A stretch of 64,000 nt of DNA from Adlercreutzia sp. ZJ176 (GTDB lineage: Bacteria > Actinomycetota > Coriobacteriia > Coriobacteriales > Eggerthellaceae): NCBI RefSeq assembly GCF_011038975.1, contig NZ_JAAKEC010000001.1:1-64000 (forward strand), in the 5' to 3' direction. Of this stretch, positions 1-64,000 are shown in pieces. A program made the position numbers and the translations under genes. Below the pieces are notes generated by a model. That model made no database searches, was not told where the DNA came from, and saw nothing but the letters and a program-made list of their open reading frames with translations. Position 1 is the first letter of the stretch, and each line of letters opens with the position of its first letter.

Positions 1-971
1 CACAGGCACAGCAGGGCCGTGCACCCGTATATTATGGCGACCGCCGCCCTCTGCCCGTAGCCCCTGCCGAGGAGCCGGTGGTGGATGTGGCCCTTGTCGG
101 GCGTCCCGATGCTCACGCCCACGCGCGTGCGCCGCACGATCGCGGCGAGCGTGTCGAGTATGGGGACGCCGACCATGACCATGGGGACCAGAAGCGATGT
201 GATGCTGGTGATATGCGTGGTTCCCATGAGCGCCGCCAGGCCGAGGCAGAAGCCTGCCGTCAGCGAGCCTGAGTCGCCCAGGAAGATCTTAGCCGGGTTG
301 AAGTTCCAGCGCAGGAAGCCGAGCGCGGCGCCGACGAGGGCCGCCGCGAGGGCCGCCGCGTCCAGGCGCCCCGCCATGAGGGAGACCGCGAGAAGCGTGG
401 CGCCGACCATGGCCGCTACGCCCGAGGCCAGGCCGTCGATGCCGTCGATGAGGTTGATGATGTTGGCGAACGAGACGAGGTACGCGACCGTCACCGGGTA
501 CGCGACCCAGCCGAGATCCAGGAGGCTGTCGTCGATGGGACTGATCAGATCGCCGATGAGAACTCCGCTTGCTACCGCAATGCAGGCCGCAACCGCTTGC
601 CAAAAGAACTTGTTCATCGGCGTGAGATGGCAGACGTCGTCGATCGCGCCGGTCAGGAACATGACGAGGACGGAGAGGGCGACGCCGAGGTAGCTGACGC
701 CGCTCTCGGGAGGGAAGACGTCGGCAGGCTCCCACCCGAGGGGCCCGGAGAGGGCCAGCGCGCCGGCGAAGGCGGCGATCAGCCCGAGCATGACCGCGAT
801 TCCGCCCATTCGCGGCGTCGGCCTGGTGTTGACCCTGCGGCCGCTCGGATAGTCAACCGCGCCGAGCCTCCACGCGACCTTGCCCGCGGCCGGCGTCGCG
901 GCCAGCGTCACGACCAGGGCGACTGCGAACAGCGCGAGGTATGCGCAGCTAGCGGAGCCATCGACCGTCAC
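1..971 (-). CDS. WecA/TagO-like undecaprenyl-phosphate sugar-1-phosphate transferase (3' end outside window)
   Basis: This membrane enzyme would transfer a sugar-1-phosphate from a UDP-sugar to undecaprenyl phosphate, the first step of a cell-surface polysaccharide or teichoic-type polymer. Motifs of the MraY/WecA family are in order: PRMGG at residues 53-57, NLIDGIDG at 173-180, IFLGDSGS at about 229-236, and the HIHHRL histidine motif near 295-299. Hydrophobic helices lie between them. The frame is open to base 1, so roughly the last 40-60 residues are missing. The start is a GTG preceded by GGGAGGA at good spacing, giving a short N-terminus before the first helix; no nearer start fits. It is the last visible gene of the minus-strand polysaccharide operon, 210 bases after the NusG paralogue. 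The sugar specificity cannot be read from the sequence. Confidence 0.9.
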   Translation of the reverse strand, partial: MTVDGSASCAYLALFAVALVVTLAATPAAGKVAWRLGAVDYPSGRRVNTRPTPRMGGIAVMLGLIAAFAGALALSGPLGWEPADVFPPESGVSYLGVALSVLVMFLTGAIDDVCHLTPMNKFFWQAVAACIAVASGVLIGDLISPIDDSLLDLGWVAYPVTVAYLVSFANIINLIDGIDGLASGVAAMVGATLLAVSLMAGRLDAAALAAALVGAALGFLRWNFNPAKIFLGDSGSLTAGFCLGLAALMGTTHITSITSLLVPMVMVGVPILDTLAAIVRRTRVGVSIGTPDKGHIHHRLLGRGYGQRAAVAIIYGCTALLCL

Positions 972-1059
972 GCGACCGTCCTCCCTGCGCGGGCAGCGAG
1001 GACGCGGGCGGCCCATACGCGGGCGCTCCAAGCCCCCGCATCCCGCCAGACGCGCCGAG

Positions 1060-1085
1060 CCTGCTGGGTCAATTGACCCAGCAGG
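1060..1085. promoter_or_regulatory. 26-bp perfect palindrome between the NusG paralogue and the WecA-like gene
   Basis: CCTGCTGGGTCAA is followed directly by its exact complement. As RNA on the minus strand it folds into an 11-bp stem with an AAUU tetraloop. No U-tract follows in the direction of transcription, so it is a poor intrinsic terminator. Its position just after a LoaP-type gene suggests an RNA target for processive antitermination or a DNA operator; this is inference. Confidence 0.55.
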
Positions 1086-1181
1086 GCGCAGGGGAGCGCA
1101 CCCGAGCCGATCGCTCGGCGAGCGCGCACCCCAAAACCAGCAGGGACCCTCAGGCCGCCTGCTTGCTTTCCCGTTATTCCC

Positions 1182-1709
1182 TTATGGCTTTCGTCTGACA
1201 ATGTTTAAGCCTGCTTTTGTCGTTATCGTTCGCCCGAACATCTGGATCTCCAGGTAGGCGAGGCGCTTTCGCTTGTTGATGCGCTTGATCCAGCCGGTGT
1301 GGTTCATCAGCGGGCCCTTCAGGATGGTGATCTCGTCGCCTTCCTGAACTCCCTCCGACATCCCCACCACGCGCCTTCCCTCTTGCGTGAAGGCGCTGAT
1401 CCAGTCGATTTCCCTCGCGTCGAGGGGGATGAATCCTTCGTCGTTGCCGAGGAGCCGCGTGAACGCGGCCACCTTCCTGAGCGCTTGGTCGAGCTTGTCC
1501 ACGTTCGCCGTCACCACGATCAGGTAGCCGGGGAACAGCGCCCTGGTGCGGCTCACCCACTCGCCGCGGAAGTTGATCATGGTCTCGTACTTCGGCACGA
1601 AGCACTCGCGCACCTCGCCCTCAGTTGCCACCTGCCCGATGAGCGTCCGGGCGGTCTCCTCGCAACCCGTGTACACCTGGACCACATACCACTTTTGGCC
1701 CTGACCCAC
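1182..1709 (-). CDS. loaP: NusG paralogue, LoaP/UpxY-type processive antiterminator
   Basis: The 175-residue protein begins with the NGN-domain signature KWYVVQVYTG (residues 6-15) and ends with a KOW-like domain (about residues 122-175, EGDEITILKGPLMNHTGWI). Specialised NusG paralogues of this size bind RNA polymerase and let it read through terminators inside long polysaccharide or secondary-metabolite operons. A GTG start at 1709 was chosen because AGGAGG lies five bases upstream; the longer frame reaching 1817 has no ribosome site. It sits inside the capsule-type operon, before the WecA-like gene, the usual context of LoaP/UpxY proteins. The housekeeping nusG would normally sit beside secE and rplK, which are absent here. 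Assignment to LoaP rather than UpxY rests on context and length. Confidence 0.85.
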   Translation of the reverse strand: MGQGQKWYVVQVYTGCEETARTLIGQVATEGEVRECFVPKYETMINFRGEWVSRTRALFPGYLIVVTANVDKLDQALRKVAAFTRLLGNDEGFIPLDAREIDWISAFTQEGRRVVGMSEGVQEGDEITILKGPLMNHTGWIKRINKRKRLAYLEIQMFGRTITTKAGLNIVRRKP

Positions 1710-2252
1710 CGGTACCTCCTGCCGCTTCCTTCGGCGCAGAGGCGCCGAAAAAGAGCAAAGCCTCCCCTTCCCCGGCGAAGCAGGGAAAAAGAGAGCCTCT
1801 TGAACGAGCAGCGGCATAGCTTCGCCCTTGCTCCAAGAAGCATCCTTTGCAACAACGATATTCCCCTGGCAAAACGTGCACGCGGCATCGATTTCGCCTA
1901 TGTGCGCCCGTCAAGACCTTGCTCGCAAAACAGCTCGTCAACGGCACTCAACGAAACAGCAGCGCTTAGTTTACCATAACAAAACGCCCCTCTTCGTAAA
2001 CATCACGTGAGGCGCGACCCCGCTCCCCGCCGCGCGCTCAAAGCAGCCACGAAGCAGCTATGAAGCATTGCTTTTTCGCAACGAAAGCGCCACGCCGAGC
2101 AAAAAGGCGCCCCTCGAGCGCCATTCGCCGGCGAAACCAGCCTATGAGTTTTGGTGGAAATGTGAAGGGAGGTGCACCTTGACGCCGGCTGACCAGCCAG
2201 TCAGCCAATCTGCACGCCCGCTGGCTTCGCGCCTGCTGCGCGCCCTGCCTTG
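1710..2252 (-). other. long non-coding leader upstream of the NusG paralogue
   Basis: There are 540 bases without a credible gene between the phosphatase gene and the NusG paralogue. It holds a possible minus-strand promoter (1973-2000) and, close to the start codon, a GC hairpin around 1735-1752 (CGGCGC-CTCT-GCGCCG) preceded by U-rich stretches. That arrangement is compatible with leader attenuation of the downstream genes. The region from about 2000 to 2250 shows nothing recognisable. Confidence 0.4.
1973..2000 (-). promoter_or_regulatory. predicted promoter for the NusG paralogue
   Basis: On the minus strand TTTACG and TATGGT are separated by 16 bases, about 260 bases before the GTG start. 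The -10 is only moderately close to consensus. An internal promoter here would uncouple loaP from the kinase/phosphatase genes upstream. Confidence 0.35.
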
Positions 2253-2906
2253 CTAGAGGGCGGCGTGCTTTCCTCGGGTTCGGTAGGTGCTCCTCGCCTC
2301 GGCGAAGAGCTGGTAGTGCTCGACGTTGTGCGCGTCGCTGGCAATGTAGGTGTAGAGGTTCTCCTCGAACAGGCGCTTGGCGGGCTTCTTCTCGCGTCCG
2401 AGGCGCCCGCCCGCCACGAAGTCGGCCGACGCCTGCAGCTTGCAGCCCATCTTCACCAGGTCACGCGCGATCTCGATGTCGTCCTGGATGGCGCGGTAGC
2501 GCTCGGGGTGTGCGATGATCACCTGGTACCCGCGGCTCTGCAGCTCGAAGATGGTGCGCTCGTACTCCTGGAAGTGATGCTTCTGGCAGCGGCTCGAAAG
2601 CTCAAGCAGGAACTCCTTGCCCCCTTCGAAGCACAGGTAGTCGGCCCACTCCATGCCCAGTTCCATGAGCTTGGAGTGGTTGACTTCCCACCCCATCTGG
2701 ATGGGAAAGCCGTTCGCATGCGCGCACAGCAGGTCATACGCATCCCACATGGCGTCGTAGTCGAAGTACGGGTCGCGCACGTGCGGCGTGCACACGATGG
2801 ACGTGATGCCCGCCGCCTTCGCCGCCTCGAGCATGGCGAGGGACTCCTGCAGGTTGCGCGCGCCGTCATCGACCCCCGGCAATATGTGGCAGTGCATGTC
2901 GCGCAT
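2253..2906 (-). CDS. cpsB: CpsB/CapC-type PHP-domain protein-tyrosine phosphatase
   Basis: This 217-residue metal-dependent phosphatase would dephosphorylate the tyrosine tail of the partner BY-kinase. PHP-fold signatures are visible: HCH at residues 5-7 followed by LPGVDDGA, a CTPH motif near 40, IIAHPERY near 130, and SDAHN near 192. Length and motif order match Gram-positive CpsB/YwqE enzymes. It starts 5 bases after the stop of the kinase gene, so the two are translated from one message. The kinase-phosphatase pair controls polymer length and export in the Wzx/Wzy-type pathway. Confidence 0.9.
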   Translation of the reverse strand: MRDMHCHILPGVDDGARNLQESLAMLEAAKAAGITSIVCTPHVRDPYFDYDAMWDAYDLLCAHANGFPIQMGWEVNHSKLMELGMEWADYLCFEGGKEFLLELSSRCQKHHFQEYERTIFELQSRGYQVIIAHPERYRAIQDDIEIARDLVKMGCKLQASADFVAGGRLGREKKPAKRLFEENLYTYIASDAHNVEHYQLFAEARSTYRTRGKHAAL

Positions 2907-2911
2907 GCGCG

Positions 2912-3772
2912 CTACTTGTTCTTACGCGGGTTGTTCTTCCCCCCCGCGTGGTTGACGCGTCCGTACTGGGCCTCACGCTGCTCGCGCTGCTCGCGAGACT
3001 CACGATGCTCGCTCGCGCTCGGGACAGCATGTCCGCCGGACCGACGCGAAGCAGCAGGCAGCGGCGCCGACTCGACCTCCGCCTTCTTGTCGCTCTTCAC
3101 GCGCTTGCCGTCTTCGGTGTAGTACGCATAATAATACTCGCTGCCCGTGCCCTCGACGAACGTCGCGCAGGCGCCGATGATGCGGGCGTCGGCCTTCTGC
3201 AGCTGCTCATAGGCGTGCAGGAGCTCGTCGCGCTTGGTGGAGTTCGGCTTCACCACCAAGATGGTGCCGTCGACCAGCGTGGAGAGGATGGCGGCGTCGA
3301 CGAACGTCCCCACCGGCGGCGTGTCGAATATCACGTAGTCGTAGCTCTCCTCCAGCATGCCCACCAGCTTGTGGAAGCGCTTCGAGGAGATGATGTCGGC
3401 GGGGTTCGGGATGTTGGGCTCGACGTCGAGGAAGAACAGGTTCGGCGTCGACGTCGGCACGATGGCCTGGGAGAGGGACACCTGGTCGGTGAGGACCGCG
3501 TACGAACCCGCCCGCCCGCGGACGTTCATCATGCTCGACAGGGAGCGGCGGCGCATGTCGGCCTCGACCAGCAGGCACGTGTTGCCCGACGTGGCGATGG
3601 CCTTCGCCAGCTCGATCGACGTGGTGGACTTGCCCTCGTTGGGCACCGAACTCGTCAGGGCGATGGTGCGGATGGGCTCGTCAGGCGACATGAAGCGGAT
3701 GTTCGCGAACAGCGTCTTCGCAGCGTTCTGCACCTCAAGCGCGTTAGAGGATGACTTCTTGCTTTTCGACAT
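2912..3772 (-). CDS. cpsD: CpsD/CapB-type bacterial tyrosine kinase (BY-kinase)
   Basis: This is a cytoplasmic autokinase of polysaccharide assembly, 286 residues. Walker A is SSVPNEGKST (41-50), Walker A' is LLVEADMRR (67-75) and Walker B is YDYVIFDTPPV (near 145-155). A tyrosine cluster, YYYAYYTEDGKR, lies near residue 215 and would be the autophosphorylation tail. It is followed by a further 60 or so low-complexity, charged residues (EHRESREQREQREAQ), so the tyrosines are not at the very end as in most CpsD proteins. The gene is 13 bases downstream of the Wzz-like gene, whose cytosolic tail activates such kinases. Confidence 0.9.
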   Translation of the reverse strand: MSKSKKSSSNALEVQNAAKTLFANIRFMSPDEPIRTIALTSSVPNEGKSTTSIELAKAIATSGNTCLLVEADMRRRSLSSMMNVRGRAGSYAVLTDQVSLSQAIVPTSTPNLFFLDVEPNIPNPADIISSKRFHKLVGMLEESYDYVIFDTPPVGTFVDAAILSTLVDGTILVVKPNSTKRDELLHAYEQLQKADARIIGACATFVEGTGSEYYYAYYTEDGKRVKSDKKAEVESAPLPAASRRSGGHAVPSASEHRESREQREQREAQYGRVNHAGGKNNPRKNK

Positions 3773-3785
3773 GGTGAACCTCCCC

Positions 3786-4439
3786 TTAGCCCTTGATCAC
3801 CGGGATGCGTCCCACCACGGGAACGCCCAGCAGCTCTTCGATTTCCTCGGCGTTGCGGACGCGCGTGTTCAGCATGTCCAGCAGCACGATGATGGCCACC
3901 GCGAGGAACAAGCCCGCGAGGAACGCCACCGCCGTGTACATGACGCGCGGAGGGCCGGAGGGCGAGGTGGGCTCGGTCGCCTCGTCGATCACGCTCACGC
4001 TCTCGAGGTTCATGGCCTCCTGGGCTACGCTGTCAGTGGTCTTGGCAAGCTGGTTCGCCACCACGGCCACCGACTGGGGGGACTTGCCTGTCACCGAGAT
4101 GGAGAGGACGCGCGAGGTGGTGGAGCTCGTCACGTCGATCTCGTATCCGGAGAGGCTGTCCATGTTGAGCTCGGAAGCCGCGTCTGCCATCACGCGGTCG
4201 CTCTTGATGAGCGTGGCCACGTCGTTGGTGAGCATCTGGCTGGCGGACAGGTCACTGTTGGTGATGGTGTTCCCGTTGTCAGACGCCTTCGTGAGAACGT
4301 ACATCGACACGCTCGCCGTGTACGTGTTCGGCAGCACCAGCCAGCTTACCGCCGCTGTCGCCAAGGCGCACACGATGGGCAGCACGATGACAAGCTTGAG
4401 GTGCTTGCGCATCAGCTTCAATAGCTCAAGTAAGGTCAT
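3786..4439 (-). CDS. cpsC: CpsC/Wzz-type chain-length regulator
   Basis: The 217-residue membrane protein has a helix at about 17-37, an extracytoplasmic domain, and a second helix at about 172-194 preceded by the proline-rich PTSPSGPPR motif typical of polysaccharide co-polymerases. The C-terminal cytosolic tail (VRNAEEIEELLGVPVVGRIP) is the usual kinase-activating segment. In Gram-positive organisms CpsC and CpsD together form the equivalent of proteobacterial Wzc. It is the first gene of the minus-strand operon, so the operon promoter should lie in the 4440-4760 gap. Confidence 0.9.
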   Translation of the reverse strand: MTLLELLKLMRKHLKLVIVLPIVCALATAAVSWLVLPNTYTASVSMYVLTKASDNGNTITNSDLSASQMLTNDVATLIKSDRVMADAASELNMDSLSGYEIDVTSSTTSRVLSISVTGKSPQSVAVVANQLAKTTDSVAQEAMNLESVSVIDEATEPTSPSGPPRVMYTAVAFLAGLFLAVAIIVLLDMLNTRVRNAEEIEELLGVPVVGRIPVIKG

Positions 4440-4759
4440 ACCCGATTCCTTTTTGATGAAGTATCACTTGTATTCGCAGATGAGAATAGTGTTCTACACC
4501 CGCCGATCCACGCAGAATCGACTCTGCATTGTATCAAAGATAAGCGAGCTTCTCATGACTATGTCTCCCGCCCCGTAATAACAGCAGAAAAGAACGTCAC
4601 GAATGACAGGAGGAGAGAGGAGGGAGATGTGGGAAAGAGGGAGGCGCTTGCGGCTCGCAGGCGCGAGCAGCCGGCGCTTCCGCCGGGCGCGGGAAACCAC
4701 CCACCGACCCTCGGCCGATGGGCGTAAGCCGCCTGCGAGCGCTTTCGCCGGACGCGGCC
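4440..4759 (-). other. gap upstream of the polysaccharide operon
   Basis: This 320-base gap is more AT-rich near 4440-4600 than its flanks, as expected for a promoter. TACAAT at about 4527-4532 (minus strand) could be a -10 box, but no good -35 is present. A short inverted repeat, GCAGAG-TCGA-TTCTGC, lies just downstream. From 4600 to 4760 the sequence is purine-rich and then GC-rich, with no gene or clear terminator. Confidence 0.3.
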
Positions 4760-4999
4760 TTACAGCGTGGCGCCGCAGTTCCAGCAGACCTCCGCGTCAG
4801 CCGGGCACGTGCTCGCGCACTTCGGGCACGTCACATGCGCCCGCGGCACGCTGTCGCCCGATTCGGGCGCGCCCTTGAACGTCACGCCCGGCCAGTCGCT
4901 GCGCGTGGTCGACTCGATCACGTCGAGACCCGATATGTGCAGCGCGCCGTCCTCATCAAACGCGCCGTTGTCTGCCTTGATCTTCGATGCGGTCATCAT
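4760..4999 (-). CDS. small zinc-ribbon protein
   Basis: This 79-residue protein has an unremarkable N-terminal half and a C-terminal zinc ribbon (CPKC...CPADAEVCWNCG), four cysteines in two CxxC knuckles. Such proteins are common and usually of unknown function; the motif alone does not give DNA or RNA targets. The start (ATGATG) follows a weak purine-rich site. It is divergent from engB, sharing the 5000-5200 intergenic region. A similar ribbon occurs in the small protein at 53111-53377, but the rest of the two proteins is unrelated. Confidence 0.6.
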   Translation of the reverse strand: MMTASKIKADNGAFDEDGALHISGLDVIESTTRSDWPGVTFKGAPESGDSVPRAHVTCPKCASTCPADAEVCWNCGATL

Positions 5000-5136
5000 C
5001 GCCTCGCTTTCCTGCGCTTCCTCGCGCGTATCGTGCCGTGCCCTTGCAGTTCTTCACGCTTCGCGTGTTGCGCTCATTAAAGCATGCTCGCACTCCTGCT
5101 CCACGATACTCCCGCAAATCTGCAGACCCCCTGGCC

Positions 5137-5165
5137 GTGACATTGGTTTTCCCATCGGTTACCAT
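5137..5165 (+). promoter_or_regulatory. predicted promoter for engB
   Basis: GTGACA and TACCAT are separated by 17 bases, with the -10 ending 37 bases before the engB ATG. Spacing is ideal and both boxes differ from consensus at a couple of positions. Confidence 0.45.
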
Positions 5166-5202
5166 AAGCAGGCCGTCTCGAAACCGCAGGTAAGGAACGC
5201 CC

Positions 5203-5805
5203 ATGAACTTCCACGTCGCCAGCTTCAAAGCCGCCTACGGGACCTCCGCCCAGCTGCCCGCCTCGGCGCGGCCCGAGGTGTCGTTCGCGGGGCGCTCGAA
5301 CGTGGGCAAGTCGTCGCTGCTCAACAAGCTGATGTACCGCAAGAGCCTGGCGAAGGTGTCGCAGACGCCCGGCAAGACGGTCACCATCAACTTCTACGAC
5401 GTGAACGGCTACGACTTCGTGGACCTGCCCGGATACGGCTACGCGAAGGTGGCGAAGTCCGAGCTCCACCGCTGGTCGGAGCTGATCGAGGGCTACTTCA
5501 ACCAGGACCGCGCCTTCGCGCTCGTGGCCTCGCTCATCGACATCCGCCATGACCCCAGCGCGCTCGACCGCAACATGGTGGATTTCCTGAAGGACGCCGA
5601 GCTGCCGTTCGCCGTGGTACTCACCAAGGCCGACAAGCTCTCCCGCCAACAGCAGATGAGGCAGCGCGCCGCCATCAAGAAGGCGCTCGACCTGCCGAAG
5701 GACACGCCGCTGGTGGTGACGTCGTCGGAGAAGGGCGACGGCATCGACGAGCTGCGCACGCTCATCACGCGCTCCATCGAGGACTGCGAAAAGACGTGCT
5801 TCTGA
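5203..5805 (+). CDS. engB: ribosome-biogenesis GTPase EngB (YsxC/YihA)
   Basis: This 200-residue TRAFAC GTPase is needed for late assembly of the 50S subunit. The G-boxes are all visible: G1 GRSNVGKS (30-37), a threonine-containing switch I (SQTPGKT, 53-59), G3 DLPGYGYA (74-81), G4 TKAD near 143 and G5 TSSEKGDG near 170. Length matches the family. The ATG has AAGGAA a few bases upstream. It precedes apt by 129 bases and may share transcription with it. Confidence 0.95.
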   Translation: MNFHVASFKAAYGTSAQLPASARPEVSFAGRSNVGKSSLLNKLMYRKSLAKVSQTPGKTVTINFYDVNGYDFVDLPGYGYAKVAKSELHRWSELIEGYFNQDRAFALVASLIDIRHDPSALDRNMVDFLKDAELPFAVVLTKADKLSRQQQMRQRAAIKKALDLPKDTPLVVTSSEKGDGIDELRTLITRSIEDCEKTCF

Positions 5806-5934
5806 GACGCGAAGCACGTAGGCGCCTGACGGCAATCAGCGCTTGATAGCGCTTCCCTTAGCAAAGCACATGGTCAACCGCGCGTCTGCGCCCTTGTCAG
5901 GCGCTGAGCGCGCAGAGCAGGAAAGGAACAACCC

Positions 5935-6540
5935 GTGACTACCCCCGTAACCGACTCCGCGGCTGCCGCAGACACCGCAACCGCCCCCGCGGCCTCCACC
6001 ACCGCCGCAACCGACTTCGACTTCGAGAGCCTCATCGTCAGCATCCCCGACTACCCCGAGCCGGGCGTCGTGTTCAAGGACATCACGCCGCTTCTGGCCG
6101 ACGCGGAGGGGTTCGCTGCCGTCGTCGACGCGATCTCCGGCCACTTCGCCAACCGCGGCATCACCAAGGTGGTGTGCGCCGAGGCGCGCGGCTTCATGGT
6201 GGGCGCGCCCGTGGCCCGCGCGCTGGGAGCCGGGTTCGTGCCCGCGCGCAAGCCGGGCAAGCTGCCGCGCGAATCGATCTGCGAGTCGTTCGAGCTGGAG
6301 TACGGCACCGACGAGCTGCACATCCACACCGACGCGCTGACCGCCGATGACGTGGTGCTCATCGTGGACGACCTCGTGGCCACGGGCGGCACCGCCAACG
6401 CGCAGGTGCGCCTCATCGAGCGCTGCGGCGCCAAGCTCGCGGGCATGGGCTTTCTGATGGAGCTCGCGTTCCTCAACCCGCGCGCGACCATCGCCACCGC
6501 CACCGACGTCGAGGTGTTCTCCCTCGTCCAAGTGAAGTAG
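5935..6540 (+). CDS. apt: adenine phosphoribosyltransferase
   Basis: It converts adenine and PRPP to AMP in purine salvage. The PRPP-binding loop VVLIVDDLVATGG is at residues 140-152, and the family signature YPEPGVVFKDITPLL lies near residues 40-54. The GTG start, with AGGAAAGG upstream, gives a 201-residue protein carrying about 30 extra N-terminal residues rich in Ala and Thr compared with typical 170-residue enzymes. Two strong hairpins follow the gene. It converges on guaB, another purine gene. Confidence 0.95.
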   Translation: MTTPVTDSAAAADTATAPAASTTAATDFDFESLIVSIPDYPEPGVVFKDITPLLADAEGFAAVVDAISGHFANRGITKVVCAEARGFMVGAPVARALGAGFVPARKPGKLPRESICESFELEYGTDELHIHTDALTADDVVLIVDDLVATGGTANAQVRLIERCGAKLAGMGFLMELAFLNPRATIATATDVEVFSLVQVK

Positions 6541-6616
6541 GCTGCGCAGCGCTCCTCTGCGCAGCGCTCCCTTCGCGACGCGCTCCTTTCGCGACGCGCT
6601 CCTTTCGCGACGCGCC
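6541..6616 (+). repeat. short tandem repeats after apt
   Basis: Two copies of CTGCGCAGCGCTCC are followed by three copies of a 16-base unit, CTTTCGCGACGCGCTC, slightly degenerate at the ends. They lie between the apt stop codon and its terminators and have no coding value. Confidence 0.6.
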
Positions 6617-6655
6617 CCACGCACCCCGCGCACCCCCTCCTCCCCTCTTCGTCGT

Positions 6656-6681
6656 GTTTTGCGAAACGCGTTTCGCAAAAC
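6656..6681. repeat. perfect 26-bp palindrome GTTTTGCGAAACG/CGTTTCGCAAAAC
   Basis: The two 13-base halves are exactly complementary around a central ACGCGT. A near-identical copy is at 9459-9484 and degenerate copies are clustered at 32735-33098, so this is a dispersed family of this genome rather than a unique operator. Confidence 0.7.
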
Positions 6682-6724
6682 AGCACCGAGCGAGAGCGAA
6701 AACGCAAGAAGCGCGGAAGCGCAA

Positions 6725-6763
6725 GAAGGCCCGCCACCGTTATGCAGGTGGCGGGCCTTCTTC
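6725..6763 (+). terminator. intrinsic terminator after apt
   Basis: A 14-bp perfect stem (GAAGGCCCGCCACC at 6725-6738 and its complement at 6747-6760) has an 8-base loop and is followed by TTC. It is the first of two stacked hairpins between convergent apt and guaB. Confidence 0.7.
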
Positions 6764-6773
6764 AAACCCTCGG

Positions 6774-6806
6774 GCAAAAGCCCCGCGGCGGGGCTTTTGC
6801 TTCTTC
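6774..6806. terminator. bidirectional terminator between apt and guaB
   Basis: GCAAAAGCCCCG (6774-6785) pairs perfectly with 6789-6800 across a 3-base loop. The stem ends carry AAAA/TTTT, so it works as a U-rich terminator in both directions. It lies 28 bases beyond the guaB stop. Confidence 0.75.
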
Positions 6807-6827
6807 CCCTTGCAGGCGAGTCGCTAT

Positions 6828-8351
6828 CTAGCGGATGGAGACGTTGCTCGCGTAGGTGTTCTTGTCCTTCAGCACCACGTCGTGCGCGCCGCCCTCGACG
6901 ATGGAGGTGGAGGACACCACGGTGAGCTTGGCTTTCTCCTGCAGCTCGGGGATGGTGAGCGCGCCGCAGTTGCACATGGTCGCGCGCACCTTGTACAGCG
7001 TGAGCGCCACGTTGTCCTTCAGCGAGCCGGCGTAGGGCACGTACGAGTCGACGCCCTCCTCGAAGGCGAGCGTCTTCTTGCCGCCCAGGTCGTAGCGGCC
7101 CCAGTTGCGGGCGCGCGCCGAGCCCTCGCCCCAGTACTCCTTCATGTAGGTGCCGTTGATCATAACCTTGTTCGACGGGCTCTCGTCGAAGCGGGCGAAG
7201 TAGCGGCCGAGCATCACGAAGTCGGAGCCCATGGCCAGCGCCAGCGAGATGTGGTGGTCGTACACGATGCCGCCGTCGGAGCAGATGGGCACGTAGACGC
7301 CCGTCTCCTTGAAGTACTCGTCGCGGGCCTTCGCCACCTCGATGACCGCCGTGGCCTGGCCGCGGCCGATGCCCTTCGTCTCGCGCGTGATGCAGATGGA
7401 GCCGCCGCCGATGCCGATCTTGATGAAGTCGGCGCCCGCCTCGGCGAGGAAGCGGAAGCCCTCGGCGTCGACCACGTTGCCCGCGCCGATCTTGAGGTCG
7501 TCGCCGTAGTGCTCGCGCACCCACTCGATGGTCATCTTCTGCCAGTCGGAGTAGCCCTCGGAGCTGTCGATGCACACCACGTCGACGCCGGCATCCACGA
7601 GCGCCGGGATGCGCTCGGCGTAGTCGCGCGAGTTGATGCCCGCGCCCACCATGTAGCGCTTGTGGGAGTCGAGCATCTCGTTGGGGTTGGACTTGTGGGA
7701 GTCGTAGTCCTTGCGGAACACGAGCGCCACCAGGTGGTCGTCGTCGTCCACGATGGGCAGGGAGTTCAGCTTGTGGTCCCAGATGATGTCGTTGGCGACC
7801 TTCAGCGTGGTGTCAACCGGCGCCACGATGAGCTTCTCGCGCGGGGTCATGAAGTCGACCACCTTCTCGTCGAGGCTCATGCGGGTCAGGCGGTAGTCGC
7901 GCTCGGTCACGATGCCGAGGAGCTTGCCGTGCGCCGTGCCGTCGTCGGTCACGGGCATGGTGGAGTGGCCGTAGAGGTCGCGCAGCTCGACCACCTCGGC
8001 GAGCGTCATGTCGGGCGAGAGGTTCGCGTCGGAGGTGACGAAGCCGGCCTTGTAGTCCTTCACGCGCTTGACCATGGCCGCCTCGTCCTCGATGGACTGG
8101 TTGCCGTAGATGAACGACAGGCCGCCCTCGGTTGCCAGCGCCACGGCCATATGGTCATCAGACACCGCCGCCATGATGGCCGACACCATGGGGATGTTGA
8201 GCGACATGGGGCATTCCTCTTCGCCCTTGCGGTACTTCACCAGGGGCGTTTTGAGGCTGACGGCAGTCGGCACGCAGCTGGAGGGCGTGTGCCCGGGGAC
8301 CAGCAGATACTCGTTGAACGTGCGCGATGGCTCATCGTAGTAGTAGGCCAT
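6828..8351 (-). CDS. guaB: IMP dehydrogenase
   Basis: It oxidises IMP to XMP with NAD+, the committed step of GMP synthesis. The 507-residue protein has the TIM-barrel split by a pair of CBS domains (about residues 100-225). The catalytic loop [12 protein letters not shown] carries the nucleophilic Cys320. The IMP-binding CSDGG and the flap region are also present. It belongs to the slightly longer form of about 500 residues found in Actinobacteria and some Firmicutes. The ATG follows GAGAAGGAG. A good promoter lies about 220 bases upstream, implying a long untranslated leader. Confidence 0.95.
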
Positions 8352-8574
8352 GTCTGTGTGCTCCTTCTCTCATTCAGACGCGTTGACTCTCTCCCCCTTC
8401 GCGCGCGATGCGGCACGTCCCGCAGCGCCGGTGCGCCAGCGCGTACGGCGCGTGCGCTGGCTTTGCGTGCGCGTGCGTTGGCTCGCTGGCTCGCAAGCGC
8501 GCTGGCCCGCTGGCGCGTTGGCACTGGCTCACCTGCGCCGACGCGCCGATGCGCGCGAATCAGAATGATTGCCC
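8352..8574 (-). other. long guaB leader
   Basis: The predicted guaB message begins near 8568 and its ATG is at 8351. The leader is rich in repeats of GCCAGCG/GCGAGCCA on the minus strand and can form many alternative GC stems, but I see no known riboswitch core. No ORF is supported here. Confidence 0.35.
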
Positions 8575-8603
8575 ATTATAAAAGCCTGACCAGCGCAATT
8601 CCA
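8575..8603 (-). promoter_or_regulatory. predicted guaB promoter
   Basis: On the minus strand a perfect TATAAT (8575-8580) lies 17 bases from TGGAAT (8598-8603). It sits in an AT-rich pocket between the DUF2148 gene and guaB. Confidence 0.55.
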
Positions 8604-8675
8604 CCGAGAATAGCGAAGTTTTCGAGAGCATCCGCAAACGGCACACGGCACGCGCAGCACCCCACGCGCGGCCGG

Positions 8676-9200
8676 CTACTTGCGGTCGAAGAAGGGGCTC
8701 TTCGACGAGATGCTCACGACGATGCCGTACACCTGGCGCACGCCCTCGCCGAGCATCCCCAGGCGCTGCGCGGCGAGGCCCGCCGAGAACATGACGCGCG
8801 TGTCGACGCGATGGTCCGTCGCCGTCGCGCAGGCGGACCCCAGCGCGATGCCCACGTCCACGCTGTTGATGGCGCATGGCACGCCCTGCGAGCGCCCCGC
8901 ACAGGTGGCGAAGCCGCAATGCCCGCAGTTGAGCCCGTGCGCCTTCTCGCGCGTGCCGACGAGCACCACGCACTCGCTCGCGCGCACGTTGTTCGCGTCG
9001 CGCAGGAAGAACTTGAAGCCCGTCTCCTCCGACACGCGCTCCATCTCCTGCGCGAGGCGCTCGGCGTCATCACCGTCAACCACGGCGCACTCCACGATGT
9101 CGACGCCCTTGCCCTTCGGGGCCGTGCGCGCCGCCACCATCATCTTCTGCGCGATGTCGACCGCCTGCGCGTGCCGCAGATCGCGTTCGTTCATGATCAT
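8676..9200 (-). CDS. DUF2148 iron-sulfur domain protein
   Basis: This 174-residue protein of the ferredoxin-domain family (COG4739 type) is found in anaerobes and has no firm function. The diagnostic cysteine cluster LNCGHCGFATC is near residue 110, with a further SVDVGIALGSACATATDHRVDTRVM block. It is probably a small Fe-S redox protein. The ATG at 9200 was chosen for its GAGGAG ribosome site six bases upstream. A longer frame extends through the pentanucleotide repeats upstream and would add a basic Arg/Lys/Thr repeat tail that is not family-like. Confidence 0.75.
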   Translation of the reverse strand: MIMNERDLRHAQAVDIAQKMMVAARTAPKGKGVDIVECAVVDGDDAERLAQEMERVSEETGFKFFLRDANNVRASECVVLVGTREKAHGLNCGHCGFATCAGRSQGVPCAINSVDVGIALGSACATATDHRVDTRVMFSAGLAAQRLGMLGEGVRQVYGIVVSISSKSPFFDRK

Positions 9201-9215
9201 AAGGTTCTCCTCGCC

Positions 9216-9275
9216 TCTTCTCGTCTCTTCTCGTCTTGTCTTGTCTCGTCTCGTCTTGTCTCGTCTCGTCTTGCA
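9216..9275. repeat. pentanucleotide microsatellite upstream of the DUF2148 gene
   Basis: Around ten units of CTCGT/CTTGT run head to tail just upstream of the ribosome site of the minus-strand DUF2148 gene. Slippage would change leader length or promoter spacing. Confidence 0.7.
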
Positions 9276-9344
9276 GCTCAATGCCGCGTTTGCTTCGCCG
9301 CGCGCCCGCGAAAGGGCGCCCCGGTGCTTTCACCGCTCCCCCCT

Positions 9345-9422
9345 CTCCTTCTCCCTCTCCTTCTCCCTCTCCTTCTCCCTCTCCTTCTCCCTCTCCTTCT
9401 CCCTCTCCTTCTCCCTCTCCTC
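9345..9422. repeat. 12-base tandem repeat (CTCCTTCTCCCT)
   Basis: About six and a half nearly perfect copies of a pyrimidine-only 12-mer. The strand asymmetry (all C/T on plus) makes it a possible triplex-prone tract. It lies in the 490-base gap between the aminopeptidase and DUF2148 genes. Confidence 0.75.
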
Positions 9423-9458
9423 CTGCTGCTTTCTTCCGGCGTGTTTTTCTTCCGGCGT

Positions 9459-9484
9459 GTTTTGCGAAACGCGTTTCGAAAAAC
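9459..9484. repeat. second copy of the GTTTTGCGAAACG palindrome
   Basis: Identical to the palindrome at 6656-6681 except for one G-to-A change in the right arm. It ends nine bases before the core of a parS site. Confidence 0.7.
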
Positions 9485-9486
9485 CG

Positions 9487-9514
9487 CCCGATTGTTTCAC
9501 GTGAAACAATCGGG
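9487..9514. promoter_or_regulatory. parS: parS centromere site (perfect), copy 1
   Basis: The 16-bp core TGTTTCACGTGAAACA at 9493-9508 equals the ParB-binding consensus of most bacteria. Symmetry extends to a perfect 28-bp palindrome here. ParB (Spo0J) would load at this site as a CTPase clamp for chromosome segregation. Confidence 0.9.
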
Positions 9515-9612
9515 GGCGGTCGCGCGCGAGCTCACACACGAAGGTTGCGCGAAGTGCGCGAATCAACGCACGGAACCGCGCGTGAGGGGAAGCGGGATCA
9601 CGCGCACGAGAG

Positions 9613-9680
9613 TTCGTATTACGAGCTCAACAGGATCGCACGGAGGTTCACATTACGCGTTCAACAAGATCGCGCAGGGG
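9613..9680. repeat. 34-base direct repeat next to the aminopeptidase 3' end
   Basis: Units starting at 9613 and 9647 share the pattern TTC(G/A)(T/C)ATTACG(A/C)G(C/T)TCAACA(G/A)GATCGC with a few substitutions. A third partial match, TACGTTACGCGTTCAGTAGG, falls at the end of the aminopeptidase gene. This looks like degenerate duplication of the gene's 3' tail. Confidence 0.5.
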
Positions 9681-9690
9681 TGGGGGTACG

Positions 9691-11346
9691 TTACGCGTTC
9701 AGTAGGAACGCCTCGTAGCCGCGGCGCGCCTCGTAGATATCGGCCTTGCTGGTGACCTCCCACGGCGCGTGCATCGAGAGCACCGGCACGCCCGAGTCGA
9801 TGACGTCCATGCCGAAGCGCGCGGGGATGTACGCGATGGTGCCGCCGCCGCCCGCATCGACTTTGCCCAGCTCGGCGGTCTGGAAGCTCACCTGCGCGTC
9901 GTCCATCACGCGGCGGACGCGCGCCACGTACTCGGCGCTCGCGTCGTTCGAGCCGCTCTTGCCGCGCGCGCCCGTGTACTTGTTGAACACGAGGCCGCGG
10001 CCGAGGAACGCGGCGTTCTTCGCCTCGAACACGCTCGCGTAGGCCGGGTCGAAACCCGCGCTCACGTCGGACGAGAGCATGCGCGAGTTCGCCAGCGCGC
10101 GGCGCAGCGGCAGCGTGCCGCCCTCGCCGACGAGCTCCATGACCTCGGCGATGGCGTTCTCGAAGAGCGCCGACTCCATGCCGGTGGCGCCCACGCTGCC
10201 GATCTCCTCCTTGTCGACCAGGACGGTCACGGCCGTACGACGCGGGACGGGCGCGCCCTCGGCGGCCAGCGCCAGCTGCGCCACGAGCGACGTGTAGGCG
10301 CACACGCGGTCGTCCTGCCCGTAGCCGATGACCATGCTGCGGTCGAAGCCCAGCTCGCGCGCGCGGCCGGCGGGGACCACCTCGAGCTCGGCGGAGAGGA
10401 AGTCCTCCTCGGCGATGCCGTACTTTTCCTCGAGCAGCTTGAGCGCGAGCGCCCTCACCGGTTCCTTCACCTGGTCCTTGGGAGAAGAGCCCCCTCCCTG
10501 GTCGTTCGTAACGCCAGCGAGGGTTTCCGTGGCGCCCGAGATTGACGGGCTGGCGGGGGCGAAGCCTCCTTCGGTAGGCGAGCCTCCGTCAGCCCGGCAA
10601 GACTGGGTGCCACGGGAAGCCGCAGCGTTTGCAACGTCAGCAGCCGCAGCGCTCACATCGTTCGCAACGCCGTCGAGCGCAGCAGCTGTGTCGCTCGCGT
10701 CGTTCGCGTCGTTTGCGCCGTCAGGACGAGCGGAACAGCAAAGCGGCCTGTTCCCCACGAGCAGGTCGAGGTCCTCCCCCTCCACGATCTTGTTCCCGCT
10801 CTTCTCCATCTGCGCGCGGCCGAGGTGCGGCAGCAGGTCGGTCACGCAGAACACCGGGTCGCCCTCGTCCTCTCCGATCACCACGTCGACCACCGTGCCG
10901 TCGGTCTTCGCCACCACGCCGTGCAGCGCGAGCGGCAGCGCCACCCACTGGTAGTTCTTGATGCCGCCGTAGTAGTGCGTGTCGAGCAGGGCGAATCCGT
11001 CCTTCTCGTACAGCGGGTTCTGCTTGAGGTCGAGCCGCGGCGAGTCGATGTGCGCGCCCAGGATGTTCATGCCGTCCTGCAGGGGCTCGGCGCCCACGTG
11101 CACGAGCACGATCGCCTTGCCGTGCGCGTGCGTCCACACCTTGTCGCCCGGCTTGAGCGCAAGCCCGTTCTCCACGCACGCGTCGAGGCTGCGGTACCCC
11201 GCCTTCCCCGCCAGCTTCATCATCTCCTGAGCGCACTCGCGCTCGGTCTTGCACTTCGAGATGAAGTCGATGTAGTCGGCCGCCAGCGCGTCAACCTCGG
11301 CCAGCGCCGCCTCATCGTACTTCTTCCACGCCACCTCACGTTCCAT
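9691..11346 (-). CDS. M18-family aminopeptidase with an 87-residue insert
   Basis: This is a cytosolic dodecameric zinc/cobalt aminopeptidase of the ApeB/aspartyl aminopeptidase type. Metal-site motifs are present: GAHIDSPRLDL with His99 and Asp101, VDKEEIGSVGATG with the catalytic glutamates, and MLSSDVSAGFDP. Near the end, SMHAPWEV supplies the last histidine ligand. Between GNRPL (ends residue 202) and KDQVKEPV (from 290) lies a low-complexity block rich in Ala, Asp, Asn, Gly and Ser that homologues lack; there the two flanks are nearly adjacent. The frame stays open through it. At DNA level it contains an inverted-repeat element (10512-10640). It should sit on the surface as a disordered loop; whether the enzyme stays active is unknown. 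Confidence 0.88.
   Translation of the reverse strand: MEREVAWKKYDEAALAEVDALAADYIDFISKCKTERECAQEMMKLAGKAGYRSLDACVENGLALKPGDKVWTHAHGKAIVLVHVGAEPLQDGMNILGAHIDSPRLDLKQNPLYEKDGFALLDTHYYGGIKNYQWVALPLALHGVVAKTDGTVVDVVIGEDEGDPVFCVTDLLPHLGRAQMEKSGNKIVEGEDLDLLVGNRPLCCSARPDGANDANDASDTAAALDGVANDVSAAAADVANAAASRGTQSCRADGGSPTEGGFAPASPSISGATETLAGVTNDQGGGSSPKDQVKEPVRALALKLLEEKYGIAEEDFLSAELEVVPAGRARELGFDRSMVIGYGQDDRVCAYTSLVAQLALAAEGAPVPRRTAVTVLVDKEEIGSVGATGMESALFENAIAEVMELVGEGGTLPLRRALANSRMLSSDVSAGFDPAYASVFEAKNAAFLGRGLVFNKYTGARGKSGSNDASAEYVARVRRVMDDAQVSFQTAELGKVDAGGGGTIAYIPARFGMDVIDSGVPVLSMHAPWEVTSKADIYEARRGYEAFLLNA
10512..10640. mobile_element. MITE-like inverted-repeat element inserted in frame in the aminopeptidase gene
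   Basis: The ends are imperfect inverted repeats: left AGCGAGGGTTTCCGTGGCGC, and right, read in reverse, GCTGCGGCTTCCCGTGGCAC. The same two ends flank the element at 15003-15190. No transposase is encoded, so it is a non-autonomous palindromic element by this reading. Confidence 0.55.
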
Positions 11347-11492
11347 GGTTCCACGTTCCTTCCCGAAGGCGCGCCCGCCTCGCGCGGGTGCGGCCCTCGC
11401 AGCTGGCTTTCGCAGCTGGTCAGTTACCCGTCATGTCTCGTCGCCCATTATACGGCGTACGGCGGCTTCGCGCGAGCAAGTCACCGTACGGA

Positions 11493-11508
11493 TGTTTCAC
11501 GTGAAACA
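11493..11508. promoter_or_regulatory. parS: parS centromere site (perfect), copy 2
   Basis: TGTTTCACGTGAAACA exactly, in the 424-base gap between the aminopeptidase start and rubrerythrin. The rest of the gap is GC-rich and featureless apart from the rubrerythrin promoter. Confidence 0.9.
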
Positions 11509-11688
11509 TTTTCACGCCGCGGCTGGTTGGCCGGACGGCCGCTCCCCCCCCCGCCGGGCGCGGCGCGCTTCGCCAGCTTCCGCCAGCCGCCGAGCGCTCG
11601 CCAGCCGCACCAAAACGCTTGCCACGCGCCTGACGAAAGTTTCCCTTGGCTTACGCTCGTTTCTTGTCGGAAATATCGCCGCGCACGC

Positions 11689-11717
11689 TGGCACCCTGAG
11701 CGCGGCGCTTCTATAAT
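11689..11717 (+). promoter_or_regulatory. predicted rubrerythrin promoter
   Basis: A perfect TATAAT (11712-11717) lies 17 bases from TGGCAC, 53 bases before the start codon. The weak -35 suggests dependence on an activator or simple reliance on the strong -10. Confidence 0.45.
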
Positions 11718-11770
11718 GTGCGAGATCCATCAATGGAGCATCCCCAGGAGACGAGGAAAAGGAGCTTTAC

Positions 11771-12379
11771 ATGAAGGTTCGCGCGAACATCCCCACCGCC
11801 GGCAACTCCACCAACTTCAACATCGTGGCTGACAGCACCACCACCGTGGGCACCACGCTCGAGAACCTGAAGGCCGCCGTGTGCGGCGAGACGGGCGCCT
11901 CCGCGAAGTACGCCGCCTGCGCCGTCGCCGCGCGCGAGCAGGGCTATGACCAGATCGCCCGCCTGTTCGAGGCCACTTCCGCCGCCGAGCAGGTGCACAT
12001 CGGCCTCGAGGCCGCCGTCATCAAGGGCATGGAGCCCGACTACGAGCGCCCCGCCGCTCCGGCCGCCGAGGGCGCTGCCACCGACCTCAACCTGATCGCA
12101 GGCGCCATGGGCGAGATCTACGAGACCTCCGACATGTACCCGGCGTTCATCGCGAAGGCCGTCGAGGAGGGTGAGAAGAAGGCCGTGCAGGTGTTCACCC
12201 GCGCCAAGCTCGCCGAGTCCGTGCACGCCGAGCTGTACCTGCAGGCGTACAACGACATCGACGCCGCCGATGACGACGCGTACTACCTGTGCCCCGTGTG
12301 CGGCTACATCCACAAGGGCGACGACTTCGACAAGTGCCCCATCTGCCTCTGCCCGAAGGACAAGTTCAAGGCTTTCTAG
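11771..12379 (+). CDS. rbr: rubrerythrin
   Basis: This non-haem di-iron peroxidase protects anaerobes from hydrogen peroxide. The 202-residue protein has an N-terminal ferritin-like four-helix domain (about 1-165) and a C-terminal rubredoxin domain with CPVCGYIHKGDDFDKCPIC, supplying the FeS4 site. Helix glutamates that bind the di-iron centre are visible (for example in AEQVHIGLE and AESVHAELY). The ATG follows GAGGAAAAGGAG. It is monocistronic, with its own promoter and a stable hairpin six bases after the stop. Confidence 0.95.
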   Translation: MKVRANIPTAGNSTNFNIVADSTTTVGTTLENLKAAVCGETGASAKYAACAVAAREQGYDQIARLFEATSAAEQVHIGLEAAVIKGMEPDYERPAAPAAEGAATDLNLIAGAMGEIYETSDMYPAFIAKAVEEGEKKAVQVFTRAKLAESVHAELYLQAYNDIDAADDDAYYLCPVCGYIHKGDDFDKCPICLCPKDKFKAF

Positions 12380-12384
12380 CATTG

Positions 12385-12416
12385 CGTTCCGTCGTCGCTG
12401 ACGCAACGACGGAACG
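12385..12416 (+). terminator. stable hairpin directly after rubrerythrin
   Basis: CGTTCCGTCGT pairs perfectly with ACGACGGAACG across a 10-base loop, five bases after the stop codon. There is no U-tract, so it may protect the 3' end or act with the true terminator at 12559-12587. Confidence 0.5.
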
Positions 12417-12558
12417 GCCCGACGCTGCGAAGCGCAGAGGCACCCGCCCTTGTCGCTCCAAGCGAGGCTCGCGTACGAAATACGCTTCGCCTCGCTTTCG
12501 CGCCAGTTGCGAACACCTCCGCGCTTCTCGCTGACGTTGACTCATAGCGTGAGATAGG

Positions 12559-12587
12559 AGAAGGACCGCTGCGGTCCTTCTCTTTTT
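12559..12587 (+). terminator. intrinsic terminator
   Basis: AGAAGGACCG pairs with the complementary arm ending at 12581 and is followed by CTTTTTG. It reads in the plus direction, 180 bases after rubrerythrin and just before the convergent phosphoesterase gene. The sequence between the two hairpins contains another imperfect stem but no gene. Confidence 0.7.
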
Positions 12588-12589
12588 GT

Positions 12590-13120
12590 CTATCCCCAGG
12601 TAAAGATGGGCTTTCCGCCAAGGGACTCCACGCGGGCCTCGAGGATGCGCCCCTCGCTCACCTGCACCTTCGCTATGCTGCGGGAGAAGCCCCCGCGCGG
12701 GAGGGAGGCCGAGCCGGGGCAGATGAGCAGGCTGGCGGGACGCGCCTCGGGGCCCGTCTCGAGTTTCGGCACGTGCGTGTGGCCGTGCACGAGCACCTGC
12801 GGGATGGAGTCGCCCGGCGCCAGCGCGCTCGACCCCGCGTACGTGATGCGCACATCCTGCGGGTAGTGCGCCACCAAGAAGCGCACGCCGCCGACCACGG
12901 GGCGCGCGAAGCGCGTGACCGCGCTGCCGTACTCGGGGAAGTCGTTGTTGCCGAGGACGGCGGTCACCGGCGCGATGCACGCGAGCTCGCGCAGGATCGC
13001 CGGCCCGCAGATGTCGCCCGCGTGGATGATGTGGTCGCAGTCGGACAGCGCCGCGAAGGCGCGCGCGTCAAGCGTGCCGTGCGTGTCGGATATGATGCCC
13101 ACCCATGTCATGGCGTCCAT
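12590..13120 (-). CDS. YfcE/MJ0936-type metallophosphoesterase
   Basis: This 176-residue calcineurin-like phosphoesterase probably hydrolyses phosphodiesters with two metal ions. Signature motifs follow in order: GIISDTHG (near 8-15), HAGDICG (near 33), VLGNNDFP (near 58) and VHGHTHVP (near 112). The longer frame to 13225 adds residues without family similarity, so the ATG at 13120 (MDAMTWVG) was chosen; the next ATG, at 13111, is equally possible because no clear ribosome site marks either. It is convergent with rubrerythrin. Confidence 0.85.
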   Translation of the reverse strand: MDAMTWVGIISDTHGTLDARAFAALSDCDHIIHAGDICGPAILRELACIAPVTAVLGNNDFPEYGSAVTRFARPVVGGVRFLVAHYPQDVRITYAGSSALAPGDSIPQVLVHGHTHVPKLETGPEARPASLLICPGSASLPRGGFSRSIAKVQVSEGRILEARVESLGGKPIFTWG

Positions 13121-13454
13121 GATAGCATGCGCCGCACAGCGGAAAGGGCGCGTGGCGAAATGCAGGGAGCCAGGTGCCGCACCATAAAAAGAGCGCGCAG
13201 CGCCTTCGCGCAACGCCCCGCCCAACAGACGTCAACAGCTGGGTAACCGTGCGGCGTTTCTGCGCTCGCGGGGCGCGCGAGCTGGCATACTTCTCATTGC
13301 GGAACGGAAACGAAGCAAGAAACGCCTTGCTTTCCCATCCTTTCCTTCTTCTCTCTCCTTAGGCGCTGGCCTCATCCACCAGCGCCGCCCGAGAGCCGCC
13401 CTCCCCGGCGACCTCGGGCCGATGCCGCCGCCAACGGCATCACTCCTCCTTTAA

Positions 13455-13486
13455 GGGAAGGCGGCCCACCCCCTGGCCGCCTTCCC
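13455..13486. terminator. strong hairpin (12-bp stem)
   Basis: GGGAAGGCGGCC (13455-13466) and its complement (13475-13486) flank an 8-base loop. On the minus strand the stem is followed by TTAAAGGAGGAGTGATG, a ribosome-site-like sequence leading into a 22-codon frame ending at 13372, which I do not consider a proven gene. The hairpin could terminate minus-strand transcripts from the azoreductase gene. Confidence 0.4.
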
Positions 13487-13493
13487 GCACGCT

Positions 13494-13719
13494 TGCAGAA
13501 AAACATCGGCATTTTGGCAGAAATCTTCAGATATTTGTCGATCAGTTACCCGCTGAGGGCAACATCCGCACTTGCGGTAGTGCTCTATCATACAAAATAC
13601 CTGTTCGCAGTTGCGCTATTATTTTGCAATGCGCAGAGCGGCAACTTCAAATGGGCTTCATGCCACAGAAATCGACAAATATCTGAAGATTTCTGCCAAA
13701 AACACCTTGAAAATCTGCA
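13494..13719. mobile_element. MITE-like element with 49-base inverted ends
   Basis: Arms at 13494-13542 and 13671-13719 are equally long. The inner 31 bases of each arm (TTTTGGCAGAAATCTTCAG... at 13512-13542 and the complement at 13671-13701) match perfectly, and the outermost six (TGCAGA/TCTGCA) match again. The 128-base centre is clearly more AT-rich than the surroundings and has no credible ORF. Read as a transcript it would be one long hairpin. Confidence 0.6.
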
Positions 13720-13769
13720 CGGCACGCCAGGGCTCGCCGGCGCAGCGATACGCCGACGCCCCGCTCCGC

Positions 13770-14357
13770 CTACAGCTCGATGCCGTCCTCGGCGAGCAGC
13801 TCCGCGATCTGCGCGCGGGCCTTCCCCATCTCCTCGTCAACGTCGACGCCCTCGGCGTCGAGCCCGTCGGCCACCACGTAGCGCACCTCGGGGATGCCGA
13901 ACATCTCGGCGAGGGCGCAGATGTAGTCGTAGCCGAGGTTGCGCGTCAGGCGGCTGCCCGCCGTGGTGAGGTAGGTGATGCGGCGCGCCTGGCACAGGCC
14001 CTCGTAGCGCGCGTCGGGCGTGAAGTGGAACGTGACGTTGTCCACGCTCACGTGCTCGATGTAGGTCTTGAGCGCGGCGGGAAAGGCGAGGTCCCAGTAC
14101 GGCGCGCCGATGACGATGTCATCGGCCTCGGCGAACTGATGGGCCAGGTCGAACACGTCATCGTCATACACGCCGCGGCGCTGCAGCTGCGAGCGGAACG
14201 CCACCTTCTGCGCCGACAGCGACGTCAGGTGCAGCTGCTCCAGGTTGACCTCGCGCACCGCCGCGCCCGCGCGCTTGACCGCACCCAGATACGCGCGGCA
14301 CAGCTGCAGCGTGCGCGACTGCTCGCCGCGAATGCAGGCGTTCACAAACAGAACCAT
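13770..14357 (-). CDS. FMN-dependent NADH-azoreductase-like flavodoxin-fold protein
   Basis: This 195-residue protein of the AzoR/NQO2-like flavodoxin fold would reduce quinones or azo compounds with NAD(P)H. It starts MVLFVNACIRGEQSRT, with the FMN phosphate-binding loop directly after the first strand, and has GAPYWDLAFPAALKTYIEHV near 95-115 and TTAGSRL near 140, both typical. The ATG at 14357 has GGGGGAG six bases upstream; the longer frame to 14444 lacks a ribosome site. It stands alone between repeats. Confidence 0.75.
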   Translation of the reverse strand: MVLFVNACIRGEQSRTLQLCRAYLGAVKRAGAAVREVNLEQLHLTSLSAQKVAFRSQLQRRGVYDDDVFDLAHQFAEADDIVIGAPYWDLAFPAALKTYIEHVSVDNVTFHFTPDARYEGLCQARRITYLTTAGSRLTRNLGYDYICALAEMFGIPEVRYVVADGLDAEGVDVDEEMGKARAQIAELLAEDGIEL

Positions 14358-14653
14358 CTCGAGCTCCCCCTCATCCCTTCGCTTGCGCGTCGCCGCGCCG
14401 CCTCGCCCCAAGCCGCCTCGCAGGCAAATGGGGTGAGCGCCCATGGTACGCCCCTGCGCGGGGAAAGGGAGGATGCGCTGCCGCGCCTCGTGCCAGCGGG
14501 CGCTTCGGCTTCGCCAGCGGCGGCCTGGTCGGGTTCTAGGTAGGCCTCACGGCTTCTCCAGCGGTATCCCGTTCGAGCCCCGCTCGGCCCTCGCGACGGT
14601 GGCGGCGCCCTGCTCAGCCCTTGCGGCGCTGCCGGCGGCGCCCCGCCCGGGTC
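14358..14653. other. gap without recognised features
   Basis: These 296 GC-rich bases separate the azoreductase start from the YerC-like stop. A GTTCGA motif near 14567 recalls a tRNA T-loop, but no complementary stems flank it. Confidence 0.4.
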
Positions 14654-14944
14654 CTACTCGGCGCGCGCGAGCACCTCGAGCGCCGCCGCGTACCCGCCGG
14701 TGCCGTAGCTCAGGCACTTCGAGACGCGAGCGATGGTGGTGGCGGAGGCGCCCGTGGCCTCCTCGATGGCCGCGTACGACTTGCCCGCCGACAGCAAGCG
14801 CGCCACGGCCAGGCGCTGGGACGTCTCGCGGATCTCGCGGATGGTGAACAAGTCCTCGAGCAGCGCGAAGATGGTGTCCTCGTCGTCAAGCGCGGACAGC
14901 ACGCGCAGCAGGTCGTCCACTTCCCTCGTTCTGATCTCGCTCAT
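14654..14944 (-). CDS. YerC/YecD-type TrpR-like regulator
   Basis: This 96-residue, all-helical protein of the YerC/TrpR-related family has a helix-turn-helix at about 50-75 (GKSYAAIEEATGASATTIARVSKCL). The N-terminal part (LLRVLSALDDEDTIFALLEDLFTIREI) is the family's dimerisation segment. Relatives are small DNA-binding proteins of mostly unknown target. The ATG has GGCGAA as its nearest purine-rich sequence, a weak site. Confidence 0.8.
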   Translation of the reverse strand: MSEIRTREVDDLLRVLSALDDEDTIFALLEDLFTIREIRETSQRLAVARLLSAGKSYAAIEEATGASATTIARVSKCLSYGTGGYAAALEVLARAE

Positions 14945-15002
14945 TCGCCTCTCGCCTTCTTCGCCTTCATCTGTTTATAGCAAATCCCATGCCGCATAAA
15001 GT

Positions 15003-15190
15003 CAGCGAGGGTTCTTGCGGTGCCTGGAATAGCCCCGCCTTGGGGCCAAGTTGGCTTCGCCAACGCCGCGCCCCAAACAGTAAACAGTCCTGTGGACTGT
15101 TTAGAGCTATCTATGCGCCCGAGAGGGCGTGTCCTGAGCAGCTCATCTGAACAGGACCCAGGTACCACAAGAAGCCGCAGCGTCGACCCT
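15003..15190. mobile_element. second copy of the inverted-repeat element found in the aminopeptidase gene
   Basis: Left end AGCGAGGGTTCTTGCGGTGCC and right end (reverse) GCTGCGGCTTCTTGTGGTACC are imperfect inverted repeats and match the ends of the 10512-10640 element. The centre is different and contains a further small hairpin (ACAGTCCTGTGGACTGT at about 15088-15104). It occupies most of the gap between citramalate synthase and the YerC-like gene. Confidence 0.55.
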
Positions 15191-15201
15191 GCGTCTTTGC
15201 G

Positions 15202-16785
15202 TCAGCAAAGACGCAACAGCCCGTATTCGATGGACTCGACCAGCGCGTTCCATGACGCCTCGATCACGTTCTCCGACACGCCTACGGTTCCGTAGCTCCC
15301 GCGGCCGTCGGCTGTTGTGATGGTAACACGAGTGATGGCGCCCGTGCCTTGGCTTTCGTCGAGCAGGCGCACCTTGTAGTCCACGAGCTCCATGTTGCTC
15401 ACCTCAGGGTAGCACTCGCTGATGGCCATGCGCAGCGCGTTGTCGAGCGCGCCGACCGGGCCGACGCCCTCGCCCGTGGCCACGATGCGCTTGTCCCCCA
15501 CGTGGATCTTCACGGTGGCCTCCGAGGTGGCGTCCTTCGCGAGCGCGCCGGTGTCCTCGCGGTCGTCGATGATCACGCGGAGGCTCTCGAGCGCGAACGC
15601 CGGCTGGTACGTGCCCAGGTGCCGGCGCAGCAGGAGCGCGAGCGAGCCGTCGGCCACCTCGTAGGTGTAGCCGCGCGCCTCGCGCTCCTTGATGTCGTCG
15701 AGGATGGCCTGCACGTCGACGCCCGCGTCGATCAGGTCGATGCCGAGCATGACCGCCTTCTGCACGAGCGACGCCTTGCCCGCCAGCTCGCTCACGAGCA
15801 TGCGCGCGCCGTTGCCCACGGCCTCGGGGCGCTCGTGCTCGTACGCCTCGGGGAAGCGCGCGATGGCGCTGGCGTGCAGGCCGCCCTTGTGGGCGAACGC
15901 CGACGTGCCCGTGTAGGGGTGGTGCGCGGGCACCGACACGTTGCACAGCTCGGCCACGTACTGCGCCAGGCTCGTGAGGTTGCGCAGGTTGCCCGCGCCC
16001 ACGCAGGTGACGCCGCACTTGAGCTCGAGGTTCGCGATCACCGTGAGCAGGTCGGTGTTGCCCACGCGCTCGCCGATGCCGTTCACGGTGCCCTGCACCG
16101 TTGACGCGCCGGCGCGCACGGCCGCGAGCGTGTTGGCCACCGCGCAGCCCGAGTCGTTGTGGCAGTGGATGCCGAACGCCTGGCCGGGGAAGGCGGCGAC
16201 CACCTCGGAGACGACGCGCTCGACGTCGAAGGGAAGCGCGCCGCCGTTCGTCTCGCACAGGTCGATCGAGTCGGCGCCGGCCTCGTGTGCCGCGCGCAGG
16301 CACGCCAACGCGTAGTCAGCGTTGGCCGCGTAGCCGTCGAAGAAGTGCTCGGCGTCGAACACCACGCGCCGGCCCGCCGCCTTCAGATGCGCCACCGAGT
16401 CGGCGATCATGCGCAGGTTCTCCTCGAGCGTGGTCTGCAGCGCGCGCGTGACCTGGGCATCCCACGTCTTGCCCACGATGGTGACCACCGGGGCGCCACA
16501 CGCCAGCAGGTCGGCCAGCCCCTGGTCCTCGACGGCGGGCACGCCCTTCTTGCACGTGCTGCCGAACGCCGCGATCTTCGCGTGCGCAAGCGGCATGGTG
16601 CGCACGGCCTCGAAGAAAGCGATGTCCTTGGGGTTGGAGGCGGGGAAGCCGCCTTCGACGTAGTCGATGCCGAACGCGTCGAGCCGGCGCACGATGCGCA
16701 GCTTGTCCTCGAGCGACAGCGTGATGCCCTCGCACTGCTCGCCGTCGCGCAGCGTGGAATCGTAAGTGTAGACGCGCTTGTCCAC
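15202..16785 (-). CDS. cimA: (R)-citramalate synthase
   Basis: It condenses pyruvate with acetyl-CoA to citramalate, the threonine-independent route to 2-oxobutyrate for isoleucine. DSTLRDGEQ lies at residues 9-17, the metal-binding HCHND near 212, and a C-terminal LeuA allosteric domain at about 400-527 ([28 protein letters not shown]). The GTG start at 16785 has GGGGAGG at six-base spacing; 48 upstream in-frame residues are basic and non-homologous. Length (527) matches the CimA branch of the isopropylmalate synthase family rather than LeuA or NifV. Confidence 0.92.
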
Positions 16786-17131
16786 GGTACCTCCCCTTCG
16801 CGTCGGGGGCGCGTTGCGCACGAGCCTGCTTGAGCCCGCGTGCGCGCGCAAGCCGCGTTGCACGCGCGGGCCGTGCTGCACGCGAGTGCGCGATGAGTTG
16901 CGCTCGCGAATGCACGCCACGTTGCGCACGAACCTGCGAGCCGCGCCCCGTTTTGGATCAGATCATCTTACCGCAAACGGGACGGAGCGGCGGGAGGATC
17001 GAAAAGAGGGCGGCGAAGAGAAGGGAGTGGGACGACGGGGCGCAGGGCGGAGCGGACAGGACGGGGTGGGCGGGGCACGGGCAGGTGGGCGGGGCGGGGT
17101 CGGAACGGGCGGGCGTCACACACTTGGGACC

Positions 17132-17174
17132 AGATCCTTCGGCTACGCGCTTCGCGCTTCGCTCAGGATGACAC
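17132..17174 (+). repeat. dispersed AGATCCTTCG...CAGGATGACAC repeat, copy A
   Basis: It begins AGATCCTTCGGCTACGCG and ends CTTCGCTCAGGATGACAC, with a self-complementary GCGC-rich middle. Related copies are at 17306-17352, 36962-37001 and 37038-37088. This intergenic sequence type recurs in many bacterial genomes. Confidence 0.7.
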
Positions 17175-17305
17175 GGGATGAGACGGCACGCTTGCCAGGT
17201 TGGCCGAGGGCGCGACACCTGCCGCGCTAGCCGAGGGCATGAGGCTTCCGCGACGGCCGAGGGCATGACGCCCTCCGTGCTGGCTGGCGTCCTGCGCTTA
17301 GGACC

Positions 17306-17352
17306 GAATCCTCCAGCTACGCGCCCTGCGGGCGCTTCGCTCAGGATGACAC
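17306..17352 (+). repeat. dispersed AGGATGACAC repeat, copy B
   Basis: GAATCCTCCAGCTACGCGCC...CTTCGCTCAGGATGACAC; the middle CGCCCTGCGGGCG is a small hairpin shared exactly with the copy at 37038-37088. Confidence 0.7.
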
Positions 17353-17574
17353 AAGGCAGTCGCTGACACGAGGTGGTCGCGAGATGGCCCCGTCGGCCAG
17401 GGACGTGGCAAAAGGGCTTTCGCCGACGCGCCAGTTGTGCCACAATCATGCTCTAAAGCATCATGCCGCACGCCACGCCCGGTCAGCAGGAACAAGACGC
17501 CCCACCGACAGGGGCGCCGCTCCCGGCCGACGAGGACGCGACGCGCGGAACCCAAGCACGCAAGGAGCGTTCCC

Positions 17575-19878
17575 ATGCTCAACTTCTTCCGCAAGAAAGA
17601 CTCTCGCAACTCCGGAAACGGACCCGCGTCCGACGCTGCCTCCGGAGGCGCTGCCACCTCCGGAGGCGCCTCTGCATCCGACGCCTCTGGCGGCACCGCC
17701 ACGCCCTACGATGCCCCCGCGCCCTACGCCGCCGGCAGCACCGCCACGTCTGGCGCCAGCGTGCCCGGCAACAACTCCCCCATTCCCTACGGCACCTCCG
17801 GCGGCTCCTCCACGCCCCACAACGCCGCCGCGCCTTACGCCAACTCCGGCAACACCTCCGCGCCCGCTGGCAGCGCCTTCGAGCCCGACGACACCGCCCC
17901 CGTGCCTGAAGCGCGGCGGACCCCTCAGGAAGTACTCGCCACGTTCAAGGAAGCCCCTTTGCCCGACGCCATCGACGGGCTGCTGTTCCGCGTGTCGATG
18001 GCCGCGCCGGGCGAAGTCGACGTCACCTCGTTCGAGCGCTACGCCGCGCGCCTGCTCACCGAGGCCGGCGCGGCCAACCTGCGCGCCATCGCCGTCGAGC
18101 ACCCGCTTGAGCTGCGACACCTCTCGCTCACGGGACTCTACTGGATCAGCTTCGACGCCAGCTCCATGGAGCCTGAGCAGCGCGCCTGCGTGCTGCGGGT
18201 GGAGTCGGCCCTGAACCGCCTCATCCTCGTCAGGCAGACCATGCGGGCGGAGGCCCGCACGCCTTACCATCCCGAGGAGGTCTACGCGCAATGGGACTGG
18301 CAGAACATCCGCTCCATCACGCGCTACGCCGAGAGGCGCCTGGAGGGGGCCGAGAAGGAGAACGAGCTGCTCACCATAAGCGGCGCGACGGGCGTGCGCG
18401 GCGGCAACTGGGACGTGTGCACGCGCTTCGCCCACGCCTGTGAGACGCTCATACTGCCCTACCGTCTCGAGTACCGCTTCGACGTCGACGTGGCATCGGG
18501 CACGGTGGTGGCCGACGTCACGCTCCCCTGCCCTGACCAGATGCCGCGCTCGCAGTGGGTGGAGGACGCGTTCGCGTGGCAGGACCGCACGAGCCAGCAG
18601 CCCGCCGCCGCGGCCGCCTACGCGCTGCGCCTGGCGGCGCTCATCGCCGCGGCCGCCTTCGGCTCGAGCGTGGGCATCACGCGCGCGCTCGTCAACGGGC
18701 ACGAGGGAAGCCTGGACAGCGAGACGGTCCTCTCGCTCGAGTTCGACCGCATGACCTTCGTGATGGGCGTCATGCCTTCCATCAAGGAGGGCGCCACGGC
18801 CGCAGCCGGCACCGAGTACGACCCTGCCACGCTGTTCGGCCTGCTCAAGCCCACAAGGTTCGCCGTATCGCCCGACGCGTCCGGGCACAACCTCCCCGTT
18901 GAGCCCCTTGCCGCGAACCTCCCCGAGCGCCACATCCCCCTCGCCGAGGACACGCGCGTGCTGCCGCCTGAGCTGGCCGAGCTGCTGCACGCCGACCGCG
19001 CGTGCGACCTCGACGTGATGAGCGAGCAGGACCTCGCCATGCGCGAGCGCTTCGAGGCCGCCATGGACGACCGCGACGACTCCCCGCTTCTGGCCACCGC
19101 GCAGCTCGAGGACATCGCGCAGAAGGGCGACGAACTCACTGAGGCGAACCTCGCCGCCCTGCGCGAGGCGAACCCCGAGGCCGCCGCAGCCGGCAAGGTG
19201 GCGCCGCTGTACTGCGAGGGCCTGTTCGCGCGCTACCTCGTGGGACTCGACGCCGAACCGGGCATGCGCTACGCCCGCGCCTCCGACATGGCGCACGCGG
19301 CCCGCGCGGCGCTCTCGCACCTCTACACCGGCATGGGCGACACGGACGGCGGCATCGCGCAGGCGAAGGCGTGCCTCGAGATGGCGCCGTCGGGCCCGTC
19401 GGCCTACCAGGACCTCATCACCGCCTACGTGGAGGCCGACCGCTACGACCTCGTGATCGACGTGGCAAAGCAGGCGCTGCGCTACGCCGTGATCGACGAC
19501 GGCATATTCTACCTGTACTACCGGCTGGCCTACGCGTTCTGGCAGACGGGCCGGCGCGAGGAGGCCGCGGCGTGCTACAGCCGCGTGCCGCGCGCGTCGA
19601 GCATGGGCGAGCCCGCCGCGCGCGAGCTGTCCGACCTGCTGGGCGAGATGGGCGACCGTGACCCGGTGGACGGCTCCGAGGCGGCATCCGTCCTGCGCGC
19701 CGCGGGCGTCCCGCTCGCGCCGACCGACGAGGCCGTCGAGCTGATGGCGAAGGCCATGGTGGGCCTGTGCGACGCCGGCCTGCCGCTCGCCGCCTCCCCC
19801 ATGGCGAGGGTCATCGGGCACATCAAGCGCAACGACATCATTAGCTCCGTGGCCTCGTCCCTGAAGGAAGGGGCATAG
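17575..19878 (+). CDS. large TPR-containing protein of unknown function
   Basis: This 767-residue protein has no signal peptide. Residues 1-7 (MLNFFRK) lead into a disordered Ser/Gly/Ala/Thr/Pro-rich region (about 10-105). A globular region follows, and near 590-690 there are tetratricopeptide-like helices (GIAQAKACLEMAPSGPSAYQDLITAYVEADRYDL, then YYRLAYAFWQTGRREEAAACYSRV). TPRs mediate protein-protein contacts; I cannot assign a role. The ATG at 17575 has AAGGAG seven bases upstream; an upstream in-frame start at 17437 adds only basic non-homologous residues. A repeat cluster follows the gene. Confidence 0.75.
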   Translation: MLNFFRKKDSRNSGNGPASDAASGGAATSGGASASDASGGTATPYDAPAPYAAGSTATSGASVPGNNSPIPYGTSGGSSTPHNAAAPYANSGNTSAPAGSAFEPDDTAPVPEARRTPQEVLATFKEAPLPDAIDGLLFRVSMAAPGEVDVTSFERYAARLLTEAGAANLRAIAVEHPLELRHLSLTGLYWISFDASSMEPEQRACVLRVESALNRLILVRQTMRAEARTPYHPEEVYAQWDWQNIRSITRYAERRLEGAEKENELLTISGATGVRGGNWDVCTRFAHACETLILPYRLEYRFDVDVASGTVVADVTLPCPDQMPRSQWVEDAFAWQDRTSQQPAAAAAYALRLAALIAAAAFGSSVGITRALVNGHEGSLDSETVLSLEFDRMTFVMGVMPSIKEGATAAAGTEYDPATLFGLLKPTRFAVSPDASGHNLPVEPLAANLPERHIPLAEDTRVLPPELAELLHADRACDLDVMSEQDLAMRERFEAAMDDRDDSPLLATAQLEDIAQKGDELTEANLAALREANPEAAAAGKVAPLYCEGLFARYLVGLDAEPGMRYARASDMAHAARAALSHLYTGMGDTDGGIAQAKACLEMAPSGPSAYQDLITAYVEADRYDLVIDVAKQALRYAVIDDGIFYLYYRLAYAFWQTGRREEAAACYSRVPRASSMGEPAARELSDLLGEMGDRDPVDGSEAASVLRAAGVPLAPTDEAVELMAKAMVGLCDAGLPLAASPMARVIGHIKRNDIISSVASSLKEGA

Positions 19879-19951
19879 GGGCACGGGAAAGCAGCGCAGC
19901 CGGCGCGGCGAGAGGCTTCCCTTCGCCGCGCCGCTGCGGACACCGATCGGA

Positions 19952-20143
19952 CACCGACAACGGCCCTTTTGCATCCACCTCCTCGGGAAAGGTGGATGAA
20001 ACAAAGCCGTTGTCGGTGGTTTGCACAAGCGAAATCGCCGACAACGCAGCTTTTGCATCCACTTTTGCCCAAAAACAACCGATAACGGCGCCTTTTCATC
20101 CAGAATTCCCCTGAGGTGGATGGAAAAGGGCCGTTATCGGTGT
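19952..20143. repeat. cluster of palindromic BIME-like repeats
   Basis: Two hairpins share the same unit. In the first (19953-20017), ACCGACAACGGCCCTTTTGC pairs with its complement, with CATCCACCT/AGGTGGATG next to the loop. In the third (20077-20143), CCGATAACGGCGCCTTTTC pairs across the same ATCCA/TGGAT core. A half copy (20036-20063) lies between. The cluster fills the gap after the TPR gene and is convergent with the glutamine synthetase gene. Confidence 0.7.
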
Positions 20144-20276
20144 CTACCCAAATCGGCAGCTCCTGCGAACGCCTACCTGGATCGGCGGCTCCCGCAGGCG
20201 TCTGCCTGATTCAGGCGACTCGAAGAAACCCGCCTGGTTTGAGCAACCTGCAAGCACCCGTCCGAACCGCCGGCTC

Positions 20277-22367
20277 CTACGCGTAGAACAGGATCTCGTT
20301 GTAGGTGGGCACGGGCCAGAACTCGCGCTCCACGATGATCTCCATGTTGTCCACGGCGGCGCGCAGGTCGTCCATCACGGGGATGATCTCGTGCGCGTTC
20401 ATGTTCGCGCGCTCCTGCTGGTCGGCGACCTCGAGCGACGCGTAGTGCAGCTCGTGCAGCTTGTTGAGGTGCCTGCTGATCTCGGCCGAGCCCTCGACGA
20501 GCGCGCGCAGCTTCGCCTCCTGGCTCGACAGGTCGGCGTCGGGCATCGCCGCGCGCACCTCGGTGATGTGGCGCGCCACCTCGGCGGCGAACTTGTTGAC
20601 GGCCGGCAGGTAGTCGCGGCGGGTCAGGCGCTTCATCGTGCGGATCTCGATGTTCATCACCTTGTTGTACTTCTCGAGCTTCACCTCGTAGCGGCTGCGC
20701 ACCTCGGTCTCGGAGAGGATGCCGAACTCGCCGAACAGGTCGATCGACTTCTGGCTCACGAGGCACGGCAGCGCGTCGGCCGTGGTGCGGTTGTTCGCCA
20801 AGCCGCGGCGCTCTGCTTCGATCGGCCACTCCTCGGAGTAGCCGTCGCCGTTGAAGATGATGCGCTGGTGGTCGCGCAGCGTCTGCTTGATGTAGTCGAT
20901 GGCGGCCGCCTCGAGCTCGTCGCCCGACTTGCCCTCCATGACGTCGGCAAACTCCTTGAGCGACTTCGCCATGGCGGCGTTCAGCACCATGTTGCAGTCG
21001 GAGAGGTTCTGCGTCGAGCCGGGCATGCGGAACTCGAACTTGTTGCCCGTGAAGGCGAAGGGGCTCGTGCGGTTGCGGTCGGTGTTGTCCTTGAGGAAGT
21101 TCGGCAGCACGTCGACGCCGAGGTCCATGGCCACGCGCTCGGCCGAGGTGTAGTCGTGCTCGTCGATGAGCGCGTCCACCACGGCGCCCAGCTCGTCGCC
21201 GAGGAACATGGACACGATGGCCGGCGGCGCCTCGTTCGCGCCGAGGCGGTGGTCGTTGCCCGCGCTCGCGGCCGACATGCGCAGAAGCTCCTGGTACTCG
21301 TCGACGGCCTGGATGACGCAGGTCAGAAAGACCAGGAAGCGCAGGTTCTCGATGGGGTTCTCACCCGGGTCGAGCAGGTTCTTCTTGCCTGCCGAGATGG
21401 ACCAGTTGTTGTGCTTGCCGGACCCGTTGATGTTCTCGAACGGCTTCTCGTGCTGCAGGCACACCAGGCCGTAGTGGCTGGCCAGAAGGCGCATCTTCTC
21501 CATGGTGAGCAGGTTCTCGTCAATGGCGCGGTTCGTGTTGGCGAAGATGGGCGCCAGCTCGTGCTGCGCGGGGGCCACCTCGTTGTGCTTCGTCTTCGCC
21601 GGCACGCCGAGCTTCCACAGCTCGTCGTCAAGCTCCTTCATGAACTCGTTGACCGTGGGGCGGATGGCGCCGAAGTAGTGCTCCTCGAGCTCCTGGCCCT
21701 TGCACGGCGGGTAGCCGAAGAGCGTGCGGCCGGTGAGCACCAGATCGAGGCGGTTCTCGTAGTCCTTCTCGGAGATCAGGAAGTACTCCTGCTCGGCGCC
21801 GAGCGTGGTGGTCACGCGCGCCGGATGCTCGCCGAACAGCGCCAGCACGCGCTTGGCCTGCTCCTCGAGGGCCTTCATGGAGCGCAAAAGCGGCGTCTTC
21901 TTGTCGAGCGCCTCGCCGGTGTAGGAGCAGAACGCCGTGGGGATGCAGAGCACCTCGTCCTTGATGAACGCGTAGGACGTGGGGTCCCACGCCGTGTAGC
22001 CGCGGGCCTCGAAGGTGGCACGCAGGCCGCCCGAGGGGAACGAGGACGCGTCGGGCTCGCCCTGGATGAGCTCCTTGCCCGAGAAGCTCATGATGGCGCG
22101 GCCGTCTCCGCAGGGGTCGATGAAGCCGTCGTGCTTCTCGGACGTGATGCCCGTCAGCGGCTGGAACCAATGCGTGTAATGCGTGGCGCCCTTCTCGATG
22201 GCCCATTCTTTCATGGCGTGGGCGACGACGTTCGCGACCTCGATGTCAAGCGGCGCGCCGTCTCTGATCGTCCTCATGAGCTGCTTGTAGGTGGCCGATG
22301 GGAGGCGCTCCTGCATCGTGTGCTCGTTGAAGACCATTGAGCCGTAGATCTCTGATACCCTTGCCAT
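20277..22367 (-). CDS. glnN: glutamine synthetase type III
   Basis: It makes glutamine from glutamate, ammonia and ATP. The 696-residue length and motif set are those of GSIII, not [29 protein letters not shown], the histidine loop [10 protein letters not shown] and the long C-terminal helical domain. GSIII forms double hexamers in Bacteroides and in many gut anaerobes. The ATG at 22367 has GAGGAG ten bases upstream; the frame could extend eight codons to 22391, where no ribosome site precedes. It is monocistronic, and no GlnR-like site was recognised upstream. Confidence 0.93.
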
Positions 22368-22557
22368 AAAAGTGTCGCTCCTCACTTGCATTCAAGCGGA
22401 TGTCTCATGCACGGCGCCGACCTCGAAAAACATCGACGACGCATGGAGATACGATACCATGCCCGCGCCGAAAAACCCTCGGTAACTTACCCTCATCAAA
22501 CTACTGGCCGAATGTTTCGGGAAGTTTTCGGTCGGGAGAACCGTATGTAACGAAAAG

Positions 22558-22650
22558 CGGGGGCGGGGGCGGGGGCGGGGGCGGGGTGCGGAGCGAGAGG
22601 TGCGGGCGGGCGGGCGAGGTGCGGGCGGGCGAGGTGCGGGCGGGCGTGAG
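22558..22650. repeat. GGGGGC and GAGGTGCGGGCGGGC tandem repeats
   Basis: Four units of GGGGGC are followed by three units of a 15-17-base repeat. They lie in the 447-base gap between divergent glutamine synthetase and the toxin-antitoxin genes. The G-runs could form a quadruplex. The rest of the gap shows only the antitoxin promoter. Confidence 0.6.
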
Positions 22651-22771
22651 CAGGACACGGGCGGAAGACGAGAGCGCGAAAGTGGAGTGCAGGCAGGCTG
22701 GCAAGCGAGAGCAGGCTGGCACGCGAATAGAGATCGAAGGGTCACCTCTGGCGAAGCCGAAGCAGGCTCCC

Positions 22772-22793
22772 TATACTGTATTACATGTAATAC
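22772..22793 (+). promoter_or_regulatory. toxin-antitoxin promoter with palindromic operator
   Basis: TATACT (22772-22777) is a plausible -10, followed at once by the perfect 16-bp palindrome GTATTACATGTAATAC (22778-22793). It lies about 20 bases before the antitoxin ATG, overlapping the expected transcription start. Autorepression by the antitoxin is the usual logic of such modules. Confidence 0.6.
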
Positions 22794-22814
22794 CATCCTG
22801 CTGGAGGAGGCATT

Positions 22815-23099
22815 ATGGAGTCAGTGCTCACCGTTCGCCTCGACGCGGAGACGAAGGAGCGCGGCGCGCGCGTCATAAGGCGCTACGGCCTCACCCCCTC
22901 GCAGTCGGTCAGGGAGCTCTTCGCGTACGCCGTCCGAAACGACGCCCTCCCCTTCGAGAGCGCGCAGAAGCCCTCGCGCGAGGAAGTCGCCCGGCGCATC
23001 GCCGCATTCGACGCATGCCACACGAAAGAGCCGCTTGCCCTTTCCGACGAGGAACTTCGCAACCTGCGGCTGAGGGAGCGCTATGGACTTGATGGTTGA
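22815..23099 (+). CDS. RelB/DinJ-type antitoxin
   Basis: This 94-residue protein has an N-terminal ribbon-helix-helix segment (VLTVRLDAETKERGARVIRRYGLTPSQSVRELF, about 4-37) that should bind the palindrome upstream as a dimer. The C-terminal charged half would wrap the toxin. It has an excellent GGAGGAGG ribosome site. It overlaps the PIN toxin gene by 17 bases, so translation is coupled. Confidence 0.8.
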   Translation: MESVLTVRLDAETKERGARVIRRYGLTPSQSVRELFAYAVRNDALPFESAQKPSREEVARRIAAFDACHTKEPLALSDEELRNLRLRERYGLDG

Positions 23100-23526
23100 C
23101 GTCAACGTCGTCCTCGACCACATCGGGAGGCGCGAACCGTTCTACGAGCTCTCGCGCCGCGTATGCCTACTCGGCATAACGGGCGAGGCGAGGACGGACA
23201 TCTCGGCCAACATGGCAACCGACATCTACTACCTGCTGCGCAAGGACTACGGCAGCACCGAGGCGCAGCGCATGATCGAGGAGGACCTGTCGTTCCTGCA
23301 GATCGTGGGAATCACGTCCGAAGACGTGAAGGAGGCTCTCGCGCAGAAGTGGAGCAACTTCGAAGACTGCCTCGTCGCGCGCTGCGCCAGCAAGGTCGGC
23401 GCCGACTACATCGTCACGCGCAACGTGAAGGACTTCGCCCGCTCCTCCATAAGGGCCCTCACGCCTGAGCAGCTCTTCGCCGAGCTTGAGGCCCGCGGAA
23501 TCATATACGAGGAAGTCCCCTGGTAG
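23083..23526 (+). CDS. PIN-domain toxin
   Basis: This 147-residue PIN-fold ribonuclease is the expected partner of the preceding antitoxin. The acidic catalytic residues are visible: MVDVNVVLDH at the start (Asp2 and Asp6 region), NFEDCLVARCA near 112, and YIVTRNVKDF near 130, where the family usually has TxDxxF but here Asn replaces Asp. RelB-like antitoxin with PIN toxin is a less usual pairing than RelBE or VapBC. Confidence 0.8.
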   Translation: MDLMVDVNVVLDHIGRREPFYELSRRVCLLGITGEARTDISANMATDIYYLLRKDYGSTEAQRMIEEDLSFLQIVGITSEDVKEALAQKWSNFEDCLVARCASKVGADYIVTRNVKDFARSSIRALTPEQLFAELEARGIIYEEVPW

Positions 23527-23576
23527 CAAGCGCGCGTTGGCGCGCAGGAACGCATGTGCTCCTACGCAAAAGAAAC

Positions 23577-23605
23577 GGCCCGCCCAGCATGCTGGACGGG
23601 CCTCT
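23577..23605. terminator. terminator between the PIN toxin and the surface-protein gene
   Basis: GGCCCGCCCAGC pairs with GCTGGACGGGCC (one G-U) across AT, followed by TCTC on plus and GTTTCTTTTG on minus. A copy of the same sequence is at 27196-27222. Confidence 0.75.
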
Positions 23606-23637
23606 CGAAGGGGTCTCTTTGCTTTTCGGCGCAGATC

Positions 23638-26600
23638 CTAGCGGCTTGCGCGCTCCTTGCGACGAGCAACCGAGACGACGCCAAGGGCGGCAACGCCCGC
23701 GAGGGCAGCCGCGCTCGCAAAGCCGAAGACGCCGTCACCCGTCTGGGCCAAGGCAGCTTCCGCCTTGTCTTCAGCCGCAGCGTGCTTCGCGGCGATGACC
23801 TTCTGGTTCGCCTCCGCCTCGGCGGCAAGCGCCGCCTCGTACTTCGCCTTTGCGTCCTCGTAGGCGGCGACAGCGTCCTTGTAAGCGCTCTCGACCTCGC
23901 GATACTCCGCGGAGACCACGGCATGGTCCTTGGCGACCTGGTCAAAGGCGGCCTTAGCGGCATCGAGCTCAACCTGCTTGGCCTGGGCGTCCTTGAAGAG
24001 CGCATCGATGTCCGCGAAGCGCGGGTCGGCGACGCCGTTCTTGAGGGCATCCTTGGGATCGATGGCCCGGTAGTCGGCAGCAAGGGCTTCGGCCTGCGCC
24101 TTGTTCGCCTCAGCTGCCGCAACGGCCTTGCCAGCGGCGACGACGGCCTCCTGGGCTGCCTTCACGTCAGATTCCGCCTTGACGACCGCCTTTTCGGCGG
24201 CCTTCTTGTCAGCTGCGGCCTGATCCTTGGCGGCGAGCAGGGCGTTCAGCTGGCCAAGCCCCTCCTGGGCCTTGCCCGCGCTGGCAGCAGCCGCATCGCG
24301 AAGCTGCTGCTTTTCGGTCTGGTCAGATCGGGCGGCATCGAGCGACGCCTTCTCAGCCGCTTCCTTCTGAGCGGCCGCCGTGCTCTTCTCGTTAGCCGCG
24401 TTTGCCGCCGACTGAGCATCAGCCAGAACATCGGCAGCGGCAGCGTAGTCCGCCTCTGCCTTTTTGAGGTTGTTGCTCGCGGCCTCAAGGCCGGCAACAA
24501 GACCGTTCAGCTTGGATTCGGCATCATCGTAGGCCTGCTGTTTCTCGGACTGGTTTTGCTTGGCAGCATCGAGGGCCGACTCGGCAGCCTCGACCGCCTG
24601 GTTCTTCTTATTAAGCTCCTGGTTAAGCGTCGCGAGGTTCGCGTCGGCGCTGGTCACAGCTTCCTTTGCTTTGGCCAGGTTCCCATTCGCAGCGGCAGCT
24701 GCCTTGTCAGCAGTGTCCTTGGCAGCCTGACGGCTCATGACTTCCTTGTCACCCTTGTCAACGGCGGCCTGCGCAGCGGCGACACGCTCATTCGCCGCCG
24801 TGACCTTATTCGCCGCGCTGGCGGCCGCATCCTGAGCCCTCGTCAGCTGATCCGCAAGCTTACTCTGCTCGGCCTCCGCTGCGTCAAGCTCAGCTTGCGC
24901 CTTCGCCGCTGCCTTGTCGGGATCAACCTTTTCGAGGTACGCGTTGAGAAGCTTCTCGAATTCTCCAACTGTGTATATACCTGCAGTAGGTGTACCGTAT
25001 GAGTAACCAAACGTTTGCCCATAAAAGCAATCCCAGCCACCGTACTGGTTTACTGCGAAACCAGTCGAGATATAGCTGGAATCAACTATATTGAGATAAT
25101 GCCCAACCCCAGACTGAGCCGAACCCGAAGTTTCTTCATAGAGCTTCTTTTCTTCAGTGTACCATGAAGTAAAAGGATCATAGGGTTTATCAGGAGGATA
25201 TCCCCATGACCATGCAATATTCTCTCCAACATTATAGGCACCAGAATGTTTCGGCCCATTTACGACCGACCAATTGGACTGAACCTCAGCAATAGCCATG
25301 AGATAAAGGCTCACATCTAGCTCTTTGAGGGTGTTGCCCTCCCCTCCCAGAGGATCAGTACCCTCTTTCACTCGAAGCTCATTGCATTTTTTGATCCACT
25401 CAACGGTTGCCTTGAGGTTCTCGATGCTCGTCGCATCCCCCTCTGCCCCGATGTGCGTCGCATCAGCAACTTCGCTTGGAGAAGCAGCGCCAAAAAAACT
25501 ACTAAGCTTAGATGCATCAGCGCTCAAGGGTTTGCCCCTTAGGATGGCCTCCAGGTCATCGGCCAGCTGCTTGTTATCCCCGGCAACTTCCTTGAAGAAA
25601 CCGAGCGAACCCGTGGCGCGAAGATCGGTCGCCTTCTGCTCGGCAGCAGCCTTCTGAGCCTTTGCATCCTCCACAGCCTGGTCAGCAGCGGCCTTGTCCC
25701 TTTCGGCCTCCACGACCTTCTGGTCAGCGGACTGCTTTTCGCTCTCAGCCTGCTTGAGGGCGGCCTTGGCGGCCTCAAGCTCGCTCGCATAGTCCGAAGC
25801 GGCAGCCTGAGCCGCCTTGAGGGCGGTATCGGCTGCAACAGCGTCCTGATTCGCGACGTTCGCCTTCTCCTGAGCGGCAGCTTCCGCAGCCTTCGCCTCA
25901 TTGAGATCGCCTTTAGCCTGAGCAACGTTCTGAGAAGCAGTAGCCTGCTCAGCCTGGGCCTTAGCCAGATCCTGATTGGCCGTTGCCGTCGAGGCCTTCG
26001 CCTCGTTCAGTGCGCCTTCCGCAGCCGTCACGGCAGCTTGAGCCTCGGCCCGCTTCTCGTCAGACGCGCTGGCGAGCAGATCGTTGTAATTAGCCTGCGC
26101 CTCATCGCGCGTCGCCTTCGCCGCCGCTTCTTGCGCCTGAGCGGACGCGAGCGCACCCTGTGCCTTCGCAGCGGCTGCGTCGGCCTCGTCGCTCGCCTGC
26201 TTGGCCGCGTCGTAGGCCGCCTGGGCCTGGGAGGCGGCAGCGGAGGCCTTCTCGAGATCGCCCTCGGCTGCCGCGAGCGCCTTCTGAGTTTCGTCAACCG
26301 CCTTCTGGGCCTCGGCAACGGCCTCGGGCGTTGCCACCTCGGCCGCCTTCTGAGCCTCAGCCAGCTTCGCGGTAGCCGCTTCGGCGCTCTTCACGGCATT
26401 CTCGTAGGCCTGCTCCTTGGCGGCCTGGTCAGCAACAGCCGCCTCCTCTGCCGCCTCGGCCTCCTCGAGGGCCTTCACGGTGGCCTCCGCCTCGGCTACC
26501 GCCTTGTCGGTCTGCGCCTTCAGCTCACCGAGGGCAGCCGCCTCCGCGGCATCATAAGCCTGCTGCGCAGCATCGTAATCAGCCTGGGACTCATCATACC

Positions 26601-26910
26601 GCTGCTGGGACTCCTCGTAGCCAGGGGTCGCCTCGTCGAGCGCCGCCTTGGCGCCGTCGGCCTCTGTCTTCGCCTCGTCCATGGTGGTCTTCAGCTTGGC
26701 GATTTCCGATTGAACGCCCTCGTTGACTTCAGCTGCAATCCGATCGTTAATCTTGTCAACCTGATTGTCAGCAGCAGAAGCCTCGGCTGCAAACGCAAGC
26801 GGCGCAGGAGAAACTGCCAGAGATGCCGCCAGCGTTGTCGCCACTATTGACGTGATGAGGGGATTACCCCCCCCCTGAGCCTTTTTCGCATGCTTCGCGT
26901 TCTTGACCAT
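23638..26910 (-). CDS. cell-wall-anchored coiled-coil protein with internal CAP domain
   Basis: This secreted 1,090-residue protein starts with a signal peptide (residues 1-42, basic KNAKHAKKAQ, then a hydrophobic core and AFAAEASA). About 430 residues of Ala/Glu/Lys-rich coiled coil follow. Residues 480-655 form a CAP/SCP-PR1 domain with GPKHSG, VGENIAWSWG, GVGHYLNIVDS and an aromatic-rich tail. A second coiled coil runs to about 1040. The C-terminus has LAQTGDG near 1053, a hydrophobic helix and RRKERASR, a sortase signal of the LAxTG type. The CAP-coding DNA (about 24955-25530) is much more AT-rich than the coils. The ATG at 26910 has AGGAG eight bases upstream. Confidence 0.85.
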   Translation of the reverse strand: MVKNAKHAKKAQGGGNPLITSIVATTLAASLAVSPAPLAFAAEASAADNQVDKINDRIAAEVNEGVQSEIAKLKTTMDEAKTEADGAKAALDEATPGYEESQQRYDESQADYDAAQQAYDAAEAAALGELKAQTDKAVAEAEATVKALEEAEAAEEAAVADQAAKEQAYENAVKSAEAATAKLAEAQKAAEVATPEAVAEAQKAVDETQKALAAAEGDLEKASAAASQAQAAYDAAKQASDEADAAAAKAQGALASAQAQEAAAKATRDEAQANYNDLLASASDEKRAEAQAAVTAAEGALNEAKASTATANQDLAKAQAEQATASQNVAQAKGDLNEAKAAEAAAQEKANVANQDAVAADTALKAAQAAASDYASELEAAKAALKQAESEKQSADQKVVEAERDKAAADQAVEDAKAQKAAAEQKATDLRATGSLGFFKEVAGDNKQLADDLEAILRGKPLSADASKLSSFFGAASPSEVADATHIGAEGDATSIENLKATVEWIKKCNELRVKEGTDPLGGEGNTLKELDVSLYLMAIAEVQSNWSVVNGPKHSGAYNVGENIAWSWGYPPDKPYDPFTSWYTEEKKLYEETSGSAQSGVGHYLNIVDSSYISTGFAVNQYGGWDCFYGQTFGYSYGTPTAGIYTVGEFEKLLNAYLEKVDPDKAAAKAQAELDAAEAEQSKLADQLTRAQDAAASAANKVTAANERVAAAQAAVDKGDKEVMSRQAAKDTADKAAAAANGNLAKAKEAVTSADANLATLNQELNKKNQAVEAAESALDAAKQNQSEKQQAYDDAESKLNGLVAGLEAASNNLKKAEADYAAAADVLADAQSAANAANEKSTAAAQKEAAEKASLDAARSDQTEKQQLRDAAAASAGKAQEGLGQLNALLAAKDQAAADKKAAEKAVVKAESDVKAAQEAVVAAGKAVAAAEANKAQAEALAADYRAIDPKDALKNGVADPRFADIDALFKDAQAKQVELDAAKAAFDQVAKDHAVVSAEYREVESAYKDAVAAYEDAKAKYEAALAAEAEANQKVIAAKHAAAEDKAEAALAQTGDGVFGFASAAALAGVAALGVVSVARRKERASR

Positions 26911-26966
26911 ATGAACTTCTCCTGTCATCTGAGCAGCAGTTAAGTTAGCTGGAGCTTCTTCTTTTG

Positions 26967-27013
26967 AGCGTCTGGCAGGCCCTGTGCGAGCAGCACAGGG
27001 CCTGCCAGACGCT
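26967..27013. promoter_or_regulatory. 21-bp perfect hairpin in the leader of the surface-protein gene
   Basis: AGCGTCTGGCAGGCCCTGTGC and its complement flank a five-base loop, 57 bases before the minus-strand ATG. On the plus strand it is followed by TTTATAAT; on minus there is no U-tract. The rest of the 26911-27190 gap is moderately AT-rich and must contain the promoter, which I cannot place with confidence. Confidence 0.55.
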
Positions 27014-27192
27014 TTATAATCCCTTGAATTCTGCATCTTCGCTTCAGCTTTTTCAACGATATGGAAACGAACGGGTATTTTGATGTAACCAATAATGGTT
27101 TGGCTCCTCCTTAGGCAAGAGACGTCGCCCTATCTGCCCGCTGTGCAAATGCACGCGATCATGCAACGAATGAACAGGTCTTTCAGACGCAA

Positions 27193-27226
27193 AGAGGCCC
27201 GCCCAGCATGCTGGACGGGCCTCTTC
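27193..27226 (-). terminator. terminator of rplM-rpsI
   Basis: Same stem as at 23577-23602 (GCCCAGCATGCTGG core), extended to AGAGG/CCTCT and followed on the minus strand by TTTGCG. It lies 27 bases past the rpsI stop. Confidence 0.75.
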
Positions 27227-27252
27227 TTGGCAAAGCGTATGCCGCTGCGGAA

Positions 27253-27645
27253 CTAGCGCTTGCTGAACTGCGGGCGCTTGCGAGCCTTCTTGAGGCCCGG
27301 CTTCTTGCGCTCGACCACGCGGGCGTCACGCGTCAGGAAACCAGCCTTCTTCAGCTCGGCGCGGTAGTCGCCGGCCTCGAGCAGCGCGCGGGAGATGCCG
27401 TGGCGCAGCGCGCCGGCCTGGCCCGAGATGCCGCCGCCGTTGATGCGGGCGATCACGTCGAAGTGGCCCTGGGTGTCAGTCACCTTGAAGGGGGTCTTCG
27501 CGTAGTTGAGCAGAGCCTCACGACCGAAGTACTCGTCGCCCGAGCGACCGTTGATCGTCACCTTGCCGGTGCCGGGAACGAGACGCACGCGAGCGACTGC
27601 GTTCTTACGACGGCCCGTGCCGTAGTACAGAGCTTCATTCGCCAT
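27253..27645 (-). CDS. rpsI: 30S ribosomal protein S9 (uS9)
   Basis: The 130-residue protein reads [19 protein letters not shown] near the N-terminus and [19 protein letters not shown] in the middle. It ends in a basic tail, [12 protein letters not shown], which reaches the P-site tRNA. Length and tail are canonical. The gene lies two bases after the rplM stop, the universal rplM-rpsI order. Confidence 0.98.
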
Positions 27646-27647
27646 GA

Positions 27648-28082
27648 TTAACCCTCCATCTCAATCTTGCGGGGCTGCTGCGCGGCATGGGGATGCTCCG
27701 CACCAGCGTAAACCTTCAGCTTCTTGCCCATGGCACGACCCAGCGTGTTCTTCGGCAGCATGCCCTTGACGGCATGCTCGATCACGCGCTCGGGGTGCTT
27801 CGCCATGGCCTCCGCGAAGGTCTCGGACTTGAGCCCGCCGGGATAACCGCTGTGACGATAGTAGGTCTTCTGCGCAGCCTTGGTGCCCGTCAGGCGGATC
27901 TTGTCCGCGTTGACGATGATCACGAAGTCGCCCGTGTCAACATGGGGGGTGTACTGCGGCTTGTGCTTGCCCTTCAGGATGTGAGCGGCCTTGGCAGCCA
28001 CGCGACCGAGAACCTGGTCCTCAGCGTCGATGACGACCCACTCGCGCTCAACCTCACCGGGCTTCGCATAATACGTCTTCAC
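27648..28082 (-). CDS. rplM: 50S ribosomal protein L13 (uL13)
   Basis: This 144-residue large-subunit protein has family signatures [26 protein letters not shown] and [34 protein letters not shown]. First gene of the two-gene ribosomal operon, with AGGAAC before the ATG and a strong promoter about 215 bases upstream, leaving room for leader control. Confidence 0.98.
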
Positions 28083-28295
28083 TTAAGTTCCTCCAATAAA
28101 TGCTTGTCCTACGTGGCGTTTCACCGCCATTGCTTGCGCTGGCGCGCCTTGCAGGATGTGTTTGTTTTCAAAAGTGCAGGTTGCCTTGGCGCTGGTTTCC
28201 TACGCCAGCACGCGGGGTGTGGGCCTGGACTCCCTCTTTCCGCGCTCCGCAGCACGTTCTGCGTTTACGGGGCTTTTGAAAGCGAACTTTTGCAT

Positions 28296-28323
28296 TGTAT
28301 ATACGCGCGCGCGAAAAAGTCAA
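28296..28323 (-). promoter_or_regulatory. strong rplM-rpsI promoter
   Basis: On the minus strand TTGACT (28318-28323) and TATACA (28296-28301) are 16 bases apart, with the overlapping box TACAAT at 18 bases. It is the closest match to a housekeeping sigma consensus in the window. Confidence 0.7.
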
Positions 28324-28689
28324 CGAGAATTGCGGAAAAGTCGCGAGAATACCCGATGGGAGCTGGGGTGGTGGGAGTTGGCGGGGCTGCGGGATGCGGA
28401 GGGTGGCGGGAGGGTGGGGCTGACGGAGGCCAGGTTGGCGAAGGTTGCGTGGCGCTGGGCTGGCGATGGGTTGACGAGATCTGACCCTGGGATCGATAAA
28501 GAGTTAGTCATGGCTAACGCTTATGCTGTTTCCAAATTCGGAATCGCTCAGTGGCTTTTTTCCCTATCATAGTGAGCCGTACGAAACTTTTGGGAGGATT
28601 ACGCCTCGCGCGGCATGCGTGAGAGCGCGCGGCGCGGACGGGCGCGACGGGGGCGGACGCGCCCGCGAAGGACGCGCACGTTTCTGCGC
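28324..28689. other. gap between the ribosomal operon and the ZIP gene
   Basis: The 750-base gap between rplM and the ZIP gene shows G-rich sequence (28360-28470), an AT-richer pocket around 28500-28590 suited to the ZIP promoter, then very GC-rich sequence. No gene is supported. Confidence 0.35.
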
Positions 28690-28790
28690 GGCGCAGGCGG
28701 GCGGCACCGCGACCGCGCAAGCGGCGCAGGCGGGCGGTGCCGCGGCCGCGCAGGCGACACGGGCAGACGACGCCACAACCGCGCAGACGG
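28690..28790 (+). repeat. 33-base tandem repeat upstream of the ZIP gene
   Basis: Two copies of a unit beginning GGCGCAGGCGGGCGG (28690 and 28723) differ at four positions; a third degenerate copy follows. The period is a multiple of three, so it encodes an 11-residue AQAGG(T/A)ATAQA-like repeat in one frame, but no start or ribosome site supports expression. Confidence 0.55.
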
Positions 28791-28832
28791 CACCGCGGCA
28801 CGCAGCGCACGAGGCGAGGAGGAGCTTTCGCA

Positions 28833-29699
28833 ATGGAGATGATGGACCCGTTCTGGTTCGTGACGCTGGTCACGCTGCTGTCGGGCGCAGGCGGAACCGG
28901 CGTCGGGGGCGTGGTCGGCGCGCTGTGCAAGAGCGACTCAAACCGCACCATCAGCCTGCTTCTGGCGTTCGCGGGCGGCGTGATGACCGCCATGGTGTGC
29001 TTCGACCTGCTCGCCGAGTCAGTTGAGGCCGCGGACAAGGTGCTCGACTCGGGCGTGCTGCTGGTGATCGCCTCCGTGGTGGCGGGCGTGGGCGTGGTGT
29101 ACGGGCTCAACTACGTGATCGACCGGCGGACGCACGACGAGGTGCCCCACGTGGCCGCCGCCGAGCACCCCAAGACGCACGACGACATCGACGAGCTCAT
29201 CCACGCCGACCACTGGGCCGAACACAAGCGCAACAACGACTCGCGTGCGAGCCTCATGGTAGCGGGCGTGGTGATGGCCTGCGCCATCGCGCTGCACAAC
29301 GTGCCCGAGGGCATGACCATCGGCGCGAGCTTCGCCATCTCGGACAGCCTGATGCTCGGCACGGGCATGATCATGGCCGTACTCATCGGCCTGCACAACA
29401 TCCCCGAGGGCATGGCCGTGAGCGTGCCTCTGATCTCGGGCGGCATGGGCCGCGCGCGCGCCGTGGCACTCACGGCGGCATGCGGCCTGCCCACGCTCCT
29501 GGGCGCGTGGCTGGGCCTGTGGCTCGGCGACGTGGGGCCCTTCGGGCTGGCGGCCAGCCTCGGGTTCGCCTCGGGCGCCATGCTCTACGTGGTATTCGGC
29601 GAGATCATCCCCCAGTCGGTGCTGATGTACCGCAGCAAGGCCCCGGCGTTCGCCGTCATCGTGGGCCTCATGCTGGGCCTGCTCATCATCTTCGCCTAG
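28833..29699 (+). CDS. ZIP-family metal transporter (ZupT/GufA-like)
   Basis: This 288-residue inner-membrane protein with about eight helices imports Zn2+ or related divalent cations. Two signature motifs, HNVPEG (near 156) and HNIPEG (near 188), form the transport site on helices IV and V. A long His/Asp-rich loop (HVAAAEHPKTHDDIDELIHADHWAEH, about 107-132 by position) is probably a cytosolic metal sensor. The ATG at 28833 has GGAGGAG upstream; longer frames pass into the tandem repeats. Confidence 0.9.
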   Translation: MEMMDPFWFVTLVTLLSGAGGTGVGGVVGALCKSDSNRTISLLLAFAGGVMTAMVCFDLLAESVEAADKVLDSGVLLVIASVVAGVGVVYGLNYVIDRRTHDEVPHVAAAEHPKTHDDIDELIHADHWAEHKRNNDSRASLMVAGVVMACAIALHNVPEGMTIGASFAISDSLMLGTGMIMAVLIGLHNIPEGMAVSVPLISGGMGRARAVALTAACGLPTLLGAWLGLWLGDVGPFGLAASLGFASGAMLYVVFGEIIPQSVLMYRSKAPAFAVIVGLMLGLLIIFA

Positions 29700-29757
29700 C
29701 GCGCCTCAACGGCAGCGGCTCAACGGCAGCGCTCACGCGCAACGGGGCCTGACGCGG

Positions 29758-29795
29758 GGGGTGGGGCGCGCCTGCCTGCGTGCGCGCCCCACCCC
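29758..29795. terminator. bidirectional hairpin between the ZIP gene and metY
   Basis: GGGGTGGGGCGCGC (29758-29771) pairs perfectly with 29782-29795 across a ten-base loop, midway between convergent genes. It lacks a U-tract on either side. Confidence 0.5.
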
Positions 29796-29853
29796 GAAGC
29801 GCCGCGGCCGCCCTCCTGCGAAGGTGCCCTCCGGCGCCCCTCCCCCGCAGCCG

Positions 29854-31134
29854 CTAGACGGCGGCGAGCGCCTGGTCGAGGTCGGCGATCAGGTCCTCGG
29901 CGGCCTCGATGCCGCACGACAGGCGCACCAAATCGGGCGAGATGCCGGCCGCCGCCAGCTCCTCGTCGTTCATCTGGCGGTGCGTGGCGTTGGCCGGGTG
30001 CAGCACGCAGGTGCGCGCGTCGGCCACGTGCGTGGCGATCTGCGCGAGCTTGAGGTTCGCCATGAACGTCTCGGCCGCCGCGCGCCCACCGGCCACGCCG
30101 AAGCTCACCACGCCGCACGCGCCCTCAGGCAGGTACTTCCGCGCGCGCTCGTACTCGGCGTCGCCCTTAAGGCCGGGGTAGCGCACCCAGGCCACCTTCG
30201 GGTGCGCGGCCAGGTGCTGCGCCACCGCCAGGCCGTTTCTCGCATGCTGCGCCATGCGCAGGTGCAGGCTCTCGAGGCCCATGTTGATGAGGAACGCGTT
30301 CTGCGGCGCCTGGATGGAGCCCAAGTCGCGCATGAGCTGGGCCGTCGCCTTCGTGATGTAGGCGCCCTCAAGCCCGAAGCGCTCGACGTACACCACGCCG
30401 TGGTAGCTCTCGTCGGGCTGCGTGAGGCCGGGGAACTTGTCCGCGTGCGCCGTCCAGTCGAACTTCCCCGCGTCCACAATCACGCCGCCGACGGTGGCGC
30501 CATGGCCGTCCATATACTTGGTGGTGGAGTGCGTGACGATGTCGGCGCCCCACTCGATGGGGCGGCACAGCACCGGCGTGGGGAACGTGTTGTCCACGAT
30601 CAGCGGCACGCCATGCGCGTGCGCGGCCGCGGCGAAGCGCTCGATGTCGAGCACCGTGAGCGCCGGGTTCGCGATGGTCTCGCCGAACACGCACTTCGTG
30701 TTGGGCCGAAACGCCGCCTCGAGCTCGGCGTCCGTGCAGTTGGGGTCCACGAACGTGCACTCCACGCCCATGCGGCGCATCGTGTGCGCGAGCAGGTTGT
30801 ACGTGCCGCCGTAGATGGACGCCGACGACACCACGTGGTCACCCGCGCCCGCGATGTTGAACACCGCGAAGAAGTTCGCCGCCTGGCCCGACGAGGTGAG
30901 CATGGCCGCCGTGCCGCCCTCGAGCTCGGCGATCTTGGCCGCCACGTAGTCGTTCGTGGGGTTCGCCAGGCGCGTGTAGAAGTAGCCAGACTCCTCCAGG
31001 TCGAAGAGCTTGCCCATGTGCTCGCTCGTGTCGTACTTCCATGTGGTGTTCTGGTAGATGGGAATCTGGCGCGGCTCGGCGTTGCCCGGGCGGTAGCCGC
31101 CCTGCACGCAGGTGGTGCTGATCGACTGGGTCAT
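29854..31134 (-). CDS. metY: O-acetylhomoserine sulfhydrylase
   Basis: This PLP enzyme of the Cys/Met metabolism family makes homocysteine (or methionine) from O-acetylhomoserine and sulfide or methanethiol. The 426-residue length fits MetY rather than the shorter MetB/MetC. The PLP lysine is in THSTTKYMDGHG, and the YFYTRLANPTN signature lies near residue 50. AAGGAG is eight bases before the ATG at 31134; the longer frame to 31176 is unlikely. It is divergent from metA, the gene that makes its substrate. Confidence 0.93.
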   Translation of the reverse strand: MTQSISTTCVQGGYRPGNAEPRQIPIYQNTTWKYDTSEHMGKLFDLEESGYFYTRLANPTNDYVAAKIAELEGGTAAMLTSSGQAANFFAVFNIAGAGDHVVSSASIYGGTYNLLAHTMRRMGVECTFVDPNCTDAELEAAFRPNTKCVFGETIANPALTVLDIERFAAAAHAHGVPLIVDNTFPTPVLCRPIEWGADIVTHSTTKYMDGHGATVGGVIVDAGKFDWTAHADKFPGLTQPDESYHGVVYVERFGLEGAYITKATAQLMRDLGSIQAPQNAFLINMGLESLHLRMAQHARNGLAVAQHLAAHPKVAWVRYPGLKGDAEYERARKYLPEGACGVVSFGVAGGRAAAETFMANLKLAQIATHVADARTCVLHPANATHRQMNDEELAAAGISPDLVRLSCGIEAAEDLIADLDQALAAV

Positions 31135-31193
31135 GGCAGGTGCTCCTTCGGCTTGGGGTGATCCGTCGTGCGTCAAAACGTAGTGATTCGCCT

Positions 31194-31251
31194 ATTATAG
31201 TTTTGCAACCGATAATCCGATGCGCGTTTTCTTCGATAGCCAGTTGCAAAA
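31194..31251. promoter_or_regulatory. metY -10 box and shared metY-metA inverted repeat
   Basis: A perfect TATAAT for metY lies at 31194-31199 on the minus strand. Next to it, TTTTGCAAC (31201-31209) and its complement GTTGCAAAA (31243-31251) form a 9-bp inverted repeat with 33 bases between. For metA, TATAGT at 31315-31320 is a likely -10. One regulator could act on both genes. Confidence 0.5.
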
Positions 31252-31342
31252 TCTTCGTATTGCGCGAAGCCGAACACGTGGCGCCGCCCTGCGCGCAGTT
31301 CCTTTATAGTAAGCGGAACACACCATCTGAAAGGATCCCGCC

Positions 31343-32275
31343 ATGCCCATCCGCATTCCCGACTCACTGCCCGCAACCGCCGCGCTTGAGAGCGAGAACA
31401 TCTTCGTCATGACGGAGTACCGGGCCGTTCACCAGGACATCCGCCCGCTGAAGCTGCTGCTTTTGAACCTCATGCCCACCAAGATCACCACCGAGACGCA
31501 GATCCTGCGCAAGCTGTCGAACACGCCGCTGCAGATCGAGGTGGAGCTTCTGCAAACCGCCAGTCACGACGCGAAGAACGTGGCGGCCGAGCACCTCGAG
31601 ACGTTCTACACCACCTTTGACGAGGTGCGCGACCGACACTTCGACGGCCTCATCATCACGGGTGCGCCGGTCGAGCTGCTTGACTTCGAGGACGTGGACT
31701 ACTGGGAGGAGCTCTGCGCCATCATGGAGTGGTCGAAGACCAACGTGCACTCCACGCTGCACATCTGCTGGGGCGCGCAGGCCGGCATCTACTACCACTA
31801 CGGCGTGCCCAAGCACGAGCTGCCGCAGAAGATGTTCGGCGTATTCGAGCACGACGTGGTCAAGCGCACCTCCCCGCTCATGCGCGGGTTCGACGACGCC
31901 TTCCGGGCGCCGCACTCCCGCTACACCGAAGTGCACGCGGTCGACATCGAGGCGCACCCCGAGCTGGAGCTGGTCGCCGTGTCGGACGAGGCCGGCGTCT
32001 ACATCGCGAAGTCGACGGACTCGTCGAACTTCTTCGTGTTCGGGCACCCCGAGTACGACCGCGGCACGCTCAAGGCCGAGTACGACCGCGACGTGGCGCG
32101 CGGCCTCGACATCGCGCTGCCCGCACATTACTACCCGAACGACGACCCCACCGCCGAGCCGCGCTCCACCTGGCGCGCCCACGCCCAGCTGCTCTACACC
32201 AACTGGCTTAACTACTACGTGTACCAGACGACGCCCTACGACATCGACACGATCGGCGAGCCCGAAGAGAAGTAG
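31343..32275 (+). CDS. metA: homoserine O-acetyltransferase, MetA family
   Basis: It activates homoserine for methionine synthesis. The 310-residue protein carries the MetA catalytic set: Cys142 in [10 protein letters not shown], and His235 and Glu237 in FGHPEYD. The residue that decides the acyl donor, position 111, is Glu (ITGAPVE), which in characterised MetA proteins goes with acetyl-CoA rather than succinyl-CoA. That agrees with the O-acetylhomoserine sulfhydrylase next door. The ATG has AAAGGATC upstream. Confidence 0.93.
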
Positions 32276-32353
32276 CTGGTGCGGCCGCGAGATGCGCGGG
32301 GCTGCAGGGTGCGTTTGCGCACCTACGAAGTGCGAGAAACGGCTGGTGGTGTA

Positions 32354-32375
32354 GAATGTTTCACGTGAAACATTC
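32354..32375. promoter_or_regulatory. parS: parS centromere site (perfect), copy 3
   Basis: The core TGTTTCACGTGAAACA at 32357-32372 lies inside a 22-bp palindrome (GAATGTTTCAC and complement), 29 bases before the small ORF at 32404. Confidence 0.9.
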
Positions 32376-32403
32376 GTTCTGCCGCAAAGGAGGGGAATCC
32401 GCG

Positions 32404-32667
32404 ATGCCGAGCAGCGAGCCGCAGGTGCGCGTAGTGCACAAGCCAGTCGTTCCGCGCAAGGCTGGTGAGAAAGCGCGAAGCGCGAACGGCGCAGGCGAAC
32501 AGGACGAAGCGGGCATCCACAGCAACGCAGCGCACGCTGCCGCACATGCCGCAAGCGCACCCGACCCCTTCCTGCGCGCGGAGAACGAGGACGACGACGG
32601 CTACGACCCCTACTCCGACCGCCCCGCCGAGCGCGAGCCCCTCTTCGAAGCAAACCCCTGGAACTAG
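32404..32667 (+). CDS. small acidic hypothetical protein
   Basis: This 87-residue protein has no recognised family. The N-terminal third is basic (VRVVHKPVVPRKAGEKAR), the middle has Ala/His (SNAAHAAAHAAS), and the end is strongly acidic (RAENEDDDGYDPYSDRPAEREPLFEANPWN). It is probably disordered. The ATG at 32404 has AGGAGGGG eight bases upstream. An in-frame ATG within the parS site would add MFHVKH-type residues that are just translated parS. It follows metA by 128 bases. Confidence 0.55.
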   Translation: MPSSEPQVRVVHKPVVPRKAGEKARSANGAGEQDEAGIHSNAAHAAAHAASAPDPFLRAENEDDDGYDPYSDRPAEREPLFEANPWN

Positions 32668-32734
32668 CCGCCGCACGCAATTCCACCGCGCGCGGTCACC
32701 ACAGTTTCCTGCATCGCGTCTCCCAACACGTCTC

Positions 32735-33098
32735 GTGCGGTTTCTCGCAACACGTTGCGAGAAACCGCACAAATGCCAGCACGTTTCAAAAAAGAGCGAG
32801 AGATTTCTCGAGTACTTTCTCAGCGTGTTTAACGAAACACGTTTCGCAAAACGTCACGAACGCCGGCACGCTTCTCGCGTCGTGTTTCTCCCAACGCGTT
32901 TGGCACAGACTCCTGCGTCGTGTTTCTCGCGTCACGTTTCGCAAAATACGCCTTGCGCGTTTCGCAAAACCGCACGAATGCCGGGGCGCTTCTCGCGTTG
33001 CGCCCCCCTCAACGCGCCCCACGAAATGCGCCCGGCGCGTTTCGCAAAACGTCACGAACACCGGGGCGTTTTTCGCACCATATTTCGCAAAACGCGCC
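32735..33098. repeat. cluster of degenerate GTTTCGCAAAACG repeats
   Basis: It starts with a 17-bp perfect stem (GTGCGGTTTCTCGCAAC and complement, 32735-32770). Three or four copies follow of a unit of roughly 90-100 bases containing GTTTCGCAAAAC(G/C), then (T/G)CACGAA(C/T)(G/A)CCGG, then a stretch like GCGCTTCTCGCGT. Copies fall near 32845, 32965 and 33038. It fills the convergent gap between the small ORF and the HAD gene and shares its core with the palindromes at 6656 and 9459. Confidence 0.65.
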
Positions 33099-33767
33099 CT
33101 AGGAATCCCCGAGGAGCATGTCGGCGGTCACTTCGACGAGGGACTCTGCGAACAGGTCGGATTCCCTCTTCAAATCATCCTTGGTTGCGGACAAGTCACA
33201 GTCGTGGACGCCGAGCGTGCGATAGCCGGCCGCGTTGAGCGTCCGTATGGCGTAGATCGCGTCCTCCACGCCCCAGGTCTGCTCCCGCGTGGTGCCGAGC
33301 GCCTCGCGCGCGCGGTCGTACACCGCGGGCTCGCGCTTCGAGGCCCCCACCTCGTCAACCGACACCACCGCCCGCAGGTACGGCGCGAACCCCGCCACGC
33401 GCAGCCCCGCATCGAGCAGCGGCTTGGGCGAGGAGGACGCCACCGCCATGGGCACGCCGCGCGCGTCAAGGGCGCGCACGAGCTCGAGCGCGCCCGGCTT
33501 CGCTACCGCGTGGCTCTCGTAGAAGTCGCGCATGATCTCGTCGATCATGCGCTCGACGTCGGCGCCCGACTCCCCCAGCCCGAACCTGCCGTGCAAATAC
33601 GCGCCGCACTCGGGGATGGTCATGGTGGTGAGGATGTCGGTGTCCTCCTTCGTGAGCTCCACGCCCACGCGCCCAGCAAGACTTGACTCTAGCTCCCGCC
33701 ATGCCGCCATCGAGTCAAGCAGCGTCCCATCACAATCAAAGACAACGCCCACGCGCTTCTCCTGCAT
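33099..33767 (-). CDS. HAD-superfamily phosphatase, beta-phosphoglucomutase-like
   Basis: This 222-residue HAD hydrolase has DCDGTLLDS near residue 10 (nucleophile Asp and acid/base Asp), the Ser/Thr motif AVASSSPK near 107, lysine in GASKREP near 142, and the acidic pair in WGVEDAIYAI near 165. A helical cap (about 18-85) places it in subfamily I. The substrate is unknown; relatives act on sugar phosphates. AAGGAG precedes the ATG at 33767 by seven bases. Confidence 0.85.
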   Translation of the reverse strand: MQEKRVGVVFDCDGTLLDSMAAWRELESSLAGRVGVELTKEDTDILTTMTIPECGAYLHGRFGLGESGADVERMIDEIMRDFYESHAVAKPGALELVRALDARGVPMAVASSSPKPLLDAGLRVAGFAPYLRAVVSVDEVGASKREPAVYDRAREALGTTREQTWGVEDAIYAIRTLNAAGYRTLGVHDCDLSATKDDLKRESDLFAESLVEVTADMLLGDS

Positions 33768-33833
33768 CAATGCACTCCTTCTCCGCCTCTTCGGCACGTT
33801 CGGTCAACTACCCTGCGTTCTGCATCTATGAGC

Positions 33834-33859
33834 AAAGAAGGGGGTCTGCGACCCCCTTC
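33834..33859 (-). terminator. terminator of lysA-hom
   Basis: GAAGGGGGTC pairs with GACCCCCTTC across TGC; on the minus strand TTTGCTC follows. It lies 73 bases past the hom stop. Confidence 0.65.
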
Positions 33860-33931
33860 GAAACTCCAGTCAAATCCGACCCGCCTCAGCGCGACCAGCG
33901 CGACCAGCAAGGCAGACCCCGGCGAAGCCCG

Positions 33932-35215
33932 CTACTCCTCGACGCGGATGAGCGACGGCTCGGCGTGCAAGACGTCGTCGAGGCCGCGGATCTCCTCGAT
34001 GACCTCGCGAATCGCGCGCTCCTTGGCCGTGTGCGTCACGTAGACGATCTCGACGGTGCCGCCGTTCTTCTGGCCGCGCTGCACCACCGAGTGCACGCTC
34101 ACGCCGTGGTTGGCAAACACGCCCGCCATGGCCGCCAGGACGCCCGGGCGGTCCGACACGGTGAAGCGGATGTAGTACTTCATCGAGAGCTCTTCGATCG
34201 GCAGGATGGGCAGCTCGTCGGTGCAGGTGCAGCCCACGATGGGGTTGATGCCCTGCTGCATGTGGCGCGCCACCTCGAGCACGTCGCCCATGACCGCGCT
34301 CGCCGCCGCGCCCGCGCCGGCGCCCTCGCCGAAGAACATCGTCTCGCCCACGAAGTCGCCCGTCACGTAGATGGCGTTGAACACGCCGTTCACCTTCGCC
34401 AGCTGGTGGTCGACCGGGATCATGGTGGGGTGGACGCGCACGTCGATGCCGCCCTCGGTGCGGTGCGCGATGGCCAGCAGCTTCACCACGTAGCCCATGT
34501 CGCGCGCCGTCTCCAGGTCGACGGGCGTGATGTTGGTGATGCCGCGCGTGTACACGTCGTCCATGGTCACGCGCGAGTTGAACGCGATGGACGCCAGGAT
34601 GGCGATCTTGGCGGCGGCGTCGAACCCGTCGACGTCGGCCGACGGGTTCGCCTCGGCGAAGCCCTTCGCCTGCGCCTCGGCGAGCACGGCGTCGTAGTCC
34701 ATGCCGTCCTCGTCCATGCGCGTGAGCATGTAGTTGGTGGTGCCGTTCACGATGCCCATGACCGAGCTGATCTCGTTGGCGATCAGCGAGTGCTTCAGCG
34801 GCCCGATGATGGGGATGCCGCCGCCCACGCTGGCCTCGAAGGCGATCTCGCGGTTCTTGGCCGCGGCCGTCTCCATGATCTCCTTGCCGCAGGTGGCCAT
34901 GAGCGCCTTGTTGGCCGTGACCACGTTCTTGCCGGCAGCCAGCGCGTCGAGCACCACGGTGCGCGCGAACGTGGTGCCGCCGATCAGCTCGATGACCAGG
35001 TCGATGTCGGGGTCGTCGATGATGTCGCGGAAGTTGTCCGTGAACAGGTGCCCCACGCCGTGCGCCTCGGCCTCGGACGGGTCGAGCGAGCACACGCGCG
35101 CCAGCTCGATGTCGATGCCGTAGTGGCGCAGGAACGCGTCTTTGTGCTTCAAGATGATGTCGATGCAGCCACCGCCCACCGTGCCGGTGCCCACCAAGCC
35201 AATTCTAACCGCCAT
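33932..35215 (-). CDS. hom: homoserine dehydrogenase with ACT domain
   Basis: It reduces aspartate semialdehyde to homoserine, supplying methionine and threonine synthesis. The 427-residue protein has a Rossmann motif GLVGTGTVGGG (6-16), a catalytic domain with KALMATCG and ANPSADVDGFDAAAK, and a C-terminal ACT regulatory domain (about 350-425, YYIRFTVSDRPGVLAAMAGVFANHGVSV), which usually binds threonine. It follows lysA by 47 bases, so the two branches of the aspartate pathway are co-transcribed. Confidence 0.96.
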   Translation of the reverse strand: MAVRIGLVGTGTVGGGCIDIILKHKDAFLRHYGIDIELARVCSLDPSEAEAHGVGHLFTDNFRDIIDDPDIDLVIELIGGTTFARTVVLDALAAGKNVVTANKALMATCGKEIMETAAAKNREIAFEASVGGGIPIIGPLKHSLIANEISSVMGIVNGTTNYMLTRMDEDGMDYDAVLAEAQAKGFAEANPSADVDGFDAAAKIAILASIAFNSRVTMDDVYTRGITNITPVDLETARDMGYVVKLLAIAHRTEGGIDVRVHPTMIPVDHQLAKVNGVFNAIYVTGDFVGETMFFGEGAGAGAAASAVMGDVLEVARHMQQGINPIVGCTCTDELPILPIEELSMKYYIRFTVSDRPGVLAAMAGVFANHGVSVHSVVQRGQKNGGTVEIVYVTHTAKERAIREVIEEIRGLDDVLHAEPSLIRVEE

Positions 35216-35262
35216 GTCGTGCTCTCTCCTTCGTTTTGCCGCGAAGCGCGAATCCCTCGAAC

Positions 35263-36618
35263 CTACAGATCTCGCTGATAGAGATCATTATACGTTTCGC
35301 GGCGCGTCACCACGCGCGCGACGCCGTCTTTTACGAACACCACGGCCGGGCGCGGCTGCCCGTTGTAGTTCGAGGCCATGGTGGCGCAATACGCGCCCGT
35401 GCCGAACACGCACACGATGTCCCCCAGGTCAGGGTGCTGTAGCGGCATGTCGATCACCACCGCGTCGCCGCTCTCGCAGTGCTTGCCGCACAGCGTGACG
35501 ATCTCGGTGCGCGGCTGTCCCGCCTTGTTCGCGATGGTCGGCTCGTAGTCGGCGTGGTAGAGCGCCGTGCGGATGTTGTCGGACATGCCGCCGTCGACCG
35601 CCACGTACTTGCGGATGCCCGGCAGCGTCTTGAGGATGCCCACGGTGTAGAGCGTCACGCCCGGCGTGGCTACCAGGCTGCGGCCCGGCTCCACCATCAG
35701 GCGCGGCAGCGGCAGACTGTGCTGCTCGCACAGCTCGCGCACGGCGGAGCAGGTCACCTCGGCGAAGTCCTCGATGGAGGACGGCTGGTCCTCGGCGGTG
35801 TAGGCGATGCCCAGGCCGCCGCCCAGGTCGAGCTCCTCGATGACGCAGCCGTACTCGTCGCGGATGCGCGCCATGAACTCCACCATGACGGCCGCCGCCT
35901 CACGGAACGAGTGCAGCGCGAAGATCTGCGAGCCGATGTGGCAGTGCAGGCCGACCAGGCGCACGTTCGGCGTCTCGAGCGCCGTGCCCACGCAGATGAA
36001 CGCGAAGTCGTCGCGCATGTTGAAGCCGAACTTGGAGTCCTCGCAGCCCGTGCGGATGTACTCGTGCGTGTCGGCCTCCACGCCCGGCGTGATGCGCAGG
36101 TAGATGTCCTGCACCTTGCCCAGGCGCCCGGCGATCTCGCTCACGCGCGCCAGCTCGATGCGGCTGTCCACCACGATGCGGCCGACGCCGGCGGAGATGG
36201 CCTCCTCGAGCTCCTGGGGCGTCTTGTTGTTGCCGTGCACGAACACGCGCTCGGCCGGGAAGCCCACGCTCAGCGCGCACGCCAGCTCGCCGCCGCCCGA
36301 CACGTCGAGGCACATGCCCTCGGCGTTCGCCAGGCGCACGACCTCCTTGTTCAGAAACGCCTTCGACGCGTAGATGATGTCGGAGTTCTCGTAGCGGGCG
36401 CGGAAGGCGTCGCGGTAGGCCTCCATGCGGCTTACGAGGTCGGCCTCATCGAACACGTAGAGCGCCGTGCCCTGCTCGCGCGCGAGCTTCACCATGTCCA
36501 CGCCGCCGATGAACAGATGGTCGTCGCGCACCTCCGCGGTCATCGGCAGCACCGCGCCCAAGTCCATGGTGGTGCGGTTGTCGGGCTGTTTCGTCAGGTC
36601 AGAGGCGGGCAGAGACAT
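35263..36618 (-). CDS. lysA: diaminopimelate decarboxylase
   Basis: This PLP enzyme of fold III forms lysine from meso-diaminopimelate. The PLP lysine is Lys86 (YASKAF). HCHIGSQ lies near 220, the phosphate-binding LDLGGGLGI near 260, EPGRS near 320 and CESGD with the active-site cysteine near 395. The 451-residue length is normal. The start at 36618 has AAAGGAA upstream; the longer frame to 36717 has no support. The presence of lysA suggests complete lysine synthesis. Confidence 0.95.
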   Translation of the reverse strand: MSLPASDLTKQPDNRTTMDLGAVLPMTAEVRDDHLFIGGVDMVKLAREQGTALYVFDEADLVSRMEAYRDAFRARYENSDIIYASKAFLNKEVVRLANAEGMCLDVSGGGELACALSVGFPAERVFVHGNNKTPQELEEAISAGVGRIVVDSRIELARVSEIAGRLGKVQDIYLRITPGVEADTHEYIRTGCEDSKFGFNMRDDFAFICVGTALETPNVRLVGLHCHIGSQIFALHSFREAAAVMVEFMARIRDEYGCVIEELDLGGGLGIAYTAEDQPSSIEDFAEVTCSAVRELCEQHSLPLPRLMVEPGRSLVATPGVTLYTVGILKTLPGIRKYVAVDGGMSDNIRTALYHADYEPTIANKAGQPRTEIVTLCGKHCESGDAVVIDMPLQHPDLGDIVCVFGTGAYCATMASNYNGQPRPAVVFVKDGVARVVTRRETYNDLYQRDL

Positions 36619-36814
36619 AGCGGTTCCTTTCGTGAGCCGGACTTGGCGCCGCAGGGCGCGCAAAGCCGACAGCCTAGCATCGAGCGTGTGAAGTCCACAG
36701 TATACCGTGACGAACAAAAGCGCGTTTTTCCATCAGGTAAATTGTCGGGAAAATATCCGCCGCCATTGTCAAGAAGATGCAGGGCCTGTTCGCCCAGGAT
36801 GCTATGTCCCGTGC

Positions 36815-37090
36815 TATCCTGAGCGATCAGCCTCTCCACGTGCCATCCTGAGCAGAGCGTTCGCAGAGCGCGGAGCTGCGTCTCCTGCTCTGAGGGAGTC
36901 GCCCTCAGTGTCACTGAGCGAGCAGGTCCTGCACGTGCCATCCTGAGAGAGTCGTCCTCAATGTCATCCTGAGCGAGCGAAGCGAGTCGAAGGATCTGGC
37001 CCCGAGCATGGCGCGCCCGCATGCAACACTCAGCCGCGGCCAGATCCTTCGACTCCGCGCCCTGCGGGCGCTTCGCTCAGGATGACACGG
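36815..37090. repeat. array of CATCCTGAGCG / AGGATGACAC repeats, partly inverted
   Basis: Degenerate copies of GCCATCCTGAGC recur at about 36816, 36843 and 36940. A full copy in reverse orientation (36962-37001) then faces a full forward copy (37038-37088) across 36 bases, making a large inverted repeat. The family is the same as at 17132 and 17306. The array fills the 625-base gap between lysA and the MoaE-like gene. Confidence 0.7.
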
Positions 37091-37200
37091 GAGAGGAGCC
37101 CTTCGCTCACTCAGCGACAGGACGGGGAGCACCTCGCTTGCCCGGGATGGCAGACGCAGCGGACGCTCAAAGTCCCAGGCCCGCTTCGCATAAAGTCTCC

Positions 37201-37206
37201 TATAAT
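37201..37206 (+). promoter_or_regulatory. -10 box of the MoaE-like gene
   Basis: A perfect TATAAT, 37 bases before the start codon. No good -35 hexamer at 16-18 bases. Confidence 0.4.
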
Positions 37207-37243
37207 GGGGCAGAACTATTATCTTTAGCGAAGGGAGATTCCC

Positions 37244-37639
37244 ATGGCCAAGCAGGAACCGTCAATCGACCAGTGGCTCGCCGAGGCGAAGGCCGACCCG
37301 AAGGCGGCGCAGTGCGGCATGTTCCTCACGCATAACGGCGTGGTGCGCGTGACGCCGAAGGCGCAAGTGCGTGAAGGCGTCGAGGGCCTCGGCGAGGTGG
37401 CGCAGGTCGAGTTCTCCTATGACGCCGCCGGCCTCGAGGCCGCCGTCAACGAGGCGCTCACCTGGGACGGCGTGTACTACGTGCGCGTTTGGCTGAACGA
37501 GGGCACCTGCAGCGTGGGCGACTCGCTCATGTACGTGCTCATCGGCGCCGACATCCGCCCGCGCTGCATCGACGCGCTGCAGAAGCTCGTCGGCAAGATC
37601 AAGAGCGAGCTCGTGGTGGAGAAGGAGATCTACGCCTAA
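37244..37639 (+). CDS. MoaE-like protein (molybdopterin synthase large-subunit family, divergent)
   Basis: This 131-residue protein resembles molybdopterin synthase catalytic subunit in outline: GMFLTHNGVVR near 25 (compare the GTVR motif), then GDSLMYVLIGADIRPRCIDALQKLVGKIKSELVVEKEIYA at the end. It is shorter than usual and the conserved PIWKKE lysine motif is replaced by LVVEKEIY. It may be a diverged MoaE or a related protein with a different job. It is encoded alone, with AGGGAG before the ATG. Molybdopterin would be needed by the bis-MGD enzyme at 53469. Confidence 0.5.
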   Translation: MAKQEPSIDQWLAEAKADPKAAQCGMFLTHNGVVRVTPKAQVREGVEGLGEVAQVEFSYDAAGLEAAVNEALTWDGVYYVRVWLNEGTCSVGDSLMYVLIGADIRPRCIDALQKLVGKIKSELVVEKEIYA

Positions 37640-37649
37640 AGCACGTTAC

Positions 37650-37830
37650 GGGTGCGCAACGGGCGCGGGCACGAGGCGCGCGGCGGGCGCGGGCACGAGG
37701 CGCGGGACGGTGGGCAGCTACGACCACACCACCGCGGCACGAGGTGCGCGGCGAGCTCAGGGGCCCGGAGTGCGTGCGAGTGCGCGGCGGGCGCGGGTGC
37801 TGGCACGAGGTGCGCGACGGGCGCGGGGCG
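37650..37830 (+). repeat. GC-rich direct repeats (GGGCGCGGGCACGAGGCGCG)
   Basis: Several imperfect copies of a GGCACGAGG(C/T)GCG-containing unit at irregular spacing occupy the 260-base gap before the acetyltransferase gene. TATTAT at about 37857 is a possible -10 for that gene. Confidence 0.5.
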
Positions 37831-37899
37831 CAGCTTTCCTTGCGGCTGCCCCTTCGGTATTATGGAGCGCACAGCGCTCCGACGAGAGGGGGAAGACCC

Positions 37900-38733
37900 A
37901 TGCTCACCGAGAACATGACCCAGGCCTACCTGGACCGCATCAGCTTCACCGGCCCCGCCCGCGCCGACCGCGCCACGCTCGACGCGCTCGCCCGCCGGCA
38001 CCAGTGCAGCGTGCCCTTCGAAACGGTCATGCTGCACCGCCGCGGCGCCGTGCCTGACCTGGACGTCGACGTCCTCTTCGACAAGGTGGTCACCCGGCGC
38101 CTCGGCGGGTACTGCTTCGAGCTGAACAAGCTGTTCGAGGAGCTGCTGCGCGCGCTCGGGTTCGATGCGCGTCCCGTGTTCTGCCGCTCGGTGCGCGGGC
38201 GCGACGCGCGCATGCCCATCAACCACCGCGGCGTCCTCATACGCCTCGACGAAGGCGACTTCTTCGTTGACGTGGGCTTCGGCGGCCCCATGCCCGCCGG
38301 CGCGCTCCTGCTCGCAAACGGCGCGGAGCAGCACGTCGCCGGCGAGCTCTACACGCCCCGCCGCGTCGACCGCGCCTTCGACCGCACCTGGTGGCAGGTC
38401 GAGCGCGTCACGCACGCCGCGCGCGACCTGTATGACGACGAGGCGCCCGAGCGGTGCCAGGTGGAGCTCGAGCTGTGCACCGCCGCCGTCGAGGACATCG
38501 ACTTCAACGCGCTCAACCTGTTCTGCGCGCAGCCGGGAACGCTCTTCCGCGACCACGAGGTGGCGAACCTGCGCACCGCGGACGGCTACCTCGGCCTCAA
38601 GGACGGCGTGCTCACCAGGCGCGCAGGCGGCCAGAAGAAAGTCACCGAGCTGCCCGACCGCGCCGCCGTCGACGAGGCGCTCGTCACCTTCTTCGGCATG
38701 AAGACCATCCGCAACTGGCCCGCCGAAGGATAG
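37900..38733 (+). CDS. nat: arylamine N-acetyltransferase
   Basis: This cytosolic enzyme acetylates arylamines, hydrazines and related drugs with acetyl-CoA. The catalytic triad Cys72 (RLGGYCFELN), His109 (INHRGVL) and Asp124 (FVDVGFGG) is intact and the 277-residue length is normal. The ATG at 37900 is preceded by GAGAGGGGG; frames reaching further upstream run through GC repeats. In gut bacteria NAT can inactivate 5-aminosalicylate; here the substrate is not known. Confidence 0.93.
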   Translation: MLTENMTQAYLDRISFTGPARADRATLDALARRHQCSVPFETVMLHRRGAVPDLDVDVLFDKVVTRRLGGYCFELNKLFEELLRALGFDARPVFCRSVRGRDARMPINHRGVLIRLDEGDFFVDVGFGGPMPAGALLLANGAEQHVAGELYTPRRVDRAFDRTWWQVERVTHAARDLYDDEAPERCQVELELCTAAVEDIDFNALNLFCAQPGTLFRDHEVANLRTADGYLGLKDGVLTRRAGGQKKVTELPDRAAVDEALVTFFGMKTIRNWPAEG

Positions 38734-38755
38734 AGGCCCCAAGAGGGACGCCCTG

Positions 38756-39898
38756 TCACAAGAGGCCCGTGCGAACCGCCTCTTCCACCTCGCTCGCGAT
38801 GGCGCGCGCCTTCCGCAGGCTCATCCCTGCGCGTTGCCCCACATCCACGAGATCATCGAGCTCGATACCCCGCCCCTTCCCGTTCACCATGGTGGCGTGC
38901 TCACCGTTCATGCCTTCGCTTTGCGTGAGATCGTAGGCAGGGGAAAGGCGCCACGCACGTGCGTCCTCGTCGAAGATGAACGAGAAGTTCTTGGCGTGGT
39001 CGTCCCTGTTCCCGGCGAGCACGTTGAAGCACATGAGGCGGTAGAGCTGCTCGACGCAGTCAAAGCTGTCCGTAAGGCGCAGGGCCAGGCGCATGAGCAG
39101 GTCATAGTCGAGATTGGGGATGCGATGCGAGGTCTCGAGCAAACCCCCGGCGGAAACCATGTGAACCTTGTGCGCATTCCCCTGCGCGTCACGGCGGCGG
39201 TCGAATCGGCGCGTGCCGAAGTAGCCGGCACATTCTCGGGAGGGAAAGAGCCTCACCTCGGGCATGATGATGCCGCAGCGTTGTGCGGCACAGGCCATGC
39301 GATACTCGTGCAGGCCGGCGTCAGCCGCGTCATGAGACGAGGGGAACTTGATAATCCATGCGCTTCCGTCAACGTCGGTCATGATCTTCGGCCGAGCCCC
39401 GCCTGAGGACCCGCCGAGCGCGAACAGCGCGTCCAGGTCCTCTGAGAAGTCGGTGCGCAGCATGCGCGCGCACTCTGCGGCGATGTTGTCAAGATCCTCG
39501 ATGCCCGGTTGGCTGGCAAGCGACATGGCGGGCACATATTCGAGCGCGCCCAAGCCGCTTGCGCCGATGATCGACAAGCGCGCGAGAACTCCCACGTCAA
39601 AAGGGTCAGCGCCATGGCGCCTGAGGAGCCGGTCGACCAGGAGCCTTCCCCACCCGTCGGGCAGGCTGTCGTCAAACACGCCGAACACGCCGTTGAGGGG
39701 ATGGGGCTTGGCAACGAACACGCGCTTCTCGAGCGGAAGGCTGAACGGGCTGATGCTGAAGCCGTCAGCGATCCACTCGCTGCTGTACTCGAACACAAGC
39801 AGGCCGTTAGGGTCTTGCGCAAGCGTGCCGACGACGCGATCATGGTAGATGACGTTGAGGAACGCTGGCTCCGCGAAGGAGCGGGGCGGCATGGGCAT
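38756..39898 (-). CDS. hipA: HipA-type serine/threonine kinase toxin
   Basis: The 380-residue protein has the HipA fold: an N-terminal subdomain (LPDGWGRLL near 80), the glycine-rich GGSSGGARPK loop near 165 containing the regulatory serine, the catalytic NVLAGNRDDHAKNFSF near 297, and LSPAYDLT near 325 as metal-binding Asp. Proteobacterial HipA (about 440 residues) phosphorylates glutamyl-tRNA synthetase; shorter relatives hit other targets. It starts two bases after the hipB-like stop, as in HipBA operons. Confidence 0.88.
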   Translation of the reverse strand: MPMPPRSFAEPAFLNVIYHDRVVGTLAQDPNGLLVFEYSSEWIADGFSISPFSLPLEKRVFVAKPHPLNGVFGVFDDSLPDGWGRLLVDRLLRRHGADPFDVGVLARLSIIGASGLGALEYVPAMSLASQPGIEDLDNIAAECARMLRTDFSEDLDALFALGGSSGGARPKIMTDVDGSAWIIKFPSSHDAADAGLHEYRMACAAQRCGIIMPEVRLFPSRECAGYFGTRRFDRRRDAQGNAHKVHMVSAGGLLETSHRIPNLDYDLLMRLALRLTDSFDCVEQLYRLMCFNVLAGNRDDHAKNFSFIFDEDARAWRLSPAYDLTQSEGMNGEHATMVNGKGRGIELDDLVDVGQRAGMSLRKARAIASEVEEAVRTGLL

Positions 39899-39900
39899 GG

Positions 39901-40179
39901 CTACCTCCTTGCGTTGATGACGTCTTGGATGGAAGCGTACTGCCTTTTCGCGAACAGCGCGTCGAAATCGTCTTCGCAGCTCAGCGCAATGGATATGCGA
40001 ATGAGCGACTCGAGGGATATCTGGTGCGTCTGCTCGAATCGCTTATAGGACCCCAGGCTCATGCCCGCCTTCTGGCTCATCTGGACTTGGGTGAGCTTGA
40101 GCTCTTTGCGACGCGCGCGAACGCGCTGCGCAAGGGCGGCGGCTATCTCGGAAGGAGTCTGCTGGTCGAGGTCAATCAC
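39901..40179 (-). CDS. hipB: HipB-type XRE antitoxin
   Basis: This 92-residue protein has a Cro/CI helix-turn-helix at about 15-70 (RVRARRKELKLTQVQMSQKAGMSLGSYKRFEQ). It should repress its own promoter and bind HipA. The start is GTG at 40179; there is no ribosome site, but a perfect TATAAT ends seven bases before the GTG, so the message probably begins at the start codon (leaderless). It is immediately followed by hipA. Confidence 0.85.
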   Translation of the reverse strand: MIDLDQQTPSEIAAALAQRVRARRKELKLTQVQMSQKAGMSLGSYKRFEQTHQISLESLIRISIALSCEDDFDALFAKRQYASIQDVINARR

Positions 40180-40186
40180 AGCTCAT

Positions 40187-40215
40187 ATTATAGCCATTTC
40201 GGCATTTTATTGCCA
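40187..40215 (-). promoter_or_regulatory. hipBA promoter with overlapping inverted repeats
   Basis: TGGCAA (40210-40215) and TATAAT (40187-40192) are 17 bases apart on the minus strand. GGCA-N6-TGCC (40201-40214) covers the -35 and GCC-N5-GGC (40193-40203) the spacer, both candidate HipB operators. Confidence 0.6.
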
Positions 40216-40308
40216 CAATAGCGCATATATGCGCCCTAGCTCTAGGGATTCGTCGTTTTATTGCCAGGGCGCCCGGTGTGGGGCGCCCCTCTTCCCGAAA
40301 GCCCCGCC

Positions 40309-40339
40309 AAAAAAACGGGCGCCCGGCGCGGGGCGCCCG
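40309..40339 (-). terminator. intrinsic terminator of the pur operon
   Basis: CGGGCGCCC pairs with GGGCGCCCG; on the minus strand seven Ts follow. It lies 66 bases past the purL stop. A second hairpin with the same arms lies at 40267-40288 without a T-run, apparently a duplication. Confidence 0.85.
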
Positions 40340-40405
40340 CTTCTCCTTTCGAAGGCCTCGCCCAAAGGCGAGCGGCCCGCGCAGGGGGCCTTTCCAGAAA
40401 CCTCC

Positions 40406-43400
40406 CTACTTGAAGTAGGCCACGCCGCCTTCGAACAGCGGCTGGTAGAGGTTGCCGGGGACGTTCTTGTACAGGCCAGCGCCCGAGCGCTCGGTGTGGC
40501 CCATCTTGCCGAGGACGCGCCCGTCCGGGCTCGTGATGCCCTCGATGGCGAGCATCGAGCCGTTGGGGTTCACCGCCAGATCCAGGGACGGCACGCCGGC
40601 CTCGTCGACGTACTGCGTCGCCACCTGGCCCTTCGCCACCAGCTCGTCGAGCAGGGCGGGCGGCGCCACGAAGCGGCCCTCGCCGTGGCTGATCGCCACG
40701 GTGTGCACGTCGCCCACCGCGCACTGCGCAAGCCACGGCGACAGGCTCGACGCCACGCGCGTGCGCACGAGGCGGCTCTGGTGGCGGCCGATGTTGTTGA
40801 ACGTGAGCGTGGCGCAGTCCGCGTCCATCGGGCGGATGTCGCCGTAGGGCACGAGGCCCAGCTTCACGAGCGCCTGGAAGCCGTTGCAGATGCCGAGCAT
40901 GAGGCCGTCGCGCTTCTGCAGAAGCTCGCGCACCGCCTCGGTCACCGCGGGGGCGCGGAAGAACGCCGTGATGAACTTCGCCGAGCCGTCGGGCTCGTCG
41001 CCGCCCGAGAAGCCGCCCGGGATCATGACGATCTGGGAGTTCCTGATGAGGCGCACGAGCTCGCGCGTGCTCTCGGCCACCGCGTCGGGCGTGAGGTTGT
41101 TGATGACGAACGTGTCGACCACGGCGCCCGCGCGCTCGAAGGCGGCCGCGGAGTCGTACTCGCAGTTGTTGCCGGGGAACACCGGGATGACCACGCGCGG
41201 GCGCGCCACGGCGGGGCCGGCGAACACGTGCGGCGCGGCGGCCTCGAACGACACCGGCTTCACCGCGGGCAGCGCCGCGCGCTCGGCCTCGGAGGTGCGG
41301 TACGGGAACACCGCCTCGATGCCGCGCTCCCACGCCTCCTGCAGCTCGGCGAGGCTCGCCGTCTCCTCGCCCACCGCAAGCTCGTAGGCCGCGGTGGTGG
41401 CGCCCACCACGTCAACGGCCACGTCGGCGCCGACTTCCGGCACCGCGGCGCCGTCGGCGAGCTCCACTGCGAAGCTGCCGTAGCTCAGCCCGAAGAGCGC
41501 GTCGGCGGGCAGCGCCGCGGAGAGCTTCACGCCGATGCCGTTGCCCACGCACATCTTGAACAGCGCCTCGGCCATGCCGCCGTAGCCCGGCGTGGCGACG
41601 GCGAGCGCCGCGCCTGAGCCGATCAGCTCCTCGACGCAGTCGAGCGCCGCCAGCAGCGACTCAACGCGCGGCGTGACGCCGTCGTCCTCGTAGCGCGGCA
41701 CCACCGCAAGCACGCGATGCCCCGCGCCCTTGAACTCGGGCGACGTCACGCGGCTGACCTTGCCGCACGCCGTGGCGAAGCTCACGAGCGTCGGCGGCAC
41801 GTCGAGCTGCTCGAACGAGCCGGACATGGAGTCCTTGCCGCCGATGGCGCCCACGCCGAGGTCGACCTGCGCCATGAGCGCGCCGAGCACGGCCGCGGCG
41901 GGCTTGCCCCAGCGCGCGGGCTCGTCGCGCAGCTTCTCGAAGTACTCCTGGAACGTGAGGTACATGTCCGCACGCTCAAAGCCCGCGGCCACGAGCTTCG
42001 CCACGCTCTCAACCACCGCGACGTACGAGCCCGTGAACTGGTTCGCCTCGGTGAGGTACGGGTTGAATCCCCAGGCCAGGCCCGAGCACGTGGTGGTCTC
42101 GCCGAAGGTCGGCAGCTTCGCCACCATGGCCTGCGCGGGTGTGAGCTGGTTCTTGCCGCCGAACGGCATGAGCACCGTGGCCGCGCCGATGGTGGAGTCG
42201 AAGCGCTCGGAGAGGCCCTTGTTCGACGCCACGTTGATGTCGCTCAGAAGCGCGCGCATCCGCTCGCCGAGCGCGTCACCGGGCTTGCCCCAGGTGCGCG
42301 CGTAGGCGCGCGGCGCGCCCACGGTCACGGCCTGGTGCTTCGGCGCGCCGTTCGACGCCAGGAACGCGCGGCTCACGTCGATGATCGTGCTGCCGCGCCA
42401 CACCGCGCGCACGCGCGCCTCCTCGGTCACGCGCGCCACCGGCGTGGCCTCGAGGTTCTCCTCGTGCGCCAGCGCGATGAACGCATCCACGTCCTCGGCG
42501 GCGAGCGCCACGGCCATGCGCTCCTGCGACTCGGAGATGGCCAGCTCGGTGCCGTCGAGGCCGTCGTACTTCTTGGGCACGCGGTCGAGCTCGATGAACA
42601 GGCCGTCGGCCAGCTCCCCGATGGCGACCGACACGCCGCCCGCACCGAAATCGTTGCAGCGCTTGATCATCTGGCACGCGTCCTTGCGACGGAACAGGCG
42701 CTGGATCTTGCGCTCGACCGGCGCGTTGCCCTTCTGCACCTCGGCGCCGCAGCTCTCGAGCGACTCCAGGTTGTGCGCCTTCGAGGACCCCGTGGCGCCG
42801 CCGATGCCGTCGCGGCCCGTGCGGCCACCCAAGAGCACCACCACGTCGCCCGGCGCCGGCGTCTCGCGCCGCACGTGGTCGGCCGGGGTGGCGCCCACCA
42901 CGGCGCCGATCTCCATGCGCTTGGCCGCGTAGCCCGGGTGGTACAGCTCGTGCACCTGCCCCGTGGCCAGGCCGATCTGGTTGCCGTAGGACGAGTAGCC
43001 CGCAGCCGCCGTGGTCACCAGCTTGCGCTGCGGCAGCTTGCCGGGGATGGTCTCGCTCACGGGAACGAGCGGGTTTGCCGCACCAGTCACGCGCATGGCC
43101 TGGTACACGTAAGAGCGCCCGCTCAAGGGGTCGCGGATGGCGCCGCCCACGCACGTGGCCGCGCCGCCGAACGGCTCGATCTCGGTGGGGTGGTTGTGCG
43201 TCTCGTTCTTGAACAGGTACAGCCAGTCCTGCTCCTCGCCGTCGACGTCCACCTTCACCTTCACGGTGCAGGCGTTGATCTCCTCGGACTCGTCGAGGCC
43301 CGTGAGGATGCCCTGCTTCTTCAGCCACTTCGCGCCGATGGTGCCCATGTCCATGAGGCAGACGGGCTTCTCGTCGCGCCCGAGCTCGTGGCGCATCTCC

Positions 43401-44152
43401 AGGTAGCGGTCGAACGCGCGCTGCACGTTGGCGTCGGCGATCTCGAAGTCGGTGAGCACCGTGCCGAACGTGGTGTGGCGGCAGTGGTCCGACCAGTAGG
43501 TGTCGATCATCTTGATCTCGGTGATGGTGGGGTTGCGCTTCTCCTCCTCGGCGAAGTAGCGCTGGCAGAAGGCGATGTCGGCGAGGTCCATGGCCAGCCC
43601 GCGCTCGGCGATGAAGGCGGCCAGGCCCTCCTCGTCGAGCTCGCAGAAGCCCTCGACCACCTCGACGTCGGCCGGCTCGGGGTAGTCCATGGCCAGCGTC
43701 TCGCGCGCCTCGAGCGACGCCTCGCGCGCCTCGATGGGGTTGATCACGTAGTGCTTGATGGCCTCGACGTCGGCTTCGCCGAGTTCTCCCTCGAGGTAGT
43801 ACAGCTTGGCGGAGCGCACCTCGGGGCGCTCGCCCTGGCTGATGAGCTGGATGCACTCGCTCGCCGAGTCGGCGCGCTGGTCGAACTGTCCGGGCAGGTA
43901 CTCTACCGCGAACACGGCGGCGCCGCGCGCGTCGGGCATCTCGAGCGTGGCCATGTCGGACTGCGGCTCGCTGAACACCGTGGGCACGCACTGCTCGAAC
44001 AGCTCGGATGAGATGCCCTCCACGTCGTAGCGATTCACGCAGCGCAGGCCGCAAAGCGCCGACACGCCCAGGATGTCGCGCAGCTCGGCGAGCAGCTGGT
44101 GGGCCTCCACGTCGAAGCCGGGCCTCTTCTCAACATAGACGCGTTGGACCAT
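40406..44152 (-). CDS. purL: phosphoribosylformylglycinamidine synthase, single-chain PurL
   Basis: This 1,248-residue enzyme of de novo purine synthesis converts FGAR to FGAM with ATP and glutamine. It is a fusion: an N-terminal PurS-like region, two AIR-synthase-like halves (WSDHCRHTTF near 222, LFKNETHNHPTEIEPF near 310, DFGAGGVSVAIGELADG near 500), and a C-terminal class I glutaminase (about 985 onward) with GICNGFQAL holding the catalytic Cys, and SHGEGRF. Length suits the compact single-chain form of clostridia and Coriobacteria. It is the last gene of purC-orf-purL, 16 bases after the orf. Confidence 0.95.
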   Translation of the reverse strand: MVQRVYVEKRPGFDVEAHQLLAELRDILGVSALCGLRCVNRYDVEGISSELFEQCVPTVFSEPQSDMATLEMPDARGAAVFAVEYLPGQFDQRADSASECIQLISQGERPEVRSAKLYYLEGELGEADVEAIKHYVINPIEAREASLEARETLAMDYPEPADVEVVEGFCELDEEGLAAFIAERGLAMDLADIAFCQRYFAEEEKRNPTITEIKMIDTYWSDHCRHTTFGTVLTDFEIADANVQRAFDRYLEMRHELGRDEKPVCLMDMGTIGAKWLKKQGILTGLDESEEINACTVKVKVDVDGEEQDWLYLFKNETHNHPTEIEPFGGAATCVGGAIRDPLSGRSYVYQAMRVTGAANPLVPVSETIPGKLPQRKLVTTAAAGYSSYGNQIGLATGQVHELYHPGYAAKRMEIGAVVGATPADHVRRETPAPGDVVVLLGGRTGRDGIGGATGSSKAHNLESLESCGAEVQKGNAPVERKIQRLFRRKDACQMIKRCNDFGAGGVSVAIGELADGLFIELDRVPKKYDGLDGTELAISESQERMAVALAAEDVDAFIALAHEENLEATPVARVTEEARVRAVWRGSTIIDVSRAFLASNGAPKHQAVTVGAPRAYARTWGKPGDALGERMRALLSDINVASNKGLSERFDSTIGAATVLMPFGGKNQLTPAQAMVAKLPTFGETTTCSGLAWGFNPYLTEANQFTGSYVAVVESVAKLVAAGFERADMYLTFQEYFEKLRDEPARWGKPAAAVLGALMAQVDLGVGAIGGKDSMSGSFEQLDVPPTLVSFATACGKVSRVTSPEFKGAGHRVLAVVPRYEDDGVTPRVESLLAALDCVEELIGSGAALAVATPGYGGMAEALFKMCVGNGIGVKLSAALPADALFGLSYGSFAVELADGAAVPEVGADVAVDVVGATTAAYELAVGEETASLAELQEAWERGIEAVFPYRTSEAERAALPAVKPVSFEAAAPHVFAGPAVARPRVVIPVFPGNNCEYDSAAAFERAGAVVDTFVINNLTPDAVAESTRELVRLIRNSQIVMIPGGFSGGDEPDGSAKFITAFFRAPAVTEAVRELLQKRDGLMLGICNGFQALVKLGLVPYGDIRPMDADCATLTFNNIGRHQSRLVRTRVASSLSPWLAQCAVGDVHTVAISHGEGRFVAPPALLDELVAKGQVATQYVDEAGVPSLDLAVNPNGSMLAIEGITSPDGRVLGKMGHTERSGAGLYKNVPGNLYQPLFEGGVAYFK

Positions 44153-44168
44153 GGTTCAAGCCTTTCTC

Positions 44169-44924
44169 TTACTTGCCTTCGGTGCTCTCGGCGCCTTCGG
44201 CGCCCTTGTCGGCCGCGCCGTTCGCGTCGGCAGCCTTCGCGCGGGCCTTCTCCTCGTTGATCTTCTCGCGGTTCGACAGGCGGAAGCCGCTGCCGAACAG
44301 GCTCTTCCGGGGCTTCTTCACCGGCGCCTCCTTGACGGGGGCCTCGGACGCCTCCTCGGCGGGCTTGCGGCTGACCGGCTTGGCGTGGCGGTTCTGGTTC
44401 TTGCCCGAGCCCTTCTTGTGCACCTGCTGCGCGCGCTCGGCGCGGGCGGCGGCGCGCTCGGCCTTCTTCTGCTTCTCCTCCTCGATGATCATGCGCTCCT
44501 GGTAGGCGCGGCGCTCCTTGCGGATGGGGGACATGTCAATGTAGAAGGCGATGATGATCAGGGCATACGCTGCGAAGAGCACGCCTAGGGCCACCGCGTC
44601 GGGCATGAACTCGCGCCCGAGGAACGAGATCGCCGTGCAGGCGATGGCGCCGATCAGGGTCACCCACCACCAGAGGCGCAGCGTCTTGTAGCGCTTGGTG
44701 TCGGGCTTGTAGTACTTGCGGTCAAGCGCGCGCTGCTCAGCCTGCGCCTTCTTGCGCTCGGCCTTGCGCTCGGCCTTCTTCTGCTGCGGGGTCTTGTCGG
44801 TGGTCTTGACGATCACCGAGGCCGCCGCCTGGGTCTTGGGCTTGGCGCTCGCGGCGCTCTTGCGCGTCTTGCCCGGGCGCTCGTCGGAGGTGTAGCGCTC
44901 GTTCATCGGGTTGCGTTGGGTCAT
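44169..44924 (-). CDS. two-helix membrane protein of unknown function
   Basis: This 251-residue protein has a basic N-terminal part (about 1-80, Lys/Ala/Gln-rich with QQKKAERKAERKKAQAEQ). Two transmembrane helices follow at about 83-102 (LWWWVTLIGAIACTAISFLG) and 110-131, then a long charged coiled-coil tail with KKAERAAARAERAQQ. It is not a purine enzyme I recognise. It sits between purC and purL with 15-16-base spacing, so it is co-transcribed with them. Both tails are probably cytosolic. Confidence 0.6.
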   Translation of the reverse strand: MTQRNPMNERYTSDERPGKTRKSAASAKPKTQAAASVIVKTTDKTPQQKKAERKAERKKAQAEQRALDRKYYKPDTKRYKTLRLWWWVTLIGAIACTAISFLGREFMPDAVALGVLFAAYALIIIAFYIDMSPIRKERRAYQERMIIEEEKQKKAERAAARAERAQQVHKKGSGKNQNRHAKPVSRKPAEEASEAPVKEAPVKKPRKSLFGSGFRLSNREKINEEKARAKAADANGAADKGAEGAESTEGK

Positions 44925-44939
44925 GGGGCGGTTCCTTCC

Positions 44940-45818
44940 CTAGCGCGCGAACGTGCGGCCGGTGATCGTCTCGTATGCCTGGATGTACTTCTCGGAGGTC
45001 TTCTCGATGATCTCCTGCGGGAGGCGCGGCGGCTTGGTGCCGGAGCCCTTGCCCCAGTTCGCGGTGAGCCAGTCGCGCACGAACTGCTTGTCGAAGGAGG
45101 GCTGGTCCTTGCCTTCGGCGTAGACGTCGCCCGGCCAGAAGCGCGAGGAGTCGGGCGTGAGGACCTCGTCGGCCAGGATGACCTTGCCGTCGATGGTGCC
45201 GAACTCGAACTTGGTGTCGGCGATGATGACGCCGCGCTCGGCCGCATGGTCGCGCGCGGTGGAGTACACCTTGATGGCCAGGTCGCGCAGCGTGGCCGCG
45301 GCGTCCTCGCCGATGATCTCGGCACAGCGCTCGAAGCTGATGTTCTCGTCGTGGTCGCCGATCTCGGCCTTGGTGGACGGCGTGAAGATGGGCTCGGGCA
45401 GCTTCGAGGAGTTCACGAGGCCCTCCGGCAGCTCGATGCCGCAGACGGTGCCCTGCTTGCCGTACTCCTTGAGGCCGCTGCCGGCCAGGTAGCCGCGCAC
45501 GATGCACTCGACGGGGAACATGTCGGCCTTCTTCACCAGCATGAAGCGGCCGCGCAGGTAGTCGGCGTAGGGCTTGAACTGCTCGGGCAGGTCAGCCACG
45601 TCGGCCGAGATCAGGTGGTTCTCCACCACGCCCTCGAGGAGCTCGAACCAGAAGCACGACAGCTGCGTGAGAACCTGTCCCTTGTAGGGGATCTCGTCCT
45701 CCAGGATGTAGTCGAACGCCGAGATGCGGTCCGTGGCGACGAGCAGCAGCTTGTCGCCGAGGTCGTACAGATCGCGAACCTTGCCCTGCGCATCGGGCTT
45801 GATGTCGATTCCCGCCAT
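44940..45818 (-). CDS. purC: phosphoribosylaminoimidazole-succinocarboxamide synthase
   Basis: SAICAR synthetase joins CAIR and aspartate with ATP. The 292-residue protein belongs to the longer, eukaryote-like form: KVRDLYDLGDKLLLVATDRISAFD near 13-36, ECIVRGYLAGSGLKEY near 105, and DTKFEFG near 205. GGAGGAAAGG lies upstream of the ATG at 45818, preferred over 45842. It is the first gene of the pur operon; no purine riboswitch was seen in its leader. Confidence 0.95.
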   Translation of the reverse strand: MAGIDIKPDAQGKVRDLYDLGDKLLLVATDRISAFDYILEDEIPYKGQVLTQLSCFWFELLEGVVENHLISADVADLPEQFKPYADYLRGRFMLVKKADMFPVECIVRGYLAGSGLKEYGKQGTVCGIELPEGLVNSSKLPEPIFTPSTKAEIGDHDENISFERCAEIIGEDAAATLRDLAIKVYSTARDHAAERGVIIADTKFEFGTIDGKVILADEVLTPDSSRFWPGDVYAEGKDQPSFDKQFVRDWLTANWGKGSGTKPPRLPQEIIEKTSEKYIQAYETITGRTFAR

Positions 45819-46168
45819 GAGAAAAACCCTTTCCTCCACCATGTTTCATGTTGCCGCGCATCACGCGCAGGAGGCGCTCATTGCTGCCGCCCGCCCGCTG
45901 CTGAGCGACGCGACGGCATGCGCCGCCGCGCGCGTCACGCGCGTGTTTTCGCATCATTCTATTATGGCGCAAGTGGGAGGGCCTGTCGCGCAAACCGAGT
46001 GCAATTTCCAAGGTTTTAGGATGGGCGCGAGTGCGACGGGCGGCGAAGCGAGCGGCGGCCTTCGCAGCGGCGCGAGTGCGACAGACGGCGAAGCGAGCGG
46101 CGGCCCCCGCCGTCGCGAGGGCGGCCGCGGATGCGCGAGGCCCCGAGGCCGACGAGCCGGCGGGCGGA
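45819..46168. other. gap between purC and the sensor kinase, with a 36-base direct repeat
   Basis: CATAAT at about 45961-45966 on the minus strand is a possible purC -10. Between 46025 and 46105 two 36-base copies of a unit starting GCGCGAGTGCGAC differ at two positions and repeat every 45 bases. Nothing else stands out. Confidence 0.45.
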
Positions 46169-47764
46169 CTACCGCGCGCCGCGGCCCTTCTGCTTCTTGC
46201 CGACCCGGTTGCCAGCTCTGCCGGCGCCGCGCTGGGCGCTGCGCGCCTGCGCCGTCGCCTGCTTCTTCGCGCGCTCAGCGTCGTAGAGCGGGATGTGGAT
46301 GGTGAAGCAGGCGCCCTTGCCCTTCTCGCCTTCCACCTGCACCCAGCCGCCGTGGCGGTCGACGATCTCCTTCACCACGGCCAGGCCCACGCCCAAGCCG
46401 CCGCTCTCGCGGGTGCGGCCCGCGTCGGCGCGCCAGAAGCGCGAGAACACCATCTTCGCCTCCTCGCGCGTCAGGCCGATGCCGGTGTCCTCCACGGAGA
46501 TGGACGCCATAATGTCGCCGCGGCGCACGCGCACGTGGATGTGCCCGCCCTCGGGGGTGTAGCGCACGGCGTTCGAGATGAGGTTCGCCGTGGCCTGGCG
46601 GATCATGTCGGGGTCGCCCACCACGCGCACGCCCCGCTGCGCCTGGTAGTCGATGGTGAGGCCGGAGTCGGCCACGAACATCTCGTGCGTGGACACGATG
46701 CCCTCGATGAGCTCGCCCACGTCCACGACCTCCTCCTTCATGGGCTGCGAGCGGTTCTCGAGGCGCGACAGCTTGAGCAGCGCGTCAACCAGGCGCGACA
46801 GGCGCTGGACCTCGGAGTTCACCGTGACGAGGCGCTCCTCGTCGGCCTCGTACACGCCGTCGACCATGGCCTCGACCGTGGCCTGGATGGCCATGAGCGG
46901 CGTGCGCAGCTCGTGCGCCACGTCGGTGGTGAGGCGGCGCTCCAGCTCGCGGTCCTTCTCGACCGACTCGGCCATGGCGTCGAACGTCTCGCCCAGACGC
47001 GCGATCTCGTCCTCGCCGTGCAGGTTCGTGCGCGCCGCGAGGTCGCCTTCCTTGATGGCGCGCGCGGTCTTGGTCATGCGGTTGATGGGCGCCACCAGGT
47101 TGCGCGCGAACAGAAAGCCGATGCACGACGCCAGGATGATGGCCACCACCGTGGCGAGCAGCAGCGCCTGGTACGAGTTGTTGCGGAACTCCTGGTCAGG
47201 CTGGCGCATGAGCGTGTCGGAGCCGTACACCCAGATGCGCACCGAGCCCACGGCCACGTTGTCGACCACGATGGGCGCCATGGCGACCTGCGAGGGGTCG
47301 GTCGGCTCGAAGGACTTCTGCGCGCCGGGCGCGTCGCTTCTCACCGACGCTGACGAGTCGAACGGCACGCCGCCCTCCGCGTCGATCACCTTCACGCCCA
47401 CGCCCGAGGTGAGCTCGGCCGTCTGCAGGGCGGGCTTGGTAGTGTCGGGGTTCCACAGGTCTCCCGTGCGCTCGTAGACCGACGCGATGCGCTCGGCCGT
47501 GGTGGTGGCCATGGTGCGCATGTTGTCGGTGGTGTAGGTCTGGAAATGCTGCTCCCACACGAACGACACCACGCCGATGGCCACGAGCGCGGTCATGGCC
47601 GCGATGAACGCGAACGCCAAGGTCACGCGCGTGGTGTACGAGAAGCTCGACCAGCGGAACCGCTTCTTGGCCTCGACGCGGGCGATGGAGCCCGTGGTGG
47701 CGGGCGCCGCCGCGCCGTCAGATGACTTCGGCTCGGCGTCCGAGACCATCACGCGCTCGGTCAT
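46169..47764 (-). CDS. membrane sensor histidine kinase
   Basis: The 531-residue kinase has an N-terminal helix (about 47-69), an extracytoplasmic sensor domain (about 70-200), and a second helix near 205-225. A HAMP domain follows, then HisKA with the phospho-acceptor in DVAHELRTPL (near 285), and HATPase_c with NLISNAVRYTPEGG, VEDTGIGL and GGLGVGLAVVKEIV. A basic tail (KKQATAQARSAQRGAGRAGNRVGKKQKGR) follows. It starts one base after the response-regulator stop. The stimulus is unknown. Confidence 0.92.
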   Translation of the reverse strand: MTERVMVSDAEPKSSDGAAAPATTGSIARVEAKKRFRWSSFSYTTRVTLAFAFIAAMTALVAIGVVSFVWEQHFQTYTTDNMRTMATTTAERIASVYERTGDLWNPDTTKPALQTAELTSGVGVKVIDAEGGVPFDSSASVRSDAPGAQKSFEPTDPSQVAMAPIVVDNVAVGSVRIWVYGSDTLMRQPDQEFRNNSYQALLLATVVAIILASCIGFLFARNLVAPINRMTKTARAIKEGDLAARTNLHGEDEIARLGETFDAMAESVEKDRELERRLTTDVAHELRTPLMAIQATVEAMVDGVYEADEERLVTVNSEVQRLSRLVDALLKLSRLENRSQPMKEEVVDVGELIEGIVSTHEMFVADSGLTIDYQAQRGVRVVGDPDMIRQATANLISNAVRYTPEGGHIHVRVRRGDIMASISVEDTGIGLTREEAKMVFSRFWRADAGRTRESGGLGVGLAVVKEIVDRHGGWVQVEGEKGKGACFTIHIPLYDAERAKKQATAQARSAQRGAGRAGNRVGKKQKGRGAR

Positions 47765-47765
47765 G

Positions 47766-48476
47766 CTACTGGCCGTTCTTCGTGGGGTCCTCGAAGCGGT
47801 AGCCCACGCCGTGCACCGTGTGCAGCCACTTGGGGTTGCGCGGGTTGTCGCCGATCTTGGCGCGCAGGTTCTTCACGTGCGAGTCGATGGTGCGCTCGTA
47901 GCCCTCGAAGTCGTAGCCGAGCACCTTCTCCACCAGCTCCATGCGCGAGTACACGCGGCCGGGGTAGCGCGACAGCGTGGTGAGCAGCTTGAACTCGCTG
48001 GCCGTGAGGTCGATCTCCTCGCCGGAGACGAGCACCTTGTGCCCCGAGACGTCGATGGTGAGCTCGCCGAACTCGAGCACCTCGCGCTGGGGCTCGGAGT
48101 CGGCGTGCACGCGGCGCAGCAGCGCGCGGGCGCGGGCCACCAGCTCGCGCGGGCTGAACGGCTTCACCAGGTAGTCGTCGGCGCCGAGCTCGAGGCCGAT
48201 GATGCGGTCCTCCACCTCGCCCTTCGCGGTGAGCATGATGATGGGCACGTCGGAGGTGTCGCGGATGACGCGGCACACGCGCTCGCCGGGGACGCGCGGC
48301 AGCATGAGGTCGAGGATGATGAGGTCGAAGTGGTGCTTCTGGAACTCCTCGAGCGCCTCCTGGCCGTCGCCGACGGCAGTCACCCAGTAGTTCTCACGCT
48401 CAAGGTAGGCCGTGACGGCGTCGCGAATGGCCTTCTCGTCCTCAACCAGGAGGATGCGTCGGGTTTCGTTGCTCAT
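47766..48476 (-). CDS. OmpR/PhoB-family response regulator
   Basis: This 236-residue two-domain regulator has a receiver with the acidic pocket EDE (12-14), phospho-acceptor Asp in LIILDLMLPR (near 55), Thr in IIMLTAKGE and Lys in DYLVKPFSPREL. A winged-helix DNA-binding domain follows (about 135-230) ending RTIDSHVKNLRAKIG and HTVHGVGYRFE. It is first in a two-gene operon with the kinase and is divergent from the exported protein at 48628. Confidence 0.95.
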   Translation of the reverse strand: MSNETRRILLVEDEKAIRDAVTAYLERENYWVTAVGDGQEALEEFQKHHFDLIILDLMLPRVPGERVCRVIRDTSDVPIIMLTAKGEVEDRIIGLELGADDYLVKPFSPRELVARARALLRRVHADSEPQREVLEFGELTIDVSGHKVLVSGEEIDLTASEFKLLTTLSRYPGRVYSRMELVEKVLGYDFEGYERTIDSHVKNLRAKIGDNPRNPKWLHTVHGVGYRFEDPTKNGQ

Positions 48477-48627
48477 GGATGACTCCTTAAGCTCGGTTTG
48501 CTCGTTCTCGCCAGACCTGGGCTTAAGGCCCCGGCAGCAAAGCAGGCAGCAGGTCAGTGTTTGCGTTTATTGTAGCGTTTGCCCCCGACGAGACGCACAC
48601 CCGTATGTCAAATGACACAATAGCCCC

Positions 48628-50292
48628 ATGCCACAGAGACGAGATCGACAGAACACGGCGCGCGCGAAAGGCGGCGCGGCCCCATCGCGCGGCGCGGGGC
48701 GGCGCGGAAACGGGAGTGCAAGCGCGAGCGGGCGGCGCGGCGGCGCAAGCACAGGCAAACGGCGCGGCAGCGGACCCGCGAGCGGGCAGCGCGGCAGCGT
48801 AGGCGTTCGCGGTGCGGGCGCCCCCGGCGACAAGGCCGCGAGCCCTCGACGCGCCGGCGCGCACTCCGCGCGCTCGGTCACGCCACGCGTGTCCGCCTCC
48901 GCAGGCGTCGAGGTCAAGCTGCCCGTCGCAGGCGAGGTCCTGCTCACGCGCCGCCACTTCCTCTACGGCGTCGCGGGCGTCGCCGCGCTGGCTCTGCTCG
49001 GAGGCGGCGGCTACGCGGCCAGCCAGCTGGCCGCCAGCGACAACTCGGACGTGACCACGCTCAAGGTTCCCACGTCCTCCGTGTTCACCACCGAGGACTG
49101 CACGCAGATCGAGGACGCCTCGACCGCCCTTGCGCTCGTGAGTTCCCAGGAGCTCCCCTACGGCAGCCTGATCTGGTCGAACAGCGACTCGACCGCCGTC
49201 TGCCTGCTCCCCACCGAGACGGCCCGGCCCCTTGCGCAGGTGGGCCTGATCGCGCTGGGCTCAGGCACGTGCACCACGGTCATCGAGCACGCCGTGGGCG
49301 AGTCCGAGGGCTTCGAGATATACGACGTGCGCGCCTGCGACAAGGGCCTCATCTGGACCGAGGCCGACATCCTCGAGGGCACGTGGCGCGTCTACCACGC
49401 GCGCCTCGAGGGCGCCTCCGTGGGCACGCCCGCGCTCGCCGAGGAGGGCGCGTCCGACTGGGAGATGCCCACGCTGGCCGCGGCGGGCGGCTACGCGTTC
49501 TGGCAGACGCTGCCCAACCTCGACGGCCCCGCGAAGCAGGAGGACTCCACGCTCAAGCGCGCCGCGTTCGGCTCGTCCGACGCCGAGGTGGTCTACGCCT
49601 CGCACGGCCGCATGGCGTGCGCGCCGTGCTCCGTCCGCGACGGCGTGATCGCGGTGCCGCGCGCCGACACGAGCGGCACCTACTACCAACTCACGCGCAT
49701 CGAGGCGGAGTCGGGCCAGGTCACCGATGCGCTGGTGCTCCCCTCGTCCATGAGGCCTTTCGAGGTGGGATACGGCCCGACCGGCTTCAGCTTCGCCTTC
49801 GACGGCATCTACAGCTACGGCGACGGCATCGCGAACCTCGGGACGTACCTGCCCACCGACGAGGTGACCACGGGAATCCTGTCCGAGGACGCGCTCGCGC
49901 AGATGGAGGGCTCATCGGCGGGCTCCGCGTCCGCCTCATCCGAGCTCTCACTCGCCGAGCGCAACGTCCGGACAGCCGCCTCCGTCGCCCGCTTCGCCGC
50001 CGTCCCCTACGGCGACGCAACGTGGTTCCGCTTCCCGCGCACGCCGCTCGCGGCGCCCGCCTGGTGCGGCTCGTGGCTCATGGTGAAGTCGACGAGCGCC
50101 GTGTGCGGCGTCGACCTCGCGGCGCGCCAGTACTTCTCGATCGAGGTGGAGAACGGCGCCGACGACTACGGCGACTTCCTCGCCTCAACGGGCGCCGGCG
50201 ACTACGTGGTGACCTACTCCAACATCGACCACACCCCGCTCTCCGGCGAGCGCACCAGAAAGTGCCTCGTCAGGGTCTGGAAGCCCGCGTAG
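48628..50292 (+). CDS. Tat-type exported protein of unknown function
   Basis: The 554-residue protein begins with about 105 basic, low-complexity residues (Gly/Arg/Ser/Ala), then TRRHFLYGVAGVAALALL, a twin-arginine-like signal or signal-anchor. The extracytoplasmic part (about 140-554) has repeated strand-rich blocks (for example GSLIWSNSDSTAVCLLP, GLIWTEADILEGTWRVYHARL, GYAFWQTLPNLDG) recalling a beta-propeller. A Tat signal so far from the N-terminus is unusual; a downstream start is possible but none has a ribosome site. It is divergent from the two-component system, which might regulate it. Confidence 0.65.
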   Translation: MPQRRDRQNTARAKGGAAPSRGAGRRGNGSASASGRRGGASTGKRRGSGPASGQRGSVGVRGAGAPGDKAASPRRAGAHSARSVTPRVSASAGVEVKLPVAGEVLLTRRHFLYGVAGVAALALLGGGGYAASQLAASDNSDVTTLKVPTSSVFTTEDCTQIEDASTALALVSSQELPYGSLIWSNSDSTAVCLLPTETARPLAQVGLIALGSGTCTTVIEHAVGESEGFEIYDVRACDKGLIWTEADILEGTWRVYHARLEGASVGTPALAEEGASDWEMPTLAAAGGYAFWQTLPNLDGPAKQEDSTLKRAAFGSSDAEVVYASHGRMACAPCSVRDGVIAVPRADTSGTYYQLTRIEAESGQVTDALVLPSSMRPFEVGYGPTGFSFAFDGIYSYGDGIANLGTYLPTDEVTTGILSEDALAQMEGSSAGSASASSELSLAERNVRTAASVARFAAVPYGDATWFRFPRTPLAAPAWCGSWLMVKSTSAVCGVDLAARQYFSIEVENGADDYGDFLASTGAGDYVVTYSNIDHTPLSGERTRKCLVRVWKPA

Positions 50293-50447
50293 CCCGCTAT
50301 CCGCACCCGGTAATTCGATTCGGTTGCGGCTCGTTTTATCACTCGCATATCCGCAGTTCGGAAGCTTGAAAAAGCGCCTTCGTTCGAGTTGCGGCCCTCG
50401 CTGGCATGAATCTGGTACGAATCGTGCCAGAGTTTGTGCCGGGGCCC

Positions 50448-51119
50448 CTACATTCTCTTTGACCTCACCTCCTTGAGGATGCCCTTCTTGAACTGTGACC
50501 AGCTGCCGAAGAACTTCTCGTCGGTGGCTGTCGCCGTCTTGTCCTGGTACTTGAGCGCCGTGAGCTCCATAGTACAGATGTAGTCCGCCGCCTGCGAGAG
50601 CCGGTAGTCGGCGGGCGACGCGAGGCGGTAGGTGACCGCGCTCTTGGTGAGCGCGTAGTCGATGGCCTTGTGCAGGGCGCTCGCAATTGACTGCTGGCCG
50701 TCGTCGTAATAGATCTTCACGCCATCGAAGCTTTGGAAGTAGGCCAGGTTGTCGAAGAGAAAGTCGACGATCCCGCGGCGCATCGCCGACGCAACGTTGT
50801 CGAGGGTGTCGTACTCCTTGGTCTTGAGCACAATCCACCCGTAGCGGATGGGAAGGTGCCGGAAGAAGACGCGGAAGGTCGAGAGCAGCCTCTTGCGCTC
50901 TGCGATGCCCATACCCTCGTAGTCGTCGTGGCCGTTGAGCAGCGGGGTCGCGTGGAACGGGATGTCGGGCAGGCCCTTCTGCACAAGCGATGCATGGTAC
51001 CTCGCTATATCGTCGTCAAGCGCGTCCGACTGGTCGTGCACGACGAGCGCGAGAATGTAGTAGGCGTCGCGCAGGTTGTCGCTTCCCGACTCGTCCAGAA
51101 ACAGGCTTAGGTCGCTCAT
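50448..51119 (-). CDS. DUF3800 family protein
   Basis: This 223-residue protein has the DUF3800 hallmark LSLFLDESGS at the N-terminus and acidic residues spaced through the fold (YYDDGQQSI near 138, SQAADYICTMEL near 180), consistent with an RNase H-like metal-dependent nuclease fold. Family members occur in defence islands and mobile elements, but the function is unproven. The ATG at 51119 has GGAG nine bases upstream. A terminator-like hairpin lies right before its ribosome site. Confidence 0.8.
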   Translation of the reverse strand: MSDLSLFLDESGSDNLRDAYYILALVVHDQSDALDDDIARYHASLVQKGLPDIPFHATPLLNGHDDYEGMGIAERKRLLSTFRVFFRHLPIRYGWIVLKTKEYDTLDNVASAMRRGIVDFLFDNLAYFQSFDGVKIYYDDGQQSIASALHKAIDYALTKSAVTYRLASPADYRLSQAADYICTMELTALKYQDKTATATDEKFFGSWSQFKKGILKEVRSKRM

Positions 51120-51133
51120 CGTCTTATGCTCCA

Positions 51134-51164
51134 TAAAACAAAAGCCGGGGAAAACGTCCCCGGC
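51134..51164 (-). terminator. terminator/attenuator hairpin in the DUF3800 leader
   Basis: On the minus strand GCCGGGGA pairs with TCCCCGGC and TTTTGTTTTA follows, the layout of an intrinsic terminator. It lies between a predicted promoter (51201-51229) and the ribosome site, so it would control readthrough into the gene. Confidence 0.65.
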
Positions 51165-51200
51165 ACTTGGAAACCCTCCCTATTCGGGAAAGTCACCTAT

Positions 51201-51229
51201 TTTATACCACGGATGCTGGTCGCAGTCGA
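51201..51229 (-). promoter_or_regulatory. predicted promoter of the DUF3800 gene
   Basis: TCGACT and TATAAA are 17 bases apart on the minus strand, about 80 bases before the ATG. A GTG four bases after the -10 opens a 26-codon frame whose TGA overlaps the DUF3800 ATG. Confidence 0.5.
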
Positions 51230-51325
51230 GGGTGCAATCCCCATCAAAGTGACGCCGTCTCCACGCCGTCGTCATCGAGAAGGTGCTTGGCGCGGCGGGG
51301 CTTTGATGCCACTATGCTTGCAGAC

Positions 51326-51375
51326 GCAAAAACCTCCGAGGTTTTGCAAGGGCCGGTCCTACTGGGACTGGCCCT
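51326..51375 (-). terminator. two stacked hairpins after the LuxR gene
   Basis: In transcription order, AGGGCCAGTCC/GGACCGGCCCT (51349-51375) is followed by GCAAAACCTC/GAGGTTTTTGC (51326-51347). The second ends in TTTTTG. Both lie within 70 bases of the stop. Confidence 0.7.
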
Positions 51376-51394
51376 CGTTGTTTTGCGGGGCGAT

Positions 51395-52888
51395 TTACCC
51401 GCACTCGTCGACGATGTCCATGAGGCGCTGCTGCGAGTTGATGCCGAGCTTCCGGTAGATGTGGTAGATGTGCGACTTCACCGTGGCGGGGCTCACGGTG
51501 AGCGCCCCCGCGATGTGCTCGGCGTTGCGCCCGCGTGCCAAGAGGACGAGCACCTCCCCCTCGCGCGGCGTGAGCGCGTAGCGCTCGGCCACGTGCGCGC
51601 AGCGCTGCTCGAGGCTGAGCGCCTGAGGCTCGGGGTCCTCCCCCTCCTCCTGCGCGACCGCCTCGACCACGCCCTTGCCCGCCACGTCGAGGAGGTCGTC
51701 CAGGCGCGCGCGCATCTCCGACTCGTCGCCGCCGTACACCGAGAACGACACCACGACCACGACGGCGAACAGGGCCATGGCGAGGCACAGCGCCATGCCC
51801 TCGAGCCCCAGCGTGAAGACCAGCACGAACGCGAAGGCCGACCCCAGGAAGAACCCGAGCCACGAGGGAGCCTGGCGCATGGCGTAGCGCCTCACGGGAT
51901 GCAGGCGGAACTCGTAGTTGTCGATGCTCGTGGAGTACCAGGCGAACACCGAGGTGTGCGCCAGGGCCATGTTGGCGACGCAGCCGCACGCGACGCGCGC
52001 CGCGCCGTCGCAGAACGGCAGCAGAAGGACGCTCGCCACGAGGAAGGGCAGCGTGATGCGCTGGACGACGCCCACGTCGACGTCCACGCGCGCGCCGAGG
52101 AAGTTCCAGACGAACACGAGCAGGATGCCGCCGATGCCGCTCGCCCCGCCGATGAGGGCGGCCTCGTAGCCCATCGAGCACAGCTCGACCGTCATGAATC
52201 CGTACACCGCGCCATGGCAGGCGACCGAGACCGCCGCGGTGGCCGAGAGCGCCGGGGCGGCGCGAAGCTCGTTAACGCGCGGCACGGTCTCGCGGGGGAC
52301 GCGCCGCGAGAGGAAGGCCACCGCGCCCATCGACCCCCCGATGAGCAGCGCTATCTGCAGCAGGCTCGCCCACACCAGGCTCGTCGCGTTCACCAGCACG
52401 AACAGAAGCGTCCCGAGCGCCGCACCGCACGCGATGACGTGCGCCGTGCGCTTGGTGGGCACGATGCTGAAGAACACGCACCAGCACGACATGGCGCTCG
52501 CCTGGGCGAAGCCGAACAGGGCCCACACCGCGACCGACACCGCGAAGGGAAGGGGCGCAACGTAGGTGCTCGCGAGCGACTCCGCCACCGCCACGAGGGC
52601 GAGAAGCGCGCTCAGCGGAAGGAGGCGGCCGCGATGCTCGTACACCCAGTCGGCCTTCAGGCCGTAGGCCACGTAGGTCACGACGAGCGCCAGGACCGAG
52701 GCGATGCGCAGCTTCATCCCCTCCTCGATCGAGCACCACGAGAGCAGCGGGACCGACGGCGCGAACACCGCCGTGAGCTCCCATCCGATGAGGCACGAGA
52801 AGCCGGCCACGGCCACGAGGTACAACGGCTGCAGATCGACGGCCGCCTGCGGCTGATTTTCTGATTTCCCCTGATCAAGCGCGTACAC
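51395..52888 (-). CDS. LuxR-family regulator fused to a 12-helix membrane domain
   Basis: The 497-residue protein has about 400 residues of hydrophobic helices arranged like a major-facilitator fold, a charged linker (about 400-435), and a C-terminal LuxR helix-turn-helix (LTPREGEVLVLLARGRNAEHIAGAL...VKSHIYHIYRKLGI, about 437-490). This architecture is expanded in Eggerthellaceae, where such regulators sit beside inducible oxidoreductases and are thought to sense small molecules through the membrane part. The GTG at 52888 was chosen for GAGGGGG five bases upstream; the frame stays open to 52930. It is divergent from the molybdoenzyme operon. Confidence 0.88.
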   Translation of the reverse strand: MYALDQGKSENQPQAAVDLQPLYLVAVAGFSCLIGWELTAVFAPSVPLLSWCSIEEGMKLRIASVLALVVTYVAYGLKADWVYEHRGRLLPLSALLALVAVAESLASTYVAPLPFAVSVAVWALFGFAQASAMSCWCVFFSIVPTKRTAHVIACGAALGTLLFVLVNATSLVWASLLQIALLIGGSMGAVAFLSRRVPRETVPRVNELRAAPALSATAAVSVACHGAVYGFMTVELCSMGYEAALIGGASGIGGILLVFVWNFLGARVDVDVGVVQRITLPFLVASVLLLPFCDGAARVACGCVANMALAHTSVFAWYSTSIDNYEFRLHPVRRYAMRQAPSWLGFFLGSAFAFVLVFTLGLEGMALCLAMALFAVVVVVSFSVYGGDESEMRARLDDLLDVAGKGVVEAVAQEEGEDPEPQALSLEQRCAHVAERYALTPREGEVLVLLARGRNAEHIAGALTVSPATVKSHIYHIYRKLGINSQQRLMDIVDECG

Positions 52889-53110
52889 AGAGACCCCCTC
52901 AACATTTGAGTATGACACTGAAACGCCCAAAGAACCGAATTCAACATCAGCAGCTGTCGATTCGAAAAGGGAACAGGCCGATACTTTCGCCTAGGCGACC
53001 GCTTACGGCGAAGGATGCGCCTCGGTTCCCCTGCCATGCGACTTTCCGCACAGCGCATACCGTCTCATAAGCGCGCCCCGCAGTCAAACCTTTGAGAGAA
53101 AGGAACGTCC
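52889..53110. promoter_or_regulatory. divergent control region of the LuxR and molybdoenzyme genes
   Basis: These 222 bases carry promoters for both directions, though no near-consensus boxes are visible. The palindrome CGCCTAGGCG at 52988-52997 and the pair TTCGCC/GGCGAA around 52986-53013 are candidate sites for the LuxR protein. CATTTGAG/CTCAAATG-type AT-rich sequence lies near the luxR start. Confidence 0.4.
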
Positions 53111-53377
53111 ATGTGCTTCAGACCGCCTACCGTGGACCAGGGGCCGGCAAAGTGCCCCCAGTGCGGAGCGATCGTCAACCCGACGCTTGACGAGTGCCCC
53201 AGCTGCGGCGCCAAAGCCGCCCCCAAGACGCCGGGCGCGCCGCCTGCGCCGGGAGCCCCCGGCGTTCCGGGCGTCCCGCCTGCGCCGGGCGTGCCGGGCG
53301 TGCCGGGCGTGCCAAGCGCCCCGGGCGTCCCGGGCGCGCCTTCGGTCCCGAAGGTGCCCACTCCCCCCGCGCCCTAG
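53111..53377 (+). CDS. small zinc-ribbon protein with a Pro-Gly repeat tail
   Basis: This 88-residue protein has a zinc ribbon at about 15-33 (CPQCGAIVNPTLDECPSCG) followed by some 50 residues built of GVPG, GAPG and PAPG repeats, similar in composition to collagen or elastin stretches. GAAAGGAA precedes the ATG. It is 91 bases upstream of the molybdoenzyme and likely in the same operon. Possible roles are a metallochaperone-like or scaffold protein for the enzyme; this is a guess from position only. Confidence 0.6.
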   Translation: MCFRPPTVDQGPAKCPQCGAIVNPTLDECPSCGAKAAPKTPGAPPAPGAPGVPGVPPAPGVPGVPGVPSAPGVPGAPSVPKVPTPPAP

Positions 53378-53468
53378 GGCCGAGGGAAAGACGCGGGCCC
53401 CTGGGCGCGGCCGCCTCTCGAGCGCGCGGCAAGGGGCCCGTTCCGTTTCAGACGAGTGAGGAGAGAAG

Positions 53469-56084
53469 ATGGGAAGCAGCGTAACCGGCACTTCTATCAT
53501 CAAGGGCCTCGGCTTCAACAGCTTCGGCATCGGAGCCAACGCCTGCACGGTTGACATCGACGAGGAAAACGACAAGATCCTGCGCATCCGCCCGTTCCAC
53601 TTCGACGAGCACTACACGCCGGAGGAGCTGAACTACTGGAAGATCGAGGCGCGCGGGCACACCTTCGAGCCCGGCCTCAAGACCTACATATCGCCGCTGT
53701 CGCTCAGCTACAAGAAGCGCGTGTACTCCAAGAACCGCATCCCCTGCCCGCTCAAGCGCGTGGACTGGGACCCGGACGGCGAGCGCAACCCGCAAAACCG
53801 CGGCAAGAGCGCGTACGAGCGCATCAGCTGGGATGAGGCCACGAGCATCATCGCCCGCGAGATCAAGCGCATGCACGACACCTACGGGCCCGAGGCCATC
53901 CTCTGCGAGGTCGACGGCCACGGGGAGACGAAGGTGGTGCACGCGGCCCACGGCTCCATCACGCGCCTGCTCGACGAGTGCGGGGGCTACACCCTCCAGT
54001 CGCGCAACTCCGACAGTTGGGAGGGCTGGTACTGGGGCGCCAAGCACATCTGGGGCATGGACCCGCTCGGCCAGACCTCGTTCCAGAACAACATCATCAA
54101 GGACATCTCCGAGAACGGCGACGCTGTGCTGTTTTGGGGCTGCGACGTGGAGACGACGCCTCTGGGCTGGGGCGGCTACATGGCGAGCCGCATCTGCGCG
54201 TGGTTCACGGAGATCGGCGTCAAGCAGATCCACATCGCGCCCGACGTGAACTACACGAACGCCGTGCACGCCGACAAGTGGATCCCGGTGCTGCCCAACA
54301 CCGATGCGGCCCTGCAGCTGGCAATCGCCTACACCTGGATCAAGGAGGGCACCTACGACCAGGCCTACCTCGACACCCACGCCGTGGGCTTCGACAACTT
54401 CAAGTACTACGTGATGGGCGGCGAGGACGGCGTGCCGAAGACCCCGAAGTGGGCCGAGGCCATCTGCGGCGTGCCCTCCTACACCATCAAGGCGCTCGCG
54501 CGCTACTGGGCGCGCCACGCCGTGTCCATCGCCCACTGCAACGGCGGCAGCTTCATCCGCAGCTGCTTCAGCCACGAGCCGGCGCGCCTCGAGGTGGCGC
54601 TTTTGGGCATGCAGGGGCTGGGCAAGCCGGGCGCCAACCAGTTCAAGATGCTCGAGTGGACGCTGTTCGGCATCCCCACGGTGACGCCGCTGCCGCCCTC
54701 GACGTGCATCCCCAACATCGGCGCGGCCTACCTCGGCTTCATCACGGGCACCAAGCCGAGCTTCATCCCCAAGACCATGATCCCGCAGGCCATCCTGAAC
54801 CCGCCCGTGCAGTGGTACGGCCACATCGCGGCCGGCCTCCCGCGTGAGGACCAGTTCACCGGCCCGTTCACCTTCCCCGTCGAGGGCAAGTCGCGCATCC
54901 ACATGGTGTGGTCTGACACGCCCTGCTGGGAGACGTGCTGGAACGGCGGCTTCAAGATGCAGGACGCGCTGCGCCACGACTCCATCGAGTTCGTGGTCAT
55001 CCAGCATCCCTGGATGGAGAACGACTGCAACTTCGCCGACATCATCATCCCGTCGAACACCAAGTTCGAGACCGAGGACATCGGAACCGACAACGACTCC
55101 GGCCAGTGGACCGTGGTGTTCTACGAGAAGCAGGCCATCAAGGCGCGCATGGACTCGAAGTCCGACGTGGAGGGCGTGGCCGAGATCGCCCGGGCCCTCG
55201 AGAAGTTCGGCGGCGTCTACGAGAACCTCCACGAGCGCTTCATGGGCGGCAAGTCCTTCGACGAGTGGATCAAGGCGGGCTTCGAGACGTGCGGCATCCC
55301 CGAGGGCGCGATGACCTACGAGGAGTTCAAGGAGAAGCAGTACTACCCGTTCCCCACCCTGGAGAACTGGGAGGACATGCCCGCCGGCCTCATCGGGTTC
55401 CACGACGACCCCGAGGGCAACCCGCTGCGCACGCCCTCAGGCAAGCTCGAGTACTACTCCACCACGCTGGCGCAGATGTTCCCGGACGACAAGGAGCGCG
55501 GCCCCATCCCCCGCTGGGTGCACGTGAGCGACGAGCACGAGGAGCGCACGAACACCGAGCGCGGGCGCACGTACCCGTTTTTGCTGGTGAGCAACCACCC
55601 GCACTTCCGCGTGCACGCCCAGCACGACGACGTGACCTGGCTGCGCGAGATCGAGACGTGCAAGGTGGTGGGCCCCGACGGCTACCGCTACGAGCCCATC
55701 TGGGTGAACCCGATCGACGCGGGCAAGCTGGGGCTTGAGACCGGCGACATCGCCAAGCTCTACAACGAGCGCGGCGGCGTGCTCGGCGGCGTCATCGTGA
55801 GCGAGCGCATCATGCCGGGCGCCCTGTACCAGGACCACGGATCGCGCGTCGACAGCATCGTCATGGGCGAGGGCGGCCTCGACCGCGGCGGCGCGAACAA
55901 CCTGATCGCGCCGAGCGCGACCACCTCCAAGAACGCCGCCGGCGAAGTGACCTCGGGCTTTTTGGTGAACATCGAGAAGGTCGACGTGTTCGCGCTGGCC
56001 GAGCAGTACCCCGAGGCGTTCTCGCGCGACTACGACCCCGATTGCGGGCTGGTGGCCACGGCTCGCATGGTGGAAGGAGCATAG
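53469..56084 (+). CDS. bis-MGD oxidoreductase, pyrogallol transhydroxylase / catechol dehydroxylase family, large subunit
   Basis: The 871-residue protein belongs to the DMSO-reductase family branch containing Pelobacter pyrogallol-phloroglucinol transhydroxylase (about 875 residues). Shared blocks run through it: YWKIEARGHTFEP near 56, ERISWDEAT near 115, NSDSWEGWYWG near 180, YTWIKEGTYDQAYL near 290, QGLGKPGANQ near 383, and the C-terminal DHGSRVD...LDRGGANNLIAPS. Asp182-Ser183 match the Asp/Ser (Mo ligand) pair of the transhydroxylase, and His151 aligns with its active-site histidine. There is no N-terminal Fe-S cysteine motif and no Tat signal, so it is cytosolic like the Pelobacter enzyme. 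AGGAGAGAAG precedes the ATG. The substrate is not determined; phenolic ring transhydroxylation or dehydroxylation is likely. Confidence 0.85.
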   Translation: MGSSVTGTSIIKGLGFNSFGIGANACTVDIDEENDKILRIRPFHFDEHYTPEELNYWKIEARGHTFEPGLKTYISPLSLSYKKRVYSKNRIPCPLKRVDWDPDGERNPQNRGKSAYERISWDEATSIIAREIKRMHDTYGPEAILCEVDGHGETKVVHAAHGSITRLLDECGGYTLQSRNSDSWEGWYWGAKHIWGMDPLGQTSFQNNIIKDISENGDAVLFWGCDVETTPLGWGGYMASRICAWFTEIGVKQIHIAPDVNYTNAVHADKWIPVLPNTDAALQLAIAYTWIKEGTYDQAYLDTHAVGFDNFKYYVMGGEDGVPKTPKWAEAICGVPSYTIKALARYWARHAVSIAHCNGGSFIRSCFSHEPARLEVALLGMQGLGKPGANQFKMLEWTLFGIPTVTPLPPSTCIPNIGAAYLGFITGTKPSFIPKTMIPQAILNPPVQWYGHIAAGLPREDQFTGPFTFPVEGKSRIHMVWSDTPCWETCWNGGFKMQDALRHDSIEFVVIQHPWMENDCNFADIIIPSNTKFETEDIGTDNDSGQWTVVFYEKQAIKARMDSKSDVEGVAEIARALEKFGGVYENLHERFMGGKSFDEWIKAGFETCGIPEGAMTYEEFKEKQYYPFPTLENWEDMPAGLIGFHDDPEGNPLRTPSGKLEYYSTTLAQMFPDDKERGPIPRWVHVSDEHEERTNTERGRTYPFLLVSNHPHFRVHAQHDDVTWLREIETCKVVGPDGYRYEPIWVNPIDAGKLGLETGDIAKLYNERGGVLGGVIVSERIMPGALYQDHGSRVDSIVMGEGGLDRGGANNLIAPSATTSKNAAGEVTSGFLVNIEKVDVFALAEQYPEAFSRDYDPDCGLVATARMVEGA

Positions 56085-56087
56085 ATC

Positions 56088-56924
56088 ATGGGTAAGGTTT
56101 TCGTATTCGACTTCGCGAAGTGCACCGGCTGCCGCAACTGCCAGCTAGCCTGCAAGGACGAGCACGTCGACAACGACTGGGCCCCGTACGCCGCGCCCCA
56201 GCCCGACACCGGCCAGTTCTGGGGTCGCATCGAGGAGAAGGTGCGCGGCCAGGTGCCGAAGGTGCGCGTGAGCTACGCGTGGCGCGCCTGCCAGCACTGC
56301 GGGAACGCGCCCTGCATGGCGGCTGCCACGGCGGCGGGGGCGCCGGACGCCGTGTACCGCCGCGACGACGGCCTCGTGATCGTCGACCCCGTTGCCGCAC
56401 GCGGGTGCGAGGTCCTCGCCGAGGCGTGCCCCTACGGCGTGATCTTCTACAACGAGGAGCTCGGCCTCCCGCAGAAGTGCACGGGCTGCGCGCACCTGGT
56501 GGACGAGGGGCTGCCGCCGCACTGCGTGGACGTGTGCCCGCACGAGGCGCTGCGCTTCGGCGACGAGGAGGACTTCGCCGCCGAGATCGCACAGGCCGAG
56601 TTCTGGATGGCCGAGCGCGCCGAGGCGGACGAGCCGCGCGTGTACTACCTCAACAAGCCGCGCCGCTTCTTGGGCGGGGTGGTGGTCGACCTCGAGGCCG
56701 ACGAGGTCATCGTCGGCGCGAAGGTGACGCTCGAGGACGTGCGCACGGGCGCGGTGCAGGCCGCGCTCACCGACGAGTTCGGCGACTTCTGGTTCGAGCA
56801 GATCCCGGCTTCCGAGTACCGCGTCTACTTCGAGGCGGACGGCTACCTGACCCGCATGCTCGAGGCGACAACAGAGAACGAGGACCGCAACATGGGTCCC
56901 GTCGCGCTGTACGCCACCGCGTAG
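56088..56924 (+). CDS. Fe-S electron-transfer subunit of the molybdoenzyme with C-terminal beta-barrel domain
   Basis: The 278-residue protein has cysteine groups for three [4Fe-4S] clusters: CTGCRNCQLAC (12-22), CQHCGNAPC (near 66-74), CEVLAEACP (near 107-115), and CTGC...CVDVCP (near 128-152). After residue 195 comes a Cna_B/transthyretin-like beta domain (GGVVVDLEADEVIVGAKVTLEDVRTG...FGDFWFEQIPASEYRVYFEADGY). Exactly this layout and size are found in the transhydroxylase small subunit of Pelobacter and rarely elsewhere. The gene starts three bases after the large-subunit stop. Confidence 0.88.
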   Translation: MGKVFVFDFAKCTGCRNCQLACKDEHVDNDWAPYAAPQPDTGQFWGRIEEKVRGQVPKVRVSYAWRACQHCGNAPCMAAATAAGAPDAVYRRDDGLVIVDPVAARGCEVLAEACPYGVIFYNEELGLPQKCTGCAHLVDEGLPPHCVDVCPHEALRFGDEEDFAAEIAQAEFWMAERAEADEPRVYYLNKPRRFLGGVVVDLEADEVIVGAKVTLEDVRTGAVQAALTDEFGDFWFEQIPASEYRVYFEADGYLTRMLEATTENEDRNMGPVALYATA

Positions 56925-56980
56925 CGCCCTTGCGCCTGCGGGCGCGCCGCCCGCGCGCCCGCACAGCACGACGCAAGAAG

Positions 56981-57012
56981 AAGGCCCCGACCACGTGGTC
57001 GGGGCCTTCCCT
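56981..57012. terminator. bidirectional terminator between the molybdoenzyme and fix operons
   Basis: AAGGCCCCGACCAC and its exact complement form a 28-bp perfect palindrome with CCTTCC on plus and CTTCTTCTTGCG on minus. It separates the two convergent operons. Confidence 0.8.
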
Positions 57013-57121
57013 TCTCAACCTTCTCCTCGCAAGCGGCCGGGCTCCTCGCCTGACGCCAGGGCGCGCGAAGGCACGTCAGCGCCCGCGGCTGCCCCCGCAG
57101 CCCCCGCAGCCCGCGGCAGCC

Positions 57122-57406
57122 TCAGCCGAAGCGGTACGACACGCCCATGCTTCCCCGCGGGTAAGCCCACCTCTCCACGATGGTGCCCCCGCACAGGATG
57201 CGGCACGTGCCGCACTCGAGGCAGCCCGCGTAGTCGAACGTCGGGGCGCCGTCCTCGTCGCGCTGGTAGAGCGCGGCGGGGCAGCACGTCACGAGCTTGT
57301 CGAACTCGGCCGCGTCAGCGTCCCGGACTACCACGATGTGCGGGACCTCCTCGTCGACGGCGTACTTGTTCACCGACAGCTTCTCGTCAACGGTTGTCAT
57401 GCTCAT
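57122..57406 (-). CDS. fixX: FixX-type ferredoxin-like protein
   Basis: This 94-residue partner of FixC has the cysteine set CC near 41 and CLECGTCRILCGG near 62-74, ending WAYPRGSMGVSYRFG as FixX proteins do. It would carry one [4Fe-4S] cluster and pass electrons between FixC flavin and a membrane quinone or other acceptor. Its ATG overlaps the FixC stop (ATGA). Last gene of the minus-strand operon. Confidence 0.9.
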   Translation of the reverse strand: MSMTTVDEKLSVNKYAVDEEVPHIVVVRDADAAEFDKLVTCCPAALYQRDEDGAPTFDYAGCLECGTCRILCGGTIVERWAYPRGSMGVSYRFG

Positions 57407-58689
57407 AAGGCCTTCACCCCCCTGCGCACGTCTTTGAGGATGTTCCGCAGGCCCACGCGCCGCACGGCGGGCCTCACCTTGTCGCGCAGGCGCCCCACGG
57501 GGCTCCCGTCAACCGCGAACATGCCCCGCATGACCTCCGCGGCCATCGCGGGGTACTCCCCGTACAGACGCGGCGTCTGCTCCAAAAACGCCGGCAGGCC
57601 CGCGTGGTCCCTCAAATCCTGCAGCACGAAGCAGTCCTCGAGGGCCTCCCGGTAGCCGGCGAGCCCCTGCTCGGACGTGTCACCCGCGTCGATGGCCGCC
57701 ACGGCGGCCTGCGCGGCGGCCGCGCCCGACGCCATCGCGTAGTCCATCCCCCGCACCTGGTACCCCAGGTTGACGCACAGCATCGCCGCGTCCCCCGCGA
57801 GCAGGCAGCCGTCGCACGCCAGCTTGGGCACCATGGCGAGGCCCCCCTCGGGGACCATGTGGGCCGAGTACTCCACGAGCTTGCCGCCCGCAAGCACCGG
57901 CGCCACCGCCGGGTGCTCCTTGAACGCGTCGAGCATCTTGTATACCGGCGTGGAGGAGCCGCACAGATCCGACAGCGTGGCCACCACGCCGATCGAGACG
58001 GACGTGCGGTTGGTGTAGAGGAAGCCGCCCCCTGCGTGCCCCTGCGTCGCGGCGCCCACGAACAGCCAGGCGCAGCCCTCCCCCTCGGGCACCTGGAACC
58101 GGTCGCTTATCACGCCCTCGGGAAGCTCGATGACCTCCTTGGCGCTCACGGCCATCTGGTGCGGCAGCGGGCGCTTCGCCAGGCCCGCGCGCTCCGAGAG
58201 GAGCGAGTTCGCCCCGTCGGCGAGGATGGTCACCTCTGCGGTGATCTCGTCATCCCCCGCCCTCACGCCGCACACGCGCCCGCCGTCCATCACCAGGTCC
58301 TCGACGGTGATGCCGAACACGCACTCGGCGCCCGCCTGCTCGGCCTGGTCGGCCAGCCACGCGTCGAACGGCGCGCGCAGCACCGCGTACGACGCGTTCT
58401 CAGGCAGGCCCAGGCTCGGCGAGGCGAACTCGAGCGTCGTGTTGTCGGCGTCGGTCAGAAACGACACGCGCTCGCGCGTGATCTTGCGCTCGAGCGGCGC
58501 CTCATCGGCGAAGTCGGGAAGCACCTTCGCCAGCGCGTGCGCGTAGATGCGCCCGCCCGTCATGTTCTTGGAGCCGGGCTCGCCCGCGCGGTCGATGAGC
58601 AGGACGCTCTTGCCCGCGCGCGCCAGCTTGACGGCAGCCACCGACCCGGCGCACCCGGCGCCTACTACGATGGCATCGAAGTCAGCCAC
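57403..58689 (-). CDS. fixC: FixC-type flavoprotein (ETF:quinone oxidoreductase-like)
   Basis: The 428-residue FAD protein begins DFDAIVVGAGCAGSVAAVKLARAGKSVLLIDRA, a Rossmann dinucleotide fold. It has KNMTGGRIY near 42 and the second FAD motif LLAGDAAMLCVNLGYQVRGMDYAMASG near 300. FixC works with FixX and the ETF-like FixAB to transfer or bifurcate electrons. GTG start with AAGGAG five bases upstream. It lies two bases after the CoA-ligase stop. Confidence 0.9.
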   Translation of the reverse strand: MADFDAIVVGAGCAGSVAAVKLARAGKSVLLIDRAGEPGSKNMTGGRIYAHALAKVLPDFADEAPLERKITRERVSFLTDADNTTLEFASPSLGLPENASYAVLRAPFDAWLADQAEQAGAECVFGITVEDLVMDGGRVCGVRAGDDEITAEVTILADGANSLLSERAGLAKRPLPHQMAVSAKEVIELPEGVISDRFQVPEGEGCAWLFVGAATQGHAGGGFLYTNRTSVSIGVVATLSDLCGSSTPVYKMLDAFKEHPAVAPVLAGGKLVEYSAHMVPEGGLAMVPKLACDGCLLAGDAAMLCVNLGYQVRGMDYAMASGAAAAQAAVAAIDAGDTSEQGLAGYREALEDCFVLQDLRDHAGLPAFLEQTPRLYGEYPAMAAEVMRGMFAVDGSPVGRLRDKVRPAVRRVGLRNILKDVRRGVKAL

Positions 58690-58691
58690 GT

Positions 58692-60260
58692 CTACTCCTT
58701 GTCTTCGGTATCTTCGGTCTTGCTCTTCTCCGCGCTCTCGGAGAGGGCCCTCCTCAGCGCGTCCTTCACCACCTTGCCCGAGGCGTTGCGCACGATCTTT
58801 TTCAGGAAGAGCACGTGGCGGGGCTTCTTGTAGCCGCCGAGGCAGTGCTCGCAGCGCGCGGCTATCTCGTCGGCAGTCACCGCGGGCGCGCCCTCGGCGG
58901 CCACCACGAAGGCGGCGAGCGCCTCGCCCCAGACGGGGTCGGGGACCCCTATGACGGCCACGTCGGCGATGCGCTCGCCCAAGCCCCTGATGCAGCGTTC
59001 CACCTCGAGCGGGTACACGTTCTCTCCCCCGGTTATCACCAGGTTGTTCTTCCGGTCGACCAACGTGAGGCATCCCGCCGTGTCGAAGAACCCGATGTCG
59101 CCCGTGAAGTACCAGCCCTCCCTCATCACCCGCACGGTCGACGGCGCGTCGCGGTAGTAGCCGTTCATGAGCGTGGGCGTCTTCACCGCCACCTCGCCGA
59201 GCACGCCCGGCTGGCACTCGCGCCCCTGTTTGTCGATGACGGTGACCTCCATGCCCGGCAGGGCGCGCCCCACCGTGGAGCGCAGCGCCGCGCTGTCGTG
59301 GTCGCACGGCTCGAGCAGCGTGACGGCCGAGGCCGTCTCCGTCATGCCGTAGCCCTGGATGAGGCCGCAGCCCAAGACGCGCCGGCACCGCACGAGCAGC
59401 TCCTCGTCGATGGGCTCGCCCCCGTAGAGGACGTAGCGGAGCGAGTCCATCCGCTCGCCCGTCTTCTCGAGGCGGGCGACGAGCAGGCGCAGGACGTAGG
59501 GGACCACGCCCATGCGCGTCACGCCGTGCTCGTTCACCAACCGCACGATGTCCTCGGGGCGGCTCGAGTCGTCGATGACCACCTCCGCCCCCGCGAAAAA
59601 CGCCGCGAACGTCGAGACCGAGGTGATGTGGAACAGGGGCAGGACGCTCAGAACCACGTCGTCGCCGGTGAACCACATGGCCCGGACGTCGATCTCCGCG
59701 CGGGCGACGAGCGCCTGGTGGGAGAGCATGACACCGTGGGGGTCCCCCGAAGTCCCGCTCGTGTAGATCATGAGCACCGGGTCCGACGCCGCCCTCTCGA
59801 CGTGCCGGTCGAAGGGCTCCGCGGCCGCGACGAGCTCCTCGTAGGCGGACAGCCCGAACGCGTCCCCGCTGTCGAGCAGGATGACGGCGAGGGGGCGGCC
59901 CACCCCGCCGATGGCCGGCGCGAGCCTCTCCCACACCGCCGACGAGCACACGAGCACGGTGGAGCTTGACTTCCCCAGCAGGCGGACGAGCGCCGCGGGC
60001 GACAGGCGTATGTTGTACTGCTCGCACACCGCGCCGATCTGCGCGCAGGCGAAGGTGAGCTCCACGCACGCCAGCGCGTTCGCCGTCACGAGCGACACGT
60101 GGTGCCCACGGCGCACGTGCAGCGCGCGCAGGACTCCCGCGAGGCGATCGACCCTTCCCTTCACCTGCGCATACGTGAGCGCCCTGCCCTTGCAGCGCAA
60201 CGCGACCTTGCGCGGGCTGCGCTGCGCGGCATCGGCCAGTATGTCAGACAGATACGTCAA
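58692..60260 (-). CDS. AMP-dependent acyl-CoA ligase (CaiC-like)
   Basis: The 522-residue ANL-superfamily enzyme activates a carboxylic acid through an acyl-AMP to its CoA ester. P-loop MIYTSGTSGDPHG lies near 168, YGMTETAS near 305, the adenine-binding YFTGDIG near 390, hinge DRKNNLVITGGENVYPLEVE near 410 and the catalytic lysine near 500 (RNASGKVVK). It resembles CaiC/crotonobetaine and medium- or aromatic-acid ligases; the substrate cannot be read. Its ATG overlaps the CoA-transferase stop (ATGA). Confidence 0.9.
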   Translation of the reverse strand: MTYLSDILADAAQRSPRKVALRCKGRALTYAQVKGRVDRLAGVLRALHVRRGHHVSLVTANALACVELTFACAQIGAVCEQYNIRLSPAALVRLLGKSSSTVLVCSSAVWERLAPAIGGVGRPLAVILLDSGDAFGLSAYEELVAAAEPFDRHVERAASDPVLMIYTSGTSGDPHGVMLSHQALVARAEIDVRAMWFTGDDVVLSVLPLFHITSVSTFAAFFAGAEVVIDDSSRPEDIVRLVNEHGVTRMGVVPYVLRLLVARLEKTGERMDSLRYVLYGGEPIDEELLVRCRRVLGCGLIQGYGMTETASAVTLLEPCDHDSAALRSTVGRALPGMEVTVIDKQGRECQPGVLGEVAVKTPTLMNGYYRDAPSTVRVMREGWYFTGDIGFFDTAGCLTLVDRKNNLVITGGENVYPLEVERCIRGLGERIADVAVIGVPDPVWGEALAAFVVAAEGAPAVTADEIAARCEHCLGGYKKPRHVLFLKKIVRNASGKVVKDALRRALSESAEKSKTEDTEDKE

Positions 60261-61498
60261 AGCCCACCAACGTAGTCGGTCTTGCGCAGCACGCGCGCCT
60301 CGTAGAGCCCTGCGATCTCGTCGGCATCGTAGCCCACCTCCGCGAGGATGTCGTCGTTGTCCATGCCCTGCGAGGGGCAGCCGCGCCAGATCTGCGCGGG
60401 GTTGTTCTTGAAGCGCGGAACTGACGTTACGCCCTTCACGTGCCTGCCGTCAACCGTGTCCCACTCAACCCAGGTGCCGCGCGCGAGGTAATGCGGGTGG
60501 TTCTCCATCATCTCATAGCTCATGACCACCGAGCAGGGGATGTTGATGCCCGCCATGGCCTCGGCGAACTCGGCCGCGGTGCGCTCGGCGCAGTACGCCT
60601 CGATGGCGGCGTCGAACACGGGGGCGCCCGGCGTGTCGATGCCCACCGACGGGATGCCCTCGGGGAACAGCTCGCTGCCGTACTCGAGGCCGAAGAACTC
60701 GAGCGCGCGCCTTATGGTGGACTGCCCCGCCGTGAACAGGTACACGCCCTCGCCGTCCTTGCACGCGTAGTAGCCGGAGCCGGCGGAGATGCTGTCGCGC
60801 GGGGCGCCGGCGCCGCGCTCCTCCTGGACGCGCTTCTCGAACCACTTGCCGAACAGACCCGCCTGGCAGCGCACCGCAGCCTCGTACTGGGCTAAGTCGA
60901 AGCTCTCCCCCTTGCCCGTGCGCTGCGCGCCGACGTACGCGGCGAGCGCCGACCCGTAGGCGAACAGCCCGGCGTAGTAGTCGGTCACGAACTTCTGGAT
61001 CATGTAGGGCGGGCCGTCCTTGTAGCCGTTCAGGTACATGAGGCCGGAGAAGGCGTTCACCGTGAAGTCGTATCCGGGCAGGCTCACGTACGCGGGGTCG
61101 CCCGTGAGGCCGTAGCCCGACAGGTGCCCGATGACCAGCCGGGGGTTGTGCTCCCACAGAAGCTCGTCCGAGTAGCCCCACTTCTCCCACTGGCCGCCGC
61201 GCGACGCCTCGATGAAGATGTCAGCCGTCTCGATGACGCGCAGAAACGCCTCGCGGCCTGCGGGGGACACCACGTCGAGCATGAGGTTGCGCATGTTGCG
61301 GTGCTCGTTCTGCACGCCCCACCCGTCCTGCGTCCAGCGGTACGGGTCGATGCCCTTGGGCGGCTCGAGCCAGATGACGTCGGCGCCGTTCTCCGCGAAC
61401 AGCTCGCCCGCGAACGGGCCCGCCGTGGAGACCGCCGCGACCACCACCTTCAGGCCCGCGAGGTTGCCGAAGACCGGCATGTCGTCATATCGTGCCAT
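60257..61498 (-). CDS. family III CoA-transferase (CaiB/BaiF)
   Basis: This 413-residue enzyme moves CoA between carboxylic acids via an enzyme-bound aspartyl-CoA. The family's N-terminal Rossmann region reads LKVVVAAVSTAGPFAGELFAENGADVIWLEPP. The catalytic Asp is expected in the segment around residues 165-175 (GYDFTVNAFSG and following). HLSGYGLTG near 129 is typical. AAAGGCGG precedes the ATG at 61498. Together with the ligase it gives two ways to load a substrate on CoA, as in the carnitine cai operon. Confidence 0.9.
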   Translation of the reverse strand: MARYDDMPVFGNLAGLKVVVAAVSTAGPFAGELFAENGADVIWLEPPKGIDPYRWTQDGWGVQNEHRNMRNLMLDVVSPAGREAFLRVIETADIFIEASRGGQWEKWGYSDELLWEHNPRLVIGHLSGYGLTGDPAYVSLPGYDFTVNAFSGLMYLNGYKDGPPYMIQKFVTDYYAGLFAYGSALAAYVGAQRTGKGESFDLAQYEAAVRCQAGLFGKWFEKRVQEERGAGAPRDSISAGSGYYACKDGEGVYLFTAGQSTIRRALEFFGLEYGSELFPEGIPSVGIDTPGAPVFDAAIEAYCAERTAAEFAEAMAGINIPCSVVMSYEMMENHPHYLARGTWVEWDTVDGRHVKGVTSVPRFKNNPAQIWRGCPSQGMDNDDILAEVGYDADEIAGLYEARVLRKTDYVGGL

Positions 61499-61511
61499 GG
61501 CATCCGCCTTT

Positions 61512-62879
61512 CTACGCGACGTACGTGTCGAAGAACTCGATGGCGCTGTTCGCGGCGAGCTCGGTGCCCACGCCCGAGCCGCCCGCCTCGGCGCCGACGA
61601 CGAACAGGCCCGCAAGCGGCGTCTTGGTGTTCGGCCGGTCGACGCCCGCCTGCCCCGCCTGCTGGGCGATGCCGATGCCCGCGCCGTCCTCGCCCATGAT
61701 GCGCGCCGCGTCGGAGGGGAACACCTTCTCGACGAAGAGGGCGTGCTCGCGGAGCCCGGGGAAGCTCTGCTCGGCGAGGTCGATCAGCGCCTCCAGGATG
61801 GCGGGGCAGTGCTCCTCCTTGATGCCCGCCGGCACGGCCGTCGTCATCATGACGAGCTGCTTGCCCTCGGGCGCCACCGACGGGTCGAAGCTCGAGGGGA
61901 CCACGATGAACGAGTTCAGCTCCTCGGGGACCTCGCCTGCCATAAGGCGGTCGTTGTACTCGCGCACGGGGGTGGACGAGAATCCCGAGAGCATCTTGAT
62001 CTCGGGGCTTATGACGGTGTCGAGCGCGAAGCGCGCGATGATCGACACGAACGATATCTCCAGGCTGCGCACGTCCGCGACATAGCTCTCGTCGAAGTGC
62101 TCAGGGCCCACCAGGCCGTCCACCGTCTCCTTGAGGCCCGCGTTCGAGACGATCATGTCGGCGCGATGTTCCTCGCCGCCGACCACCACGCCGACGGCGC
62201 GCCCGTCCTCCACGACGATTCTCTCCACGGGCGCGCCGAAGCGGACCTCGGCGCCGTACTGCTCGAGGCCCCGCAGGTACGCGCCCAGGATGGCCACGCA
62301 GCCGCCCGAGGGGTAGCCCGAGGCGTGCGCCTCGGCCTCCCACTTGAGGCAGCGCGCGAACTCGCCCGCCGACAGGAGGTACTCGGGGATGCAGCAGTAG
62401 ATGAAGCCGATCTGGCTCACGCACGCGTGGACGAAGGGGTCGGTGGTGTAGGCGTTCAGAAACTCCTCGAGCGTCTGGCCGTCATAGGCGCTCGTGTCCT
62501 CGTCGCTCATGCCCTTCACGTCGGTGACCATCTTGATGACGGCCTCGAAGTCCGCGTCAGGCACGCGCCCCTTGAGGTCCTGGGGGAACTTGAACTTCTC
62601 GCCGCCCGTCGACTGGATGGGGCGAACCTTGGTGAACTCGATGCCGTGGTCCACCTCGCAGCGGTCGAGCACCCCGATGAGCGGGCCCTTCGGCCCGCGC
62701 GAGATCAGGTGGACGCCGAAGTCGACCGTGAAGCCGTCGCGCTGCGACGACCCGATGCGCCCGCCCGGCTGCAGGCGCTTCTCGAACAGCGCGACGCGCT
62801 TCCCGCTGTGGGCGAGCAGCAGCGCCGACGCCAGCCCTCCCACTCCCGCGCCGATGACGATCGCGTCATAGTGCTTCAT
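61512..62879 (-). CDS. CrtI/phytoene-desaturase-like FAD oxidoreductase
   Basis: The 455-residue protein starts YDAIVIGAGVGGLASALLLAHSGKRVALFEK, a dinucleotide-binding fold, followed by PGGRIGSSQRDGFTVDFGVHLI. It ends with FVVGAEAGGSGVGTELAANSA, the FAD-closing motif. The family spans carotenoid desaturases, amine oxidases and retinol saturases. No carotenoid genes are near, and the operon handles CoA esters, so a saturase or desaturase acting on the operon's acid is more likely. Two cysteines in FIYCCIPEYLL are notable. Confidence 0.8.
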   Translation of the reverse strand: MKHYDAIVIGAGVGGLASALLLAHSGKRVALFEKRLQPGGRIGSSQRDGFTVDFGVHLISRGPKGPLIGVLDRCEVDHGIEFTKVRPIQSTGGEKFKFPQDLKGRVPDADFEAVIKMVTDVKGMSDEDTSAYDGQTLEEFLNAYTTDPFVHACVSQIGFIYCCIPEYLLSAGEFARCLKWEAEAHASGYPSGGCVAILGAYLRGLEQYGAEVRFGAPVERIVVEDGRAVGVVVGGEEHRADMIVSNAGLKETVDGLVGPEHFDESYVADVRSLEISFVSIIARFALDTVISPEIKMLSGFSSTPVREYNDRLMAGEVPEELNSFIVVPSSFDPSVAPEGKQLVMMTTAVPAGIKEEHCPAILEALIDLAEQSFPGLREHALFVEKVFPSDAARIMGEDGAGIGIAQQAGQAGVDRPNTKTPLAGLFVVGAEAGGSGVGTELAANSAIEFFDTYVA

Positions 62880-62940
62880 GTGATGCTCCGTTCTGCCGCC
62901 CTGGGGCGACGTCGCTCGGGAACCTCCGCCTTGCGCGCCG

Positions 62941-63399
62941 CTACCGCTTCGCGGGGAGCGCGTAGTAGTTGAACTTCATGAGGGCGACCTGCTCGTCGTC
63001 GGCGTCGAGCACGGGGACGTCGAGGAAGTAGTCGCCGCGCCCGCGCTCGCGCGCCAGCGCGATCTTGTCCTGCGCCTCCTGCTCGGTGAGCGCGAGGTCG
63101 ACGTGGAGGTCCTTCACGCCGGGCTTCACGTACGCGCACTCGACGCTCTTCAGGATGGGCACGAACTCGTCGGTGCCGTACGTGGCCATGAACAGCGTGC
63201 CGCCCGCGATCTCGGCCAGGACGAACTCGCTTCCCGCGTACGCGATGCCCACGTGGTTGCGGTGCAGCTGCCCCAAGGGGAGCACGATGCGCACGTGCCG
63301 CTCCTCCACGACCTCGGCCCTCAGCTCGGCCCTGTTCACGAACGGCGTCGGGCCCATCGACACGTTGTCAGCCAGCTCCTGGAAAAAACCTGCGTCCAT
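62941..63399 (-). CDS. hotdog-fold thioesterase-like protein (DUF4442/PaaI-like)
   Basis: This 152-residue protein has the hotdog pattern: LPLGQLHRNHVGIAYAGSEFVLAEIAGGTLFMA (helix and first strands) followed by FVPILKSVECAYVKPGVKDLHVDL and ending in strand-rich FNYYALPAKR. It probably hydrolyses or binds acyl-CoA esters, consistent with the ligase and transferase downstream. GGAAGGGAAG precedes the ATG at 63399. Confidence 0.75.
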   Translation of the reverse strand: MDAGFFQELADNVSMGPTPFVNRAELRAEVVEERHVRIVLPLGQLHRNHVGIAYAGSEFVLAEIAGGTLFMATYGTDEFVPILKSVECAYVKPGVKDLHVDLALTEQEAQDKIALARERGRGDYFLDVPVLDADDEQVALMKFNYYALPAKR

Positions 63400-63436
63400 G
63401 ATCTTCCCTTCCGCGCTTCGCATGCACCTGCGAAGG

Positions 63437-64000
63437 CTACCTCTCGAGCTCCGCGACAAGGCGCGGCACCACGTCGTACAGATCGCCCACGATGCCGAAG
63501 TCGGCCTGCTTGAACACGGGCGCGCCCTTGTCCTTGTTTATGGCCACGACGACCTTCGCGCCCGTCGCGCCCACCATGTGCTGCACCTGCCCTGACACGC
63601 CCACGGCGATGAACAGGTTCGGGGTGAGCATCGCCCCCGACACGCCGATGTAGCGCTCGCGGGCCATCCACTTCGAGCCCTCGGCGACGGGGCGCGTGCA
63701 GCCCACCTCGGCGTCCACGGCGCGCGCGAGCCCGTACGCGAGCGCGAGGTCCTCCTCAGCCGCGAAGCCGCGCCCCACGCTCACGATGTTGCGCGCGGCG
63801 CTCAGGTTCACCGCGTCGACCTCGCGCGCACGGCGCTCGACGAGCGTGATCCCCGACGAGCCCGGCTGCACCGCGAAGGTCTCGACCGCGCACGGCGCGT
63901 CGGCGCCCGCGGCGCCCGACGCGTCGGCGCGCTCGGCGGCCTTGCTCGCCAGCAGGGCGGCGCACGGCACCGCCACGACGAAGGCGCCCACGGCGCGCTC
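63437..64000 (-). CDS. fixB: FixB / electron-transfer flavoprotein alpha subunit (5' part outside window)
   Basis: The 188 visible C-terminal residues contain the ETF-alpha FAD-binding signature: NIVSVGRGFAAEEDLALAYGLARAVDAEVGCTRPVAEGSKW, then RYIGVSGAMLTPNLFIAVGVSGQVQHMVG and VVAINKDKGAPVFKQADFGIVGDLYDVVP. The frame is open to the window edge; an internal ATG at 63991 is not the start. FixA (ETF-beta) is expected just beyond the right edge. Confidence 0.92.
   Translation of the reverse strand, partial: ERAVGAFVVAVPCAALLASKAAERADASGAAGADAPCAVETFAVQPGSSGITLVERRAREVDAVNLSAARNIVSVGRGFAAEEDLALAYGLARAVDAEVGCTRPVAEGSKWMARERYIGVSGAMLTPNLFIAVGVSGQVQHMVGATGAKVVVAINKDKGAPVFKQADFGIVGDLYDVVPRLVAELER

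Follow-up and report, generated by a model that had tools for sequence, protein, structure and literature searches.

A resorcinol hydroxylase/pyrogallol transhydroxylase-type molybdoenzyme divergent from a membrane LuxR protein in Adlercreutzia: a candidate substrate-induced phenolic acid dehydroxylase

The 64,000-nucleotide stretch of Adlercreutzia sp. ZJ176 analyzed here (the window) encodes a large subunit and an Fe-S subunit that are assigned, by sequence comparison, to the resorcinol hydroxylase/pyrogallol transhydroxylase (RhL/PgtL; AthL) family of MopB and to a cytosolic Mo(bis-MGD) heterodimer whose active-site residues His-Asp-Ser are intact. The conserved neighbors of this enzyme (a membrane switch, promoter sites, transporters and acid-handling enzymes) suggest that it strips hydroxyls off a plant phenolic acid. 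The best explanation, with a probability of about 0.5, is that the locus is a module induced by its substrate, an aromatic carboxylic acid, in which the enzyme would reductively dehydroxylate a hydroxylated phenylpropenoic or phenylpropionic acid. The regulator, the enzyme and the sites between them are as follows:

51395–52888, minus strand: 12-transmembrane (TM), MFS-fold LuxR-type regulator (GerE domain, AlphaFold, Foldseek; corrected start)
52898–52918, no strand: operator block 1, consensus CTCAACATCTGAGTATGATAC, kept in 8 orthologous loci, 42 bp ahead of block 2
52940–52960, no strand: operator block 2, consensus TTCAACATTAGCAGTTGTAGA, kept in 8 orthologous loci (degenerate-pattern match)
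52980–52985, plus strand: −10-like hexamer GATACT (AATACT in most orthologues), from the alignment; putative promoter element
53111–53377, plus strand: MCFRP small zinc-ribbon protein with Pro/Gly-rich tail, 88 aa, of a family enriched next to Mo enzymes
53469–56084, plus strand: RhL/PgtL-family bis-MGD catalytic subunit, 871 aa (structure match, Pfam, trees, residue alignment)
56088–56924, plus strand: three-cluster Fe-S subunit with C-terminal beta domain, 278 aa (structure match, Cys spacing, domain match)

The top match of the large subunit among solved structures is pyrogallol transhydroxylase (TH; 4v4c_A, E = 2.8e-119), and Pfam PF21423 ("Pyrogallol hydroxytransferase large subunit-like, domain 1") scored above cutoff; the domain search matched no Molybdop_Fe4S4 domain, and no twin-Arg occurs within residues 1–60. 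His151 aligns with TH His144 and Asp182-Ser183 with TH Asp174-Ser175, and all three residues are unvaried in 85 of 85 clade relatives; TorA, in the same residue comparison, lacks the catalytic His and the Asp before Ser. The DSWEGW motif is kept as well, and PgtL Tyr152 and Arg153 are replaced by Ala159 and Ala160; Tyr421, a Tyr in 68 of 85 relatives, is a candidate counterpart of the active-site Tyr404 of PgtL (the printed alignment omits TH residues 390–444). The large subunit groups with TH in the trees (UFBoot 97/SH-aLRT 95; 100/100 and SH-aLRT 99 in others), apart from TorA/DmsA, acetylene hydratase and the catechol dehydroxylases, with PgtL as outgroup to its clade at ~31% identity. The top solved relative of the small subunit is 4v4c_B (E = 5.6e-46); its 13 Cys have a spacing that fits three 4Fe-4S clusters, and a CarboxypepD_reg beta domain lies at residues 196–260. 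These structure matches, alignments and domain searches confirm what the earlier note had read from the sequence, namely the transhydroxylase-like length and active-site residues, the missing N-terminal Fe-S motif, the composition of the small subunit and the zinc-ribbon/Pro-Gly protein upstream, and they support its picture of a probably phenol-active bis-MGD enzyme of transhydroxylase type and a membrane LuxR protein encoded divergently from it.

PgtL/AthLS (PDB 4v4c-4v4e) and the window enzyme are alike in fold, length, active site, a large subunit without an Fe-S cluster and a three-cluster small subunit with a C-terminal beta domain; unlike PgtL/AthLS, the window locus has a regulator, an MCFRP protein, a transporter and a CoA-operon context. 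The identities of the locus genes far exceed chance expectation, and Adlercreutzia sp. ZJ473 has a 98% identical enzyme in an identical arrangement. RhL/PgtL-family enzymes occur in at least 47 of 138 Eggerthellaceae genomes; Raoultibacter timonensis has about a dozen copies.

The LuxR protein carries a GerE domain at residues 453–506, and its AlphaFold model (pLDDT 81) has 12 transmembrane helices in an MFS-transporter fold, for which the Foldseek matches are MFS transporters (target-normalized TM up to 0.70); this is the layout of the 10–12-TM Coriobacteriia regulators, with 10–12 N-terminal TM helices and a C-terminal GerE helix-turn-helix (HTH). The 12-helix membrane domain first proposed for it therefore stands; the start, placed at TTG 52930, appears too long and is probably GTG 52888 (497 aa), because operator block 1 overlaps the annotated N-terminus and orthologues have 494–500 aa. 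Membrane LuxR control as such is already published: the 12-TM LuxR proteins DadR, HcdR and CadR activate catechol dehydroxylases upon substrate, and they share with the window protein the 12-TM domain, the C-terminal LuxR HTH and the divergent orientation from the enzyme (PMC9734109). In the HTH the window protein is 42% identical to DadR; in the TM domain the two share no significant sequence similarity.

Between luxR and the enzyme, the two operator blocks are exactly 42 bp apart in all 8 close loci, from four genera, with 0–4 mismatches against a shuffle minimum of at least 6, and the degenerate pattern of block 2 has one exact match per genome in 6 genomes, always at this locus only. Because the blocks are conserved, the link between LuxR protein and enzyme that had been proposed earlier is much firmer than proximity would make it, as far as sequence can argue. 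In two Gordonibacter genomes a second block pair, also with 42-bp spacing, lies ahead of the MFS gene; Ellagibacter has a looser pair. As a point against the module, no operator copy was found in the window genome ahead of the transporter or the enzyme resembling DOPAC dehydroxylase (Dodh) farther along the cluster. The conserved operator is a direct handle for finding the inducer by reporter assays.

The locus sits in a ~22 kb cluster that also holds an enoyl-CoA-reductase-type operon (YdiO/CaiB/FixABCX-like), LysR regulators, a carboxylate transporter and the Dodh-like enzyme. The part of the operon within the window comprises:

57122–57406, minus strand: FixX-like ferredoxin
57403–58701, minus strand: FixC/YdiS-type FAD protein (NF007450 above cutoff)
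58692–60260, minus strand: AMP-forming acyl-CoA ligase
60257–61525, minus strand: CaiB-like class III CoA-transferase (linkage to the enzyme conserved)
61512–62879, minus strand: CrtI-type FAD oxidoreductase
62941–63405, minus strand: conserved small protein kept in the cluster, tentatively a hot-dog thioesterase (judged by eye; no NCBIfam match)
63437–64000, minus strand: EtfA; the operon runs beyond the window

Past EtfA, the contig (C11, to ~73.1 kb) continues with EtfB and a YdiO-type acyl-CoA dehydrogenase, which thus has its own ETF and FixCX, followed by a LysR gene, a DASS transporter, a second LysR gene and the Dodh-like enzyme. The E. coli ydi and cai-fix operons and Acetobacterium caffeyl-CoA reductase CarC (6fah) offer the same set of acyl-CoA dehydrogenase, ETF, FixC/FixX, ligase and CaiB-like transferase; unlike them, the window operon is physically linked to Mo phenol enzymes. 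It is possible, though doubtful, that the CoA operon is an independent carnitine or short-chain enoate reductase and uninformative about the substrate of the enzyme: it encodes a CaiB-like transferase and a YdiO-type dehydrogenase, has its own LysR, is convergent with the enzyme operon, and has no counterpart close to the enzyme in Ellagibacter and in part of the Gordonibacter loci. The same absence counts against the dehydroxylase module, in which reducing the side chain may be an optional or a separate step. Against this independence, the linkage is retained at ~5–15 kb in five genomes of three genera, recurring in Gordonibacter and Raoultibacter, and in two other genomes (G058 and G094) the CoA-LysR-MFS-DASS module, with the same transporters, goes together with a Mo enzyme that is unrelated and falls on the acetylene-hydratase/dehydroxylase side, by sequence a non-orthologous replacement. 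The shared transporter and CoA operons narrow the substrate candidates to aromatic acids. CaiB/YdiO-type proteins as such could serve carnitine-like or short-chain acids, a possibility that counts against an aromatic acid.

Two published systems were compared with the cluster and set aside. The Dodh-like neighbor is probably not the published Gs Vadh, being only ~41–44% identical to the likely Vadh-island copies of Gordonibacter sp. 28C (by approximate locus-tag mapping), with its best identity, 67%, elsewhere than that likely island; and the urolithin (eam) cluster was rejected as the orthologous locus, the orthologue in 28C (L146) having a DASS transporter and no recognized Eah decarboxylase.

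Under reductive dehydroxylation, a hydroxylated phenylpropenoic or phenylpropionic acid would enter through the DASS or MFS carrier and be sensed by the MFS-fold LuxR protein, whose HTH domain would bind the sites 42 bp apart and switch on the enzyme, along with the MFS gene in some species. The CoA module would reduce the double bond of the side chain; the RhL/PgtL enzyme would remove a ring hydroxyl reductively with electrons from the Fe-S subunit, in effect resorcinol hydroxylase chemistry reversed; the small zinc-ribbon protein may be a maturation or assembly helper. The reductive direction is argued from the G058/G094 module, which carries a dehydroxylase-side Mo enzyme instead, from the Dodh-like enzyme that shares an operon in several loci, and from the YdiO-type dehydrogenase with its own electron-transfer partners. 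Both characterized RhL/PgtL enzymes hydroxylate or transfer hydroxyls and do not remove them, which goes against a reductive role; the literature searched held no activity data for any member of the window enzyme's clade.

A redox-neutral transhydroxylase, which would shift a hydroxyl from one ring position to another on a pyrogallol-type substrate, using a polyhydroxybenzene as co-substrate in the manner of Pelobacter PgtL, and ready the product for the Dodh-like neighbor, is rather unlikely. PgtL is the nearest solved relative by sequence and fold, the active-site residues and motif are kept, and the adjoining dehydroxylase could finish the job; however, PgtL is only an outgroup, the pocket differs at the two Ala positions, no phloroglucinol or hydroxyhydroquinone pathway gene was recognized in the cluster, and the module has an unrelated Mo enzyme in other genomes. 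Still less probable is an oxidative hydroxylase that adds a hydroxyl to a resorcinol-type ring and passes electrons to an acceptor. The precedent is resorcinol hydroxylase RhLS, whose characterized subunit RhL runs hydroxylation as an electron-donor reaction, and which is grouped with the window enzyme by the published RhL/PgtL classification (Ser-coordinated, phenol-hydroxylating) (PMC10100899). RhL is an oxidative enzyme, whereas the genes linked here are reductive (YdiO-type reductase, Dodh-like enzymes), the host family consists of anaerobic gut bacteria whose characterized members respire by catechol reduction, and no ring-cleavage pathway was recognized nearby.

The qPCR primers published for Dodh (PMC7028382) were used to locate it. 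Its N-terminal domain is of the Fe4S4 type, its top solved relative is acetylene hydratase, and it has no transhydroxylase match in the solved-structure comparison; it falls in the acetylene-hydratase branch, opposite the window enzyme, and one clade of the two was rejected by the AU test (p = 8.5e-10). The eLife 2020 tree likewise keeps Pht separate from catechol dehydroxylases. The Gordonibacter-type catechol dehydroxylases and the window enzyme are both cytosolic two-subunit Eggerthellaceae Mo enzymes with LuxR regulators, transporters and MCFRP genes, and Dodh-like enzymes are present in the window enzyme's own cluster; the window enzyme nevertheless lacks the Gordonibacter-type traits (N-terminal Fe4S4, an Fe-S partner of ~110–120 aa as against 278 aa) and the Eggerthella-type (Dadh) traits, with no TAT twin-Arg in the enzyme and no membrane-anchor gene in its operon. 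Tree, AU test and domain content thus rule out membership of the catechol dehydroxylase family, and the reading as a catechol dehydroxylase of the kind already published (Gordonibacter type: Dodh/Gp Hcdh/Eadh) is, despite the shared regulator type, accessory gene and genera, exceedingly improbable, the contradiction bearing on family and not on function. The earlier note had placed gut catechol dehydroxylases in this molybdoenzyme branch, which the trees contradict; acetylene hydratase is not the nearest relative either. By the refuting outcome that the note itself named, a tree with the enzyme in other DMSO-reductase clades, the catechol dehydroxylase part falls and the kinship with transhydroxylase survives.

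Tentatively, reductive dehydroxylation of phenols could have evolved independently once more in the RhL/PgtL enzymes of gut Eggerthellaceae, which would form a further lineage next to the catechol dehydroxylases (acetylene-hydratase-like) and the urolithin enzyme (xanthine-oxidase type). The one in this cluster would act with an enoyl-CoA reductase module on a hydroxycinnamic-type acid from the diet, controlled by a LuxR sensor derived from an MFS protein. Literature searches found no characterized gut member of this lineage, and nothing relevant either on transhydroxylase-like genes of Coriobacteriia or on an Eggerthella route for caffeate that is linked to CoA. The expansion was probably overlooked because published surveys query with catechol dehydroxylases, which belong to another branch. 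Dozens of gut Eggerthellaceae Mo enzymes, most of them without assignment, help set which plant-food phenolic metabolites reach the host.

The MCFRP zinc-ribbon protein belongs to a multicopy family, 10 of whose 17 members lie beside Mo enzymes (1.4 expected). Among relatives of the window enzyme, a copy lies within 2.5 kb upstream in just 12 of 73 loci, and the idea of a fixed accessory of the RhL/PgtL-type family alone was dropped, given the enrichment near Mo enzymes generally. The family is a simple marker by which Mo dehydroxylase loci that lack annotation can be spotted, and a candidate accessory factor in the hard heterologous expression of these enzymes.

All four genes proposed in the earlier note are present where it had placed them:

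51395-52888 (probable start), minus strand: luxR, membrane-bound regulator
53111-53377, plus strand: zinc-ribbon protein, 88 aa
53469-56084, plus strand: bis-MGD large subunit, 871 aa
56088-56924, plus strand: Fe-S small subunit

The best solved relative of the large subunit is pyrogallol-phloroglucinol transhydroxylase (TH, PgtL; 4v4c_A, E 2.8e-119), which also heads the Foldseek results for its AlphaFold model (E 7.6e-70, TM 0.82, 31% identity), and the small subunit matches 4v4c_B (E 5.6e-46). The three Fe-S clusters and beta domain ascribed to the latter are borne out by cysteine spacing that fits three 4Fe-4S clusters and by a C-terminal CarboxypepD_reg domain. Key residues His151, Asp182, and Ser183, correctly named earlier, align with TH His144, Asp174, and Ser175 and, with Glu185, Gly186, and Trp189, are invariant in 85/85 relatives.

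The premise that gut catechol dehydroxylases belong to this molybdoenzyme branch proved wrong. Published qPCR primers for the DOPAC dehydroxylase Dodh (PMC7028382) have one exact site in Gordonibacter pamelaeae, both within a single 794-aa gene whose product carries an N-terminal Molybdop_Fe4S4 domain; acetylene hydratase is its best solved relative, and a search of solved relatives gave no transhydroxylase match. In the trees, the window enzyme groups with TH and Dodh joins acetylene hydratase (SH-aLRT 99 in one; UFBoot/SH-aLRT 97/95 for the TH group in a second); a tree constrained to unite the two groups is worse by 239 log-likelihood units (AU p 8.5e-10). The eLife tree agrees with this separation, as does the resorcinol hydroxylase (RhL)/PgtL family defined in PMC10100899 with the placement of the window enzyme; the enzyme is therefore RhL/PgtL by descent and not a catechol dehydroxylase. 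The expected grouping with TH stood, the enzyme lying away from the Dodh/acetylene hydratase side.

RhL/PgtL-like genes occur in 47/138 Eggerthellaceae genomes and 18/48 genera, copy numbers per genome being lower bounds since scoring took in no more than six candidates from each. The total in Raoultibacter timonensis is about a dozen, its 14 matches including fragments. G057 bears the dadh primer site and is probably E. lenta; among the matches listed at E 1e-150, none comes from the four genomes of its genus. Sporomusa, Moorella, and Chloroflexota hold relatives at 55-61%; no characterized member of the clade was found in the literature searched. One R. timonensis locus (L149, G004:C1:1711000-1730500) shows its large-subunit gene in two halves at N gaps with the CoA operon (below) between them, most likely because two repeats were wrongly joined during scaffolding. 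MopB density is exceptional in both this species (107 PF00384 matches) and the window genome (about 40 genes, 42 matches, in 2.7 Mb).

The regulator carries a GerE domain, and its AlphaFold model (pLDDT 81) has the 12 transmembrane helices claimed for it, with MFS transporters as nearest solved folds. Two blocks, CTCAACATCTGAGTATGATAC and TTCAACATTAGCAGTTGTAGA, recur with 0-4 mismatches between luxR and the enzyme at eight orthologous loci (window, ZJ473, Ellagibacter, two Raoultibacter, three Gordonibacter), their starts exactly 42 bp apart in 8/8; shuffled controls at these loci never fell below 6 mismatches. About 20 bp beyond the blocks comes an ATACT element. The first block overlaps a longer luxR reading frame, so translation probably starts at GTG 52888. 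A degenerate block 2 pattern occurs without mismatch once per genome in six genomes, always at the enzyme locus. Block 2 is absent from the more distant orthologues L028, L029, L146, and L148, whose LuxR proteins are 31-39% identical, a pattern that coevolution of regulator and site would predict. Both G. pamelaeae and G073 have a second pair (42 bp spacing, 6-7 mismatches) ahead of the MFS gene, although these two Gordonibacter copies are not independent; in Ellagibacter the pair ahead of it is looser (39 bp). The transporter therefore probably belongs to the regulon in these genomes.

Downstream lie the following genes, ending near C11:73.1 kb:

CoA operon, minus strand: FixX, FixC, acyl-CoA ligase, CaiB-like CoA-transferase, CrtI-type FAD protein, probable thioesterase, EtfA, EtfB, acyl-CoA dehydrogenase
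beyond it: LysR, DASS transporter, LysR, Dodh-like enzyme with small Fe-S protein

The acyl-CoA dehydrogenase scores above the cutoff of NF008997, which we take to be the E. coli YdiO model; the models adjacent to NF008997 are matched by the operon's ETF and FixC proteins. The CrtI (phytoene desaturase)-type protein (61512-62879) is conserved within this enoyl-CoA reductase operon. CoA-transferase orthologues (at least 83%) lie about 5-15 kb from enzyme orthologues (at least 80%) in five genomes (the window genome, G. pamelaeae, another Gordonibacter, two Raoultibacter). A Dodh-like enzyme precedes the enzyme within a single operon in Gordonibacter sp. 28C, G. avicola, Marseille-P2775, and a Coriobacteriaceae MAG; in all four, a DASS gene comes after the pair. 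In G094 and in G058, which belongs to the E. lenta genus, the same CoA operon, LysR, MFS, and DASS genes are paired with a different Mo enzyme from the acetylene-hydratase/dehydroxylase side of the tree. That enzyme (L184:6164-9941; L185) has three subunits, one membrane-anchor-like, without a TAT signal.

Family, active-site residues, cluster, and operator being established, we propose that an aromatic acid would be imported and sensed by the MFS-fold LuxR protein, as DadR, HcdR, and CadR sense their respective catechols (PMC9734109), and would induce the enzyme; the CoA operon would then reduce the acid's side chain and the enzyme strip a ring hydroxyl. The regulator-enzyme principle is already published; the earlier proposal that LuxR switches on this enzyme is strengthened by the conserved operator, with sensing of a phenolic compound still putative. 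Transhydroxylation, the reaction of the closest solved relative, is a real rival, although the TH features Tyr152 and Arg153 are not conserved in the window enzyme. Three arguments favor the reductive direction: it would be resorcinol hydroxylase chemistry in reverse, the neighboring genes are reductive, and another Mo enzyme replaces this one in G058/G094. The main text of the literature searched held no report of the enzyme lineage, operator, CoA-operon linkage, or zinc-ribbon family.

That family, to which the window protein belongs, begins with MCFRP, has a zinc ribbon of the CxxC-CxxC type and a tail rich in Pro, Gly, and Ala, and matches nothing in Pfam above cutoff. Counts of the start pattern are 9 for the window genome, 11-27 for Gordonibacter and Raoultibacter, 8 for Ellagibacter, and zero for G057; the reversed pattern, used as a control, had no matches. 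Of 17 copies in two genomes, 10 have a MopB gene no more than 2.5 kb away (1.4 expected; binomial p 2e-7), and the genes accompany Dodh-type and RhL/PgtL-type enzymes alike. The family is multicopy in Eggerthellaceae and enriched beside two unrelated Mo-enzyme branches (53111-53377; L112-L114, L163-L182); members also adjoin enzyme relatives in Sporomusa. By analogy with Dadh, which needs accessory genes (PMC11887054), we would guess at a role in maturation or assembly. A second zinc-ribbon gene (RanBP-type, 78 aa) lies directly 3' of the dodh Fe-S gene in all three Gordonibacter genomes:

L112:7181-7417
L113:10581-10817
L114:11021-11257

The window genome carries a 91% identical Dodh orthologue at C48:90.5-93.3 kb (L169:1529-4280, minus strand), accompanied by its Fe-S partner, the second zinc-ribbon gene, an 86% identical MFS gene, and an MCFRP gene; the strain is therefore predicted to dehydroxylate DOPAC.
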